Source of the DNA: Arabidopsis thaliana
Taxonomy: Eukaryota; Streptophyta; Magnoliopsida; Brassicales; Brassicaceae
NCBI RefSeq assembly: GCF_000001735.4
Contig: NC_003071.7
Location: 11,091,151-11,155,150, forward strand
Length of the DNA: 64,000 bases
Reading direction: 5' to 3'
Part shown: piece after piece, positions 1-64,000 of the stretch
How positions within the stretch are numbered: the first letter of the stretch is position 1
How the letters are laid out: each line of letters starts with the position of its first letter
Notes under the pieces: model-generated
Databases searched by the model: none
What the model was told of the DNA's origin: nothing
The model's input: only the letters and a program-made list of their open reading frames with translations
Program-made: the position numbers and the translations under genes

Positions 1-354
1 CCGGATGTTTTTGTAGATCACCAACTAAATTTTCTCATATCAAGAGAAAGCGTTATTAAAGCCAGACCTGTTTCTTCTTGTCTACATTCTTGTCTATAGT
101 CTGGTAGCAATTTAATGTAATTTTCCATTCTGTAAATAAAAAACACTATTCAGTCGTTAAAACAATCCTTCTTAACGTATTTCGTACGTAATTTAATTGC
201 TTTTATAATCAATCATAATCACATCTTACAAGTAAGTGAAGAAAGTAATACAATTTACAGTTAATATTATCCACACCAATGTCTGGAAAAGGCTAAGCCT
301 AATTGCAAATTTTTCATAACAAAAGATTTCTACAATGATCTTCTATAAACATTG
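1..354. other. 3' flank of the first F-box gene, no gene seen
   Basis: AT-rich sequence beyond the stop codon of the minus-strand F-box gene. It should hold that gene's 3' UTR and possibly the end of a neighbouring gene beyond the window edge. I see no convincing open frame, RNA gene or repeat in it. Confidence 0.4.
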
Positions 355-1850
355 TCAATGAATGATGATAACCTCACAGCTGCGAGAACGCTTTGTGAAA
401 GTACTAAGCTCCTTGAAGATATCTGAATCTTGGTTTGCTATCGAAGAATCTTCTAAACGCAAAATGAGTTTCTTGAGAACTACTGAATTCTTGAGAAAAT
501 ACCTCACTAATTTCTCCCCGGTTTCTTCTCCCATAATCAATTCTCTAATCTCAACACACTCCAAACTCGATAACAAACACTGAGGGACATAGGTAAGTCC
601 ATCTTGCTCAGGCTCCGTTGAAACAGTAAAGTCCTGCAGGTGCACACGCTGTGTTTACAATATATTCAGAGATGTTCTTAACTAACCAAATCATAGATTT
701 ATTCATAATCTTACCAAGATGAGGTTTTCAAGATTTGGGCAGCTCTCAAGAAAGACAAGCAACAACTGCAACATGGATCGAGAAACCGCAGCTTGTAAAC
801 GGTACAAGTTATCGAATTTCGGAATAGGTACCAACTTCGAATATCGATCTAGGACCTGCAATAAAGAAAGAAAAGGATACATCACAGGGAATCAAAGTAC
901 ATTTCTTGTCACATATATGCATCAAAAAATACATATTTCACCTCTAAAGTACGCCGAGAGATGATCATATGTCTTACACAAGATATCGCGGTTAAAAAAT
1001 CACGGATGATATCTCTCTTGCGTAAATCCCCCGGTTCCAAACGACTGCCGCCAAACTTAACATTAAATTCACTATCAATATCAATCATCGACAAAGAAGT
1101 CATGTTCTTGACTACAATCGTATCAGATTGGTCATCATTAAAATTCAAATACTCAAGTCTAGGAGCATCAATCTCAACCGAAAAATACGTACAAGAAACA
1201 CTATACTCAAACGTAAGACGAAAGCTTCTAAGACTCAGAGACCTCACACGAAGAAACTGCAGAACATCTAGATTACAAAAATCAATAGGCCTAATCAATA
1301 CAAAATCTTCAAGAACAGGACAACCTGAGATAATCTTCTCCATGATCAAAGGATCATCATAATACCAAACATCTTCTAAATGCATTATCTTAAGAGACGG
1401 TAGTGAAACAACGAACTCTGGATTCTCGATTCCTACGGTTACAAGCATTAGAGACACCAATGTATTGCACTTATAAATATTCTGAGGCATGAACTCTCTT
1501 ACACACATATTAGTCTCAAAACCTTTAGCATCTAGATGTTGAATTCCGCGATCAACCGTTGTTACAACCCACCCAGCTAACCGATCATCGTCGTAAGTGT
1601 ATTCATCATACTTCAACTTGAATTTTCGCATTCGTGATTTTCGATTAAACTCGAGAAAATTGTCGATAAAGCTTGCGTAGTTTTCGTCAGGGAAATCGCT
1701 GACTTTTAAGTCGAGAACAGGAACCCTAAGCCAGAGAAATTCCCATCGTTTCGATAAAACGCTTGTTTTAACGGAATCTATGGTCGGAAGGTATGAGAGT
1801 ACTTGAGTTAGTAAAGAATCTGGCAATTCGCAGATTCTATCGCAATTCAT
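355..1850 (-). CDS. F-box / LRR / FBD-domain protein
   Basis: Predicted SCF ubiquitin-ligase substrate adaptor of 442 aa; substrate unknown. Three coding exons: 942-1850, 715-855 and 355-633, joined in phase 0 at GT-AG introns. The start is the second ATG of the open frame (MNCDRICELPDSLL), which places the F-box at residues 5-45 as in the family; a leader intron with good borders lies at 1867-1946. The middle holds LRR_2-like leucine-rich segments (VSLPSLKIMHLEDVWY). The C-terminal 90 residues match the FBD domain (SSLECVEIRELIMGEE, then KKLILRL). Domain order and the three-exon layout are typical of the large, fast-evolving Arabidopsis F-box/FBD family. I recall this as At2g26030. No frame damage is seen, so it looks intact. 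Confidence 0.92.
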
Positions 1851-3681
1851 CGCAAGAAACAAAATCCTAAAGTATCAAATAGTTTCAGAACTGATCCCAA
1901 AATCAGACACACAATCATGTAATCGAGCTTGGTCTGAAGAACTCACCGTCGATCTGACTCGCCGGAGAATTATGGTTGAAGTTATCGGAGTAGAGTTTCA
2001 AAATTGATCCCAAAATGTGAATGTGAACGTGTCACCGTCGCCGGCGTTGTTATCTGATACGATCGGGGATTGGGCCTAATTGGGCTTGAATAAGCCCATT
2101 GATATCTTCTTATCTTATTTACGATTTATGAAAAAAAACTCTTCTTATCCCAAAATGTGAATGTCTACTCAGTACTCAAATGATATCAAACCGAAGAACA
2201 TAGTTTGTCTGGATGCTGACTCGGTTCAGGACCATTTGGAAGGATTTTACTATAATGTTTATTATCACATGTTTATTATAATGTTCAAAACCATATAATA
2301 TCTTTAACACTATTGATACTATTAAATATAATATATTTTAAATAAAAATAATATGTATCCAAGAAAATGGATTTTAGCTATCTTTTTAAGAAGATATTGA
2401 TTATAAAATTTGTAAAGAGATTTTTTTTATATAAAAAAGATAATAAATTATGTTAGAAGAAGATCATAATTAGTTATAATATGTAGTTATAATGTTTAAA
2501 AAAAAAACTATGTCTTAAAAACCTATTTATAAATATAATTCTAACATTTTTTAAATATGAAACTAAATTTAGTTAACAATAGATTTTAATTGTTTATAAA
2601 TAAAAAGTTAGATTATATTTAATATGTAATATATATACTTCCAATTCCAAGTGAAAATATAAAGTATATATATTTCTGAATATTAAAGATTACTGTCAAT
2701 TAGATATACTTTACTTTAAAGCAATTTTGGAGGAAAAAGAAAAAGAAAATCAAGCGAAATAGAAAAACTGTATTTGTCTTTCTATTGAAAAGGTAAAACA
2801 ACTTGTGGAGACACAACCATTGGAAGTAGTACATGGCTGCATGCATAATGTGACACACTTCTCTTTTCCAGCACTTTAAAGAAGTGAAAGGCAAAAGAGC
2901 TTCTACACGAATCTAGACCATGGATTCCTCTTGTAATACAAAAAATTATATTATTTTTATTGAACTGGAACTACTGTGGCGCAATTCTTACCATTTTTTT
3001 TTTAATAACACATAGTAAAGGGGACCAAATCTGAATGTGTGATACAATTACATAGCAACACAAATAACTAGACTACACATCACAACGGTCCAATGTTTTA
3101 AGACGACTATAATTAATGAAAAAAAATGTATTGGACAAGTTTTGTGGAGACACAAACCATCGGAATATATATGTATAAACTTTTTTCAAAGGTGCCCTAA
3201 AAAACGTTAACCTAATAAGAAGAAGAAGAAGAATGATTTTGGTAAGGTAAATAAAAATCTAATTCAACATTGCGACAAGAAGTGATTTCTAAGTTCCTTT
3301 TTGCTTTTTGATAACCGGCAAGATTTCTTGACTCTTTGTAGCGCAAATACTATAGACCAACTATAACCAATATTAATTAAGAGTGTAATACCAATTTTTG
3401 ACATCATCAAAAATAGTCCAAAGTTTATTCAAAAATAGTCCAAATTTATTCAAAAATAGATGGTGAAAAAGCAAAATCAAATGACAGAATTCGTGATTTG
3501 CCGTTTATTGGAAAAAAATAAACAGAGAACTAATATGCGTTATGCAACAATAGTTTCGTTAACGGAATCGAATTAAACATTTGCTTCCAATAGTAAATCT
3601 CACAAATTAAGTAAATAATCAATAATCATCAGAAGAAAGGAAAAAACTTACCGAGAGAAAATATAAGAAATAAACTTGAAA
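1851..3681. other. Spacer between the F-box gene and PYL2
   Basis: Contains the F-box leader with an 80-nt 5' UTR intron at 1867-1946 (CG|GTGAGT to TTTAG|GA on the minus strand) and a promoter-proximal patch near 2070-2105 with repeated GGGCCT/GGGCTT/AGCCCA motifs of the plant site II or UP1 type. From about 2200 to 3680 the sequence is very AT-rich with homopolymer runs and no believable coding frame. PYL2 3' UTR should occupy the right-hand end. Confidence 0.5.
3407..3459. repeat. Short tandem repeat, about 21-22 bp unit
   Basis: The 10-mer TCAAAAATAG begins at 3407, 3429 and 3450, followed in the first two units by a TCCAAA-rich stretch. Two full units and one partial unit, AT-rich, in the downstream region of PYL2. 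No function is implied. Confidence 0.7.
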
Positions 3682-4254
3682 TTATTCATCATCATGCATA
3701 GGTGCAGATGTGGCGGCAACTCCGAGTTTCTGAAGGTTGAGTTTGACGACAGTGTCCACAAACATTTTAGTGTCTTCCTCTGTGTTTCCCTCGGGAATAT
3801 CAACGGTGTAAGATTCAAGAACCACCGTGTAAACCTTGCCGGAATCTTGATTCAAGAACTCATTGACCGACGTCACTGATTTGTAGTTCTTGAGTCGGTG
3901 CTCTCCGCCGACGACCCTGAAGCTTAGAACACGGTGGTCGTCATCGACGAACTCAAGCCGCTCGGTACTGGTTGAGGCTGGGAGGCCGGAGATTACGGTC
4001 ACTTCTCTGACGCTTCCGACGTCACCATCACCGGAGATGAGACGGCACCTTTTTACAAAGTGTTTGTAGCGTTCGGGGTTGTCGAAGCGGCGGATAAGAG
4101 GCCAAACCACGGAGGCCGGAGCGTGGATGCGTTGGGTTATGAGAGAAGTGCACGTGGTTGGGTCTGGTTCGAACTGGTGGTACGTTTTGATAACCGGTTC
4201 GAGGGTTTTCTGCTCTTCATCGGTTAGGCCTTTCACGGCCGGGGATGAGCTCAT
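3682..4254 (-). CDS. PYL2: Abscisic acid receptor PYL2 (RCAR14)
   Basis: Soluble START/Bet v 1-fold ABA receptor of 190 aa in one uninterrupted exon. With ABA bound it inhibits clade A PP2C phosphatases and so releases SnRK2 kinases. Ligand-site features visible in the translation: Lys64 in ERYKHF (contacts the ABA carboxylate), the gate loop SGLPA at residues 89-93, the latch GEHRL at 118-121 with HRL at 119-121, and a C-terminal helix rich in VDTVVKLNLQKL. Length and absence of introns agree with the family. The chosen ATG opens MSSSPAVKGLTDEEQ and has no plausible in-frame alternative. A TATA box lies about 125 bp upstream, and a palindromic CACGTG element lies just before the start. Recalled as At2g26040. 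Confidence 0.97.
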   Translation of the reverse strand: MSSSPAVKGLTDEEQKTLEPVIKTYHQFEPDPTTCTSLITQRIHAPASVVWPLIRRFDNPERYKHFVKRCRLISGDGDVGSVREVTVISGLPASTSTERLEFVDDDHRVLSFRVVGGEHRLKNYKSVTSVNEFLNQDSGKVYTVVLESYTVDIPEGNTEEDTKMFVDTVVKLNLQKLGVAATSAPMHDDE

Positions 4255-4267
4255 GGTGATGAATCAG

Positions 4268-4279
4268 TCACACGTGTGA
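4268..4279. promoter_or_regulatory. 12-bp palindrome with G-box/ABRE core in the PYL2 leader
   Basis: TCACACGTGTGA is a perfect palindrome containing CACGTG and ACGTGT, the cores of the G-box and ABRE recognised by plant bZIP and bHLH factors. It lies 14 bp upstream of the PYL2 start codon, between the TATA box and the ATG, so probably within the 5' UTR. Regulation of PYL2 through it is inference. Confidence 0.5.
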
Positions 4280-4378
4280 GGGTTTTATGAAAGAGAGGTC
4301 TTCTTGTTGGAGGTTGGGGGGTTTGTGAAAGAGATGAGAATAAAAGACAGTTCTTTTTTTGGGAGCTATGAGTGTTTT

Positions 4379-4386
4379 TTTATATA
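4379..4386 (-). promoter_or_regulatory. Probable TATA box of PYL2
   Basis: Reading the minus strand, TATATAAAAAA lies 125-132 bp upstream of the PYL2 ATG. A start site about 30 bp downstream would give a leader of roughly 90-95 nt with CT-rich stretches, as is usual in Arabidopsis. Confidence 0.5.
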
Positions 4387-4389
4387 TTA

Positions 4390-6859
4390 CTACAAATCTA
4401 TGGGTGTTGTTCTTTGGACGGATTTATCCCTTTCTGTTTGTTTATTGTCCATATATTAACTCTTGTTCTAACTTATACTCTTCCCGTATCATTTTAAGTG
4501 ATGTTTTAGCAAAAACAAAAAGTTTCATTTTAAGTGATGCTTTCAATTTTTTATACAAATTAAATGCATTTTTATACCAATTATATTTTACAATCATTTT
4601 TTATATTAGTTGAATTCAGTTTAATTAATAATGTTTTTTTATGTAAAGAGAACAATTAAATGAATATTTTATGCTTTCTTAATTTGTGGGTAAAAATATT
4701 AAACAAGAGGGAATACAAAAACTAGATCATTTCTTATTTATAAGCCCATTTTGTCAAAGAGTTTCCATCTTCTTATTTATGTAGAGGATTTATACATTGG
4801 CGTAAATTGAACTCAATATCTTTAACCTATAAGGTGAAAACAATCTTTATTTCTAGAAGTGAAATTTTATTTATTGTAAAGGTGGTTTTAGTAAACTTTA
4901 AATCAGTTAATACATAATGTTAACATTGGCATATAATTATGTTTTCAATGAACAGTCACTACACATTAAGACTTGGTCCAACCACCTCCCAAAATCCAAT
5001 AACTAAATTGATGGACCTACTCCAATATTTTATTTTATAAATTTAAATAAAACTGTGGGGAAATGACAAAATATTAAATAAATATCCGGTCACCACTCTT
5101 TTGGGTCTCGAAAGAAAAAAAGAAAGAAAGGTGGTGGTCAGAGCTGGGTTATTTTGTCTTGTAGTTAACAAAATTCTCTGTATTATTCCTTGATTTAGTG
5201 GGACGGTAACACTGTATTGCACATGTATTTAATAATTAGGTCTTACCATAATAGATGTTCGATGCTTGATCATTTTTAGAAAGCACCTAATTTAACTATC
5301 CATAAAACTATTTTGTCTTCATTTACGGTTATGGTTCTTGAACAACGAGCCGAGCCAAACCCGATTCGGGTATAACTTTGATACAGTACCCAAATATAAA
5401 ATGTGAACTAAAATATCTTCTCCTTCCATAATAAGTAATATTTCAGAGAAATTTATTTTATTTCATGGTTTTCATTTCAATGTAAAATAAATAAATTTAT
5501 GATATAAACTTATTATCGTTTATTTTTATTTCTTTACAATTGTTTTTCTTATGTCTTAAAGATCCTTGTTTCTTTGAAATTTAATAGAATTTATCAATTA
5601 CAAGTTATAGATCCAATGTAATATGTTTTGGTAATAAGGAGTGATTTAATCATTTTTCGGTAGCTAACAAGAATTCTATGGAGAAGAGATGATATAATCA
5701 TAGGAAAGTTGCTTATTTTCTAAAAAAGAAACTTATCGAGGGGCAATTCCAGTTCGATAAGTTTATGTTTCTTAAACAAAATATGAAGAAGCTATACAAT
5801 GCTTAGAATCCGACTGGTGATAGAGGTGAAGCTATATAACATTGCTCTTAACTAAGATAAAAGCTTGTTGATTACAAAAAGTAGTCAGATTAGTATTTTT
5901 ACAAAATCTTAAAACATACACTACTCTCTCTATTTCATAATTAGTGATATATTTAGAAACAGTTATTGTCTCGTTTTATTTGATATTTTATTCATTTAAT
6001 GCAATAATAGTTAAGTTATTCAATAAGGAGTAATTCTTTCTGCCATAGGTCTTTTTATTAGTTGAATAGTGCTTTAAATAAGTTGGTTCTACAATTATTT
6101 AATGAGACTATGCCATTTGTCGTTAACGAGGTGATTAATTATCTAAGTCAAATCTTACGTAACGAATTAGAGCAAATGCAAACAATATTGTAGAACTCTC
6201 TTTCAATGTAAGTGATGTTTTAAAGTGGTTGTATACATAAATTGTTTTGGTAAGTGATTAATTAAAGTTTTAGTAATTGATGTTTAAAGTTTTGGTATAT
6301 ATTAAAAAAAAATTATAATCTGAAATTATCTACTTTGATACAAATGTAGCAAATAATAATTAGAATAACTATTTAATTAGAACATTATTTTATCAAATAT
6401 TAGTTGTTTTAGCCTTTAAGGTTTTATTTGTAGAGAGGCCATGAGCCCATAAATAGAATATGTAGTCCTCGATCTAAATTATAGCATTTAATAAAGTAAC
6501 CCTAAGCTCTGATCAATTATTGGTCATCTTATGCATTATTTTCTATTTTACTCATTAAAGGAAAGTTTAGCCTAAAATGGCAACAACTAGTCAAATAGAC
6601 TTTACTAATTCCAAGGATACAATAATTAATTTAAACCCGTAATTACTTAACGAATCCAAGCAGATTTCAACCATAATATGTGTCTTATTTTTTATTTTTT
6701 AATTATTATTAGTTCCTCACGCAGCGTCATTGAAGAGGACTTAAGAATAAAATGTATATTTTACGGATCAACTATTATAGACCGTTAAATGTTATTTACA
6801 AATGAATTCTTGATTTTTTTTTAATAAATATAATAAAATAAAAAAAGATTTTTCCGTCT
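4390..6859. other. AT-rich spacer with scattered MITE-like scraps
   Basis: No gene recognised. A GA-rich microsatellite occurs at about 5108-5130. Motifs resembling the ends of Stowaway-type elements (variants of TTTCATAATTAGTGATATAT and CATTTTAAGTGATGTTTTAG) occur near 4488, 4528, 5411, 5925 and 6206, but I could not pair them into whole elements. The rest is AT-rich DNA without open frames of note. Confidence 0.4.
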
Positions 6860-7363
6860 CAAGTAAGAATGAACAAAATTCGATAAAATAATAAAATAAT
6901 AATTTTTAGAATCTCTATGTAAATATTTTATATTTTCTTCTAAATATTAGATTGTCAAGTCCAAAACTAAATTATTTTTATAAAATCCAAAATATTAAGA
7001 TTCATTTTTTTGAATTTATATTTTCTAAAAATTTAACAATTAAAATTAAACTCCATAAATTAATAAATAATAATTTATACACTAAAATAATAAATAATCA
7101 TTTATACTCTAAAATAAAAAATACTAATTTATTGATAAATTAATATCATTATAAATTAATAAAAGATGATGGTCCCAACATTATTAATTTTCTTAGATTA
7201 CATTTTTTGAGTTCATATTTTCTTAAAATTTTAACAATTAAAACTAAACTCGATAAAATAGTAAATAATAATTTATACTCTAAAATAATAAATATTTAAT
7301 ATCATTATAAATTAATAAAATATGATGGTCCCAACATTATTAAATTGTGGAGGTTTGTATTAA
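6860..7363. mobile_element. Degraded Emigrant-like MITE
   Basis: The internal sequence resembles the intact Emigrant copy at 9988-10551: CGATAAA-AATAAAATAATA followed by CTATGTAAATAT, then several blocks of ATAAATTAATAA with GATGGTCCCAACATTATTA at about 7168 and 7321. The right edge CATTATTAAATTGTGGAGG matches a mutated right terminal repeat. The left terminal repeat was not recognised. Internal blocks are locally duplicated. An apparent small ORF here is an artefact of AT-rich repeats. Confidence 0.55.
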
Positions 7364-7501
7364 CAAATGCAGTAAAAATATTGGTAGAAAGACAACCTAA
7401 ATATTAGAATTCTAAACATTATGGATCCCAACTAATGAAAGTAAGATATTGAGATCATCAAAACTTTAAACTTGGGTTTTCACTAAACAAGTTAGAATTC
7501 T

Positions 7502-8230
7502 TCACAGAGTTCTACTGTGATTTATGCTTAATGGTACAAACTGCATTGCGCTATAGTTGGTGATGCCTAATCCATTCCTTCCCTGACTCGGATCAATTAG
7601 ATTCCATATGGTTCCATTAACGGTCACTTGAAACACATGAGGATGATTCTGATCCTGGGGAAGCTGTTGTTGCATCACCTCAGCCATACGCGAAATCCCA
7701 GCTGCAGTCATGAGTTCAACGTATTCAGAATGTCTCTCCATCATTTCCCATCTCTGTTGTCTCAGTGGATCGACCTTTGGTGGCACAATACCGCGATGCT
7801 CAGTTTTCAAGTGCTTAGTAAGCTGAGAAAACGTCCCAGAGAATTTGCAATCCTCTACGGAGCAAGACCTCGGTTTAGCATTCATAAATCTTCTTGCAGT
7901 GCTCGTCACCTTTGTCGTCTCGGATACTTCACCTCTACAGAGAGGACAATGTAAGGTCTTGGGGTATAGGCGCTTTTTTATGGTTTTTCTGCGGAACTGC
8001 TTGAAACAATTGGAGTGACGAACACTCGTATCGCACATGTAAGGATGACATCCACTAGAAGAAGAAGAGCATGTCAAAAGAACAGCATTGTGAGGTGGTT
8101 CCATGCAGATTACACACCGCACATCCTCCCAACCTGTCTCAATAGGCGACTCTGACGCCTTGTGTTTGTCGGTCCTCGAAGACCGAAGCGGGTATGGCGA
8201 TACTCTGACTTTGTTGCTTGACTCACACAT
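7502..8230 (-). CDS. DUF1644 zinc-finger protein
   Basis: 242-aa protein of the plant DUF1644 family; biochemical role not known to me. A cysteine-rich block runs from residue 39 (CVICMEPPHNAVLLTC) to 98 (LHCPLCRG) with Cys39, Cys42, Cys54, His62/Cys66, His72/Cys75, Cys95 and Cys98, resembling a divergent RING. A C2H2-like finger follows with Cys123, Cys128, His140 and His145 (SQLTKHLKTEH). Residues 150-175 are basic and aromatic. The coding region is one exon. Good splice signals predict a 560-nt leader intron at 8259-8818, with the first noncoding exon starting near 8890. Such leader introns are common in this family. Recalled as At2g26050. Confidence 0.88.
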   Translation of the reverse strand: MCESSNKVRVSPYPLRSSRTDKHKASESPIETGWEDVRCVICMEPPHNAVLLTCSSSSSGCHPYMCDTSVRHSNCFKQFRRKTIKKRLYPKTLHCPLCRGEVSETTKVTSTARRFMNAKPRSCSVEDCKFSGTFSQLTKHLKTEHRGIVPPKVDPLRQQRWEMMERHSEYVELMTAAGISRMAEVMQQQLPQDQNHPHVFQVTVNGTIWNLIDPSQGRNGLGITNYSAMQFVPLSINHSRTL

Positions 8231-8889
8231 TTTAGATTTTCTTTAGGCTTCTCTCAAGCTAAATTATTTCAACATTAACCAAAAAACAACATTCATCAAG
8301 AAATTATGCAATAAACAAATTCATAAGAAAACCAAATAGAAAATAGTTGGATACTTGGATGATTAGAAAATCAAAATTGAACTATACGTATCAAAACGTT
8401 TGTTTATTTGTCAATCCTCTTATTAATGAGCTTAGACTCAAATTCCAGACCAACGACGAGTACATAAAGTAAGTAATTGATGGCAAAGATTTCTGAACAG
8501 GCCTACTCTCTATACGATAAACATGACGGCCCAATCATCGCCAAGGCCTAAACCTCTCAAACCTTAGAATGAACGAAAATAAATCAAATTTTTTATTTAA
8601 TATATGAGAACAAAAGGGTATTCAACAAAATTGCAAGAATTTGGGTCCGTTACAAAACTATATTGGTTCATGTAACTGTAGTACTGTATTGGTCACCCGT
8701 TAACAATATTATCCCCCAAATTTCAACAGATCAGTGAGATATCAATATGAGAAATCAGAAGAAGAAAAAAAAACACACAACCATAATTAAGATTAACGAA
8801 ATGGAGAAATATATATACCTTGGCTGAAGACGTTTAGAGGAAAATGAAAACGATGGAGTTTGGTATCAAACAGTGAAGATTGAAATTTT

Positions 8890-9690
8890 GATTCTGAATG
8901 CACGTTTATGTGATTTCTATGGCTTTTTATAAGCTACTACTCTTAGAATATGTCTAATCTCATTTGACCAAAATATCCCTCTCTTTTGTATTCAACGTTT
9001 TTCACTTTTCTTAGTAAAGAAAACATCATTGTCTTTCTTAAAAAAATTAGATCATTTTCCTTAGTGCTGCAAGTCAAATTTAACAAGGAAATATAATTCA
9101 ATAACATTCAAAAAGTAAGGAAATCACAATTTTCTTGTGACTTAACTTTTTAAAGTTTAAAGTAAAAAATCTAATAATAATATTTATCAAGAATAAAAAA
9201 TCTAAAAATAATAAGAAAACATTTAACATAAACTAGACATATACTTTAGATCTAAAGAAAATATACAAATATCACTTTTGATTACATTTACATGTATTAA
9301 GGAAATAGAACCATTAATTTTGCTCTTAACTATTATTTTTAAATATTCACATATAGATTTTGTTTTTCCTTAATTCAGATAATACAGCGCGGACAACAGT
9401 CAAAAGTATTAGTAAATAACTTACTAATGACACATAACTTTTGTTTAACTTAAATTTTTAAAATATGATGATATCACTAGTCAAAATTGAGATAATTTAC
9501 TACTAAATACGCAAAAGAAATTACTTAATTTATAGGGATTTAGTACCTAGTAAGTCATTACTAGTCAAAATAAAGATAATAAATTACTGAAAATCTTTGT
9601 TCTAAAACATGGCCATGGAGACCGAGGTCTCTAGACGTCGGAAAGCATGAGATGGTTTGAAGCCGCCGCGATGTAACATAACTTATTATT
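8890..9690. other. AT-rich spacer upstream of the DUF1644 gene
   Basis: Promoter region of the minus-strand DUF1644 gene followed by AT-rich DNA. A phrase around ACTAGTCAAAA and GATAAT occurs twice (about 9477 and 9561). A short GC-rich island at about 9608-9680 contains the interrupted palindrome GAGACC-GA-GGTCTC and a 13-codon frame opening ATGGCCATGGAGACC. No gene assigned. Confidence 0.35.
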
Positions 9691-9699
9691 TTTTGTTTG

Positions 9700-9987
9700 T
9701 TACATGTTAGAAACTCACTTTTCTATATGGATCAACAATATTTGAGTGCAAAAAATCAAAGAATATGAAAATAAATATTACAAAAAATTCGTAGCGACCA
9801 TAAATTAGGTTTGGAGGATTAGTATTCATAAGAAGAAGATGGATACTAAATGACCAATATACCATTCTTCGAAGATAAATTGAAAAAATTTCAAACTGTT
9901 GATTGTTGAATTTGAGATTCGAACCTGTCACCTCTGACATGATATATTAAACAAACCACTACAGCAAACAAAAGTATCTTGAATCTA
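9700..9987 (-). mobile_element. Possible SINE-like (tRNA-derived) element
   Basis: On the minus strand a tRNA-like head is visible: GTAGTGGTTTG (A-box-like, near 9952-9963) followed about 30 bp later by GGTTCGAATCT (B box, 9915-9925), the arrangement of an internal pol III promoter. The body would run left to about 9700. The element abuts the Emigrant insertion. No clear target duplication or A-rich tail was identified, so this is tentative. Confidence 0.3.
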
Positions 9988-10551
9988 CAGTAAAACCTCT
10001 ATAAATTAATACACGATAAATTAATAACCTCTACAAATTAATAAATTCTTCCGGTCCCGAGTTGGGATCAGTGTAAAAATTGATACAAATCGATAAATTA
10101 ATAAGATAATATTTTTTTTGAAAATCCTATGTAAATATATGGTCCCATCAATATTATAAATTAATAATTGTATAAATTATGAATATATATATATATATAT
10201 ATATTTATATTTATGAATATATCATGTAAAACTTAGTAAAATATGACTTTAGTATTGTTTTTCTTTAATTTATATTAATTCTTTGTAAAATTTAATTCTA
10301 ATAATTTTACTACGTATAAAAAAGTTTTTTTTCTTAAATCTAATAATGGTTTTCTACTTGTAATTGATTTTTAGAAAAATTATTGATTGTATAGAGAAAC
10401 TACCTTTTAGATCAAATTTTTGTAAAAAATTACAAAATTTGTAAAATATCTCCATAAATTAATAATTATTAATTTATCGATAAATTAATATTTTCTCTAA
10501 ATTAATAAATTTTCTTGGTCTCGACATTATTAATTTATAGAGGTTTTACTG
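9988..10551. mobile_element. Emigrant MITE with perfect terminal inverted repeats
   Basis: A 564-bp element with 24-bp perfect inverted repeats beginning CAGTAAAACCTCTATA and ending TATAGAGGTTTTACTG, flanked on both sides by TA (9986-9987 and 10552-10553), the target duplication of pogo/Tc1-mariner elements. The terminal sequence and length fit the Arabidopsis Emigrant family, mobilised by Lemi1/pogo-like transposases (established knowledge). It encodes no protein. Subterminal ATAAATTAATA and GGTCCC motifs and an AT run near 10185-10204 fill the interior. Perfect ends suggest a fairly young insertion. Confidence 0.93.
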
Positions 10552-11249
10552 TATATATTATTATATTTCTAACCTAATCCCAGATTGATGTTTAGCGGTA
10601 TTTAAAATCAGGCTAAAAACACATATTTTTTACTAGAATATAAAATAGATAATATTGTGCTGATGCTAATCAAAATTAAAAGGTAACAAATTATTAAAGA
10701 CATATATTTAACTTAATTTAAATGTACATCTGCGGTGCTAGCACTAGTTTATATAATAAGAACAAAAAACCTAATGATTTAATTTGAAAAATAAATTTAA
10801 GAATATGACCTTCGAGTTCTAAGAAAATTAGCTTGTTAATATTTTTTTTATTAGAAATGAAAATTTATCTTAGAATAAAAATCTCCTCAATATCTATTTT
10901 CAACCTCTTTCAAAGATTTGAAAATATTTTTTTTTTAATATTAGTAAATAAAACTAATTAAATAAAATTAGAAATCAAATTGATTTTACTTAAAAACACT
11001 TTAAAGTTTAAACCTCTAATCTAGCTTTTATTTTTGTACCGCCATTAAAAAATAACGAACCCAAACCGAACTCAAACCCAGACCCAAACCCATGCCCATA
11101 CACAAATCACGAATGCCTAGGCTTACTTGTGACCGAAACCGAATTGAATCATATATAGTTTCAGGTCACCTGTTGCACAATCTCTGCTCAGCCCTAAAAG
11201 CTTACTCCTTTCAACTTTCTGGAGGCCTTCTCGTAGCCTAGCGTCATAG
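10552..11249. other. Spacer and promoter upstream of CIA1
   Basis: AT-rich sequence followed, at about 11045-11095, by an AACCCAAACCGAAC-type pyrimidine/purine-biased stretch like those at the ends of hAT-type MITEs. The last 100 bp should hold the CIA1 leader. No gene seen. Confidence 0.35.
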
Positions 11250-13977
11250 ATGGATTTGATGGAGAAGAACTTGGAGTTAGTGGAGATTCAGAAACTAGAA
11301 GGCCACACCGATCGTGTTTGGAGCGTAGCTTGGAACCCCGTTTCTTCTCACGCCGACGGTGTTTCACCGATTCTTGCTTCTTGCAGTGGCGATAACACTG
11401 TTCGAATCTGGGAACAAAGCTCTCTCTCTCGCTCCTGGACTTGCAAGGTCTCTATCTCATTTCTCTTTCTCGCAAGAAAGTTCTAGCCTTTTTTGGACCT
11501 AGCAAGTTCAATTCACAAAAATCTATTGATTCTCTAGATCAGTCTTACATTACAATTTGTGGGTTTTGTTTCGATTCACTAAAGAGATTAACTTGACCTT
11601 AAACATGGAATCGACTGGTGATTTGGATATGGTGTAGGACTGTTGTGTTAGTTCTTGTGCTATTTCTCTAGAAAGATTTATTGATTGTATATTGTGAATC
11701 TTCAGACAGTTTTGGAAGAGACGCATACAAGAACTGTGAGGTCGTGCGCTTGGTCACCCTCAGGACAGTTATTGGCCACTGCAAGTTTTGATGGTACCAC
11801 TGGCATTTGGAAGAATTACGGTTCTGAGTTTGAGTGTATTTCCACTTTGGAGGTACTTTCTAGCCCAATCCTTGAACCATCCACAAATTGTCAAATTCTT
11901 ATCCAGAATTAGTTCTTTGAACCTGAAAGCATAACTTTTCACAGCTCCTGTTTGCTCTTTTGACTTTGTTCTTTCTTGATCTTTAATGCTAAGCTCAAAC
12001 TCTCATGGAGTTTTTCAGTGTTCACTTCATAGTTCATATTTAATTATGCTCAAAGCTTTTGGTGGTTTTCTTGTACTGTCTTTATGCTTTGTATCGCACG
12101 TTTTTGGCTAGTAGAATCTTATTAAAAAAAATGTGTGTAGGGACATGAAAACGAAGTCAAAAGTGTATCATGGAATGCATCTGGTTCATGCCTTGCAACA
12201 TGTAGTAGAGATAAGTCTGTTTGGATTTGGGAAGTGCTTGAAGGGAATGAATATGACTGTGCTGCGGTATTAACTGGGCATACACAAGATGTGAAGATGG
12301 TTCAGTGGCATCCCACCATGGATGTTTTATTTTCTTGCAGTTATGATAACACCATCAAGGTAATGCGAATACTCTAATTAGGTTTTAGTAATGCAGAACT
12401 TGAAATTTATTACACAAAAAAAAAAAAATTATATAATTGAATAACGCTAGTGGCGTGCTACTCACAGGTTTGGTGGTCTGAAGATGATGATGGTGAGTAT
12501 CAATGTGTCCAAACCTTAGGTGAATCTAACAAGTATATCTTCTACTTTTTCTTATATGCTTTCGATTTTTTTCTTATTAGGCTCTTACTTTTGAAGTAGT
12601 AGATTAATATATGCCTTTCTTCTTCAAACAGCGGTCACTCTTCAACGGTATGGTCCATCTCATTTAACGCTGCAGGGGACAAGATGGTCACTTGTAGGTT
12701 AGTGAATCTTCTCTCCTTGTCTCCCATAGGCATTCTAGAAGCAATGTAATCTGTCTCTTGGGATATTGTTCTTACAGTAGCAAGCTTGCCTGAATGTGTA
12801 TTTGCAGTGATGATCTAACCTTGAAGATATGGGGGACAGATATTGCCAAGATGCAGTCTGGTGAAGAATATGCACCTTGGTGAGAAAATAGTGGGTTATT
12901 ACATGTAATCGAATTTATTTGTTTCTTACGTTTAGAGCTGGACGTAGTATGTAGCCTACAAGATTATTTGACTTCTTCAAGAATTTTTCTCCGTCCAATT
13001 TTGACTAATGTAATCCTTACTTGCTCGGACTTTGCAGGATTCATCTTTGTACTCTCTCTGGCTATCATGACCGTACCATATACTCAGCTCACTGGTCAAG
13101 GTATTGACACCTCACATGTTTTCTTTAAAGCATCGTGTAACTCTGCCTAATTTCTAAATCTGCCAGCCTAAAAGGAAAAACTCTTTGTTGTACCTGATAT
13201 TTACGCTCCCAGTCATCTGTCGAATGCATCCAAATTGGGATTTTTAATGCTCTTTCGTGAGACTGTGCTGAGTTTAAACTCAGTTTTGTTTTGTTTTCTT
13301 TTTATTTTAAATTTTTGACAGGGACGACATTATTGCCAGTGGAGCAGGCGATAATGCTATACGGTTGTTTGTGGACAGCAAACATGACTCTGTAAGTTGA
13401 ATTTGGTTAATATCTTTCCATATATACACGCCTAACTTACATATCTCAATACAAGAAACCAAATGCAGGCAGCAGATTCTATCTCTCCTAGTCTTGCCAA
13501 TGGTTTACCACTATACAATTAAACTTTTCTGCTTCATCTTTGAACTTAAAGTCATTCTTTTGTGTACCAGGTTGATGGACCTTCATATAATCTTTTGCTG
13601 AAGAAGAATAAAGCACATGAAAATGATGTAAACTCTGTCCAATGGTCACCCGGTGTAAGTTCCATGTTTCTTATGAAGTAATAGACACAAGTGCATACTA
13701 TTTCGTACTTGATACATGGTTGCAATGATTAAGTATAGTCTATATGGCATCTTATAAATGTGAATTAGAAGTTAGAACATAATACTCAAGCTTAGTTTTA
13801 GGATCAGAGAAATGATGCCATTGATTACTCGACTTACATTGGCCCAAGTACATGTGGTTATGTTGTCTATGATTTTGACCTTGGAATTGTAACCTGCTAC
13901 AGGAGGGGAACCGGTTGCTTGCGTCGGCTAGTGATGATGGGATGGTCAAGATTTGGCAGCTTGCAACTAAACCGTGA
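11250..13977 (+). CDS. CIA1: CIA1, WD40 protein of cytosolic Fe-S assembly
   Basis: 352-aa WD40 propeller, homologue of yeast Cia1 and human CIAO1, the scaffold that targets Fe-S clusters to cytosolic and nuclear apoproteins with the MET18 and AE7 proteins. Ten coding exons: 11250-11447, 11706-11852, 12141-12359, 12468-12532, 12632-12697, 12808-12879, 13038-13100, 13322-13391, 13571-13654, 13903-13977; all borders GT-AG and frame closed throughout. Seven WD units are recognisable from [70 protein letters not shown] and [12 protein letters not shown], each followed by a typical D-x-x-x-x-[IV]-W ending. Length equals the family norm. Convergent with RTE1. Recalled as EMB1345, an essential gene. 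Confidence 0.95.
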
Positions 13978-14590
13978 CTGCTGTTGGTTTGGATAGGTTC
14001 TGAAACTCCTGTGTTGTTTTACTTTTTCTGAGGTCTATCTGTAAACAACATAACATTTTAGGTAGAAGAGAACTCTATACTATTTTGTCATACAAGATTA
14101 GCTCCATGATGTTTCATACGATTTCTGTTTTACTTTTACTACGATCACTTAAGTTTTAACACTGTTGGTACAACTTTGTGGAATTTAATAAACAACTTTT
14201 TGACGAAACAAAAAATACATAGCTGATATCGTACAACTTTGGAGAAACTTCTTTTTTCCATATAAATAGCAAATTTAGATGCAACTCATATGGTTGCTGC
14301 TTGTGCTTGTAAGATCTTACAATATTTTTTCTTTTTGTTAATACCTAACAATACATTTATTTGGATATTGTATGTTTTTTTCTTAAGGGCCTCCGAATAT
14401 GTATATTTTTTTCCTTTACTATGACACATCACCTCTAAATAATCTACGGATTAGGAAAAAGAGAACAATTTTTTAAGATTAACATAATTTTGGAGTTGAA
14501 AGCTAGATGGTGCCGAAAGGAAAAGAGAACAATTCTTAAGATTAACATAATTTTGGTGATACATCATATTTATATTTCTCTCATACTGCT
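13978..14590. other. Convergent 3' region of CIA1 and RTE1 with a short duplication
   Basis: 3' UTRs of the two converging genes should meet here. A block of about 38 bp containing AAGATTAACATAATTTTGG occurs twice, at about 14455-14493 and 14518-14556, direct and nearly identical. No gene seen. Confidence 0.5.
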
Positions 14591-15457
14591 TCAAGTAATT
14601 ATGTTCTTAAAACAGTAAGTAGCAATTATGAACCAGGCAAAGAGTAGTAGCGAGAACGAAGAGAGACCGATGAGGAATGGCCAGCCGACAAGCACCACCC
14701 CCAAAGACGTGACCACAGCACATGGCAGAAACGAGCGGACTACTGATGAACCATTGATCCATTTCCCTTTGATCATAAGTAAAATAGCAACATTCACCAT
14801 ATTCCACTCCATTGAGCCACCATAGCAAAGACGGTTCAAACAGTTTGCAACAAACGAATGGCAGTTACAAGTGAAGATGTTGTAGGTTTTATGCTCAAAG
14901 CTACGTGTGCTCGAGCTCAGTGCATTATCCCATGTACGCGCTGTTCCAAAGTCGGTGTGTTTGAATCCATACTTGCAAGTATGTCCACCCATATTTGGTG
15001 GTAAGCAACACTGCCACAAACACACACATTTGATAAAGATTAAAAAGTTCTTATAATTTGATACAAAACTAACAAAGTCCATGCATAACCAGATTCTACT
15101 TAATAAAGAAGCAGATACTAATACCTTGGTTCTATCGAGTTGGAGATAGCGAGCAGGAGGACCAAATGCAAAATCATCAACATTGATGAAGTTAGATCCA
15201 GCAAAGTCCAAAATGACTCCATCTTCTCTGCAAAGTCCAATATGACCAATGAAAGGAGCCAACCAAGAGACAACAGGAAGAGGAGTCCAAACTATACAGC
15301 AAGGAAATTTCGACTTCTTGGTATCAATCTCAGGTAGTGGCCACAGATCAGCCTCATCAGCTTCGATTATTGATGGTATAGACACGGACACCACCCTGTC
15401 TTCAACATCATAACTTCGTTTCAGGTCCATCATAGGAACTCCTCTTCCACGTGACAT
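14591..15457 (-). CDS. RTE1: RTE1, REVERSION-TO-ETHYLENE SENSITIVITY 1
   Basis: 250-aa membrane protein of the DUF778/TMEM222 family, found at Golgi and ER, that promotes signalling by the ethylene receptor ETR1. Two coding exons, 15125-15457 and 14591-15010. The start is MSRGRGVPMMDLKRSY; upstream in-frame codons belong to a leader intron (15468-15815), whose acceptor lies 10 nt before the ATG. The N-terminal half carries a conserved cysteine-rich region (FPCCIVWTPLPV, DRTKCCLPP, YNIFTCNCHSFVANCLNRL). Hydrophobic segments follow near the C-terminus (VVTSLGVVLVGWPFLIGLSS and LLLFAWFIIATYCF). The 114-nt coding intron has no in-frame stop, so its retention would add 38 residues. Recalled as At2g26070. 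Confidence 0.96.
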   Translation of the reverse strand: MSRGRGVPMMDLKRSYDVEDRVVSVSIPSIIEADEADLWPLPEIDTKKSKFPCCIVWTPLPVVSWLAPFIGHIGLCREDGVILDFAGSNFINVDDFAFGPPARYLQLDRTKVLVSASLLSRIWLCMDFVSFVSNYKNFLIFIKCVCLWQCCLPPNMGGHTCKYGFKHTDFGTARTWDNALSSSTRSFEHKTYNIFTCNCHSFVANCLNRLCYGGSMEWNMVNVAILLMIKGKWINGSSVVRSFLPCAVVTSLGVVLVGWPFLIGLSSFSLLLFAWFIIATYCFKNIIT

Positions 15458-16305
15458 TTTTAGATTCCTAATCACACAAGACAAGAGCAGTCTGATCATT
15501 ATAGTCCAAACAAAGAGCGACCCATTTACTAAAAGAATCGAAAGTTAAAATCTTTTGATCAAAATGAAGCAAAAGTTTCAATCTTTTTAACAAAGCATGT
15601 CCGTATATTCATTCTCACAGCACTAATTGTGTAGTAATCTCCTAACTTGAGCCTAATTCAGATTTTCAGCATTGTGGGTTTCTCTGTAAATTTCACCGGA
15701 AACTAAACAAAACCCATCAAAAGCATTTCCGTAGAAAACAGTAAAAATCACAACAAAAAATCATAATGGAAAGCTAAGAAGCAGGGAATAACAGTGGACT
15801 GTGTTTTACATTTACCTGTCGGAAACTCCGACGCCGATGTCTGAAGGATCGACGCAGAGAGGAAAAATCGATGAAAGTGATGCGAGAGCTTGGAGAAGGA
15901 GAAGAAACTGATGCTTTGTGGAATTTGATGAAGAAAGAGGAGATTTTTATAATTGGTTTTCTAAAGTAACGCTTCTTCTAGTTTTAGGAATTCATTGAAG
16001 ACAATGGAGAAAGGTACAATGAACCTTTGGTTGTTTATCAATTACTGCACTGTCTTAATTTTATTATTATATACTAAGTTAATTATTTTAAGGAAAAAGG
16101 GACGTTTGCTTTATCAAAACTTTGAACAAAAAAAAAAGATCTACGAATTGCAGTTTTACTAGAAAATTTTGAAATATTTGAATATCCTTCTCAATTGCAG
16201 TTTTACTATCAGAATCCAGAGCTACGAAATTATAAAATTTGTATTTTCAGTAATAAAAGCTCAAATACTGAAGAGAATCCAATGTTTTTTTTTTGTAACA
16301 AAGAA

Positions 16306-16951
16306 ACCGATGTTTATATATTTAGTTTCCGTAAAATTTGGAGTCAATCTATAAAACTCAAATCTCTTGAACGATTATTTCTAATTTGTCGTGTTTGATT
16401 ACCGTTGTCGTTATTCATTATGGTTGGATAAATGAACACATGGAAACCTCAATCTCTATTATAGGTATAGAGTGACATCGTATTTATGACAATTCGACAA
16501 TTGTTTATGTTTTTCTGTCGGACGTAACGGTTTTAAGAATCGAGAAAACTTTCTTGATTTAGGGTCCTTGCATCTATCATTCGTGTTTGCCTTTTTGAGA
16601 CGAATCATGTGCATGCGAGTCAGATGATCTGACAACTGACAAACAGAGAATCCGATGTTTAAATATTTAGTTTCCGCAAAATTTGGAGATGACTTATGAA
16701 ACTCATAACTCTTGACCGATCAATCTTAATGTGTCTTATTGATTACCGTTGTCGTTATTAATTATGGTTGGATAAATGAACACATGGAAACCCTAATCTC
16801 TATTATAGGTATAGAGTGACATCGTATTAATTAATAACAATTCGATAATTGTTTATATATGTCTGTCAGACCTAACGGTTTTGAGAATCTAGAAAACTTT
16901 TTTTATTTAGGGTTCTTGCGTCTATCACTAGTGTTTGTCTTTTTGAATCAA
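16306..16951. repeat. Two-copy tandem duplication, offset 345 bp
   Basis: Copy 1 is about 16306-16603 and copy 2 about 16651-16951. Both contain, in order, CCGATGTTTA, TTTAGTTTCCG, GATTACCGTTGTCGTTATT, ATTATGGTTGGATAAATGAA, ATAGGTATAGAGTGACATCG, and TTTAGGGT/GTTCTTGCCTC-like endings. Identity looks to be roughly 85 percent by eye. Neither copy has a long open frame, so this seems a noncoding segmental duplication. Confidence 0.85.
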
Positions 16952-17262
16952 GCCACATATGCTTTACAAGGTTGATTTGTTCTTAAGAGAAATGTCAGGT
17001 GCTCTAAAATAGTGATAAAGCGTAGGATAGATGAGTTGTTTGCTAGAGAGGTAACCGAACAGGGCTCGATGAGAATATGCTCCTTTAATCACCTTTCGGA
17101 AGAAAAAAAAAAACAAGCATTAGTATATAGGATAGGAAAAAATCATTATGAGGTTGGTCCTCTCAAAGATTCAGTGAGAGTCTAGTTAGAATGAATTAAT
17201 GTGGCTATACAGAAAATCTATTTTCTGTGAGGAAATACAGGTTTTGGTTCAAGGACTTAGGG

Positions 17263-17320
17263 CATCTCTAATGATGACCTCTATATTTTCCTCTATTTAT
17301 AGAGGTGACCATTGGAGATG
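17263..17320. repeat. 58-bp foldback (inverted repeat)
   Basis: Left arm CATCTCTAATGATGACCTCT and right arm AGAGGTGACCATTGGAGATG are near-perfect inverse complements around an AT-rich loop. The arm sequence resembles the GCATCTCCAATGG ends of common Arabidopsis MITEs. It may be a MITE relic. Confidence 0.6.
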
Positions 17321-18179
17321 GTTTTAGTATAGGTGATCTAATGTCCAATCTGATATTTAGTAGAATAATGCTACAAGTCTGATTAGTGGCAATTGAAAAA
17401 ATTAGCAGAAACATAAGAGCATCTCCCATGTCCTACCTTTATTTTTTTTCACTATTTTAGAGTTGATTTTGTTCCAATGTGTGTCTCTAAAATAGAAAAG
17501 ATTAGCATTGGTTAGAACTGCTTTTTGTTTTTTTTTGGCCAAAATGTAGAAAAGTGAAATTAAATTTTAACTCTACCAAGTTCCTAGTTTTCTTTGGAAA
17601 GGAAGTTCAAGTTGGTATTAAGCTTTTTTTTATAAAAAAAAATCTAACTCTACCCAAAGGAGAGAGAAAAAATAACTACTTCAAAATTTAGATTCCTTTC
17701 CTTTAATATTTGGTTGTTTCTTTCACTAAATTTTTTTGTCTCCTTCACTTCCACTTTTTACTCTACATGCAACCATTCAGAACCTATATGTTGTCAGTCA
17801 GTTTGTTTATAAAACCTAGAATTATGGTTATTTTGCCAAATTTCCTAATTATAAAATGAAACAATAAATATCCTAAGAATTCAAACTTTTTTCAAAGAGA
17901 TCATATGGCATAAATATAACCACGATGGTGATCACATCATCCAAATGGAATGTTATACGTATAAGAAAGTGGAACATAAAGAAATGTATTTTATTAAATA
18001 AATGAGGGAAGAACTTAGGACTACGTATGTACATTGTACAGGAAGTGAAAGTGAAAGTGATGATGAGGCTGGGAAGAGAAGTAAAAGCCAGTAAAGATAC
18101 GTTTCTGGATCCGGTATGAGTCCGAATCGCCCCATTGTGGGTTTTGGTGCGAGTGCGAATCGCTTCATAGTGGCTTCAT

Positions 18180-20944
18180 TTAAGCAGACACTGCAGCTGC
18201 AGCCTGTTCTTCGTTCGCCGGTTGGAGAGTGCACACCAGATTACGGTCTCCATACACGTTGTCCACTCGCCCTGTTTCACACATATTTAATACATTTTGA
18301 AACGATTTACAAATAACAAATTGTTTTCTATGGGAAATGCCACCCCTAGTTTTCAAGTACCTGTAGTGGGCCAGAACTTGGAGGAGCGGAGCCATGGAGC
18401 GGGGAAGGCTGCGTATTCCCGTGAATACGGCTTTTTCCATGTATCTGCCATTAGCAATGACGGAGGATGTGGAGCACCCTGTGTGTGTTTGTTTTTTAAA
18501 GTTCATTAGTATCAGACTAGAGGGCTAGTCCGAACTGAAATTGTGGTCTCAAATTTTTTCTTACCTTCAGAACGTTGTTGTTTGGATCTGCGTTTCCTTT
18601 CTCAATCTGTGAAATCTCTTCCCTGATCGAGATGAGAGCATCACAGAACCTATCTAACTCAGCCTGAAATATTACATATATATATACAAATTATGAAGCC
18701 ATGTTTTAGAGACTGAGAGCTGAGTCAGTGAGAGATTTGCAATGCAATGCAAGACATAATTACCTTGCTTTCGCTTTCGGTTGGCTCGATCATAAGCGTT
18801 CCAGGGACAGGCCAAGACATTGTCGGTCCATGGAAACCATAATCCATCAATCGTTTGGCCACATCCTCTGGTTCAATTCCAGCAGTGTTCTGAGGACATT
18901 GAACAAGACATTGATTTAGCATGTACAACCAAAAAACAGAGCATTTACTCAAACGAGATAAAGAAACATACCTTGAATCCTCTCAAGTCAATGATGAATT
19001 CGTGAGCGACTGTTCCATTGACACCACGGAAAAGAACTGGGTAGTGGCTCTGAAAGACAAGAAAGCATAAGTGAGGTTGCACAAGAGAAGAGACGTTCAC
19101 TCTCTTTAAAGAGTTGTCAAGATAAGATAAGGTACCTCCAGACGCTTTGCCATGTAGTTAGCGTTCAAAATTGCAATCTTTGAGGCATCGGTGAGTCCTC
19201 CAGATCCCATCATGGCAATGTAAGTATACGAGATTGGCAAGATAAGCGCAGACCCCCATGGTGCTGCAGAAATGGTTCCCAGCGGTGATGTCTGCTCGGG
19301 TTCAGGGATACCACCGGTAGGTATCTGTAGCAGAGTAAACAGAATGAGTACAAAAAAGCAGATAACTCAATCATTGAGAAAGATGGATTAGCGATCATAA
19401 CATATAAGAATTAACACTAACCACTGGGTGAGAAGGTAGGAATGGAGCCAAATGTTGCTTCACACCGATAGGGCCCATTCCGGGACCTCCACCTCCGTGA
19501 GGGATACAGAAGGTCTTGTGGAGATTGAGATGGCAAACATCCGCTCCAATAAAACCAGGGCTTGTCAAACCCACCTGGAAGTTCCAAAAACTTTCTCAAA
19601 TTCACAACTTTTGGATTCTTCAGTCAACATACCAGCAGAGAAACCATACCTGTGCATTCATATTAGCACCATCCATATAAACTTGGCCTCCATTTTCATG
19701 AATTATGTTGCAGATCTCGTCGATACCCTCTTCGTAGACTCCATGGGTGGAAGGGTATGTAACCTAATATTCAAACAGAAGTTGTAGAATTAGAAAGTGG
19801 ATTGACCCAAAAGTGACATTGTTTCATCTATAGTGATGAAAGAAGTAAATACATACCATAAGAGCAGCCAAGTTGTCCTTGTTGGCTTCGGCGGCGTTCC
19901 TCAACTCTTCGATGTTAATGTTTCCTTTGGCATCAGTTCCAACGGCAACAATTTTCATTCCGCACATGGCAGCACTAGCAGGGTTTGTCCCGTGTGCAGA
20001 AACAGGTATGATGCACACATTTCTGTGATGATCGCCTCTTGACTGCATCATTTATTCACCCATTTACCAAATTTGTTGAAGTGCGAGTTCATATTGGAAA
20101 ACAAGAAACTACAGGTATGCTTACCATATGATATGCACGGATAACCATGAGCCCGGCGTACTCGCCAGCAGCACCGGCATTAGGTTGCAATGAGAAAGAG
20201 TCGAATCCAGTGATCGTACATAAGAGCTCACCCAAATTCGTAAACATTTCCTATAAGTTGTCAAACAAAAAATTCAGTACGTAGTTAAATTTCTAGTCAG
20301 GTAAATCAAATATGTGGCCTCACCTGATAACCTTGGGCTTGTTCAACAGGAGCAAAAGGGTGCATGTTGGTGAAACTTGGCCATGTGACTGGCATCATTT
20401 CAGTGGTGGCATTCAATTTCATCGTACAAGATCCAAGTGGAATCATGCTGTGGCACAATGATAGATCTTTATTTTGTAACTTGTGGATGTACCTAAGCAA
20501 CTCATGCTCCGTGTGGTACCTAACCAAATGTAAGAAAAAAGGGAAAGTAAATGTGAGGTACTTAACAATAAGCCACAGGGCAATGAAGGAACCAAGATTT
20601 AAAGAAGGTAACATACATGTTGAAGATTGGATGGGTCAGATAAGGGCTCTCTCTTGTTAGGCTAGAGGGAATAGCATTGTTAAACTCCGGTGCAAGAGAC
20701 TCAGCCGTGAATTGAACCTTGTACATTGGAGAAAACATTATTTTAAGCAAACACGAAAAAAAAGAGTGAACAAGCGAGATGAATGGATATTAGCTTAAAG
20801 TAAACTCACGGGCTTGCCCGAAGCAAAAACTTCAAAAAGTTTATCGACATCATCCAAGGTGGTTGTTTCATCGAAAGCAACAGTAATCTTAAAGAACAAG
20901 AAAAAAAACCCATCAATGTTAATAATCATATCCAGATATTGAAG

Positions 20945-20983
<39 letters not shown>

Positions 20984-22636
20984 GAAACTCACAGTGTTGG
21001 AGTCCACAAGACGCAAATTGATCTCCTTCTTGGCTGCCACATCAAAAATTGCAGTTGCATCTGAACATGTAACTTTGACAGTGTCAAAGAAGGGAAGATC
21101 TTGGACTTGTGCAGTTCCCAGTTTCTTCAATCCTAAGGCAAATACACCAGCGAGACCATGAACCCGTTGTGCAATAGATTTTAAGCCTTCTGGTCCATGG
21201 TAAACAGCATACATAGCAGTCATATTTGCAAGCAAGGCCTACAATGTAGAAAACGATAATCAATAGCAAAATAGTTTGAAGATGTAAAATATGGTACTGC
21301 TCTCTCGGTACCTCTAATTCTTCCCGCTTTTGTTATCACTTATCAGTAATAGTCAAAGCGGTATACACTACATAAATCCTATAGAGTTTGAAGCCATTTT
21401 TACCTGAGCGGTACAGATGTTGCTGGTAGCTTTATCCCTGCGGATATGCTGTTCCCTAGTCTGCATAGCCATACGCAAAGCTTGCTTCCCGGAAGAATCA
21501 ACACTAACACCAATAATCCTCCCAGGCATCATTCTCTTATACTCTTGTGAAGTAGCCAAGAAAGCAGCATGAGGACCACCATAACCCATCGGAACACCAA
21601 ACCTCTGACCCGACCCAACAACAATATCCGCCCCAAACTCACCCGGCGGTTTCAACATCGTCAAAGCCAACAAATCCGTAGCCATAACAACCTTAACACC
21701 ATTAGCATGAGCATTCTTAACAAACTCACCATAATCCAACACCTCCCCTTCAGTCCCCGGATACTGAACCAACACTCCACACACATCACCAGAGCTATAA
21801 TCCACATCCTTAATATCAACCGTCACAACTTTCAAATCGAAACCATCCGCTCTCGTCTTGCAAACATCAATAGTCTGAGGATGACAATTACTAGCAATAA
21901 CAAACGTCTTCTTCTTCCCCTTTAGAATATTATTACACATCGCCATTGCTTCCGCCGCCGCCGTACCTTCATCGAGCAACGAAGCGTTCGACATCGGTAG
22001 ACCGGTGAGATCAGTAATAACCGTCTGGTAATTGAGCAGAGATTCGAGTCTTCCTTGAGAAATCTCAGCTTGATAAGGAGTATATTGAGTATACCAAGCA
22101 GGATTCTCCATTATATTACGCAAAATCACAGGAGGAACATGAGTGTTATAGTATCCCATACCAATGAACGATTTGAAAACTTTGTTCTTCGAAGCTAAAT
22201 CACTCATATGCTCAATCATTTGACTCTCCGTTAATCCTTCATCAAATATCCCGGAAAACTTCATCGAATCTAACCGAATCGATTTCGGAACAGTCGAATC
22301 AATCAACGTGTTGAGATTATCGAATCCGCAGTAATTCGCCATCTGAGCTTGTTCATCCGGTGTTGCTGAGTTGTGCCGGCGCGGGAAAGTGTCGCTTGGC
22401 TTCAACGCATCGACGGAGATCGATCGTGTCTGGTGTTGATTTCTACCGGAGGTGGTAAAAGCCGATCCAGAGACATCACGACGGCGATGGAGAAAGGAGG
22501 AGACGGAGGAGACATACCTTGAGGGAGTAACAGTCGTCGTCGGAAGAAGAGAGGATTCGCCGTTACGGTGGCGTTTTGTCTCGTTGACGAGACGTTTCAC
22601 GATCCCTCTGTAAGCAAGTCTCCTTGCACGCTCCAT
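18180..22636 (-). CDS. GLDP2: GLDP2, glycine decarboxylase P-protein 2
   Basis: 1044-aa mitochondrial P-subunit of the glycine cleavage system: PLP-dependent decarboxylation of glycine, passing aminomethyl to the H-protein lipoyl arm in photorespiration. Fifteen coding exons: 21404-22636, 20993-21238, 20810-20887, 20617-20717, 20324-20519, 20125-20250, 19857-20042, 19650-19763, 19422-19574, 19136-19324, 18972-19049, 18764-18889, 18565-18663, 18361-18478, 18180-18271. Start [15 protein letters not shown] is chosen because it opens a basic, Ser/Arg-rich presequence of about 85 residues; an earlier in-frame ATG at 22687 reads through leader sequence. The PLP lysine is Lys780 in [14 protein letters not shown], followed by the glycine-rich GPGMGPIGV loop. 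Exon 1 carries the conserved N-terminal half ([18 protein letters not shown]). Paralogue of GLDP1. Recalled as At2g26080. Confidence 0.97.
20947..20980. repeat. (AT)17 microsatellite in GLDP2 intron 2
   Basis: A pure dinucleotide AT run of 34 bp inside the 105-nt intron between coding exons 2 and 3 of GLDP2. Likely length-polymorphic between accessions. Confidence 0.95.
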
Positions 22637-22703
22637 AACCAAACCAAAAAAAAACAAATGCAAATCTGAGAGAGAGTAGAGAGACACTGAAGAAAATGCT
22701 GAT

Positions 22704-22723
22704 TATATATATATATATATATA
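22704..22723. repeat. (TA)10 run in the GLDP2 leader or promoter
   Basis: A 20-bp TA run located 68-87 bp upstream of the GLDP2 ATG. It could serve as the TATA region of the promoter or lie at the start of the leader. Confidence 0.7.
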
Positions 22724-23812
22724 GATTATAGTTTTGAGGTTGGTAATTATTAATTTAACGTATTTTATTGTGGCTTTGAGATCTGAAGAGGGTTGGTGAC
22801 TGACAACCACTCAACTCAATAAGCAACTATACAGAAGAAACAAATTTGTTTGCATAGATTCCACGTATTTTGCATCGAAGCAATATGCTGATAAAAAAAA
22901 AAAATTATCACCTTTTTCTGGAAAAATTGCGGCTGTAGGATTTTGATATCACTATCTAGAAATTTAAATGTTTGATATGCTAAGGTTTTAAATCGTATAA
23001 GAGTTCGAAGGATAGTACGATACATTTATTGCGACTATCGTAGTCATAGTTTTAAGTATATAGTTCATGCAGCCGTTATGGTTATAGAAATTATCAAAAT
23101 AGTATAGTCAATTCATAGTATAAGTTTTGCAACTGGATACACATCTCTTATACTTTTGTATCATAGAAAATGCTTTAAACCTCGAAGAAAGATTGAATGG
23201 AAGAGAATCAAAGTGGAAGAGATTGGAAATATGTGGACGACAATTTTTTTTTTCTTCCATAAATTTGCTTTACAAACAAAACTAAGAAAATATATTGTAA
23301 AGAGCTTATGATTATTATGGTTCACATAGTTACATAAATATAGGTGGCAAGATGTGTTTCACATAAAACTTATCTCATCAATGTACGGTTTCTTCGTTGT
23401 TCATCATTTGACAACGGAACTATCGTCCTCCAAATATTGCAACTTTTTTTTTTCTAATTAAATTTCATGTTTTTGTTAGTGCGGTTTGGTCGGGGACCCT
23501 AGCAAAATATTTCCCATCAACCTAGTAATACCTGTAAAAGAGTTGGCATTTCACAATTGATCACAATAAACATACTTTTTGTGACTCAAATTGATCATTT
23601 TATTCATACTTAGTAGTTAGTACATTTAAAACGCGTGGCAGTAAATTGGGTCAAATGATCTATATGTTTAAAGATCTATAAGTAAATTAGGTTACCAAAC
23701 TAGTCATTCTCTACTACACGCAGAGATGAAAGTTCTAAGCTATGCAAAGTATCAACGGTCGGTCATGACAATCTGGGGTCTAAACCATAAATTATATATT
23801 TTGAAATTAATA
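22724..23812. other. Spacer upstream of GLDP2
   Basis: Promoter side of GLDP2 followed by AT-rich sequence without recognisable genes or strong repeats until the MITE at 23813. Confidence 0.4.
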
Positions 23813-24042
23813 CTCCCTCTATTTCATGAAGTTTGATGTTGTGGGTTTTCACACAAATTAAGAAAAATAACTTTTTATTTTTTTATTATTCTTTTGTTTG
23901 TTTAATAATATCAGACACTGCCTTTCTCTTCTCTATATTGGTCACAAATAAAAATACTAATAATATTGATCTAAAACATCAAACTTTTTGGAACAAGAAA
24001 AAAAACCTATAACATCAATCTTGATGGAACAGAGGGAGGGAG
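23813..24042. mobile_element. Stowaway-like (Tc1/mariner) MITE
   Basis: A 230-bp element with inverted ends CTCCCTCTATTTCATGAAG and the complement of TTGATGGAACAGAGGGAGGG, flanked by TA on both sides (23811-23812 and 24043-24044). The CTCCCTC termini and TA duplication are diagnostic of Stowaway-type MITEs. The right arm carries a 4-bp CCTC duplication. AT-rich, noncoding interior. Confidence 0.85.
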
Positions 24043-24502
24043 TATAAACTGTTTTGCAATTTAAGGTTTTTTTCAAATTAAATATTTTTGGGGGCCTATT
24101 TACAAATAAATTTTAATGTAATTTTTTGAAAAAAACTATGAGGTCACATACAAATGTTTCATGTTGCTCTCCTCAGGACCGCCCTGAAAATATCCTCTCA
24201 AACATAATTGATTGTTAGGTGTTCGAAACAAACAAATTCACTAATGAAATGCATCACATATTCACTAATAAAATCCACATAATTCATCTACTTTCCCCTT
24301 TTTGGATAAAAATAAGATAAAAACGAGTGTGTATGTTGCTCAAATATATAAGTCACCATTTCGCCAATAATTTGTCAACGTTTCCGCAAAAGCAATGGAT
24401 ATCACATTTGTTTTTTTCCAACAATTTCTCTAATATATAAGTCACTATTTGATTTGTACCAAAAAAGTGTCACTGTTTGATTTGAAGCCTATATATAAAT
24501 TT
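24043..24502. other. AT-rich spacer between MITE and tRNA gene
   Basis: No gene seen. The phrases ATATATAAGTCAC and TTTGATTTG recur between 24345 and 24490 without forming a clear repeat. Confidence 0.35.
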
Positions 24503-24513
24503 AAAAAAAAAAA
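24503..24513 (-). terminator. Pol III termination T-run of the tRNA-Leu gene
   Basis: Eleven consecutive A on the plus strand, that is a run of eleven T in the transcribed direction, 15 nt downstream of the tRNA 3' end. Runs of four or more T stop RNA polymerase III. Confidence 0.75.
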
Positions 24514-24528
24514 TAATAATAATAATTA

Positions 24529-24536
24529 TGTTGACA

Positions 24537-24569
<33 letters not shown>

Positions 24570-24609
24570 ACCTTAATCTGGCGCCTTAGACCAACTCGGC
24601 CATATCAAC
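24529..24609 (-). tRNA. tRNA-Leu (anticodon AAG)
   Basis: Nuclear class II tRNA, 81 nt, no intron. The acceptor stem pairs GTTGATA with TGTCAAC and has discriminator A. The D-arm contains GGCCGAGTTGGTCTAAGGC (A box). The anticodon stem CCAGA/TCTGG encloses the loop TTAAGGT, giving anticodon AAG for CUU leucine codons. A long variable arm (TCCGAAAGGGCG region) marks it as leucine type. The T-arm GTGGGTTCAAATCCCAC includes the B box GGTTCAAATCC. A T-run follows. The upstream CCAAAATG context is usual for plant tRNA genes. Confidence 0.95.
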
Positions 24610-25061
24610 ATTTTGGTAACCAAATCCACTAAACGGTTTTATCTTTAGAATAATTCTCCTGCAATTTTGACATAGTCTCATGTCTGATTTATCTCCGCTG
24701 TATCATAAAATTTGAAACAGTATTTGATGAAAAAAATTAATATAACAAATAAATAGATTGAATTTGATTTCTTTTACAAATGAAACAAGATGTATCATCC
24801 ATCACCCAGTGCCTATACTGGGCACATAAATCTAATTTTACAAAAAGGGATATTGATGTATCTGTCTATAACATATAGTTTCAGTGTATATATGTGGTAC
24901 AATCTAACAACAACTATTAAAATCAGATCATGTAAGAACCATGAAGTCATCTTTTCCCTATACAGCTCCAATGATGTCGGAACTCTAGTGCTTGTGGTGA
25001 GATCATATATTCCGTAGAACTGTCTCAAGAAGTTTCAAGTGGGGGCAACTCTTGAAACAAA
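24610..25061. other. Spacer between the tRNA gene and the galactosyltransferase
   Basis: Probably holds the 3' UTR of the minus-strand galactosyltransferase gene on its right side and the short 5' flank of the tRNA gene on its left. No other gene or repeat seen. Confidence 0.4.
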
Positions 25062-26979
25062 CTACTGATCGATGTCATCGGGAGGTAATGTCGGACTCTT
25101 GGAGCACATATCCGTCTTATGAAGCTCTTTTAACCGACTCTCCGGGTCACAAAGCCCTAAAGATTTGAGAAGAAAAGCTTGGCTAATTGATTCTTGTGTG
25201 ACTGCTATTGCTATTATGTGAGAACATATTAATGTTACCTGAGCATTTGGGAATGTCCCAAACTGCTATGGACTTTGGGGAACAATGCGGATCGCATAAA
25301 GCGCGGTTGTCTTCGTGATGTACATCCATTGCAAGCATCCAAGATCCGATAGTTACATCTTCATTATTAAACATTCTCAGACTGAAATGAAAAACACCGA
25401 TAATGAGATTTGCATATCAAAATCTGCTAGTTAGGTACATCAAAAACATTTCAAACCTGCCATTCCTAGCTGCTGCAAGTGAAGCTACTATCTCGGCTGA
25501 AAGAACGTATATCGGTCCATAAGCATGTAAAAAGTATTCATTTCCAATCAAATTGCCTTGTTTCTCGTACCTGACAAATTCAGTATCTGTCACCAAAACT
25601 GATAAACTCAACAAAGAATTACAGTCACGGATAAAGAGAGGACTAGTTAATACCATTTTAGTTTAGGGTCAGTTATAACTGGTCCTTTCTTCATGCAGCC
25701 AATGTATGTCTGTGAATGAAGTCTTTCATTGGCAAGAAGCGTCGCAAGTCGATCTGAACCAAAACAAAAACAAAAGGAATTTGAATACTACTGTGATGCA
25801 GAGGAAAACAATCTGAAACACTAGCTCTCAAATACCTGGTCTCAAATAAATGTCATCGTCGGCTTTGACATAATAATCAGCTTCAAAGAGTTTAAAAGCT
25901 GCTTTGAAGAAAGCCAACCTACAAGGAGAAGACATCAATCAGTCATTGATAAGAATAAAACTACTAAAACACTAAGAAATAATAGGGAAACACAGATCAA
26001 CAACCAAAACCAGGATTTTACGTTTTATATGGAAGTCGTATATATTCTTCCTCGGTATCAAGAAGCACAAAATCTCTGTACTCTTTTATCTCCTTCTCAA
26101 GCTCAGCCATCTTTTTGGCATCCTTTGACTTTCCAATGACGAATCTAAAAGCTAATCCAGTCGCTTGTTCCAACCTGAGTTCCAATCAACAACAACAACA
26201 CAACATTGGATTCAAATCTAAAATAAACAGATGTAAACTGATCCAACAAAAGTGAGGCTAATAATATCCTTTGCTTGACATACACTGTTCCGAGTAACCA
26301 ACAAAACATCAAAGCAATCCTATCTAGCTGCATTTTCGGCATTGAAAAAACCGCTCAAATCGATAAGCCTAACACAATTTACAGAGAATATGAACTCCAA
26401 AATCGCTATAGTAACTGAAATGATATCAAAAGATTCAAACTTTAAAGGTGACAAAATCCAATCATACTATACCGATGAATCTCAGTAACCAGCAATTCAG
26501 AATTTGAAGCAATGTATCATTCTAATAAACAAGATAAGATTTTTTAGATACCTTAGAAGAGAATCAGGATCAGAAGGGAACCAAGTACTTCTCAAAGCAG
26601 TTCTACGATCACCGGAATCAAAACCAGTCTGGATCCCAACAAACCCTAAAAGCTTTCGTCTTTCAACAACAACACCATTATTACCACCATCTCCTCCGAG
26701 CTTTCTTGAAGCAGACACAACCCGAGAAGTGTCTTTAGATCCGCCGCATCGATAAACAGAAGCAGGACCGGTGGAGGAGAGTGCGAAGATAGTTCCGGCG
26801 ACTCCGATGAAAACAGAGACAAGGGAGAAGAATATGATAGCTACATGAATACGAGACGAAGTATAAGAAGAAGAAGAAGAGTTTGGTTTATGGGTTTTCG
26901 AAGAGGGTTTATTGTAGTAAGAAGGAGACGCCGGGGAAGAAGAAGATGCGGTGGTGAAGCGGTGGGAGAATAGTGGCAT
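25062..26979 (-). CDS. Probable beta-1,3-galactosyltransferase (GT31)
   Basis: 371-aa type II Golgi membrane protein of glycosyltransferase family 31, expected to add galactose in beta-1,3 linkage from UDP-Gal to glycan or arabinogalactan acceptors; the exact acceptor is unknown. Seven exons: 26552-26979, 26022-26174, 25836-25918, 25654-25753, 25457-25570, 25239-25381, 25062-25156, with all junctions in frame. A short Ser/Pro-rich cytosolic tail precedes a single signal anchor at about residues 44-68 ([19 protein letters not shown]). Domain motifs: [17 protein letters not shown], the acidic metal-binding DDD in [13 protein letters not shown], and [10 protein letters not shown]. Recalled as At2g26100, B3GALT12 in UniProt style. 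Length fits the plant clade without a galectin domain. Confidence 0.92.
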
Positions 26980-29817
26980 TATCGTAAATCTGAGGTTGGT
27001 CTAAGGGTAAGTTTGGGTTTTGGGATAATTTTGGTCACTCTGGTTTTTTTTAGATCTGTCTATTTGCTTTTAGTGAGGGTGGTGTGTGAAACTGTGGCGA
27101 ATCTAATTATTTTCCTCTTTTTGTGATTCTCTCTTCTTACACGAAATCTATTCGTTATGTAATAATTCCTGTATTATTTTTGGTTATTACAGAACTAAGA
27201 AAGAGATGCAATGAATGCATTCACATGACAATTTATGAGATTCAATTGCCCCAAAATGTATTATAGAAGTACTACAAAATTAAATGTGAGTACAGTATAT
27301 GACACAAAATAAGCTCAACATCTGAAATCTGAATAATGAAAAAATATCTAACCAATTAGAAGAGAGAAGTCTAACTTGGAAGTCAAATTAGATACCGTTG
27401 CAATAACTTTTGTGTAACACACTTTTTATGTAAGTGATTTTACATTTTTTATCATGTATGTGACAATTCATTTGTATTATAAACGCTCAATTTGGATCAC
27501 TTTTTATTTTTAACCTCTATCAAATTTACGCTAAAAATTTCTAATTCTACCTAATTTATTAAATTATGTACATTTGAAGAAAGTTGTATGTACATGTTCA
27601 CCTTTGGGCTGAAAAAATCATTAGAGTTTTGGGCTTAAACCCACATATACAGAAAAAAATACAAATGGGCATGTAGGACACAAGAGAAGAGACACATTGA
27701 CAAGAATATAAATGCCGTAATATATTGTAGAACTTTCTCACCAAAATCTTATTTTCGAATGTTTTGGCTTTCTTAACAATGTTACCCGAACCACATTAGT
27801 GGAATAAATGCCCGGTATGTGATAATTTCATTATAATAAGTAATATGGTAGGGTAATGAGTGCGGATTGCCCGAATGGTTATAAATTTATAATGTTAACA
27901 TAAAGGAACCGTAGAGTTTGGATATCTTTGGCTTGAGGTACATTGCATTGGACACGCATAGTATTGAGCAATGATGGCCTGGACGTTCGAGTATTTTGGT
28001 CGGGTTTAGACTCGGTTTTTACGGATTTAGAAATCTAAAACCCATTCAGGTATATTTAGACTTTGGGTTCGAGTTGGGTTCGGATTAAGTTTTTCGGATT
28101 CGGATTCGAGTAATTCGCTCATGCTAAAGCAATGTTATAGATTGCTCATTTGGTTGCCTTAAATATCTCTCATTTTAGGTGAAAATATCTCAAAATTAAT
28201 TAATAGTCAATAGAGCGGGAAATACCAGTGATAACTGATAAGAGTATCTGATCCTCATGTTTTACATTTTACTTTTGAAAGCTTATTTCACGAATTACAT
28301 TTTAATGTGCTTGCACGGTTACGTATACTTTTTGAAAGATTGATGTAGCAGACCATCTCTTAACGCTAATAATGTGGGAAATCCTACTTTGATTTTCGTA
28401 AAATTATCGAGTTTCTACGTATCAAATCGTGACAAGTCGATTGTTAATAGTTAAAATTTATCTCCAACGGGTAAAAATCATCCCATAATTAAAATACCAA
28501 CCATATCTTGATCATTTGTTCGTAAAATGATAGATAAAAAATTGTAAATAAAAAAAATCATTTCTCGCACTGTATTTAACAAATAGCATGGGATATATAG
28601 GTTTGTGTTTCAAACAAATTATATGTTATTTAAGCCAATTATATTAAAATTTACATGATATCATGCTATGTTTAAAACATAACCTTAATTATTGATGATG
28701 TTATCACCACACCACATTTGTTTAGGAGATATGTTGCAAAATGGTAACATTTTTCCAACATATTTATAAAGCTAATAATATTACTATTTACATTTGCAAA
28801 ATAGGTGATGGACCCAAATTTTTTTTTTTCACTTTTCCTCTAGTTTAATTATTAAAATATTTATTAGTATATTTTTCTTAAAAAATCTTTTACTACACAA
28901 AAAACCCATATTTTTCTCTATAATTTGATATGCATTTTGTTTAATAAATTCATTTTTTTTTGTACATCTCATTAATTATACAAATATATACATTTACATT
29001 CGTATAACTCATTTACTGTACATATAAATAAAATATGTATATTTATTCATACAAATACTTAATATGTTGTACAAATCTTAGTATACATAATAAATATAAT
29101 AAATAGTGAAAAATGTTTATTTTACAAATTATAAATAGTAATGTTATTAATTTCATAATTATGTTCCCAAAGTTGATTATATTTCCAACAAACCCTTTTT
29201 AAACCTTAAAATAAGTTTTTTTTGTTAAATTATTATTTTTCGAATTGGTATCATCATTTATAAACAAGTTGTAGTATTTTAAAACTGAATCGTAAAATTG
29301 GTGTCATAAAGCTCGCAATCCACTCAAAATTGGGCTTCTCCCATATAATAAAGGGAAGATAAAATGACACGTTTCGACTCCTAACTCCACCATTGCCGGA
29401 ACCGAGGAGACACTCTATAGTAACTCCCAAATGATAAGCTTCAAGTTTAAAAACTAGTCATCAAAATGGTTATTTCTCAGTTTAGTCTTTACACGAACGA
29501 AACATTTTTTTACCATAAGAAAACAACAAATAATTCTTAAAAATCCAAGAACATAAAAATTGAAATAAACCAAACAAAATTGTAGTGGATGTGACATTCT
29601 AGAAGCATGTTCCACTTCCCTCCTTTGTCTTCCACCATCTCACTCTTCACAAAAAAAAAAAAACAAAGCTGAAAAATAAGTGAGAACATCAAATACCAAA
29701 AATACCCCCAGTTCCCACATGTGCTTCTATTTGCTTTCCGAAAAAAACCAAACGCACCCATCTCCTTCCTCTTCTCCTTTTCTCTCCGAACAAAGAACAC
29801 AACCAAAACAAAAATCT
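26980..29817. other. Spacer between the galactosyltransferase and the DUF761 gene
   Basis: About 2.8 kb, divergent promoters at each end. At about 27985-28120 there is a stretch rich in GGGTTCGGATTCGG-like phrases, the composition seen in subterminal regions of hAT-type MITEs. The remainder, notably 28500-29250, is extremely AT-rich. A leader with TC-rich sequence precedes the DUF761 gene (29740-29810). No gene seen. Confidence 0.4.
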
Positions 29818-30648
29818 ATGTTAGATATGTCGGAATCTGTACTCACGGCGATGTATAGTTGGTTCACTCCGACAGTTCTCTTCGTCTTCCTCAACCTTAT
29901 GATTGGTACCATCGCCATTAGCTCATCTTTCTCTTCCAAATCCAACGACCCAAATCAAACTCAGATCCAACGCTCTCCTTCCATGATTCATCGTCTCAAA
30001 TCCATAAACTTCTCTTCTTTCACTTCTCCAGACAAGTCTCATCTCGAGTTTCCTCCTTCAACACCTGAAGACAACAGCAACAACAACTTTCACCAACCAG
30101 CTTCAATCGAACAGAATCAACCATTCTTGTCTAGATCTCCTTCTGTTCTTCACAGAATCAAATCTTTCAATCTTTATAACTACATTTCTCAAGAACCCAC
30201 CAATATAATCGAAGCTTCACCACCGTCGGTGACCGTAGAGACAAAACAAGAACAAGTACAAGAACAAGAAGTAAAAGAAGAACAAGAAGAAGAAGAACAG
30301 AGTCTTGAAGAGGTTTATAGTAAACTTAATCTAAACCATGTCGCTAGGACAAAATCTGACACTGAACCAGCTGCTGGAATTAGACCTCCGAAGCTTCCAA
30401 AGAAGATGAAAAAATCTGCTAGTACCAAATCTCCGTTCTCTCACTTTCAAGAAGATGAAATCTCCGTGGAGGCTCGCCGTCCTGCGACGGTGAAAGTGCC
30501 GAGAGTTACGACGGTGGAAGAAGCTGATGAAGAAGTAGATGCAAAAGCTGATGACTTTATCAATCGATTCAAGCATCAGTTGAAGTTACAGAGAATTGAT
30601 TCCATCACTAAGTATAAGGAGATGGTGAAGAAAAGAAACGACAAGTGA
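29818..30648 (+). CDS. DUF4408/DUF761 protein (cotton fibre expressed-like)
   Basis: 276-aa single-exon protein of unknown function. The N-terminus (residues 10-36, TAMYSWFTPTVLFVFLNLMI) is a hydrophobic anchor matching DUF4408. The C-terminal 35 residues (ADDFINRFKHQLKLQRIDS) match DUF761. Between them lies a low-complexity Ser/Pro- and Glu/Gln-rich region containing two copies of the motif RSPS-x-x-HR-[LI]-KS at residues 52 and 106. The frame is open upstream to 29680, but that sequence is CT- and A-rich leader; the ATG at 29818, or the next at 29827 (MSESVLTAMY), is where family similarity begins. Recalled as At2g26110. Confidence 0.85.
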   Translation: MLDMSESVLTAMYSWFTPTVLFVFLNLMIGTIAISSSFSSKSNDPNQTQIQRSPSMIHRLKSINFSSFTSPDKSHLEFPPSTPEDNSNNNFHQPASIEQNQPFLSRSPSVLHRIKSFNLYNYISQEPTNIIEASPPSVTVETKQEQVQEQEVKEEQEEEEQSLEEVYSKLNLNHVARTKSDTEPAAGIRPPKLPKKMKKSASTKSPFSHFQEDEISVEARRPATVKVPRVTTVEEADEEVDAKADDFINRFKHQLKLQRIDSITKYKEMVKKRNDK

Positions 30649-32279
30649 AAAATTGATAAAAAGAAAACTCTTGAGGCTGTTTCTTAACTATGTATTAATT
30701 TATGGACCTTTTTGAAAATTCTTAATTTTGGTTAGCTTTTTTCAATTTCACATCTTCACTGTAGATTATCCACTGGCTTTTTGTTGCCGGAACTGTTTCT
30801 CTTTTTTCTTTATAACAAGAAAATGAAAATTCGAGAATCTTTATCTTTGTACATGACCCAAGGTGTTTGTAATAAATTTTCGAAACGATGATTCAAGAAT
30901 CTTGGGTGGTAGAGGAATTGTTGTTCTTGAGGCGTCGTAGTTACGAAATTACCAATATATGATTTTACATTTTAACAGTGATAATGTGATACAAAGATGG
31001 TGTAAAAGAGTTGTTTACAAAAAAAAAAAGAAAAAAAATGGTGTAAGAGAGGGTAGTAATGTAAATGTAGTGTGATGGTATTTAGTAGTATACGTTGTGC
31101 TTATCCGTATTTGCAGGATGCTTGGCTGTGAAGCACGTGGAATTCAAGTGTCATGTCTTTTTAATGAAAGATGATGTTTGGGACACTGTTTTTTTCTTAA
31201 TAAACTAGAGAAGATATATCAATGAATTTTAGATAAATCTTCCATTTATGATAAGATTTATAGATTTATATTAAATGTAATCATCTATGGAAAAAGCGCC
31301 TAAAAATAGAAGATATAAAAAAATATAGTTAAAACTTGTTATTGAGTATTTAATTTTGTAATTTTTTTAAGTATTTAGTTTGATTGGTAGCATTACGGTT
31401 GAATAATATAAATTAAGTTAAATTTTGAAAACAAAAAGTTAATTTAATTGAAAAAATAAATAATGTGAAGAAGTTTGTAATTCATAATGTGATTTTTTTA
31501 AACAATAAATGTAAAAATGTATTCATCAAAAAGTCTTTGTTATATTAATTAAATGCATCTTTTGTTGTAAATTGTAGGAACACTTCTTCTAATCCCACAA
31601 ATTAAAAATTATGTGTGTGCTAAATTAAACTCAAAGACTATTTTCAAACTTTGTTGAATCCAACTCATTAATCGAAGAGAACATGATTCTGACGATACAG
31701 TCGATTTGTTGGACGAGAATATAATTGTTTGAGATTTTGGAATTCTCAATGTCTTCTACCATTATGGTCTAGTTAGATAGTGTGTATCTTAGCTTAGAGA
31801 ATACAAAATTATTCAATATAAGTATTTCCATAATGCTCAAAAATACTCAATGAAATTGTTGCATAAAATTTGTTTTCAAATGTTATATCTTTTATATTTT
31901 GATAGTTTCAGTTTTAATTTTAATATATGTGTTTATATATTTGAAATAATTCAATTTAATAAAACTATTTGTAAGATATAACATGTATGAAGATTAAAAT
32001 GAAATATGAAAAATATTTTTAGGATGTGAATAGTGCACTATCTTAAAAAATAAGAGTTTGTTGGAGTTCAATAAATCTCAAAGTTTGAGAACTTCAGGGT
32101 TTGTTGGAGATGTTTTTTTAGACTTTTTTTTTTTTTTTTTTTTTTGGACAAAGCTTTTTTTAGATTCTTACTTGTAAAAGATAGGATCATTTGCAAGAAT
32201 AACACTTTTTTACTAAAAAATTAAGAATATAGCATACTATATGTATGAATTAAGAAACTAACATTGAAGGGTATAAAAA
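30649..32279. other. AT-rich spacer downstream of the DUF761 gene
   Basis: Starts with the 3' UTR of the DUF761 gene. The rest is AT-rich with long A and T runs (for example at 31020 and 32125). No gene or clear mobile element. Confidence 0.4.
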
Positions 32280-32668
32280 ATGACCAATGGTGGTGGTGGT
32301 ATGAGTTCAGGCGAAGGTTTCCGGCGAAGGAGCTCCGGCGAGGGTTTTCCGGCAAGGGAGTTTCGGTGGTGGGTTTCCGGCGATAGAGTTTTCCCGCGAG
32401 GATTTTTCGGCGAAGGAGTTCAGGTGGTGATTTTTCGACGACGTAGTTCCAACGAGAGTTTTCCGGCGAGGGAGTGCCGACGGTGATTTTTCCGGTGAGG
32501 GAGTTCCGACGGTGGTTTCCGGCGAGGGAGTTCCGGCGAAGGTTCCCGGCGGTGATTTTTCCGGTAAGAAAGTTCCGGCGGTAGTTTTTCGGCGAGTGAG
32601 TTCCAGCGACGGTGGTGGCAGAGGTTCCGGTGGTGGTGGTGGTGGTGGTTCTGGGCTGGGGTGGTGAT
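32280..32668. repeat. GC-rich CCGGCGA minisatellite, possible glycine-rich ORF
   Basis: About 390 bp built from imperfect units of 24-30 bp around TTCCGGCGAGGGAG and CGGTGATTTTTC, ending in a (GGT)n run. It stands out sharply from the AT-rich surroundings. The plus strand has an ORF of 68 aa (32280-32486) with Gly, Arg and Phe; I recall an annotated glycine-rich protein (At2g26120) here. The minus strand reads in parts as Pro/Ser-rich (SPEKSP-like). Neither frame shows a domain, a signal peptide or a start context that persuades me it is translated. Confidence 0.55.
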
Positions 32669-35600
32669 GTGAATAGTTATGGTGGTGAGGATATTATTGT
32701 ATTATTACACTTTATACACTTAATATCATTGTATTTTTTTGCATAGGTTAGTTTTTCAATTTATAATTTTTTGATAGTTATAAATGCAAATTTCCCTAAA
32801 AAATATAAGGAAATATGTAGGAAGGAATAGGAATATAGTAAAAATGAAACTAAAGTTTTTCCTCTACAAAAATAAAAGTGGAAAGTTTAAATTGTGATTA
32901 GTGTGATAGGAAACATTTAAAAGCTAAATGTTATTCAGTTAGAGACAATTATTTTGATTTCAGCTAATATTTAGCAAATTAAGAGTTGAAAATAATCTAA
33001 TCATCTACTATTTTACTCTGGTTATCGTTCAAGCAACTTCTTTCTTTTTGGAACAAAACAAATTACTCTTGTTATTTTTATTTTTATTTCCTCCTTTTTT
33101 CAGATTCACTGTCTTACTCGTATTTTGCTTTACTCTATATTTCCTTTAAAGTAGGATATACAGATTTCTGTCCAATTAGCAAAATAAAGAATAAGTTGTG
33201 CATGTTAATAAATAATAAGTAAAAAGTTTTGAACTAAATAAATGCATGATAACCCTAAGAAAAACGAGTCTAAAGTTTTTAATACTTTTTATGTCTTCAT
33301 ATAATCATGAAAAAGGAAATATGATGAATCAATGTTTCCTATAACTGGATTTTCGATCTTTGATGAAAATTGCTCTAAATTATGCATAAAAACTTTCTTT
33401 CTTTTCATTGAACTTATCTCAAGACTCCAAAAAAAAAAAAAACCAAAAGACTCCAAAAAATACTTTAAGCATTAAGAAAACATAGAAATAAAACATTAAA
33501 TCGAGGTTTAAAACCAATTATACACTACACATGAGAGTTGTACATCAAGGTTACTCATTTGTTGATTAACCTATAAAAAGATAATAACCTTTGAAAAATT
33601 GAATAAAAGCAACAACCAACTTGATGATAGATAAGAGGATTACGAAAATCGTAAATAAGAAAACCTGGGAACATGAAAACCAAGCAAAGAAAGAATGCGA
33701 CACATTACAAGATATGTGTGAGACTGACCTTTTTGAAAAAGCTTTAAACCTTTCTAAATAAAATAGCTATACAAACTGCAACCAACAAAACTATAACCTT
33801 TCAACCAAACCAACAAGAAACAAGGAAAACATTAATTATGAACTCGTAAGAAGTTGAATGACGCCCATGTAGAGAGAGTCAGAAAATTAGTGTCGCACCT
33901 ATAATTCAATTTTTTAAAAAATTATAAGTATCTTTCAAATGCATGAGTCAAATATCACTTAGTGAGTACTATCTCTTTTAACCACATCTTAACACCAATA
34001 AATATAATGAACAATCAAAGCCATGCATTCAAGTTTTCAACCAAATAAATAAATAAAATACAATTTTGGTTTCATCCCGTTCAGATTTTTTAGAATATCC
34101 ATGCATGAGAATACAAAATAATTATCTTTTTAGCACTTCAGTTATAGTGTATGTCCCAATTGTTTAGTTTCTTAAATGCCTCATCTAAATTGTTTTTTTT
34201 TTCTGTTCTAATCTGTTCTTATAATATTGATTGTTTAACTACCCATTAAACCATGCCTAAGAATGGTAATAGTAATACAGTTGAACTTTCTGTTCCGAGT
34301 CTAAATTTTCGGTAACTTGAAAAGATTGAAAATTCAATGCAGTTAAGAAAAGAAAAAAAACATTAAACTCCTTTAAATTCAAATTAAAAATTCAAAATAT
34401 TTGTTTTCAGTATTTCATTCAGCATTGAATGGATCGGCCATTAGGAAGGAATCAAATAATGGACCAATCAATCATTGAAAGCTTTTGGACTTTGGGCTCT
34501 CCTCAGCGGCGCAAAGGCATAATGGCGACGAATTATTGTTTGTCGTCTTTCTATGTTTACTTTCTTCAATATGTAAATATATCTAACAATCAATGAAGAT
34601 GACAGAATTAAGAATAAAATATTTTAATTAGCAATATTTAATATGATATTTTATATGATATTTTACAACACGCTCGGATATAATTTTAACTTAGCAATAT
34701 TTTATATGATAATTTTACAACACGCTCGGATATGTGCTTAATAAATAAATTAATAGTATATCTTTGCAACAATATAAAATCATTTTTTTTTTTGAAATTG
34801 TTCCCCACTCTTTTTTAGACACAAAGAATATGGTACTTTACCTCCAATGAAAATGACCCTTCACCATCGTAGATTGATTGAACTTTGCTTGGCTTCATTT
34901 GTAAGTCTACTTACCACTAAGATTTCAAATACAATTATTGCCAAAGGGTGGTATCTTTTTCCATTGTAGTAAAACTAACGTATGATTACGAATTATGGAT
35001 TTTTACATGTATTTCAAAAACATTACAAAAACCCTGAACCTTTACCCTGTAAGGCTGTAAATGGTTCTTGATATCTTGTTTTGTAGGTTACCAAATTCTA
35101 GACTAAAACTAAGAATCAAATGTCATTATATATAGAGAATCATGAGATGAACTATGTCTAAAACCTCCCTATGTCCATACCACAAGTTCCTGCTTAAGTA
35201 CAAGCACAAATAGTGCGACCGTCCCAAGTTCATTGACATAAGGAACCCATAAAAAATAATTTGAGCAGAAAACAATTTAATAAAAAATTATGGCAAAACA
35301 AGTCCAAAGAAAACAAATTTGTGAGCAAAAGGATCCCATTTTCAAAATTTGTGAGCAAAAATCGCTCATTTTAAAAATATGAGCATAATGAACTTATTTT
35401 TAAAAAAAAATTCGCAAGACCTATTAAATTCTTAAACCAGCACTTTTGATGGGTGCCAGCTTAGATATATGGTCAGAGTGCGACCCTTCAAATCCATTGG
35501 CATAAGAAAACTAGAATATTTTTCTTTTTAAGCAAAAACAGTCTACAAGAAAAAAAACATGTGGCAAATCCATTGGATTGGTTCATTCCAAATAACTATT

Positions 35601-35983
35601 AACCACTAGCTTTGAGTTACCTACATATGCCCATCAATTCATATGAATTAGTTTTACTTTATTTTATCCAGTCAAAATCATTTCTAGGTTCGTCACTCGT
35701 TGGTTTTTGTTCTTACATTGTGTAGTCTAAACACGCATGCAGATTCCAATCCTCTTTGATCGTAGGCCTTATAAGGATGCATCGTGATATGCGCAGTCAG
35801 TGACTGACCTAAGACCTAGCAAATATGGAAACAAAACTCACGCACAAGTCTAATCTGATCTTCTTCCATTTTCTTTCTTTCCTAACTTTCTATTTCTACT
35901 GACCTTTCCTTTAAAGAAAAATATAGCTCTATATATGTTATTGAGTGGTAAAGCGTCTCCTCAGAAAGAAGCTTCAAGTAAAT
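32669..35983. other. Spacer upstream of the RBR gene pair
   Basis: About 3.3 kb, AT-rich. It contains direct repeats at 34629-34733. Phrases shared between about 35213 and 35478 (GTGCGACC, CATTG-CATAAG) form a divergent direct repeat, and AATTTGTGAGCAAAA occurs twice near 35318 and 35346. A patch at 34440-34560 has normal base composition and a 24-codon frame from ATGGCGACGAAT but no recognisable domain. The promoter and leader of the first RBR gene lie at the right end. Confidence 0.4.
34629..34733. repeat. Direct repeat pair ending ACAACACGCTCGGATAT
   Basis: Two copies (34629-34682 and 34692-34733) share TAGCAATATTT, TTATATGAT and TTTTACAACACGCTCGGATA. The first copy has an extra internal TATGATATTT unit. 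Noncoding. Confidence 0.75.
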
Positions 35984-37326
35984 ATGGAGGAAGATGACCT
36001 AAACCCCGCCGGAAAACCTTTGTACAGGCTTTACTTCAAGGGTTTGGTAACCGAGGAAAAAGAGATGTTACTGGCAGGATTCGGGGTTGCAATTTGTGGT
36101 GACAAGGACGATCTGTTGTTTGACTTGAAGGTTTCTATTCATGACCCTACCATTACACTTTTGGAGGTTGAGCTTATAGCATTGAAGAGCGGATTAAATC
36201 AAGCCGTGAGTTTGGGGATCAATCATATCTCAATTTGCTGCGATCATGAATATATTTTCGAATTGGTAAGCTTTCCTTGGCTCACACGTATTTGCTTCAA
36301 TCTCATAATTAATGTTTTTCCTTGAAATATTTTTAGGTCATGGGAATATCCACTCCTAAGCAAGAAAGCATTGCCTTGCTACTGCGTGATGTGCAAGGCA
36401 TCAGAAAATATTTGACTTCTAGCATCCCTGTTATGTTGACTCAAAATCAGTCTAATTTAGCCTACGATTTTGCGATAGAAGCAATCTCTTCTGAGATCAT
36501 CATAGATATTCCTGCTCAGAAAGAAACTTGCAATATATGTTTGAACGATGACATCAATGCTGATCAGATGTTTTCCGTTGATAAAAGTGGTCATATGTGT
36601 TGTTCTGAATGTGTGAAACGACATATAGAGGTGAGACTACTTGAAGGAAGTTTGATAACATGTCCTCATTATCGTTGCAATTCTCTGCTGACTTCTGTTC
36701 GTTGTGGCAACCTTTTAACACCTAAACTAAATAAGATGTGGGAGCAAAAGACTAAAGATGAGTTGATTCCTGTAATGGATAGAGTTTATTGCCCAAACCC
36801 GAGGTGCTCGACTTTAATGTCGGAAACCGAGCTCTCTGGACTTAACATTGGAGTGAGGAGATGCTGTGTAAAATGTGGCGAACCCTTTTGCGTCAAGTGC
36901 AAAGTTTCGTGGCATAATAACTTGTCGTGCGACGAGTACAAGACGTTACATCCAAATCCTACAGAAAACGATGGAAGGCTAAGAGATCTAGCGAATGAGA
37001 AATCGTGGCGTCAATGCAGCAAGTGTAAACACATGATTGAACTTTCTTCTGGATGCATCAGTGTAGTTTGCAGGTATCATCTCTAATTACATCTCTTTTC
37101 GGTTATTTCGAATTTATGTATCAACACAATTTACCTGATAAATGGCAGATGTGGACATACGTTTTGCTACCAATGTGGAGCCGATGCTGGAGATTGCTTT
37201 CATGGTCTTGGCAGAGATGATCTGGATTTGACACAATGTTGTGGTTCGTGCTGCTGTTTTGTTTTCTTTTTGGTGATAATTGCTATTGTGGTTACTATTA
37301 TATTACTCGTAAGACGGTTCTCGTAA
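35984..37326 (+). CDS. RNase H-like / RBR (RING-IBR-RING) protein, upstream paralogue
   Basis: 398 aa in three exons: 35984-36265, 36337-37073, 37149-37326. Residues 10-94 resemble the RNase H-like (RVT_3) fold seen in a plant-specific RBR clade. RING1 spans residues 159-207 (CNICLNDD to CPHYRC), IBR 246-292 (CPNPRC, CCVKCG, FCVKC) and RING2 321-358 (CSKC, CRCG, FCYQCG), as in RBR E3 ubiquitin ligases. The catalytic-type cysteine is Cys334. The RING1 zinc ligand expected in CGH is Ser178 (paralogue has Cys), and the residue two after Cys334 is Ser, not His. Residues 377-394 (FVFFLVIIAIVVTIILLV) form a C-terminal membrane segment followed by RRFS. The frame opens at 35945, but the paralogue aligns from 35984. 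Recalled as At2g26130. May be an impaired ligase. Confidence 0.85.
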
Positions 37327-37662
37327 GACTGTTATAGTATATATATAGGACTAGCAAAAACGGTTTTGATTATTGTTTCTAAGGATTATCATTAAACTTG
37401 GTTTTTCTTATACATGCAAGGATTGGCTTTGAGCAGGAAGTGATTAGAATAGACAATAATAAGTAGAGATTAAAATTTATTGCGCAAGTATTACAAAGCA
37501 GGCTTTAGAGTTTAGTGCAACCTGAAACTGTAAACTAGCCAAACTTCTAAATAACATTAAGAGATTAAAGATCCATTTCGTGGTGAGATTCCGTGTGTGA
37601 GATACGAAATAGATGATTAAATTGACAACAATAACGCATAGGTCACTCTCTATCACTCTCTA
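37327..37662. other. 3' flank of the upstream RBR gene, shared with the downstream copy
   Basis: From about 37420 to 37604 this flank matches 40391-40610 behind the second RBR gene (CTTTGAGCAGGAAG, AAGCAGGCTTTAGA, CCAAACTTCTAAATAACAT, GAGATTCCGTGTGT). It marks the extent of the tandem duplication. Confidence 0.8.
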
Positions 37663-38067
37663 CTAGGATTTAACCCGCGGTTTACCGCAGGCAATCGGTT
37701 TATTTGGTTTTTATACTAAATATTTGAATAAATTTGATATCTTAAACTTATAAATAAAAGAATTTAAAACAAGCATAACTAAATAATAATTGAGATTTTT
37801 TCTGGTTGTTATTTAGTGATAAGAGGAATGTGTTTAATTTTTTTTTTTTGTTATTTACTTATTTTTGTTGAACGGTTTAGATTGAAGGGAATTAATTTTA
37901 TTGAACGGTTTAGATTGAATCAGATCATATAAAGTTTAATAGATTGTTAAGACCAAATTACCCTTAATGATTTTGAATAGCAAAGAACAAAATCCAAAAT
38001 TGAAATCAAAATTGAGGTCAAATTAGACAAAATTTTAATTTGTACTTCCCTTTTAATAATAAGAGGA
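37663..38067 (-). mobile_element. Non-autonomous Helitron, 405 bp
   Basis: Read on the minus strand the element begins TCCTCTTATTATTAAAAGGG and ends CCGCGGGTTAAATCCTAG. That gives the 5' TC, the 3' CTAG (CTRR) and, eight nt before it, the GC-rich hairpin CCTGCGG-TAAA-CCGCGGG (one G-T wobble), all hallmarks of Helitrons. It sits between a host A and T, the normal Helitron target, with no target duplication. No coding capacity. It lies between the tandem RBR genes, so it inserted after, or was gained by only one side of, the duplication. Confidence 0.75.
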
Positions 38068-38167
38068 TAATATGATATTCAATAAGTTGATACTTATAAA
38101 TTTTTGAACATGGTGAGATTCTGAACATGGATTTTTTGGTCCAGGTTCCATCAAACATATATCCAAC

Positions 38168-38760
38168 GGGCTGGGCATATGGGTAACCCGTTCGGATTCG
38201 GGTTAAATGGGTAATGGATTTACTACCCAATAGGGTAAAACAGAATTTTCGGTTTCGGTCCGATTCGGGTGCACTCGGGTTCTGGTCGGTTTGGGTAAAG
38301 AGTTTCAAGCCCTAAAAATACCAAAACAAAATGTAAACAGGTATTTTATGTGTAGATAGCGGGTACCAAAAAAACCCTTAAATATTAATAATTTTATAAT
38401 AAATTTAATTAGATTTGAATATATTTTACTATAAACATAACAAATAATTTTTAAATAGTTTAGTTGTTTTGGGTATTTAGATCTAAAATTAATTGATATA
38501 TTTAGATTTATAATTTTAATTTTAGATAATTACATTATATTAAGATTAAATATAATTAATATTTTTGATATTAAATTTATGTTCGGGTTTTCGGGTACCC
38601 TATTTGGGTAACGGATAATACCCAGACCGACCCGATACCCATGGGTTTTCTAAAACTCTACCCAATAAAGTAATATCTTAAAACCCTAACCCGCCCCAAC
38701 CCGGTTTTTTCGGTTCGGGTATCGGGTTGGGTATCAGGTCCGGGTTTTTCGCCCAGCCCT
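38168..38760. mobile_element. Non-autonomous hAT-type element, about 590 bp
   Basis: Ends are GGGCTGGGCATATGGGTAAC and, inverted, GGGTTTTTCGCCCAGCCC. Flanks are TATCCAAC on the left (38160-38167) and AATCCAAC on the right (38761-38768), an 8-bp target duplication with one mismatch, as hAT elements make. The subterminal regions are full of GGGTTCGGGTA and its complement, and the core is AT-rich and noncoding. Confidence 0.75.
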
Positions 38761-38968
38761 AATCCAACCCAAAGATCTCCATGGTAAATAAAAAATTGAA
38801 TCAGGTCATTGTGAAACTCATCCCACATCGATTAGAGATTAAGTGAAAGATTAGAAAGTTTCAAATATACCTTTACACCAACGTGATATTCAATAAGTTG
38901 ATACTTATAATTTTTTACTATTATTGAAACATAAAACGTGACTCCATAGAAAGAAGCTTCAAGTAGAT

Positions 38969-40364
38969 ATGGAAGAGGAAGGCACTCTAGTACGAGCAGA
39001 TAACCTAAAACATGCCGGAACACCATCACCGTCAAAATTCTCGCCGTACAGCCTTTACTTCAAGGGTTTGGTAAGTGAGGAGTCGCCCAAGTTATCAGCA
39101 GAATTTAGGGTTGCGATTTGCGGGTACAAGGATGGTCTGATGTTTCAGATGAAGGGACCGATTCATGACTCAGCCATTACACTTTTAGAGGCTGAGCTGA
39201 TGGCATTGAAGTACGGTTTAAGCGAAGCCGTGACTTTGGGGATCAATCATATCTCAATCTGCTGCGATAACAATCAGATTTTCGAATGGGTAAGTTTCCC
39301 TTGGCCTTCACGTCTTTGCTTCAATCTTATAATTGATGTTTTGCTTTAAATGTTAGGTCATGGGGAGATCCACGCCTCAGGAAGAAAACATTGCCATGCT
39401 AATCCGTGATGTGCAAGGCATCAGAAAACAGTTTACTTCTAGCATCGCTGTTCTGGTGACTCGAAATCAAGTTGAATTTGCCTATAAAGTTGCAATGGAA
39501 GCAATATGTTTTAAGACCAAGATAGCCTTCTCTGTTTCATCCGGTAAAGATAGATGTGCCTGCTCTGTTTCATCCGAAAAAGACTTGCACTATCTGTTTC
39601 GACGATGACATCAATGCTGATATGATGTTTTATATTGATCAATGTGGTCATATGTTTTGTTCCGAATGTGTGAAACGACATATTGAGGTGAGTCTACTTC
39701 AGGGAAGTTTGATAACATGTCCTAGTTATAGGTGCAAATCTAAGCTGACTTATGGAAGTTGTGTTAATATTTTGACACCTAAAGTAAAAGAGATGTGGAT
39801 ACAAAGGATGGGAGAGGATTCGATTCCTGTAACGGATAGAGTTTATTGCCCAAACCCGACGTGCTCAGCTTTAATGTCAGTAACCGAGCTCGATCAACTC
39901 ACAGGAAGTAAGAGATGCTGTGTCAAATGCGGTGAATCCTTTTGCATCAAGTGCAAAGTTCCGTGGCATGATAACTTGTCGTGCAAACGTTACAAAAAGT
40001 TGCATTCAAATCGTACAACAAACGATAAACAGCTTAACGAACTAGCAAATCAGGAAAGTTGGCGTCAATGCAGCAAGTGTAAACATATGATTGAACTTAC
40101 TCAAGGATGCGTCCGCGTAATTTGCAGGTATCATCTCTAATCACATCTCTTTTCGAATTTCTTTTGTTTCGAATTGTATGATCACAAGTTACTTTATAAA
40201 TTGGCAGATGTGGACATGAGTTTTGCTATGGATGTGGAGCTGATGCTGGATGTTGCTCTCATGGTCATGTACCGTATTTTTCAGTTGAACGTCGAGAGCC
40301 AGAAGTCCAAGCACTAGTGTTAATCGGTGTTGTTGTTGTTACTATGATATTCTTCTTTAGATAG
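38969..40364 (+). CDS. RNase H-like / RBR protein, downstream paralogue (frame needs an extra intron)
   Basis: Tandem copy of the preceding gene. Exons: 38969-39289, 39357-39488, 39583-40127, 40208-40364, giving 384 aa. Without the intron 39489-39582 the frame breaks, because a partial duplication around AAGATAG and CTCTGTTTCATCCG (28 nt longer than one unit) shifts the reading before RING1. Splicing AAA|GTTGCA to AAAAG|ACTTGC restores it exactly (FAYK|TCTICFDDD). RING1 is complete here (Cys153, Cys156, Cys172, His174). IBR and RING2 follow; catalytic-type Cys327 is present, with Arg329 where most RBR ligases have His. The tail LVLIGVVVVTMIFFF is a likely membrane anchor. The start has an upstream in-frame stop, which supports 38969. 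Recalled as At2g26135. Confidence 0.78.
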
Positions 40365-40788
40365 TTTAATCAGTGCACGTAGTTTAATAAGGACTTGCTT
40401 TGAGCAGGAAGCGATTAGACTAGAGTTAGACCAATAACAAGAGACTATAAAATTTATTGCATTGAGTCTTACAAGCAGGCTTTAGAATTTAGTGTAACCT
40501 GAAACTGTACGAGCCAAACTTCTAAATAACATCCCACGAGATTCCGAAAACATTTAGAGAAAAAGTGAACACATACCATTTCGCAGCGAGATTCCGTGTG
40601 TACGAGATAGAGATAGAGAAAAACCTGAGATGTTAATCTCATTGTCCTAAGCTTAATGCTCTTAACCCTCACCAGCCTCTCACTGATTCTAAAAACTCTC
40701 AAAATAAAGAGTTATTCCCAATTCAATTACCCCAACATACACAAATACATGAAAACGCCTTCTCTACCAAACGCTAGCTCCTTTATTT
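40365..40788. other. Convergent 3' region of the second RBR gene and FTSH4
   Basis: Holds the duplicated RBR 3' flank up to about 40610 and then the 3' UTR of FTSH4, which is transcribed toward it. No separate gene. Confidence 0.55.
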
Positions 40789-43700
40789 TTACGATACTGG
40801 CGCCATGTCTTTACCTTTGGTTGCGGCTGTTGCAGCTGCTGCGGCGGCGGCGGCTGCAGCTGCGGCAGCTGCTGCGGCTGCTGATGATGCTGAGCTAGGG
40901 GTTGATGGAGGAACCGGGTTGCTTTGCTTTGTAACCACTTCTTGACGCTTTTGCAGCAGTGGAGAGTTGAGATCGGTAAGCAATTCTTTAATCTGCTTAC
41001 CGGACAGAGTTTCGTGCTGAAGCAAAGCATTTGCAAGGGCATGAAGCTCTTTGTTGTAAACCGTGAGGATTGTTTTTGCATTGTTATAAGCCTTTTCCAG
41101 AAGTTGTTTCACTTCACTCTCAATGAGAAGCCTTGTCTCGGTGCTCATGCTTTTCCCATTGTCGTCGTAGTTATGTGCCACAAGACCCACCTCTTTGCTC
41201 ATACCGAATTTCGTGACCATTGCTCTCGCGAGTTTGGTTGCCTGCTCAAGATCAGAAGATGCACCCGAAGTTACTTCACTTTCCCCAAAAATCAACTCTT
41301 CGGCTACCCGGCCTCCCATACAAACATCAAGCCTAGCAAGCATCTGTTTCCTAGAAATGCTCGTCTCATCTTTATCTGGTAGTTGAGAAACCATGCCAAG
41401 AGCCATACCACGAGGCACAATGGTTGCTTTGTGGACTGGAAGAGCACCTTCGGTGTGAATGGCAACAAGGGCATGACCACCTTCATGGAAAGCAGTTAGC
41501 TTTCTTGACTCGTCAGATATAACTGCAGATTTCCTCTCACTTCCCATCATGATTCTGTCTTTGGCAAACTCAAGATCAGACATTGTCACATCTTTAGAAC
41601 CGTCCATTGCAGCTTTTAAAGCAGCAACATTGACCAGATTAGCCAAATCAGCGCCAGAAAATCCAGGCGTTCCTCTAGCGATGATCATTAAATCGACATC
41701 TTCAGCCTTAAGTACCTGAAAATGCACAATAAAGACAGCCAACCAACGGTTCAAAATTCATCCCATTGCTGTATTACAAGTCACTGTGCAAAACCTGAGC
41801 TGTCTAGTACATAATTTGAAGTTACCTTTGACATGTGAGACTCCAAAATCTGGCGTCGACCTTCCACGTCTGGGTTAGGTACAACAATATGACGATCAAA
41901 CCTCCCAGGTCTAACCAGGGCCTTATCCAAAGACTCTGGGAAATTTGTTGCTGCGACCACAATAATTCCTTCATTCTGTTTAAACCCATCCAACTCAACG
42001 AGCATCTGGTTCAATGTCATCTTCATGTATTGCTGGTCCTTGGGATTGCGACTTCCTCCAATAGCATCTATTTCATCGATAAATATAATACACGGGGAGC
42101 ACTTCTTTGCAGCACTAAAAAGATCTCTCACTCTTCTGGCTCCAACTCCAACAAACATCTCTTCAAACTCACTACCACTGCAGGAGAAGAAAGGCACTCC
42201 AGCTTCTCCAGCAATAGCTCTAGCAAGCATAGTTTTTCCTGTCCCAGGAGGACCGACAAGCAACACACCCTTAGGAAGCTTTCCTCCCAGACGAGTGAAC
42301 CTCTATAGTAAAGATCAAAAGATGAAAGAGTGAGGCCTAAGAACAAAACAGTACTAACTCTAGAAAAACCTGGCACAGATAATTCAGAGGATAAAGGTCT
42401 ATATGATAACTTCACATGATTTATGCTTTTGAATTTACATCACTAGACAGATTTTATACTTAACTAGAAAAACACTCTAGCACTGTGAATTTACTTTGGG
42501 GTCGCGAAGATAATGCACAATTTCCTCTAGCTCAGCCTTTGCTTCATCAACACCCTTTACATCAGAAAATTTGGTGCTCGAATCCATACTAGGTTGCACT
42601 TCTTCGTGCAAACCAAGTCCTAACATGTATTAAGCATAAATTAATGAGCACAAAGTCATTCAATACAGCTATTGGATCACTGAAGAAAACACAACCAAAC
42701 TCTACCTTTGCCAATTCCTCTGTCCTCGATAAGAGCTCCAATACCAGAAATGAGTAAAAAACCAACTCCAATAGTTCGGATTGTACTCCATAGCTGTTCT
42801 TTAAAGTGAGTCCTTTCTGTGGATATCGTATGGATCGGTGCACTAGCAGTTCCAAGGACACCATCTTTTGTTGGTTTTCCTACGTTTCTAAATGCCCCAA
42901 GACCTCCAAAAGTCTCTTCCTCCCTTGCAACACCAGCAATACCTAAAAGAAAAACAGCAAAACATTTCCCAATATTATATAGAGAAATGGCTCAGAAGCT
43001 GCTAATACAAATATGAAAGCAAGGACACAATCCAAGTATCCATTCAGATTCAAACAAACAGTCTCTCCCTCCTTACCCACCTCTTTGCAATGTTCGAACC
43101 AGCTCACTTTGATCGAGCCTATCAACTTTAACCAATGCCTTAATGTATTCCGATAACGCAGAGGCATTCGCATGCAAAGAAGGTTGGCTTTCAAACATTC
43201 TGATAACAGCCTCAGGATCATTTCTTCGAATAAGTTCTCTCAGATGTGCAACCTCATTAACTTCTTCTCTATCACGGACTCTGCGAGCAAAGCTACCAAC
43301 ATAACTCGATTGAAACCTCGTTCGCGGTAAAGAAGCTCCACCACCACCCACAGCTATAGATAAAATAAAACCAATTTACATCAAAAACACTTCTAAAACA
43401 ACAAGAACAACTCATAAACGGAATCAGAATTTACCTCCAGTAACTCCCACTCTAGGAAAAGAGGAGTAAGCTCTAACAAGTAAGCTTCTTAAACTGCTCA
43501 ATTCCCTTTCATGACTCGAAACCTGTCATCGGTGAAGAGAATCAATACAGATGAAGTTAATTACTAATCCCAAACTCAAAATGACACTAGACAACACATG
43601 AAAACATTTTGATAAAAGTGAATACTTTTACCCATTTTGAATCAAAAAAATTGAAACTTTTTATACCAATTTCAAAATTAGGTGACTTGGGTAGTCAAAT

Positions 43701-43976
43701 AAATCAAATGACAATATCACAGAGACAATCTAGAATCCTAAAAGACAACATTTTGAGGGCAGAGAAGAATTTGAGCTTCTAGGGTTTGAAAAATATCATC
43801 TTTAGCTTATGAATCACAAAGATCTTGATAAAACCCATCAGAAATTATTATCTAATTAGATCAAATCCACTACAGTATCAAACCAAAGTCGAAACCTTTT
43901 TCGTATTAAAAATTGGATAAAGGGGAAAAGAGAAAAATGAAACAAAAACCTTGGTGATGATGCGCCTCCAAGCCAT
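40789..43976 (-). CDS. FTSH4: FTSH4, mitochondrial i-AAA protease
   Basis: 717-aa ATP-dependent zinc metalloprotease of the mitochondrial inner membrane, with the catalytic side in the intermembrane space; it degrades unassembled or oxidised membrane proteins. Seven exons: 43950-43976, 43435-43522, 43081-43353, 42706-42942, 42495-42619, 41826-42302, 40789-41715. A basic presequence (MAWRRIITK) is followed by one transmembrane segment (about 178-197, [18 protein letters not shown]). AAA motifs are Walker A GPPGTGKT at 267-274, Walker [14 protein letters not shown] and [23 protein letters not shown]. The protease zinc site is HEGGH at 486-490. The C-terminus carries a long alanine run encoded by GCN repeats before [11 protein letters not shown]. 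Divergent from HSFA2 across about 730 bp. Recalled as At2g26140. Confidence 0.97.
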
Positions 43977-44384
43977 CAATCAAATCTCTCCTTCACGATA
44001 TCTTAAAAATTGGTGTTAATGTCTGATAAATCGAAGTTCCTCGATCTATATCGGAAACAAAAGACTTCTTCGTTGTGTTTGGGGAAGAACCGTTCTAATC
44101 TTATTCCCTAAAGTCTTAAAAACACTAAATTACACGTGAGAGACCTGTTTGGTTATCGGGTGAGAGAAAAATTGTGCAGCAGGTGGAGACACGCACGAGA
44201 TATGTAGGTCGCCTCTTAAGTACATAAATACCCTTGGACATACCCAATAATTCATTTTAGTAGGCTTTTTCTGGCGGCCCACATTAAAAAGAAGGACCTA
44301 GAACATAAATTGGCATCGTTAGAAATGGGCTTAAGTAAAGGCCCATATGATATATATATAAAAAAAGAGATTCTAGATTAGTAA
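43977..44384. promoter_or_regulatory. Divergent FTSH4/HSFA2 promoter region, FTSH4 side
   Basis: Leader and promoter of FTSH4 (transcribed leftward). GGCCCA/TGGGCT motifs at about 44276, 44327 and 44340 resemble site II elements of nuclear genes for mitochondrial proteins. An AT run precedes the heat-shock elements at 44385. Confidence 0.5.
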
Positions 44385-44508
44385 CGAAGTTTCTGGAACA
44401 TTGTCTTGTCTTGTCGCCACGTGCTCACATAAATGTCAAAGAAGCTTCAATACAGTGAAATGATCTTGTCTTGTCTCTAGAACCTTCTCTTCTCTCCCCT
44501 TATAATTT
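44385..44508 (+). promoter_or_regulatory. HSFA2 promoter: heat-shock elements, G-box, TATA box
   Basis: A three-unit heat-shock element GAAgtTTCtgGAA occupies 44386-44398. Two-unit elements GAAgcTTC (44441-44448) and GAAccTTC (44480-44487, preceded by TCT) follow. A CACGTG G-box lies at 44418-44423, and a TATA-like TTATAATTT at 44500-44508. This arrangement agrees with strong heat and high-light induction of HSFA2 by class A1 HSFs. It is shared upstream DNA with FTSH4, so effects on that gene are conceivable. Confidence 0.75.
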
Positions 44509-44681
44509 CATTTCTCTCTCCTCCACGCCTCAATCTCTCAACTCAAAACTCAACATTTTCTGAAGAAAGTCGCAAACTTTACCCAAAACCCAGTTTCTAA
44601 TTTTAGCAACAAAATCAAAAATATCTACTTTTGTTTCTCGAAAGTTACGAAATTCATACAATCTAGCTTATCTCTGAGCTT

Positions 44682-44696
44682 ATGGATTTGAGATAA
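44682..44696 (+). other. Minimal uORF in the HSFA2 leader
   Basis: ATG GAT TTG AGA TAA encodes MDLR and ends 9 nt before the HSFA2 ATG. It lies downstream of the probable start site, so it should be in the mRNA. So short a gap gives little room for reinitiation at the HSFA2 start; use would rely on leaky scanning. Confidence 0.6.
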
Positions 44697-44705
44697 ACAA
44701 CGAAA

Positions 44706-46067
44706 ATGGAAGAACTGAAAGTGGAAATGGAGGAAGAAACGGTGACGTTTACTGGTTCTGTAGCGGCTTCTTCATCTGTAGGATCCTCTTCCTCTCCTAG
44801 ACCAATGGAAGGGCTTAACGAAACAGGGCCACCACCGTTTCTGACTAAGACTTACGAAATGGTGGAAGATCCGGCGACGGACACGGTGGTTTCTTGGAGT
44901 AATGGTCGTAACAGCTTTGTGGTGTGGGATTCTCATAAGTTCTCAACAACTCTCCTTCCACGTTACTTCAAGCATAGCAATTTCTCAAGTTTTATTCGTC
45001 AGCTCAATACTTATGTAAGTACCTCTTTGCTTCCTTATATCTACTTAGTCTTGTTTCTGTTTTTGTTTCTAATTTTTAATTTTGGATTTCTTTAGATGGG
45101 TTTCCTATGAGTCTTCAGCTATAAAGGTTAGTTCTTTAAGCTTTTAAGTGGCTAAATTGAAATTAGATGCATTGAGATTTTGGTCATATGTTAAGAGAAT
45201 CATTTAACATAAACTCTGTTCAATCCTCTGTTTCTGAAGTTCAAAATGTGTTTGGTAGTAAAAACAGAATCTTGGAATGATAAGTAAGGACTCTGCCTCA
45301 AGTTCAGTAGCTGATGAAACTTGTTTTGGTGATTGCAGGGATTCAGAAAGATTGATCCAGATAGATGGGAATTTGCAAATGAAGGGTTTTTAGCAGGACA
45401 AAAGCATCTCTTGAAGAACATCAAAAGAAGGAGGAACATGGGTTTGCAGAATGTGAATCAGCAAGGATCTGGGATGTCATGTGTTGAGGTTGGGCAATAC
45501 GGTTTCGACGGGGAGGTTGAGAGGTTGAAGAGGGATCATGGTGTGCTTGTAGCTGAGGTAGTTAGGTTGAGGCAACAGCAACACAGCTCCAAGAGTCAAG
45601 TTGCAGCTATGGAGCAACGGTTGCTTGTTACTGAGAAGAGACAGCAGCAGATGATGACGTTCCTTGCCAAGGCGTTGAACAATCCGAACTTTGTTCAGCA
45701 GTTTGCGGTTATGAGTAAAGAGAAGAAGAGTTTGTTTGGTTTGGATGTGGGGAGGAAACGGAGGCTTACTTCTACTCCAAGCTTGGGGACTATGGAGGAG
45801 AATTTGTTACATGATCAAGAGTTTGATAGAATGAAGGATGATATGGAAATGTTGTTCGCTGCAGCAATCGATGATGAGGCGAATAATTCGATGCCTACTA
45901 AGGAGGAACAATGTTTGGAGGCTATGAATGTGATGATGAGAGATGGTAATTTGGAAGCAGCGTTGGATGTGAAAGTGGAAGATTTGGTTGGTTCGCCTTT
46001 GGATTGGGACAGCCAAGATCTACATGACATGGTTGATCAAATGGGTTTTCTTGGTTCGGAACCTTAA
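44706..46067 (+). CDS. HSFA2: HSFA2, heat stress transcription factor A2
   Basis: 345-aa class A2 heat shock factor that amplifies and maintains the heat response. Two exons, 44706-45014 and 45339-46067; the intron interrupts the DNA-binding domain after RQLNTY (residue 103), the conserved HSF position. The DBD covers about 42-135 ([12 protein letters not shown] to LLKNIKRRR, which also supplies the nuclear signal). The oligomerisation region with heptad hydrophobics ([19 protein letters not shown]) follows, then AHA-type activation motifs ([26 protein letters not shown]) and a leucine-rich export signal at the C-terminus. Lys315 in VKVE is a SUMO consensus site. The 324-nt intron is the source of known heat-dependent splice variants. 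Recalled as At2g26150. Confidence 0.97.
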
Positions 46068-46827
46068 CTATACGGTATTAACACATCTACTTGTTGCGGT
46101 CTAAGTTATGGTAATGCTACCACTTTTATTTACTAGTTGAATTGTTTGTTTGTTTGTTTTGACTCAAGGAAGAGTCATTGAGTGTGGTTTGTTGTACATT
46201 TGTGTTTTCTTGTTCTGATGAATAAAAAACTCTGATTTCGTTTGACAATTTTAATGGTTGTTTGTTTTTCCTTCTCCAGACCTTAGAAGCATGAGATGGA
46301 GCTGCGATAAGAGTATCAAGCTCCGTGTCTACTTATCTTAGTACTCACTTTGGTCAACATTTAGGAGTTTATGTAATTAGTAACTTTTGCTAAGCTTTCT
46401 TAGAGAAAAGAGGTCATGATACTAAGAAAGTATTTCTTTGAATGTAACACTTTTAATTTTGAAGTTCATAAAATTTACAAACTTGTTGATCTAGTTACTT
46501 GGGACATAATTGGAACTAAATGGCCTGTGTGATATTTTTGTAGATCAAGTTCCTGCTGCATCCTAGTCCTATGTAACAACTCACGACAACTTCAAAAAAA
46601 GAAAAATGTTAAATTAGATTCAAGAAAAAATAACTCATGACATAAAAGTTTTTTTAATCAAGTTTCTTATAGATGATGTTCCAGTTTCAAATTTGGATTA
46701 AATTATTCTATATTCAATGTTTGTCGTTTATGGATTTGCAAACATTTACAAGATCATGCACACAACACAACACGTAACTATAAGCAATAAATAAAACAAG
46801 ATTCAGATTTAAGATAATTAATCGTTT
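46068..46827. other. Spacer downstream of HSFA2
   Basis: HSFA2 3' UTR to about 46250, then AT-rich DNA. It also holds the former 3' flank of the F-box/DUF295 gene before the LTR insertion. No gene seen. Confidence 0.45.
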
Positions 46828-47056
46828 TTAGAGGAACGGAGGAAAGAACATGTGAAAACAACTATGAGAAGAAAACTCAGTACTATCGATGATACTACCA
46901 TCACCAAGCTTGAACATCTTAACAGCTTCATCATTCATTCCATCATTACAATATTCTCCATCATTATCATCGAAGTAGATATAATTCTTCAAAAGTCCAT
47001 GGTACTCGGAACTCTCATCATCATGCTTGATAAATTGATCAGCTTCTGCGCCACTC
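46828..47056 (-). pseudogene. Severed C-terminal segment of the F-box/DUF295 gene
   Basis: Minus-strand open frame of 75 codons ending at TAA 46828-46830. It contains SSEYHGLLKNYIYFDDND and MFKLGDGSIIDSTEF, matching the C-terminal part of DUF295 proteins. It is in the same frame as the gene at 47306-48301 once the solo LTR and one copy of the 5-bp target duplication are ignored: AGT of the target site joins GGC, GCA and so on. Without the insertion the protein would be about 399 aa, a usual size for the family. It has no start codon of its own in a useful place, so it is probably untranslated. Confidence 0.85.
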
Positions 47057-47325
47057 TGATACGTTCATGAGAAGTTGGCACGTGTGAGAACTGAAGTGAG
47101 AGATTGGAGTCACGTGTGAAGAAGATTATAAATAGTAAGAGAGAGTAGAGAGAAAAGCATCCTGCGTGATCATTGATGTGTAAAGAGGATTAGAGCTTTA
47201 TGTGCTCTGTTCTTGGGAGATAAGATTGGAGAACTGTAACTCCAAGCTTATCGATTTAGGGTTTGTTTCATTGTAATTGGGATTTTAAGGATAAGAAAGA
47301 GAAATTCATAGTTTCATTCTTATCA
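47057..47325 (+). mobile_element. Solo LTR, 269 bp, inserted in an F-box gene
   Basis: Begins TGATACGTTCATGAG and ends CATTCTTATCA, with 5-bp inverted tips TGATA/TATCA and the TG...CA rule. It is flanked by a perfect 5-bp duplication CACTC (47052-47056 and 47326-47330). A TATA box TATAAATA lies at 47127-47134 and two CACGTG motifs lie upstream in the U3 part, giving plus-strand orientation, antisense to the F-box gene. The size suits a Copia-type LTR. No internal retrotransposon sequence remains, so recombination between two LTRs is inferred. Confidence 0.88.
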
Positions 47326-48301
47326 CACTCTTTCGCACATTATCAACGAAGTAGATAGAATTGTTCAAACATCCATGGTACTCGGAGGCTACAACAGTAA
47401 AACAACTGTCCCTAGCCACAATGAGTGCCTTGTCTCCCAAGGACCTAACCTCAACCCATTTTGCCACATACTCGTCCATCTTATAAACCTTAAAACCAAC
47501 TGTCCTTTGACTCCTTCGGATATAAGCTTTCTTTAAGCGAAGTTGATGAATAATGCATAGATCTCCACAATACTCAACGAGTCTCTTGTTGCAACTATCA
47601 TATCCGTCGTAGTCCATTGGAATTGAAGGTGTGAATTGAAGGAGGCTGAGCGGTGATAAACTAATCCACCAAATTGCGCCGGTTAGGTCTAAGGCATAGA
47701 CTTGTCCTTTATGAAGTATAATGTCCAAGAAATCTTCAACTTGGTTTTTGATTTTTGTCCATATTCTACTACTCTCTTCTCCACTCTTGCAGCACCAGAT
47801 TTTGTCATCCTGTCCGACTGCGAAAATCAGATTGTCTAGGAAAACAACTCTAGACAATATATGTGATGGTCCTTCTTTACCTATCACGCCTTGTATTAAA
47901 TACTTATCAAATATATGAATCTCGTAAGATTGGCGAATCTCTGAAACCTCAAATTTCAAAAGGTCTAGGGTTTGTTGTGAAGGGGTTAGGAGCTGGCGAA
48001 AGAAAGGAGACAAGAGATTAATCTTACTGGATTCAGAGACTTGTTTGGTTCTGATCAGCCATCCTTTGTAAGAACATGAAGAAGGGCCAGTTACACGGAA
48101 GAAAGTGGTGGGAGAGAGAACAGTCTCTATCATCTTGTTGGAGGAAGGAAGGTTGCATTGAAAGCTCTTCGGTGTCGCAGCCGCCGAACGCCAGGGTTTA
48201 CAGATGCTACGTACACGGAGGACGTCACTAATGGAGGAGAAACGGTTTGCGGTTAAATTGATGAGGTCTCCAGGTAATTCAGACCACTCAGGTTTTTCCA
48301 T
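47306..48301 (-). CDS. F-box / DUF295 protein, C-terminally truncated by an LTR
   Basis: 331 aa, one exon, predicted SCF adaptor. The F-box is at residues 4-45 ([20 protein letters not shown], then [13 protein letters not shown]). The DUF295 domain covers most of the rest ([57 protein letters not shown]). It normally ends with an NSIYF-type segment and a D-x-G-x-F-x-L-x-DGS motif. Here the frame runs from [12 protein letters not shown] straight into the solo LTR, which supplies the last six residues and the stop. The missing 75-codon end survives at 46828-47056. LTR sequence should also provide the mRNA 3' end. Recalled as At2g26160. The domain core is retained, so some function is possible. 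Confidence 0.88.
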
Positions 48302-49700
48302 CTTTGAATCAATCGACGATGTGAGAGCGTGATCAACATCGGCTCGCCCTCTCTGTTATAACTCCATATATATACACAACAAAACTTAAACCCTAGATAC
48401 TTGAGGACTTACGTGGGCTGGACTAGAATCCATCCAATTCCTAGTTGGATTTTCGATTAGCTATTATCACGTGAGTAATATCTGCATTACATGTATTGAC
48501 TTAGTATTATTGTTGGAGCAATGTTTTTTTTTTGTTAAAAATTATTATTGGAGCAATGTTTTGTTTTTGTTAAAAATTATTTGAGCAAACCAAAAAATCG
48601 CAGAATGAATTATAAAACAGTTCGTATTTCGATGAAATTTCGTCTCTCCCTCTCAATAGCTTTGGTGCAAATTAATACCCTTACTACATACATGTCAACT
48701 TAACTCTAATTCTAACAAATAGAACAGAAAATCTGGAGAGAGAAAAAAAACGTAACTAGATGAAAGAAAAGAAAAAAAAAAAGACTTCAAAATTTGTATA
48801 AAAATATAGAAATGTTGAACAAAAATTATTAACTCTAAACCAAAAATTAAGACAATGATCTAATATTCTAATATCATGAATCATGATAGAAAAGGAACAC
48901 CTAACTCCATAAATGATGGTCATGCAATGATCAAATTTCTCCTTTATCAATTATTGGTTTATATTCCAATGTCCAAACTCGAAAGTCGAAACAATCTCCT
49001 CCATATATAGCCATTTCTTTCCCTAACCCATTAAAATACAAAACTAAAGAACCATCAATAATTTTTTCAACTGAAAAAGGAAGAACAATTTGTGATCCAA
49101 AATAAAAGAGAGAAAAAAAAAAGTGGAGAAAGGAGACCAAAAGTAGAAGCGTGGTTTACTCCAATTGACGGTAAACCCCTTTGACAAGTAGAGGCACTTG
49201 ATAGTAGTGTAACAAAAGTACAACGATGGGTGAAGATTGGTCAAACATCAAAAGGACCCCATACTCAAAAGATAGTATTCTGTTTATTTATAATCATATA
49301 TTTACAAAAAACTAACATTCAGAATATAAAAATATTAGAATATGTAAATTTTGCAAACATAGAGGAGTATTAAATATAGTTAAATAGTTTCGAATTAAAC
49401 ACTAAATAATTAAATGTTGACAAGAAAAAAAAACATAAAAATTAATACGGATTCCGTGCGTTACAATAACTTAGCAATATTACTCTCTAGTAGAGATGAG
49501 AACTTGAGTACTTGACTAATAATTTCAACGCATGTTGTCTTCTTGCGAAATAGTCCCACGCTATTCTAAAGGTGGGCTAGTGGAAAGAGTGTAGAACCCA
49601 CTTTTCAAAAGCACATCAACTACTATATAAATTAATGAACCACCTAACAAACAAACCCACACATTAAACTAAAGAAGAGAGAACTTTAGAGGTTAGAGAG
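48302..49700. other. Divergent spacer between the F-box/DUF295 gene and MAX1
   Basis: Contains the F-box promoter (left), an imperfect two-copy repeat of about 37 bp around TTGGAGCAATGTTTT at 48514-48580, AT-rich DNA, and the MAX1 promoter with TATATAA at 49624-49630 and a leader of perhaps 45-50 nt. No other gene. Confidence 0.5.
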
Positions 49701-52120
49701 ATGAAGACGCAACATCAATGGTGGGAAGTTCTTGATCCATTCTTGACACAACACGAAGCTCTTATTGCATTCTTGACTTTTGCAGCGGTTGTAATTGTGA
49801 TTTACTTGTACCGACCCTCCTGGTCCGTATGCAATGTTCCCGGTCCAACCGCTATGCCTCTAGTTGGTCACTTGCCCTTGATGGCTAAGTATGGTCCTGA
49901 TGTCTTCTCCGTTCTTGCTAAGCAATATGGCCCTATTTTCAGGTACCTCTCCTCTCTCTCTCTCTTTATTCTGTTTTCGGTGGCTAGAGACCTAGAGTTT
50001 AGTTTTTAAGTTTTCGTGTCGACAAAAAAAAACAGTTTTAGTTAATTTGTTCGGTTTAATGTAATTTTTGGTTTATTTGATTTGATTTTCTGTTTAGACT
50101 TTAGAGTCAGTTTGATTTTTAAAATAAGGAAAACAACTTCATGTAAATAGTGCTTTAATTAATATACAAGTACTTTTTAACATATATAATTAAAAAATAT
50201 AACTTTTTAATGAATTTCTGTTTATTTATAACTTCAGTTTCATTTTTAGTCATTTGATAATAATGAAACCAATTTAACCAAAAGAGATAAATAATTAAGA
50301 AAACCTAATGGAAAAAAACATTTATAATTTAATGTAGTTTTTGTATTATTTCATTTGATTTTCAGTTTATTTTAATTTAAATGATTTATAAACACATTAT
50401 GTTTAATTTTGTTTAATCATTTTGGTTTAGTTTGGTATATATGGCCATCTCTTATGGTTGTTATGACTGAGTGATGAACACAACAAGTGTCTAAAAAACA
50501 AAATGAAGACAAGTGATCATGTCCATTTAAATTAACAACAAACAGATTTCAGATGGGGAGGCAACCACTGATAATAATAGCAGAAGCAGAGCTTTGCAGA
50601 GAAGTTGGGATAAAGAAGTTCAAAGATCTTCCAAACAGAAGCATTCCTTCCCCAATCTCAGCTTCTCCTCTTCACAAGAAAGGCCTCTTCTTCACCAGGT
50701 ACAATGGTACATACATGCTCTATAAAACTATGTATGTTTTTGTTTCTATAACCATTTATGATTCTTTGACAGGGACAAGAGATGGTCTAAAATGAGAAAC
50801 ACCATCCTATCTCTCTATCAGCCTTCACATTTAACAAGTCTTATCCCTACAATGCATAGTTTCATCACTTCTGCTACTCATAATCTTGATTCTAAACCGC
50901 GAGATATCGTTTTCTCCAACCTCTTCCTCAAACTTACCACTGATATCATCGGACAAGCGGCTTTTGGAGTCGACTTCGGTCTTTCCGGGAAGAAACCAAT
51001 CAAAGATGTGGAGGTGACTGATTTCATAAACCAGCATGTCTACTCTACAACACAACTCAAGATGGATTTATCAGGATCACTCTCTATCATCTTAGGCTTA
51101 CTGATTCCGATTCTTCAAGAGCCGTTTAGGCAGGTGTTGAAGAGGATACCGGGAACAATGGACTGGAGAGTCGAGAAGACTAATGCAAGACTGAGTGGAC
51201 AACTTAATGAGATTGTGTCAAAGCGAGCCAAGGAGGCTGAGACTGACTCAAAAGACTTCTTGTCATTGATTTTGAAAGCTCGAGAGTCCGATCCTTTCGC
51301 CAAAAACATCTTCACATCGGATTATATTAGTGCTGTGACTTATGAGCATCTTCTTGCTGGCTCTGCAACCACTGCTTTCACACTATCCTCTGTTCTTTAC
51401 TTAGTCTCTGGTCATCTTGATGTTGAGAAACGTCTGCTTCAAGAAATTGACGGGTTTGGGAACCGTGATCTGATCCCGACTGCTCATGACTTACAACACA
51501 AGTTTCCATACCTCGATCAGGTGCTTCATTAGTAACAAACAAAAACCGAGAAGTTGAGTTTCTGTGAGAGATTAGAATCTTTATGAATGTTTTTTATTTG
51601 CCTCCTTTGTAGGTCATTAAAGAGGCTATGAGATTCTACATGGTTTCTCCTTTGGTTGCAAGGGAAACTGCTAAAGAAGTGGAGATAGGAGGTTATTTAC
51701 TCCCAAAGGTATATTCAAACCCATCAAGCGGATTAGTCCATTTACAGTCAGCACTTGTAATCTATTACTTACCTTGTGGTTGTTGCTTAGGGGACATGGG
51801 TTTGGTTAGCACTAGGAGTTCTAGCAAAGGACCCTAAAAACTTTCCAGAACCGGAGAAGTTCAAGCCGGAAAGATTTGATCCGAACGGAGAAGAGGAGAA
51901 ACATAGACATCCATACGCTTTCATCCCATTCGGTATCGGTCCACGAGCCTGTGTTGGACAGAGATTTGCCCTGCAAGAGATCAAACTCACATTACTGCAT
52001 CTCTACCGTAATTACATTTTCAGACATTCCCTAGAAATGGAGATACCACTGCAGCTTGATTATGGTATAATTCTCAGCTTCAAGAACGGGGTTAAGCTCA
52101 GAACCATCAAAAGATTCTGA
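49701..52120 (+). CDS. MAX1: MAX1 (CYP711A1), strigolactone biosynthesis P450
   Basis: 522-aa ER-bound cytochrome P450 that oxidises carlactone to carlactonoic acid, an intermediate of the shoot-branching hormone strigolactone. Five exons: 49701-49942, 50546-50698, 50773-51520, 51613-51708, 51791-52120, all in frame. An N-terminal anchor lies at about residues 20-42 ([16 protein letters not shown]). The I-helix motif is [10 protein letters not shown], the K-helix ExxR is Glu385-Arg388 (EAMR), PERF is in the meander, and the haem loop is [11 protein letters not shown] with ligand Cys467. It converges on IQD6, stop codons 162 bp apart. Recalled as At2g26170. Confidence 0.97.
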
Positions 52121-52282
52121 TTCTTGAAACAAGTGAAATAAAAGCAAGACTGAAATTTATATTTAAATTCAAAACTCCAATGTAGTTCCAAAGGAAAAAG
52201 AACAATTAACAACATACACAGATATCTCACAACACACAAGACAACAACAAGCTGTTGAAACTCCAATCTAACAAGGTCACAT

Positions 52283-53832
52283 TTAACCTCTCGGCTTCTC
52301 GAATCGAGTAGGAACACCGAGTGGTTTGGAGAAACTAACAAAAGGATCTGAGGAAGGACTAGTCTTCAATTCCCCTGTAAACATTCCAGAGTTCTTCATA
52401 AACTGAAACTCATCCATAGATTGCCTGAGACCGCGGTTAGTTCTTCGCTTAGCCTTTGTCGATTCAGTCAAGCTCATGTAACTTGGCTTGTGCTTTTTTG
52501 CTTGACTGCTAGAGTTATCTGAAACAAGTCCAGTTTTTCCAGAAACAGGCGTAGTTGAAGTACAAATCGAGGATGAACCTGAGCTCTCGTTAAACTCATA
52601 ACCAGGACTTGAAGACAGCATATGAGGAGGAGGTTTTGCAGATACTCTAGTGGTCACATTGTTTCTTCTAACTTGAACAACATCCGCAGTTTCCGGTGAT
52701 TTCAAATGTTTATGAGGCAGAGGAGGAGGCGTGGCAGCGGTATCAACAGTGTCCATAAGTCTAGTCTCCCATGGCCTAGCAGCCATCCAACGCTCCAACC
52801 AACTCCATCCCCAACTATTCTTATCAAACTCTTGACTTTTAAGATACGAAATCGAACTATTCGTCTTAAGGTTTGAGCTAGTAGTTGACCTCCATTGCTA
52901 CACAAAACAAGATTCCCGATTCAGCTTCAGACACGAACTTAAACAAGATGTTGAATGTGGACAAGTTAGTTACCTTTTGAGCAAGAGCATAAGCCAAAGC
53001 ACGTTCCCTCTTAAAAGCACCTTCTTGTCTCTGCTGCAACTTTGACTTAATATCATCCACAGTACCTTTCCTATCACACCACCCTTCCTGAGAACATAAC
53101 AAATCTCAAAACAATAAACAATCATCAAACCAATGAGCTAAAAAGGTAAAGACAAGAACCTCGACTTCTTTCAAGAGATCAGATTTGGTTCTATGTTCAT
53201 CTAAAAGCTTTTGAACAGCTTGTCCTTCAACAGTCATCCTCACACGACGAGCTCTAACACGAGCTTGTACTCTCACCAAAGCTTGCATGCATCTCAATGT
53301 AACAGCTGCTTGTTTCCTAACTTGTCTTCCTCTCACTAAAGCTTGTAACCTCACTATCCCTTTCAATGCCCTCAACGCTCTTCTCGCCTAATTAACAACA
53401 AATCCTCAAATTAAACTAAGTTCTATTCCTCTCAATTCTAATCAAAACCAATTAGCAAACTCACCAAGAATCCACGAAAAGCGGTTTGGATTCTAATAGC
53501 AGCCCATTCTTCTCTAACAGCTTTGAAATCTTTAGGAGGAGCTCTAAGAACAGTAGCAACAGCAGCAGAGTAAACAGTAGAAGAATCAACACCGTCTGAA
53601 TCAGACCGATGTTTTCCTCGAAAACCCTTCCATGAATCTACTGAAGTAGTCCTCCATAGCTTCCATTTCTTGTTTTTCCCATTACCCTTTTCCTGAAAAC
53701 AGAGTATCTCTCGATAAAGCTTTAACCTTTGAACGAGAGAACAAAAAAAAAAGATAATGAACTTACGATTTCATCCTTCTCTAGCTTCTTGAGACCGATA
53801 ATGGACTTGACCCATTTCCCTGAAGCACCCAT
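52283..53832 (-). CDS. IQD6: IQD6, IQ67-domain calmodulin-binding protein
   Basis: 416-aa basic plant scaffold protein that binds calmodulin; IQDs associate with microtubules and the plasma membrane and act in cell shape. Five exons: 53767-53832, 53465-53692, 53160-53387, 52974-53087, 52283-52897, all phase 0. The IQ67 domain spans about residues 88-155: the first IQ motif [19 protein letters not shown] is split by a phase-0 intron after Leu98, the family signature; [16 protein letters not shown] and [13 protein letters not shown] follow with overlapping 1-5-10 and 1-8-14 type hydrophobics. The C-terminus has the conserved DUF4005-like [13 protein letters not shown] segment. Start [16 protein letters not shown] is family-typical. 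Recalled as At2g26180. Confidence 0.96.
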
Positions 53833-56750
53833 AGATTAAAAAGTTTCGATCTTTTTGGCTCGAATTCGTAGATTATTTTTTTCTTCAGGTATGTAGAAAG
53901 TTTGAGAGTGAGAGATTGATAGAGAGAGAGAGAATATCGGAGAATGTGAAGTTGTGGTGGTAATGGAGGGAGTGGTGGGTTAAAGAGAAGTTTTTGAAAT
54001 TTGAACAAATCAAAGCAAAGCAACAAACAAAATATTAATAAAAAGTTTGCTCGAGTCTTTAGGCTTTTGTCTCTGATTGTGTTTTCACACTTATTTATTA
54101 CTTACACAAACAAATGTGTCTGTGTCCTTCTCAGAGTTACAGGCATGAAAAAAGAAACCATGAAAAGGTACAATAAATTAATAAATATATATATATATGT
54201 ATGTTAGGCTTTTTGTTGTTTTTTACTTTTTACAGTGACTCACTCATGTTCATGTAATACCTTGTTTTGTTTTATTATTCTTATATCATTGGATTCGAAA
54301 TTTAAACTTCCCAAAATGTTGCAAATCAGATTTACGAAATACATTCTCTTTCGAAAAGCAATGTTTAGCTTTTGGATTTTGTGATTTGGACTGGTTAGAC
54401 CTATCACTTGTCTAATAACCTCTATAACAGAACTTATTATCTTATATAATTATGACAAGGTTTTCTTTCTAAGACCATACACATTGGTCTTATGACTCAA
54501 CAGTCAACACCCTATTTAACTCTCCACAAAACAGCGTTATAGCAATTTAAACTTTACAACTCTATTGCAAATTATAATAAATTATGCTCTCATAAAAAAA
54601 CTAAATTCACGAGTGATTGATACAAAAAAACAACAACTGAAACGACAAAAGAACAACCTAAATTCACGAGTTAAAGAATCGAAAAAAATGCCCATGTATC
54701 TCCCAAATTTAGTTTTCAATATATATACTATTTTTTCTCGCTCATATTTAGTTTGAGTGAATCTTGTACATGAATCTATTTGTCTAGCAACTTTAAGATT
54801 AATTAGACATAATAAAAAAAAAAGATTAATCAGACAGAGAAAAAAGATGAACTCTGTAAAGATTGGGTCCTTAGCTATACAATGAAAATGAGATATATAC
54901 AATTAATTCTAATTGATGATAACTTCTTAAAATAATAAAACAAAAATTACATGAAAACATGTACCACCGAAAACATGCACCATCACACTTGGGATTGAGT
55001 CCCGCTCGATACAAATGTAGGGATTTGGCTAATGGGCCGGACAATTGTGGCCCAATGTTGAAAAAAAACTACATGAAATACACAATGAAAGGAAAAAAAT
55101 TCGATCCAAGAGTTGTTTGTCTGGCTAATGGGCCGGCCAATTGTGGCCCAATGTTGAAGAAAAAACTACATTAAACATACAATGAAAGTAAAAAAAATCG
55201 AGTCAAGAGTTGTTTCTGATATGATGTACATTAGCGATTAATGTGCTAACTCACAAATCAACCAGAATGGTGGTGGCATAGCTCTTAAAGAGGAAATGAG
55301 ATAGAAACAATATGTTACAAACTAAAAATAAATCAAAATCATAGAGTATTACAACACACAAATAAATAAATTGGAAACAGACTCTACATGAAACCCATGA
55401 AATGAATTAGAAGAGAGAACACAAAAATATTGTATTAAATAAAATCTTTTGCCATTTTTCAATTGAGGATCATAATACATTGACGATGAAATCCAGAGAT
55501 TGAATTCCTGATACCAAAAAAAAAAAGCAAATCAAAACCAACTATTGTTTTTTAACACAATTTAATCCACCTCATTTTCATCATCATTTGCAATATCCTA
55601 TTAAATCAATTCAACACTCTCTATTGTAAATAATTTTAGATCATATTAAGCGGATCACTTTCGGCAAACGAATTCTTTAGACATAGGAGTGTAACTTTGG
55701 CTTTGGGTCGTTTTTCACATATCTTTGAAGGTAGAGAGAAGAGATAGTCAAAATCCTTTTTTAACTTCTTTAGTTGTTGGAGCTTTCTTTGGAATTTGAC
55801 TAAACTTATGGTTTCTCTACTGTTGGACTAGGTTGGATTTCTTCATATCCAATATTATTTGTCCGTTGTTGACTTTTCTGATATAATCAACTTTCTTCAA
55901 TTGAGGTTTTGCAACTTCGCCTTCATTGTCAACTTTTTGCATGGCGGTAAGAAAAAGTCTTCGTATTTTCGTTACCTATTAGCAGTACTGCCTATTAGTA
56001 GTTTAGTACAAATGAATCATTTTGATAGTTTTAGATGTTTTTCGGCTCATTGTATATTAATTCAAATTAAGAATCATACTCGAGTGACATAAAATAATAA
56101 ATAATAAAAAAATAAAAAAAATAATAATGAAATAAGACGTGTGCCAAGGCCCAAGGGATTGGACGAATATAGAAGAAGTACGGATTAGCGAAGAAAAGAA
56201 AAAAGACCATAAACAAATCAATTCAAGCCAAGGTGGTTTAAGAAGACCAAAACAGCTAGCCCATGAAAAGTCTCAAGTCAAGTTTTTGATGGATACATTA
56301 TTGAATTGAATAGATTACGTTTTTCTTTATTATACGATAATAGGAGAATTTTGTTGTTGGAACTCTTGCAAGACTGTTTTTTTTCTTCCAAAAGTCTGTT
56401 GCACTTTTTTTTGTTTGGTTTTGTTTTCGTTTTCTAACATTTTAGGCAAGATAAAATGATGAACTTTTCAGATAGAAAATCATTCAATATTTTTAACAAA
56501 ATTTTATTTAATTCAAAAAGTTGTTGTTTACAGTTCACCTAATAAATTTACAGCCTTGGGCATTTCACCTAAACCAGAAGTTACGATGCAGCCAAAAAAA
56601 GAGGAACAAAAAGACCAAAAGGGACTTAGAAAAAAAAACATGAATTAAAGAACAAAGGATGATGAGAAGAGATTGATGAAGCCTTTTCTCATACCTCACT
56701 AGCTTAAAGGGTCATAACATTCACTTCTTGGTGAGTTAAGTTGACAAGGC
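53833..56750. other. Spacer between IQD6 and IQM4
   Basis: IQD6 leader and promoter on the left (GA-rich leader), IQM4 3' UTR on the right. Between them is AT-rich DNA with a TA run at about 54184-54198 and a tandem duplication at 55023-55218. Small plus-strand frames at 54959-55174 and 55859-56092 have no domain, and the former is merely the duplicated unit. No gene assigned. Confidence 0.45.
55023..55218. repeat. Two-copy tandem repeat, 96-bp unit
   Basis: GGCTAATGGGCCGG begins at 55027 and 55123. Each is followed by CAATTGTGGCCCAATGTTGA, a run of A, ACTACAT, ACAATGAAA and AAGAGTTGTTT. Copies differ at only a few positions. The palindromic GGGCCGG/GGCCCA words are unusual in this AT-rich spacer. 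Confidence 0.85.
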
Positions 56751-58932
56751 CTAACAGTTTACTTGAACTCTAGGGCTTGGGATTCCCATGTATGCTAAGC
56801 GTGGAGAGACTCTTACTCTAGGACTAGGCCTTGGAGAAGGAATTGGGCCGTATGGTGACGGAAAACGTGTAGAACCAGGCGAAATCCGAGGAGACAAACT
56901 GACTTGTTCGAACGCTTGTGACTGAAGTTCCATTGGATAATCTCTAACACACCCAATTCTTGGACCAACTCCACTGTTCCATTTGCAAGACAGCCTCTTT
57001 GCAAGCTGGAACACCGGTCTTTCTCTCTCTTTCTCTTCTTCTTGTTCCTCTGTAACGATGGTTTCTGCTGGTTTCTTCTCTGCTTCTTCTTCTTTTGTTG
57101 CTTCTTCTTCGTAGCCACTGGAATTGAATGACGAATATTCCTCATTCACAGAGCATCTCTGTATTCAGATTAAATAAGTGAGTACATACCATTTTTCATA
57201 TTTCGCATGTATGCAACCAAAAATTATATTCCTTACCTTAACATTGGTCATATCAACATTGTTCTCTTCCAGGAAACTTATGAATTCATTGAAGTTGTCT
57301 TCTGTTGGGAGGTAGTGTCCACTGTATGGCCATATAGCCTGAGAAAATATGTGTTTTGATTAGATCCTCGACATAAAAGCTAAGAGAACCAAACTAGAAA
57401 GCAAAACTGAATCGGAACACACCTCGAGGATCCCCTCGCGAGCAACCAATCTTCCTGCAGCAGTTGTGGCACCTCCAGACAAGAAACTCGAATGTTGGAA
57501 ACGACCTTTCTTCTTCTGCCCTACGTATAAGGTTCTAGTTGTGCTAAGTACAAAAATTGACTTGGAATCCTCTGTTGAATTGATCAGAGTCATGCTTTGT
57601 TTATTCATTAGCTTTCCATCTTCTACTATCACTTCGTATGCTTCTCTCTCCAGCTGCAGGTTGAATAACACAAACGTGTATGAGCAAAAAGAAGATAAGT
57701 ACCCTGAACTAATTTTTTAGCAGGTGAAACCGAAAAAAGACTTACTGGTCCTAGATATTTAATGCACTGTTTTTGCAGAACACTTCTTGGGTGGTGTTCA
57801 AGATTCACATCTTTTCCATCGCCAATGTCCAACCTTCAGTTTCAAATAGGTGGAAACAAAGTTCAGAACAGATTCATACAACAGAAAAAGATAACGATAG
57901 TTACGGGACTCACCAGTAGAAGAATGGTTGTGCGCTCATGCTTGCTGACCAGACATCATAATAGAAGTGCAAGTTGTGGCCATAACGATGGCGTGGGTCA
58001 ATCTGTAAATGCCGAAAAGACAAAACTTAGATCAAATCCACAAAATAGGAAGGTTTATTTCATGTCCAAAGCAAGTATGGGGACTTACAGCTTCAAGCCA
58101 ATGCTGAAGAGCTAACTTTTGAGCTTTTTCATCTTTTGACAATCCTTTTCCAACCTAAATGACATACAATAGAAGGATTCACATCAGTTTCTTATGACAT
58201 CTAAACATAGATAATAAATTGTGGAAATGATGTCAAACCTTAGCAGCTCGTGTCCTAGCTCGTGCCCACTTCGAAACCGCGGTTTCATGTTTCTCTTCTT
58301 CAAAGAAGGCGACTGAGCTCAAATTTAAAGCTGCAGCATCCAGAGTCTTCCACCTATGAAACATTTGAATTAGTTTCAACAGCTTGAACCACATTACTAA
58401 TAAAAAAGATAGAGGACCATCAAGTGACTCACCAGAGCTCCTCAACAACAACCGCGCAATCCGCTAAGTTCCTTCTTGTTCTGTAACTCTTGTACACCTT
58501 CTGTAACGTAGTTGCAGCTGCATCAAGCTCGGTGACCGGTCTTGGAGAGAAGAACACAAAAGGCGTAGGTGGAGTAATAGTAGGCTTCGTTATTTGGATT
58601 CTCTCACAGTTCCTTCCATTCAAACTGTTACGAGCAGGCTTCGTCGGTTCAACAATCTCCTCATCTTCCTTGTTCATCGGTTCAGTCTCAACTTCTGTCA
58701 CAATCTCCCAGCTGTTGAAGCTCAAAGACCGCTCCATACCCGTCTTCGGAGACTTTTCCTGCGGGTTCTCACTCTTGAAACTGTTGGTTCTTGAAGTCAA
58801 GCCTCCTTCTTTAAGTTTTAAGCTGAAAGATCTGGTTTCAAGAAAACTCTCGACAGGGTTCTTGAAACTGAAGAACTGGGTCGTCACAACTTCTTTCCAA
58901 GCAGACAAGAGCAAAGAAAGAGAAAGACCCAT
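56751..58932 (-). CDS. IQM4: IQM4, IQ-motif calmodulin-binding protein
   Basis: 532-aa member of the IQM family (one IQ motif, Ca2+-independent calmodulin binding). Eight coding exons: 58433-58932, 58239-58353, 58089-58154, 57914-58002, 57746-57833, 57423-57653, 57237-57338, 56751-57158. The start [16 protein letters not shown] lies downstream of an open leader frame that follows a leader-intron acceptor; the leader intron is 58985-59251. The degenerate IQ motif is [16 protein letters not shown] at about residues 142-157. The following region, with pea heavy-metal-induced-protein-like and ribosome-inactivating-like similarity in the family, includes [20 protein letters not shown] and [16 protein letters not shown]. 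The C-terminus is Glu-rich and then Pro/Ser/Arg-rich ([17 protein letters not shown]). Recalled as At2g26190. Confidence 0.93.
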
Positions 58933-59251
58933 CTTTCTCTGATTAAACAACAATATTAAACACGATCTCTTCCTCCAAACTACCCTGCACACGTATCAAA
59001 TTCAGATCAATATCAAAAACTTTGACAAACGAATCTTTTTTCTCTAAGCCAACTATCATTAATATATTAATTTGTTTACTGAGTCATTCCTATCATCACC
59101 ACCAAACACATTTATTATAGCCGACGATGGATAAAAATCTAATCTCATTCAGACATTTCAACAAACACATTCAGAATAACTCCATAAAGGTGGAGACTTT
59201 ATGATTTTATTCATCTTTTATAATCGACCCATGTAAGAATCAGAGACATAC

Positions 59252-61724
59252 CTCAAGAATTTGCAGAGTATTAACACCAAGGAAGACTTGAAAAAGGTCA
59301 AGTCTTTATCTCTATCTTCTTGTGTAGAGAAAACTTAAGGAGGAATGAGAAATTGAATACAACAACCAAGTTGAGGAATAACACAATATATATACACAAC
59401 ACAAGCTGAATAAATGTATAGTGTGTGTGTGTGTAGTTGACGAGTATTAAATGCGGTAAAAGTTTTGTTTAAAGAAAGTCTTCGTTGAATATGACAAAGC
59501 TTTGAGTGAAGAAGATTCAAAGATGGTGTGTCTGAAAAAAAAAGATATTAATTTTAAAATGATATATAGAGACAAGTAACAAAGTGTGTGTGTGATAGAG
59601 AACAGAACAGTGTAATAAGGGAACCCATAGGAGACGCTGGGTAATAAAGGTAGCTTCACCGAAACTTATTCATTTAGAAAAGTAGGGACAATTTATTAGT
59701 CTTTTATATATTTTTCGTTTTTTTTTTGGTTATAGAATTTAAAATGTAATGTGTAATGATATCGAAATTCCTTTAGTTCAATTTTGGTTATTTTGGTTAT
59801 AGAGTAAAATTTATTTAGATATTGGAAAAAAAATTGGACCCGATTCTTTTGGTTTATGGAGTTTATGAACCATTCCAATACATACAAGTAAACAACAAAG
59901 TGTGTGATAGAAAACAGTGTATATGGGAACCCACAGGAGACGCTCAGTAAGAAGAAGGTAGCTTCACAGAAACTTATTAATTCAGGAAAAAAAAAATATT
60001 GTTGACAAATAAACAAAAAAAATTGTTAATTCAGTAGGGTCGTTTTTCGAGCAAATCTTATCTACCATGACATTATGAAAAATATATTAATGCTGTGGAT
60101 ATATATATTAATGCAGAAATTATTGAAACAATGATACTATATATTTACTTTGTCCCCAAAAAAAATGATATAAATTTACCTTTAACTGTTGAACTAGCTA
60201 GTTACAATATCGTGAAATGACGTTAATAATAGTAACCACTATTGCACCACTCTTTTGGTATGTTAACCAGATTTTTTCACCATCCAAAGTAAGAAAGTTT
60301 GTCTATGTCGTGTAAAGAGAATTTAGACTTCAAAAAACTTTGAAGGATATGTATAAATAGTGCAAGAGGTGTAATCATCTCCGTAGGATTTTTAAGCAGA
60401 GAGTTAGACTCCAACTCTTTGCAAAATATTGAGAAAAACTCCAAAAGAACATATTGTCAAAACAAAAAGTAATTATTTGCTGCAAGTAGATACTCACACA
60501 AAAGTTAAGTTTTTTACTTAGGTTTGAATTAGTGACGTTCATTAAAGCAATGAACCTGTTTTGAAAACATAACTTAATAGGAGTTTGATTGTTAGCGGTA
60601 GTTTGCAACTTTGCATTAGTAGTTCATTCATATCAAATATTTAGTTTAAAACTGTATGTGGTATATTCTTAAATATCAAAATCACAGCTAGTGAGGTCTT
60701 AAATTACATGTGGTAGGTGTAGATGACAAAAGGAAATATTTGAACAAATTATTCGCATGTGTAGACACGTGCATAATTGCATATGAGCGAACGAAGATTA
60801 GTCGGGACATGTTTGAAATAGTTTTTGTTTCTCTTCTTTGTTTTGTGTCGACACCGTACAAATCTTGGTTCTTTGTGATAATCACAATTTTATATAAGAT
60901 TTTGGATATAATTAAATACGGTTTGGTCTGATATATCTGTCATTTGTCGTGTGCAATGTAATTGATGTGGTTTGGGTGTGTTGACTGTTGTCTAATTGCT
61001 ATTAAACGATTATCCACGCAGTATTGTCACCGTTATCAACTCTGTACAATCTGTTTCCATCAAATCAATCTATTCTTCTGGCCAAAATAGTTTATATCCC
61101 CTAAATTAGCCATTATTATTGTTAATTATGAGTGAAGAGATGATAGGCTCCGTTTTGACATATTGCACTTTGGATTTAGGAATACCAAAACTACCATATC
61201 CTTGAAAGGCTACCATATCCTCCGAGGTGAGAGTCTTTATGTCTTAACGTCTAATGAATTGCCAAACCTGGATTTGTCTAAAAAAGGTTTCAAGGAAGTG
61301 TACTTCAATGATAGTTTATTACAAAAATTTCGTCCGCCAAATTAACTCCTTTAAGTGGTACCATATATGTAACAGCAACATGGTACAAACACATTGCGGT
61401 TACAACATCAGGAGATGTTTTGTATATTCAAAGCATATATTAAGGTTAAAAATTTGTTTTATTCATTCAGACTATAAGTCCACATTGGCCCAACCACGAC
61501 TGGGCCGACCAACTTAAAACCCTGCAGCTTAATGTCTTAAACAAAACTCTAAAAATCTTCTTCAGATTTTTTCTCAGGGAAGAAGAACCAGAGCGTTTAA
61601 CGTCGACGAACACAGGTTAGTCTTCCTTTTTCTACTTTTTGAGTTACTTGGGTCTTCTCTAATTTACTCAAATTCATGATTTTTTTTTTTGTTCTTATGA
61701 AGATACGGCGTGTGGTAATAAATA
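59252..61724. other. Divergent spacer between IQM4 and the methyltransferase gene
   Basis: IQM4 noncoding exon and promoter on the left, with a GT microsatellite at 59419-59434 and a two-copy duplication at 59572-59985. 60000-61400 is AT-rich without genes. The methyltransferase promoter and leader lie on the right: GGCCCA/TGGGCC words at 61487 and 61501 (site II type), and a probable leader intron from GGTTAG near 61616 to TATGAAG near 61702. Confidence 0.45.
59572..59985. repeat. Two-copy duplication in the IQM4 upstream region
   Basis: Copy 1 about 59572-59681, copy 2 about 59885-59985, offset about 310 bp. Shared words in order: CAAGTAA, AACAAAGTGTGTG, GATAGA, ACAGTGT, GGGAACCCA, AGGAGACGCT, GGTAGCTTCAC, GAAACTTATT. 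The rest between them is AT-rich. Confidence 0.8.
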
Positions 61725-64000
61725 ATGTCTTCTGGCTTGAAAATCATAGAAGAACCGCAAAAACCGATTGAGAAGCTGCAGATTTATCCGACGGCTAATG
61801 CTGGTGTTTCTCCCTTTTGGCGAGGTTCTCAAAGTTTACATCTTTAAGCTGATTTTGATATCTATATTGCCAAGTATGAATTTTTGCAAGCTTGTTCCTT
61901 TATCTCTCAGACAAGTATGAGCGAGATGCTAAAAAGTATTGGGATATATTTTACAAGCATCATGGAGACAGAGTAAGCCTTTAGCTCAGTTACTTTCTTT
62001 CTCAATTCACATGTAATTGAGCTAATATTGATGCATATAAGTGTGTAATATTGGGTGGATTCACTTTTGATTTGGTAAATGCGTTTAGTTTCTTTAGATG
62101 TAGTCGTTAAGGATTGTTCAGATATATGTTAAGACCCTCTCTTTGTTGATATGTGGTACAAGTATGAAAGTGAAGAGTATTTAAAGCAACCACTCCTCTG
62201 AACTGGTTAGGGTGATTGATGGGTTTGAGGACTCAAGTTAGTTAGTGATACTATATATCAAGTAGATCTATTTCATTAAGTTTAGTAACTTAGGTGTTTG
62301 TTTATAGGAGAAACGGAATTATGGCTGTCTTGAGCGGATATTGTCTTCAACTGCCTATGCCCTTGGTTCCAGATTTTATCAGCAATATAATCTAAGGTTC
62401 CAGTATTAGGTCATATCATAACGTTGACATTAATGCTTTCTGAAATTTGAGTGTGAGCTCACTGTGCTAATTATATTGCTGTGTTTTACTATATGATAAG
62501 ATTTTCTTGTTCTTCATCAGTTTTTCAAAGACCGCCACTACTTGGATAAGGAATGGAATAGCTATTTTTCCGTGAGTATTTAAACTAGTTTCTTTTGGTT
62601 TCTGCTGCATTACCTAGTATAGTATATAACCTTAGTTTTTCTTATTCCCTTTTTCAGGTTAGTGGGAAAAGTGTCATTCTTGAGGTAAACAAAAATGCTC
62701 AAGCTGTTACTCATCCAAAATCTAGCTATTTTGTTATTCTGTTGAGCAATTGGTCTTGATTTGCAGGTTGGCTGTGGAGCTGGAAACACCATCTTTCCAT
62801 TGATCGCCACATATCCAGACATTTTTGTTTATGCATGTGATTTTTCACCACGAGCCGTCGAATTGGTCAAGGTCAGTCACTTTCTTCTTCTAGTCTAATG
62901 TGTACTTTGATTTGGTTGATTTGTCTTTCCTAGTGAGGTTAATTTATAGTAATAGTCTTTCTGTCTCTAAGCTCATTTAACAGGTCCACCTTAATTTATG
63001 CCTGTGAGTAGTTACTTGCTGCGTCTACCAAATGGAATAGTGTGTGATTTGTCATGTGCTTCATAGTTTTTTGTTGACCAGAGTGTATTTAACTTATTAT
63101 GACATTCAGGCTCATGATGAATACACAGAGACACGCGTTTGTGCATTTGCTTGTGACTTGACAGGGGATGGTCTTGACAAGCATATTTCTCCATCTTCAG
63201 TTGATATTGTGACCATGGTATTTTCCTAACAAATTTATATTATTGTGTTAACTAGGTAGAAGATAATGATCCATCAAATTATCTTAGTAAAAGATTAACA
63301 CTCCCCTGTAATTGCTCCCTTGGTTTTTCTTTCTTTGAGTATATAACGTTTGAGCCTTTTCTTTTCTCGTCATGGGCTATTTCTCATTTTAAATACTTGT
63401 TGAACAGATATTTGTTTTATCTGCGGTATCCCCAGAGAAGATGTCCTCAGTATTGCAGAACATTAGGAAAGTTCTTAAGGTATCAAACACATCCTTTCTC
63501 ATGTACTTCTGGACATCCATCTTCCTCTGTTAGACTGAATTCCTCTTGTTGAGTTACTTCTTATTATTCTGTTTTCAGCCAAATGGGTGTATCCTCTTCC
63601 GTGACTATGCTGTCGGTGATCTTGCTCAGGTTTGATCCACCTTTTATTACTTCAGAAATTCAAAGTTATCGCTACTCGTATGCCCATTTTGATGCACTTG
63701 AAACGAAAAAATATTTCTACTACAGTTTCATGCTTAAAAAAAAACATTGTGGTCTGGCTTTCCTTTTAGGAAGAACAACCACTTCTTAAGAGATTTAGTA
63801 TCCTTTAGAATACGAAGGCGTGGTTACCCCTTATGTGTTTCAGTATTTCATCAACAGGAGAGGTTCTCTGGGAAGGATCAGAGGATCAGCGAGAACTTTT
63901 ATGTGAGAGGTGATGGCACTGTAAGTTCTTTCTTTCTCCTGCGCTATTTATTTGCAGTACACATTTCTATAATTTTGCAGATCTGTGATGATTTTGTTTT
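61725..64000 (+). CDS. METTL2/TRM140-like SAM methyltransferase, 3' end outside window
   Basis: Class I methyltransferase of the METTL2/METTL6/TRM140 group; the family makes 3-methylcytidine in tRNA anticodon loops, and that role here is inferred. Nine exons visible: 61725-61824, 61911-61972, 62521-62571, 62658-62684, 62767-62871, 63110-63217, 63408-63479, 63579-63629, 63858-63920, giving 213 codons in one frame; the gene continues past 64000. Family block YWDIFYKHHGDRFFKDRHYL is followed by SAM motif I VILEVGCGAGNTIFPLIA (about residues 77-94), acidic motif VYACDFSPRAVELV, motif IV SPSSVDIVTM, LSAVSPEKM and PNGCILFRDYAVGDLAQ. Start MSSGLKIIEEPQK is the first ATG after the leader. Recalled as At2g26200. 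Confidence 0.88.

Follow-up and report, generated by a model that had tools for sequence, protein, structure and literature searches.

A solo LTR within a tandemly duplicated C-terminal module of an Arabidopsis thaliana F-box/DUF295 gene and the probable stepwise decay of the gene

A survey of 80 accessions gives 62 DUF295 pseudogene loci for 77 Col genes (PMC3521719). Many F-box genes have altered C-terminal ends, and the study concerned argues that many of these evolve neutrally and are pseudogenes (PMC3030570). Presence-absence variants are in excess among F-box genes, according to a further report (PMC8042739). The locus described here shares with the pseudogenes of PMC3030570 a damaged C-terminal part, but the cause is the scar of a mobile element, whereas that report discusses frameshifts. 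F-box genes with a DUF295 domain (KIB1-4 beta-propeller, PF03478) resemble the locus in domain order, in their C-terminal ending, which here lies beyond an LTR, and in the identity to one paralog, L015. In contrast to them, a C-terminal module of 34 codons is duplicated here, an LTR sits within the duplication, and the F-box score stays below the cut-off. With solo LTRs of LTR retrotransposons the locus has in common the one LTR, the 5-bp duplication, the TG...CA ends and a two-LTR relative elsewhere in the genome; no difference from known solo LTRs was found, and the LTR here happens to sit in a coding region. No report of the LTR insertion or of the duplication was found in the literature searched, as judged by titles and the beginnings of abstracts, and such a report may still have been published.

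The window is the whole stretch of 64,000 bp that was analysed (contig C2:11091151-11155150), and the genome searches covered the 119.66-Mb genome. In its current form the gene reads as follows.

48301 to 47306, minus strand: F-box/DUF295 (KIB1-4 beta-propeller) gene, 331 amino acids plus stop, assigned by Pfam PF03478

Its neighbours are, on the left, an exon for a heat-shock factor DNA-binding domain (44706-45092) and, on the right, a cytochrome P450 exon (50792-51529). We take these to be HSFA2 (AT2G26150) and MAX1 (AT2G26170), from which it would follow that the F-box/DUF295 gene is AT2G26160. The name AT2G26160 turns up in three papers, which to judge by their titles deal with jujube, lemon and date palm. 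The body of the gene is free of stops and frameshifts. In the 331-residue protein PF03478 scores 135.1 bits (E 3.8e-39), above the gathering cut-off of 27.4. The N-terminal F-box stays below the cut-offs, with 15.6 bits against 20.5 for PF00646 and 12.7 against 24.3 for the F-box-like model. Nevertheless, this region still aligns with paralogs whose F-box passes; L015 passes both models and L016 one. With E up to 1 allowed, a sequence search of solved structures returned 18 distinct sequences, the best at 0.23, that is, no relative by sequence.

The last six residues of the protein and the stop codon lie within an LTR.

47057-47325, plus strand (sense most likely opposite to that of the gene): solo LTR of 269 bp with TG...CA ends, recognised by its copies in the genome search and by a two-LTR relative
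47052-47056, no strand: left copy of the target-site duplication CACTC, from the sequence
47326-47330, no strand: right copy of the target-site duplication CACTC, from the sequence

Two marks of a solo LTR, the target-site duplication and the TG...CA ends, are present here. Codon 325 is the last one before the frame of the gene passes into the LTR; VIRMKL and a stop follow. A preliminary description had proposed that a solo LTR disrupts the gene at an exact 5-bp duplication and supplies the last six residues and the stop. This is borne out in all parts by the ends, the duplication, the other copies and the two-LTR relative, with the single refinement that the V codon of VIRMKL takes its first base from the target copy. 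On the plus strand the LTR contains TATAAATA at 47127 and CACGTG at 47079 and 47111. As for polyadenylation of the gene by the LTR, which most likely lies antisense to it, a scan of the LTR on the strand of the gene for eight signal words gave AATGAA only, at 47318 and 47272, the other seven being absent.

The genome search with the LTR gave at least 13 matched stretches, including the LTR itself; two of these, L012 and L013, are adjacent pieces of one place. The closest other copies, L003 and L002, lie 2751 bp apart on contig C3 in the same orientation. Each differs from the solo LTR at 5 of 269 bases, and they differ from each other at 4 of 269. By its layout this pair is a two-LTR element related to the solo LTR. 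The three longest frames in the region between the two LTRs all lie on the plus strand of the element, and a purine-rich run is found just before the second LTR. Such a run ahead of an LTR is a mark of retrotransposons. The orientation of the internal frames, the purine-rich run and TATAAATA together argue that the plus strand is the sense strand of the LTR, which was therefore most likely inserted antisense to the F-box gene. A leftover LTR promoter, if there is any, would point into the gene and drive antisense RNA.

More remote matches are L006 with 84% identity over the whole LTR and L008 with 81% over query positions 67-269, and the family seems to be low in copy number. Two further copies, L005 (C1:17429398-17429648; 93%) and L007 (C4:4463541-4463747; 88%), have altered or missing left ends. 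The closest two-LTR copy (L042, C3:16258900-16263900) is flanked on its outer sides by GATTG and AATGG, which is no matching target duplication. Of the six frames listed for L042 three were scanned with Pfam, and of the four for L043 two. At E up to 0.1 none of them matched a retrotransposon protein, and hence there was no pointer to copia or gypsy; these frames gave only weak, unrelated matches with E between 0.017 and 0.048. The L042 element may be recombinant or non-autonomous.

On the far side of the LTR the reading frame continues.

46828-47051, minus strand: C-terminal coding part orphaned by the insertion, still in frame and terminated by the stop at 46828-46830, recognised by paralog homology

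If the flanks are joined without the LTR and one target copy, a frame of 1200 bp results, that is, 399 codons and a stop at 46828-46830, without an internal stop or frameshift. The lost C-terminus can indeed be read in frame, as had been claimed. The same claim had put the far side at 75 codons ending in DGS. Its continuity in frame holds, with 74 codons plus stop, but DGS is not the end: 21 residues (IIDSTEFSSHSCFHMFFPPFL) come after it. Both remaining frames of the far side are interrupted by stops. An open frame of 219 bp was reached by 86 of 20000 mononucleotide shuffles and 71 of 20000 Markov sequences, and by 877 of 20000 segments drawn at random from the window, its coding stretches among them. 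Openness by itself is therefore only moderate evidence, and the last figure speaks for an accidental frame that was never part of the gene. This explanation, to which we give practically no weight, is refuted by homology to paralogs in the right frame and order and by the ending shared with them. Searched as DNA against the genome, the far side had four matches: itself, the first module copy in its own gene, L015 (C3:9401918-9402079; 73%, E 3.2e-25) and L016 (C4:16935406-16935495; 79%, E 9.5e-14). This homology is stronger evidence than openness, and judged by it the far side is the former C-terminus of the gene.

The C-terminus could still be made if the LTR were removed as an intron. Across the LTR, 130 GT-AG combinations keep the frame open to the old stop, and one of them, 47338 to 47056 (283 bp), takes out little besides the LTR. 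However, GT and AG are common dinucleotides and the 130 is a raw count; in addition, the best donor agrees with the consensus at 6 of 9 letters, and the donor of the 283-bp combination at 4 of 9. Splicing of this kind is therefore considered highly improbable.

Among the paralogs of the 331-residue protein, L015 (66% identical in the genome search, 63% in a separate alignment) and L016 (50%) are the best. The joined frame was aligned with five full-length paralogs chosen by hand (L015, L016, L018, L019 and L023). In all five the protein goes on beyond the site of the LTR and closes with an ending, KVFKLxDGS...SCFxMFxPxFL, that they share with variations. The 331-residue frame is devoid of this ending, which is present beyond the LTR only. 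L025 and L026, two full-length relatives at a greater distance that were left out of the alignment, end differently, and the ending thus marks the close subfamily and not DUF295 as a whole.

Inspection of the two sides of the LTR revealed a 49-bp direct repeat, 90% identical, that straddles the insertion and had gone unnoticed in the preliminary description.

47338-47386, minus strand: conserved block of the first module copy, from the 49-bp direct repeat
46962-47010, minus strand: conserved block of the second module copy (SEYHGLLKNYIYFDDN), 90% identical in DNA to the first
47011-47046, minus strand: what is left of the first copy on the far side of the LTR, EADQFIKHDDES, degenerate and probably the counterpart of EAVKMFKLGDGS (tail comparison)
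46894-46929, minus strand: corresponding part of the second copy, EAVKMFKLGDGS (tail comparison)

Without the LTR the distance between the two module copies is 102 bp, which is divisible by three, so that 34 codons are repeated in frame; within the first copy, 61 bp precede the LTR site. In the 49-bp block five differences affect four codons, all of them amino-acid changing (by eye; too few to test). The likeness of the tails is modest: out of 2000 trials each, the score of EADQFIKHDDES against EAVKMFKLGDGS was reached by 24 codon shuffles, 1 mononucleotide shuffle and 3 random window segments, and the best score of the segments, 94, points to overlap with the copy itself. The alignment of the first copy with L015 also takes in its tail, with 17 of 20 bases at the DGS end. 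All 24 loci of the genome search with the protein (L014 to L037) were scanned for the module with a fixed protein pattern, which degenerate copies would escape. The pattern occurs twice in the gene itself (L014), once in ten other loci and not in the remaining 13. Three of the ten repeat the copy of another locus (L020 that of L018, L021 of L017, L024 of L023), which leaves seven distinct places. All seven have a single copy, and among these loci the double module is found in this gene only. The SCFxMFxPxFL ending, with variations, follows in six of the seven distinct close paralogous loci carrying the module. Of the seven, L017, with four stops in its match, and L028, without the ending in that frame, look broken themselves. 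The L028 fragment (C1:24446734-24446862) has no subfamily ending soon after the module and is perhaps a case of independent C-terminal decay.

Because the LTR splits the first module copy, the duplication appears to be older than the insertion. This bears on the proposal that the locus is a natural before/after pair for the C-terminus of DUF295, which is weakened: the joined gene carries an extra copy of 34 codons where seven paralogous loci have one, so that the end had already been duplicated in the pre-insertion allele, which is no clean control. Growth of beta-propellers by blade amplification, as described in PMC9218822, offers a parallel in the tandem copy of a unit within a propeller domain. 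Compared with what is seen there, the unit here has just 34 codons, a degenerate tail and is now cut, and its folding as a blade would be hypothetical. It is tempting, if rather far-fetched, to speculate that before the insertion the gene was enlarging its propeller by a closing blade-like module and that LTR-free accessions may still express the 399-residue form. In that case, a single substrate receptor would be segregating in the species with different end structures.

Rough ages can be attached to these events. Two bases, read by eye from the LTR alignment, are peculiar to the solo LTR. At a substitution rate of 7e-9 per site per year these two changes would date the insertion to about 1.1 My (interval 0.13 to 3.84), and the age may be lower if the source copy already had both bases. 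The insertion had been called young, and both this estimate of about 1 My, wide as its interval is, and the 5 of 269 differences to the closest copies agree. The 49-bp block would place the duplication at about 7 My (2.4 to 17), and a dS of 0.318 the split from L015 at about 23 My. Each figure is rough, and their order agrees with the anatomy.

The locus is most likely explained by stepwise decay under weak constraint, in a family rich in pseudogenes. In detail, we propose a two-step decay of a DUF295 F-box gene, by module duplication and then by LTR insertion with LTR-LTR recombination, that left a product probably non-functional or weakly constrained; the probability of this reading is roughly 0.85. 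In the first step, the last module of the beta-propeller region would have been duplicated in tandem and in frame, bringing the gene to 399 codons. An LTR retrotransposon of the apparently low-copy family would later have entered the first module copy, most likely in antisense orientation, and recombination between its two LTRs presumably left the solo LTR. As a consequence the frame now ends six codons into the insertion, and the product would be without the second module copy and the ending of the close paralogs. The substrate-receptor end of one F-box gene would thus have been lost in two steps, each roughly dated, and its pieces can still be read. The locus would be a tidy but ordinary case of gene decay in a large, fast-changing plant family and a neat worked example of birth-and-death evolution among plant ubiquitin-ligase receptors. 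It opens no long-standing question, since disrupted alleles are common in the family and the pre-insertion allele is no clean control.

The gene appears weakly constrained. Over 315 codons, the comparison with L015 gave a dN/dS of 0.68 (Fisher p 0.024, from rounded counts); the other two pairs gave 0.53 and 0.56. A value below 1 together with the open body argues for some constraint, past or present, and both would fit a truncated protein of 331 residues that still functions, with a nearly complete propeller to which the LTR just provides a new end. The truncated protein also covers the DUF295 profile up to position 234 of 242, against 241 for L015 and L016. However, such a protein would be without KVFKLxDGS...SCFxMFxPxFL, common, with variations, to the five aligned paralogs, its F-box match is below the cut-off, and a young insertion leaves little time for decay, so that the open frame says little. 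We therefore regard a functional product as unlikely. Since the conserved end is lost and the gene appears weakly constrained, decay is the simplest account. The far side has a dN/dS of 0.54 over 40 codons (Fisher p 0.25), from too few sites, and as the youth of the insertion alone predicts an intact far side, its intactness is no sign of selection.

Relative-rate counts over the whole body gave no overall acceleration of the truncated gene against L015: unique changes were 22 versus 24 at 302 sites with L016 as outgroup, 14 versus 19 at 295 sites with L018, and 16 versus 17 at 301 sites with L019. Nor was faster evolution of the truncated gene seen in the propeller part, which has fewer unique changes than that of L015 (15 versus 22, outgroup L016). 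For the F-box region only, the counts were 7 versus 2 (L016; chi-square 2.78), 6 versus 3 (L018) and 6 versus 1 (L019); the extra changes there are suggestive only. Upstream of the start of the gene, at 48506-48575, a unit of 35 bp is present as a tandem pair whose members are 94% identical.
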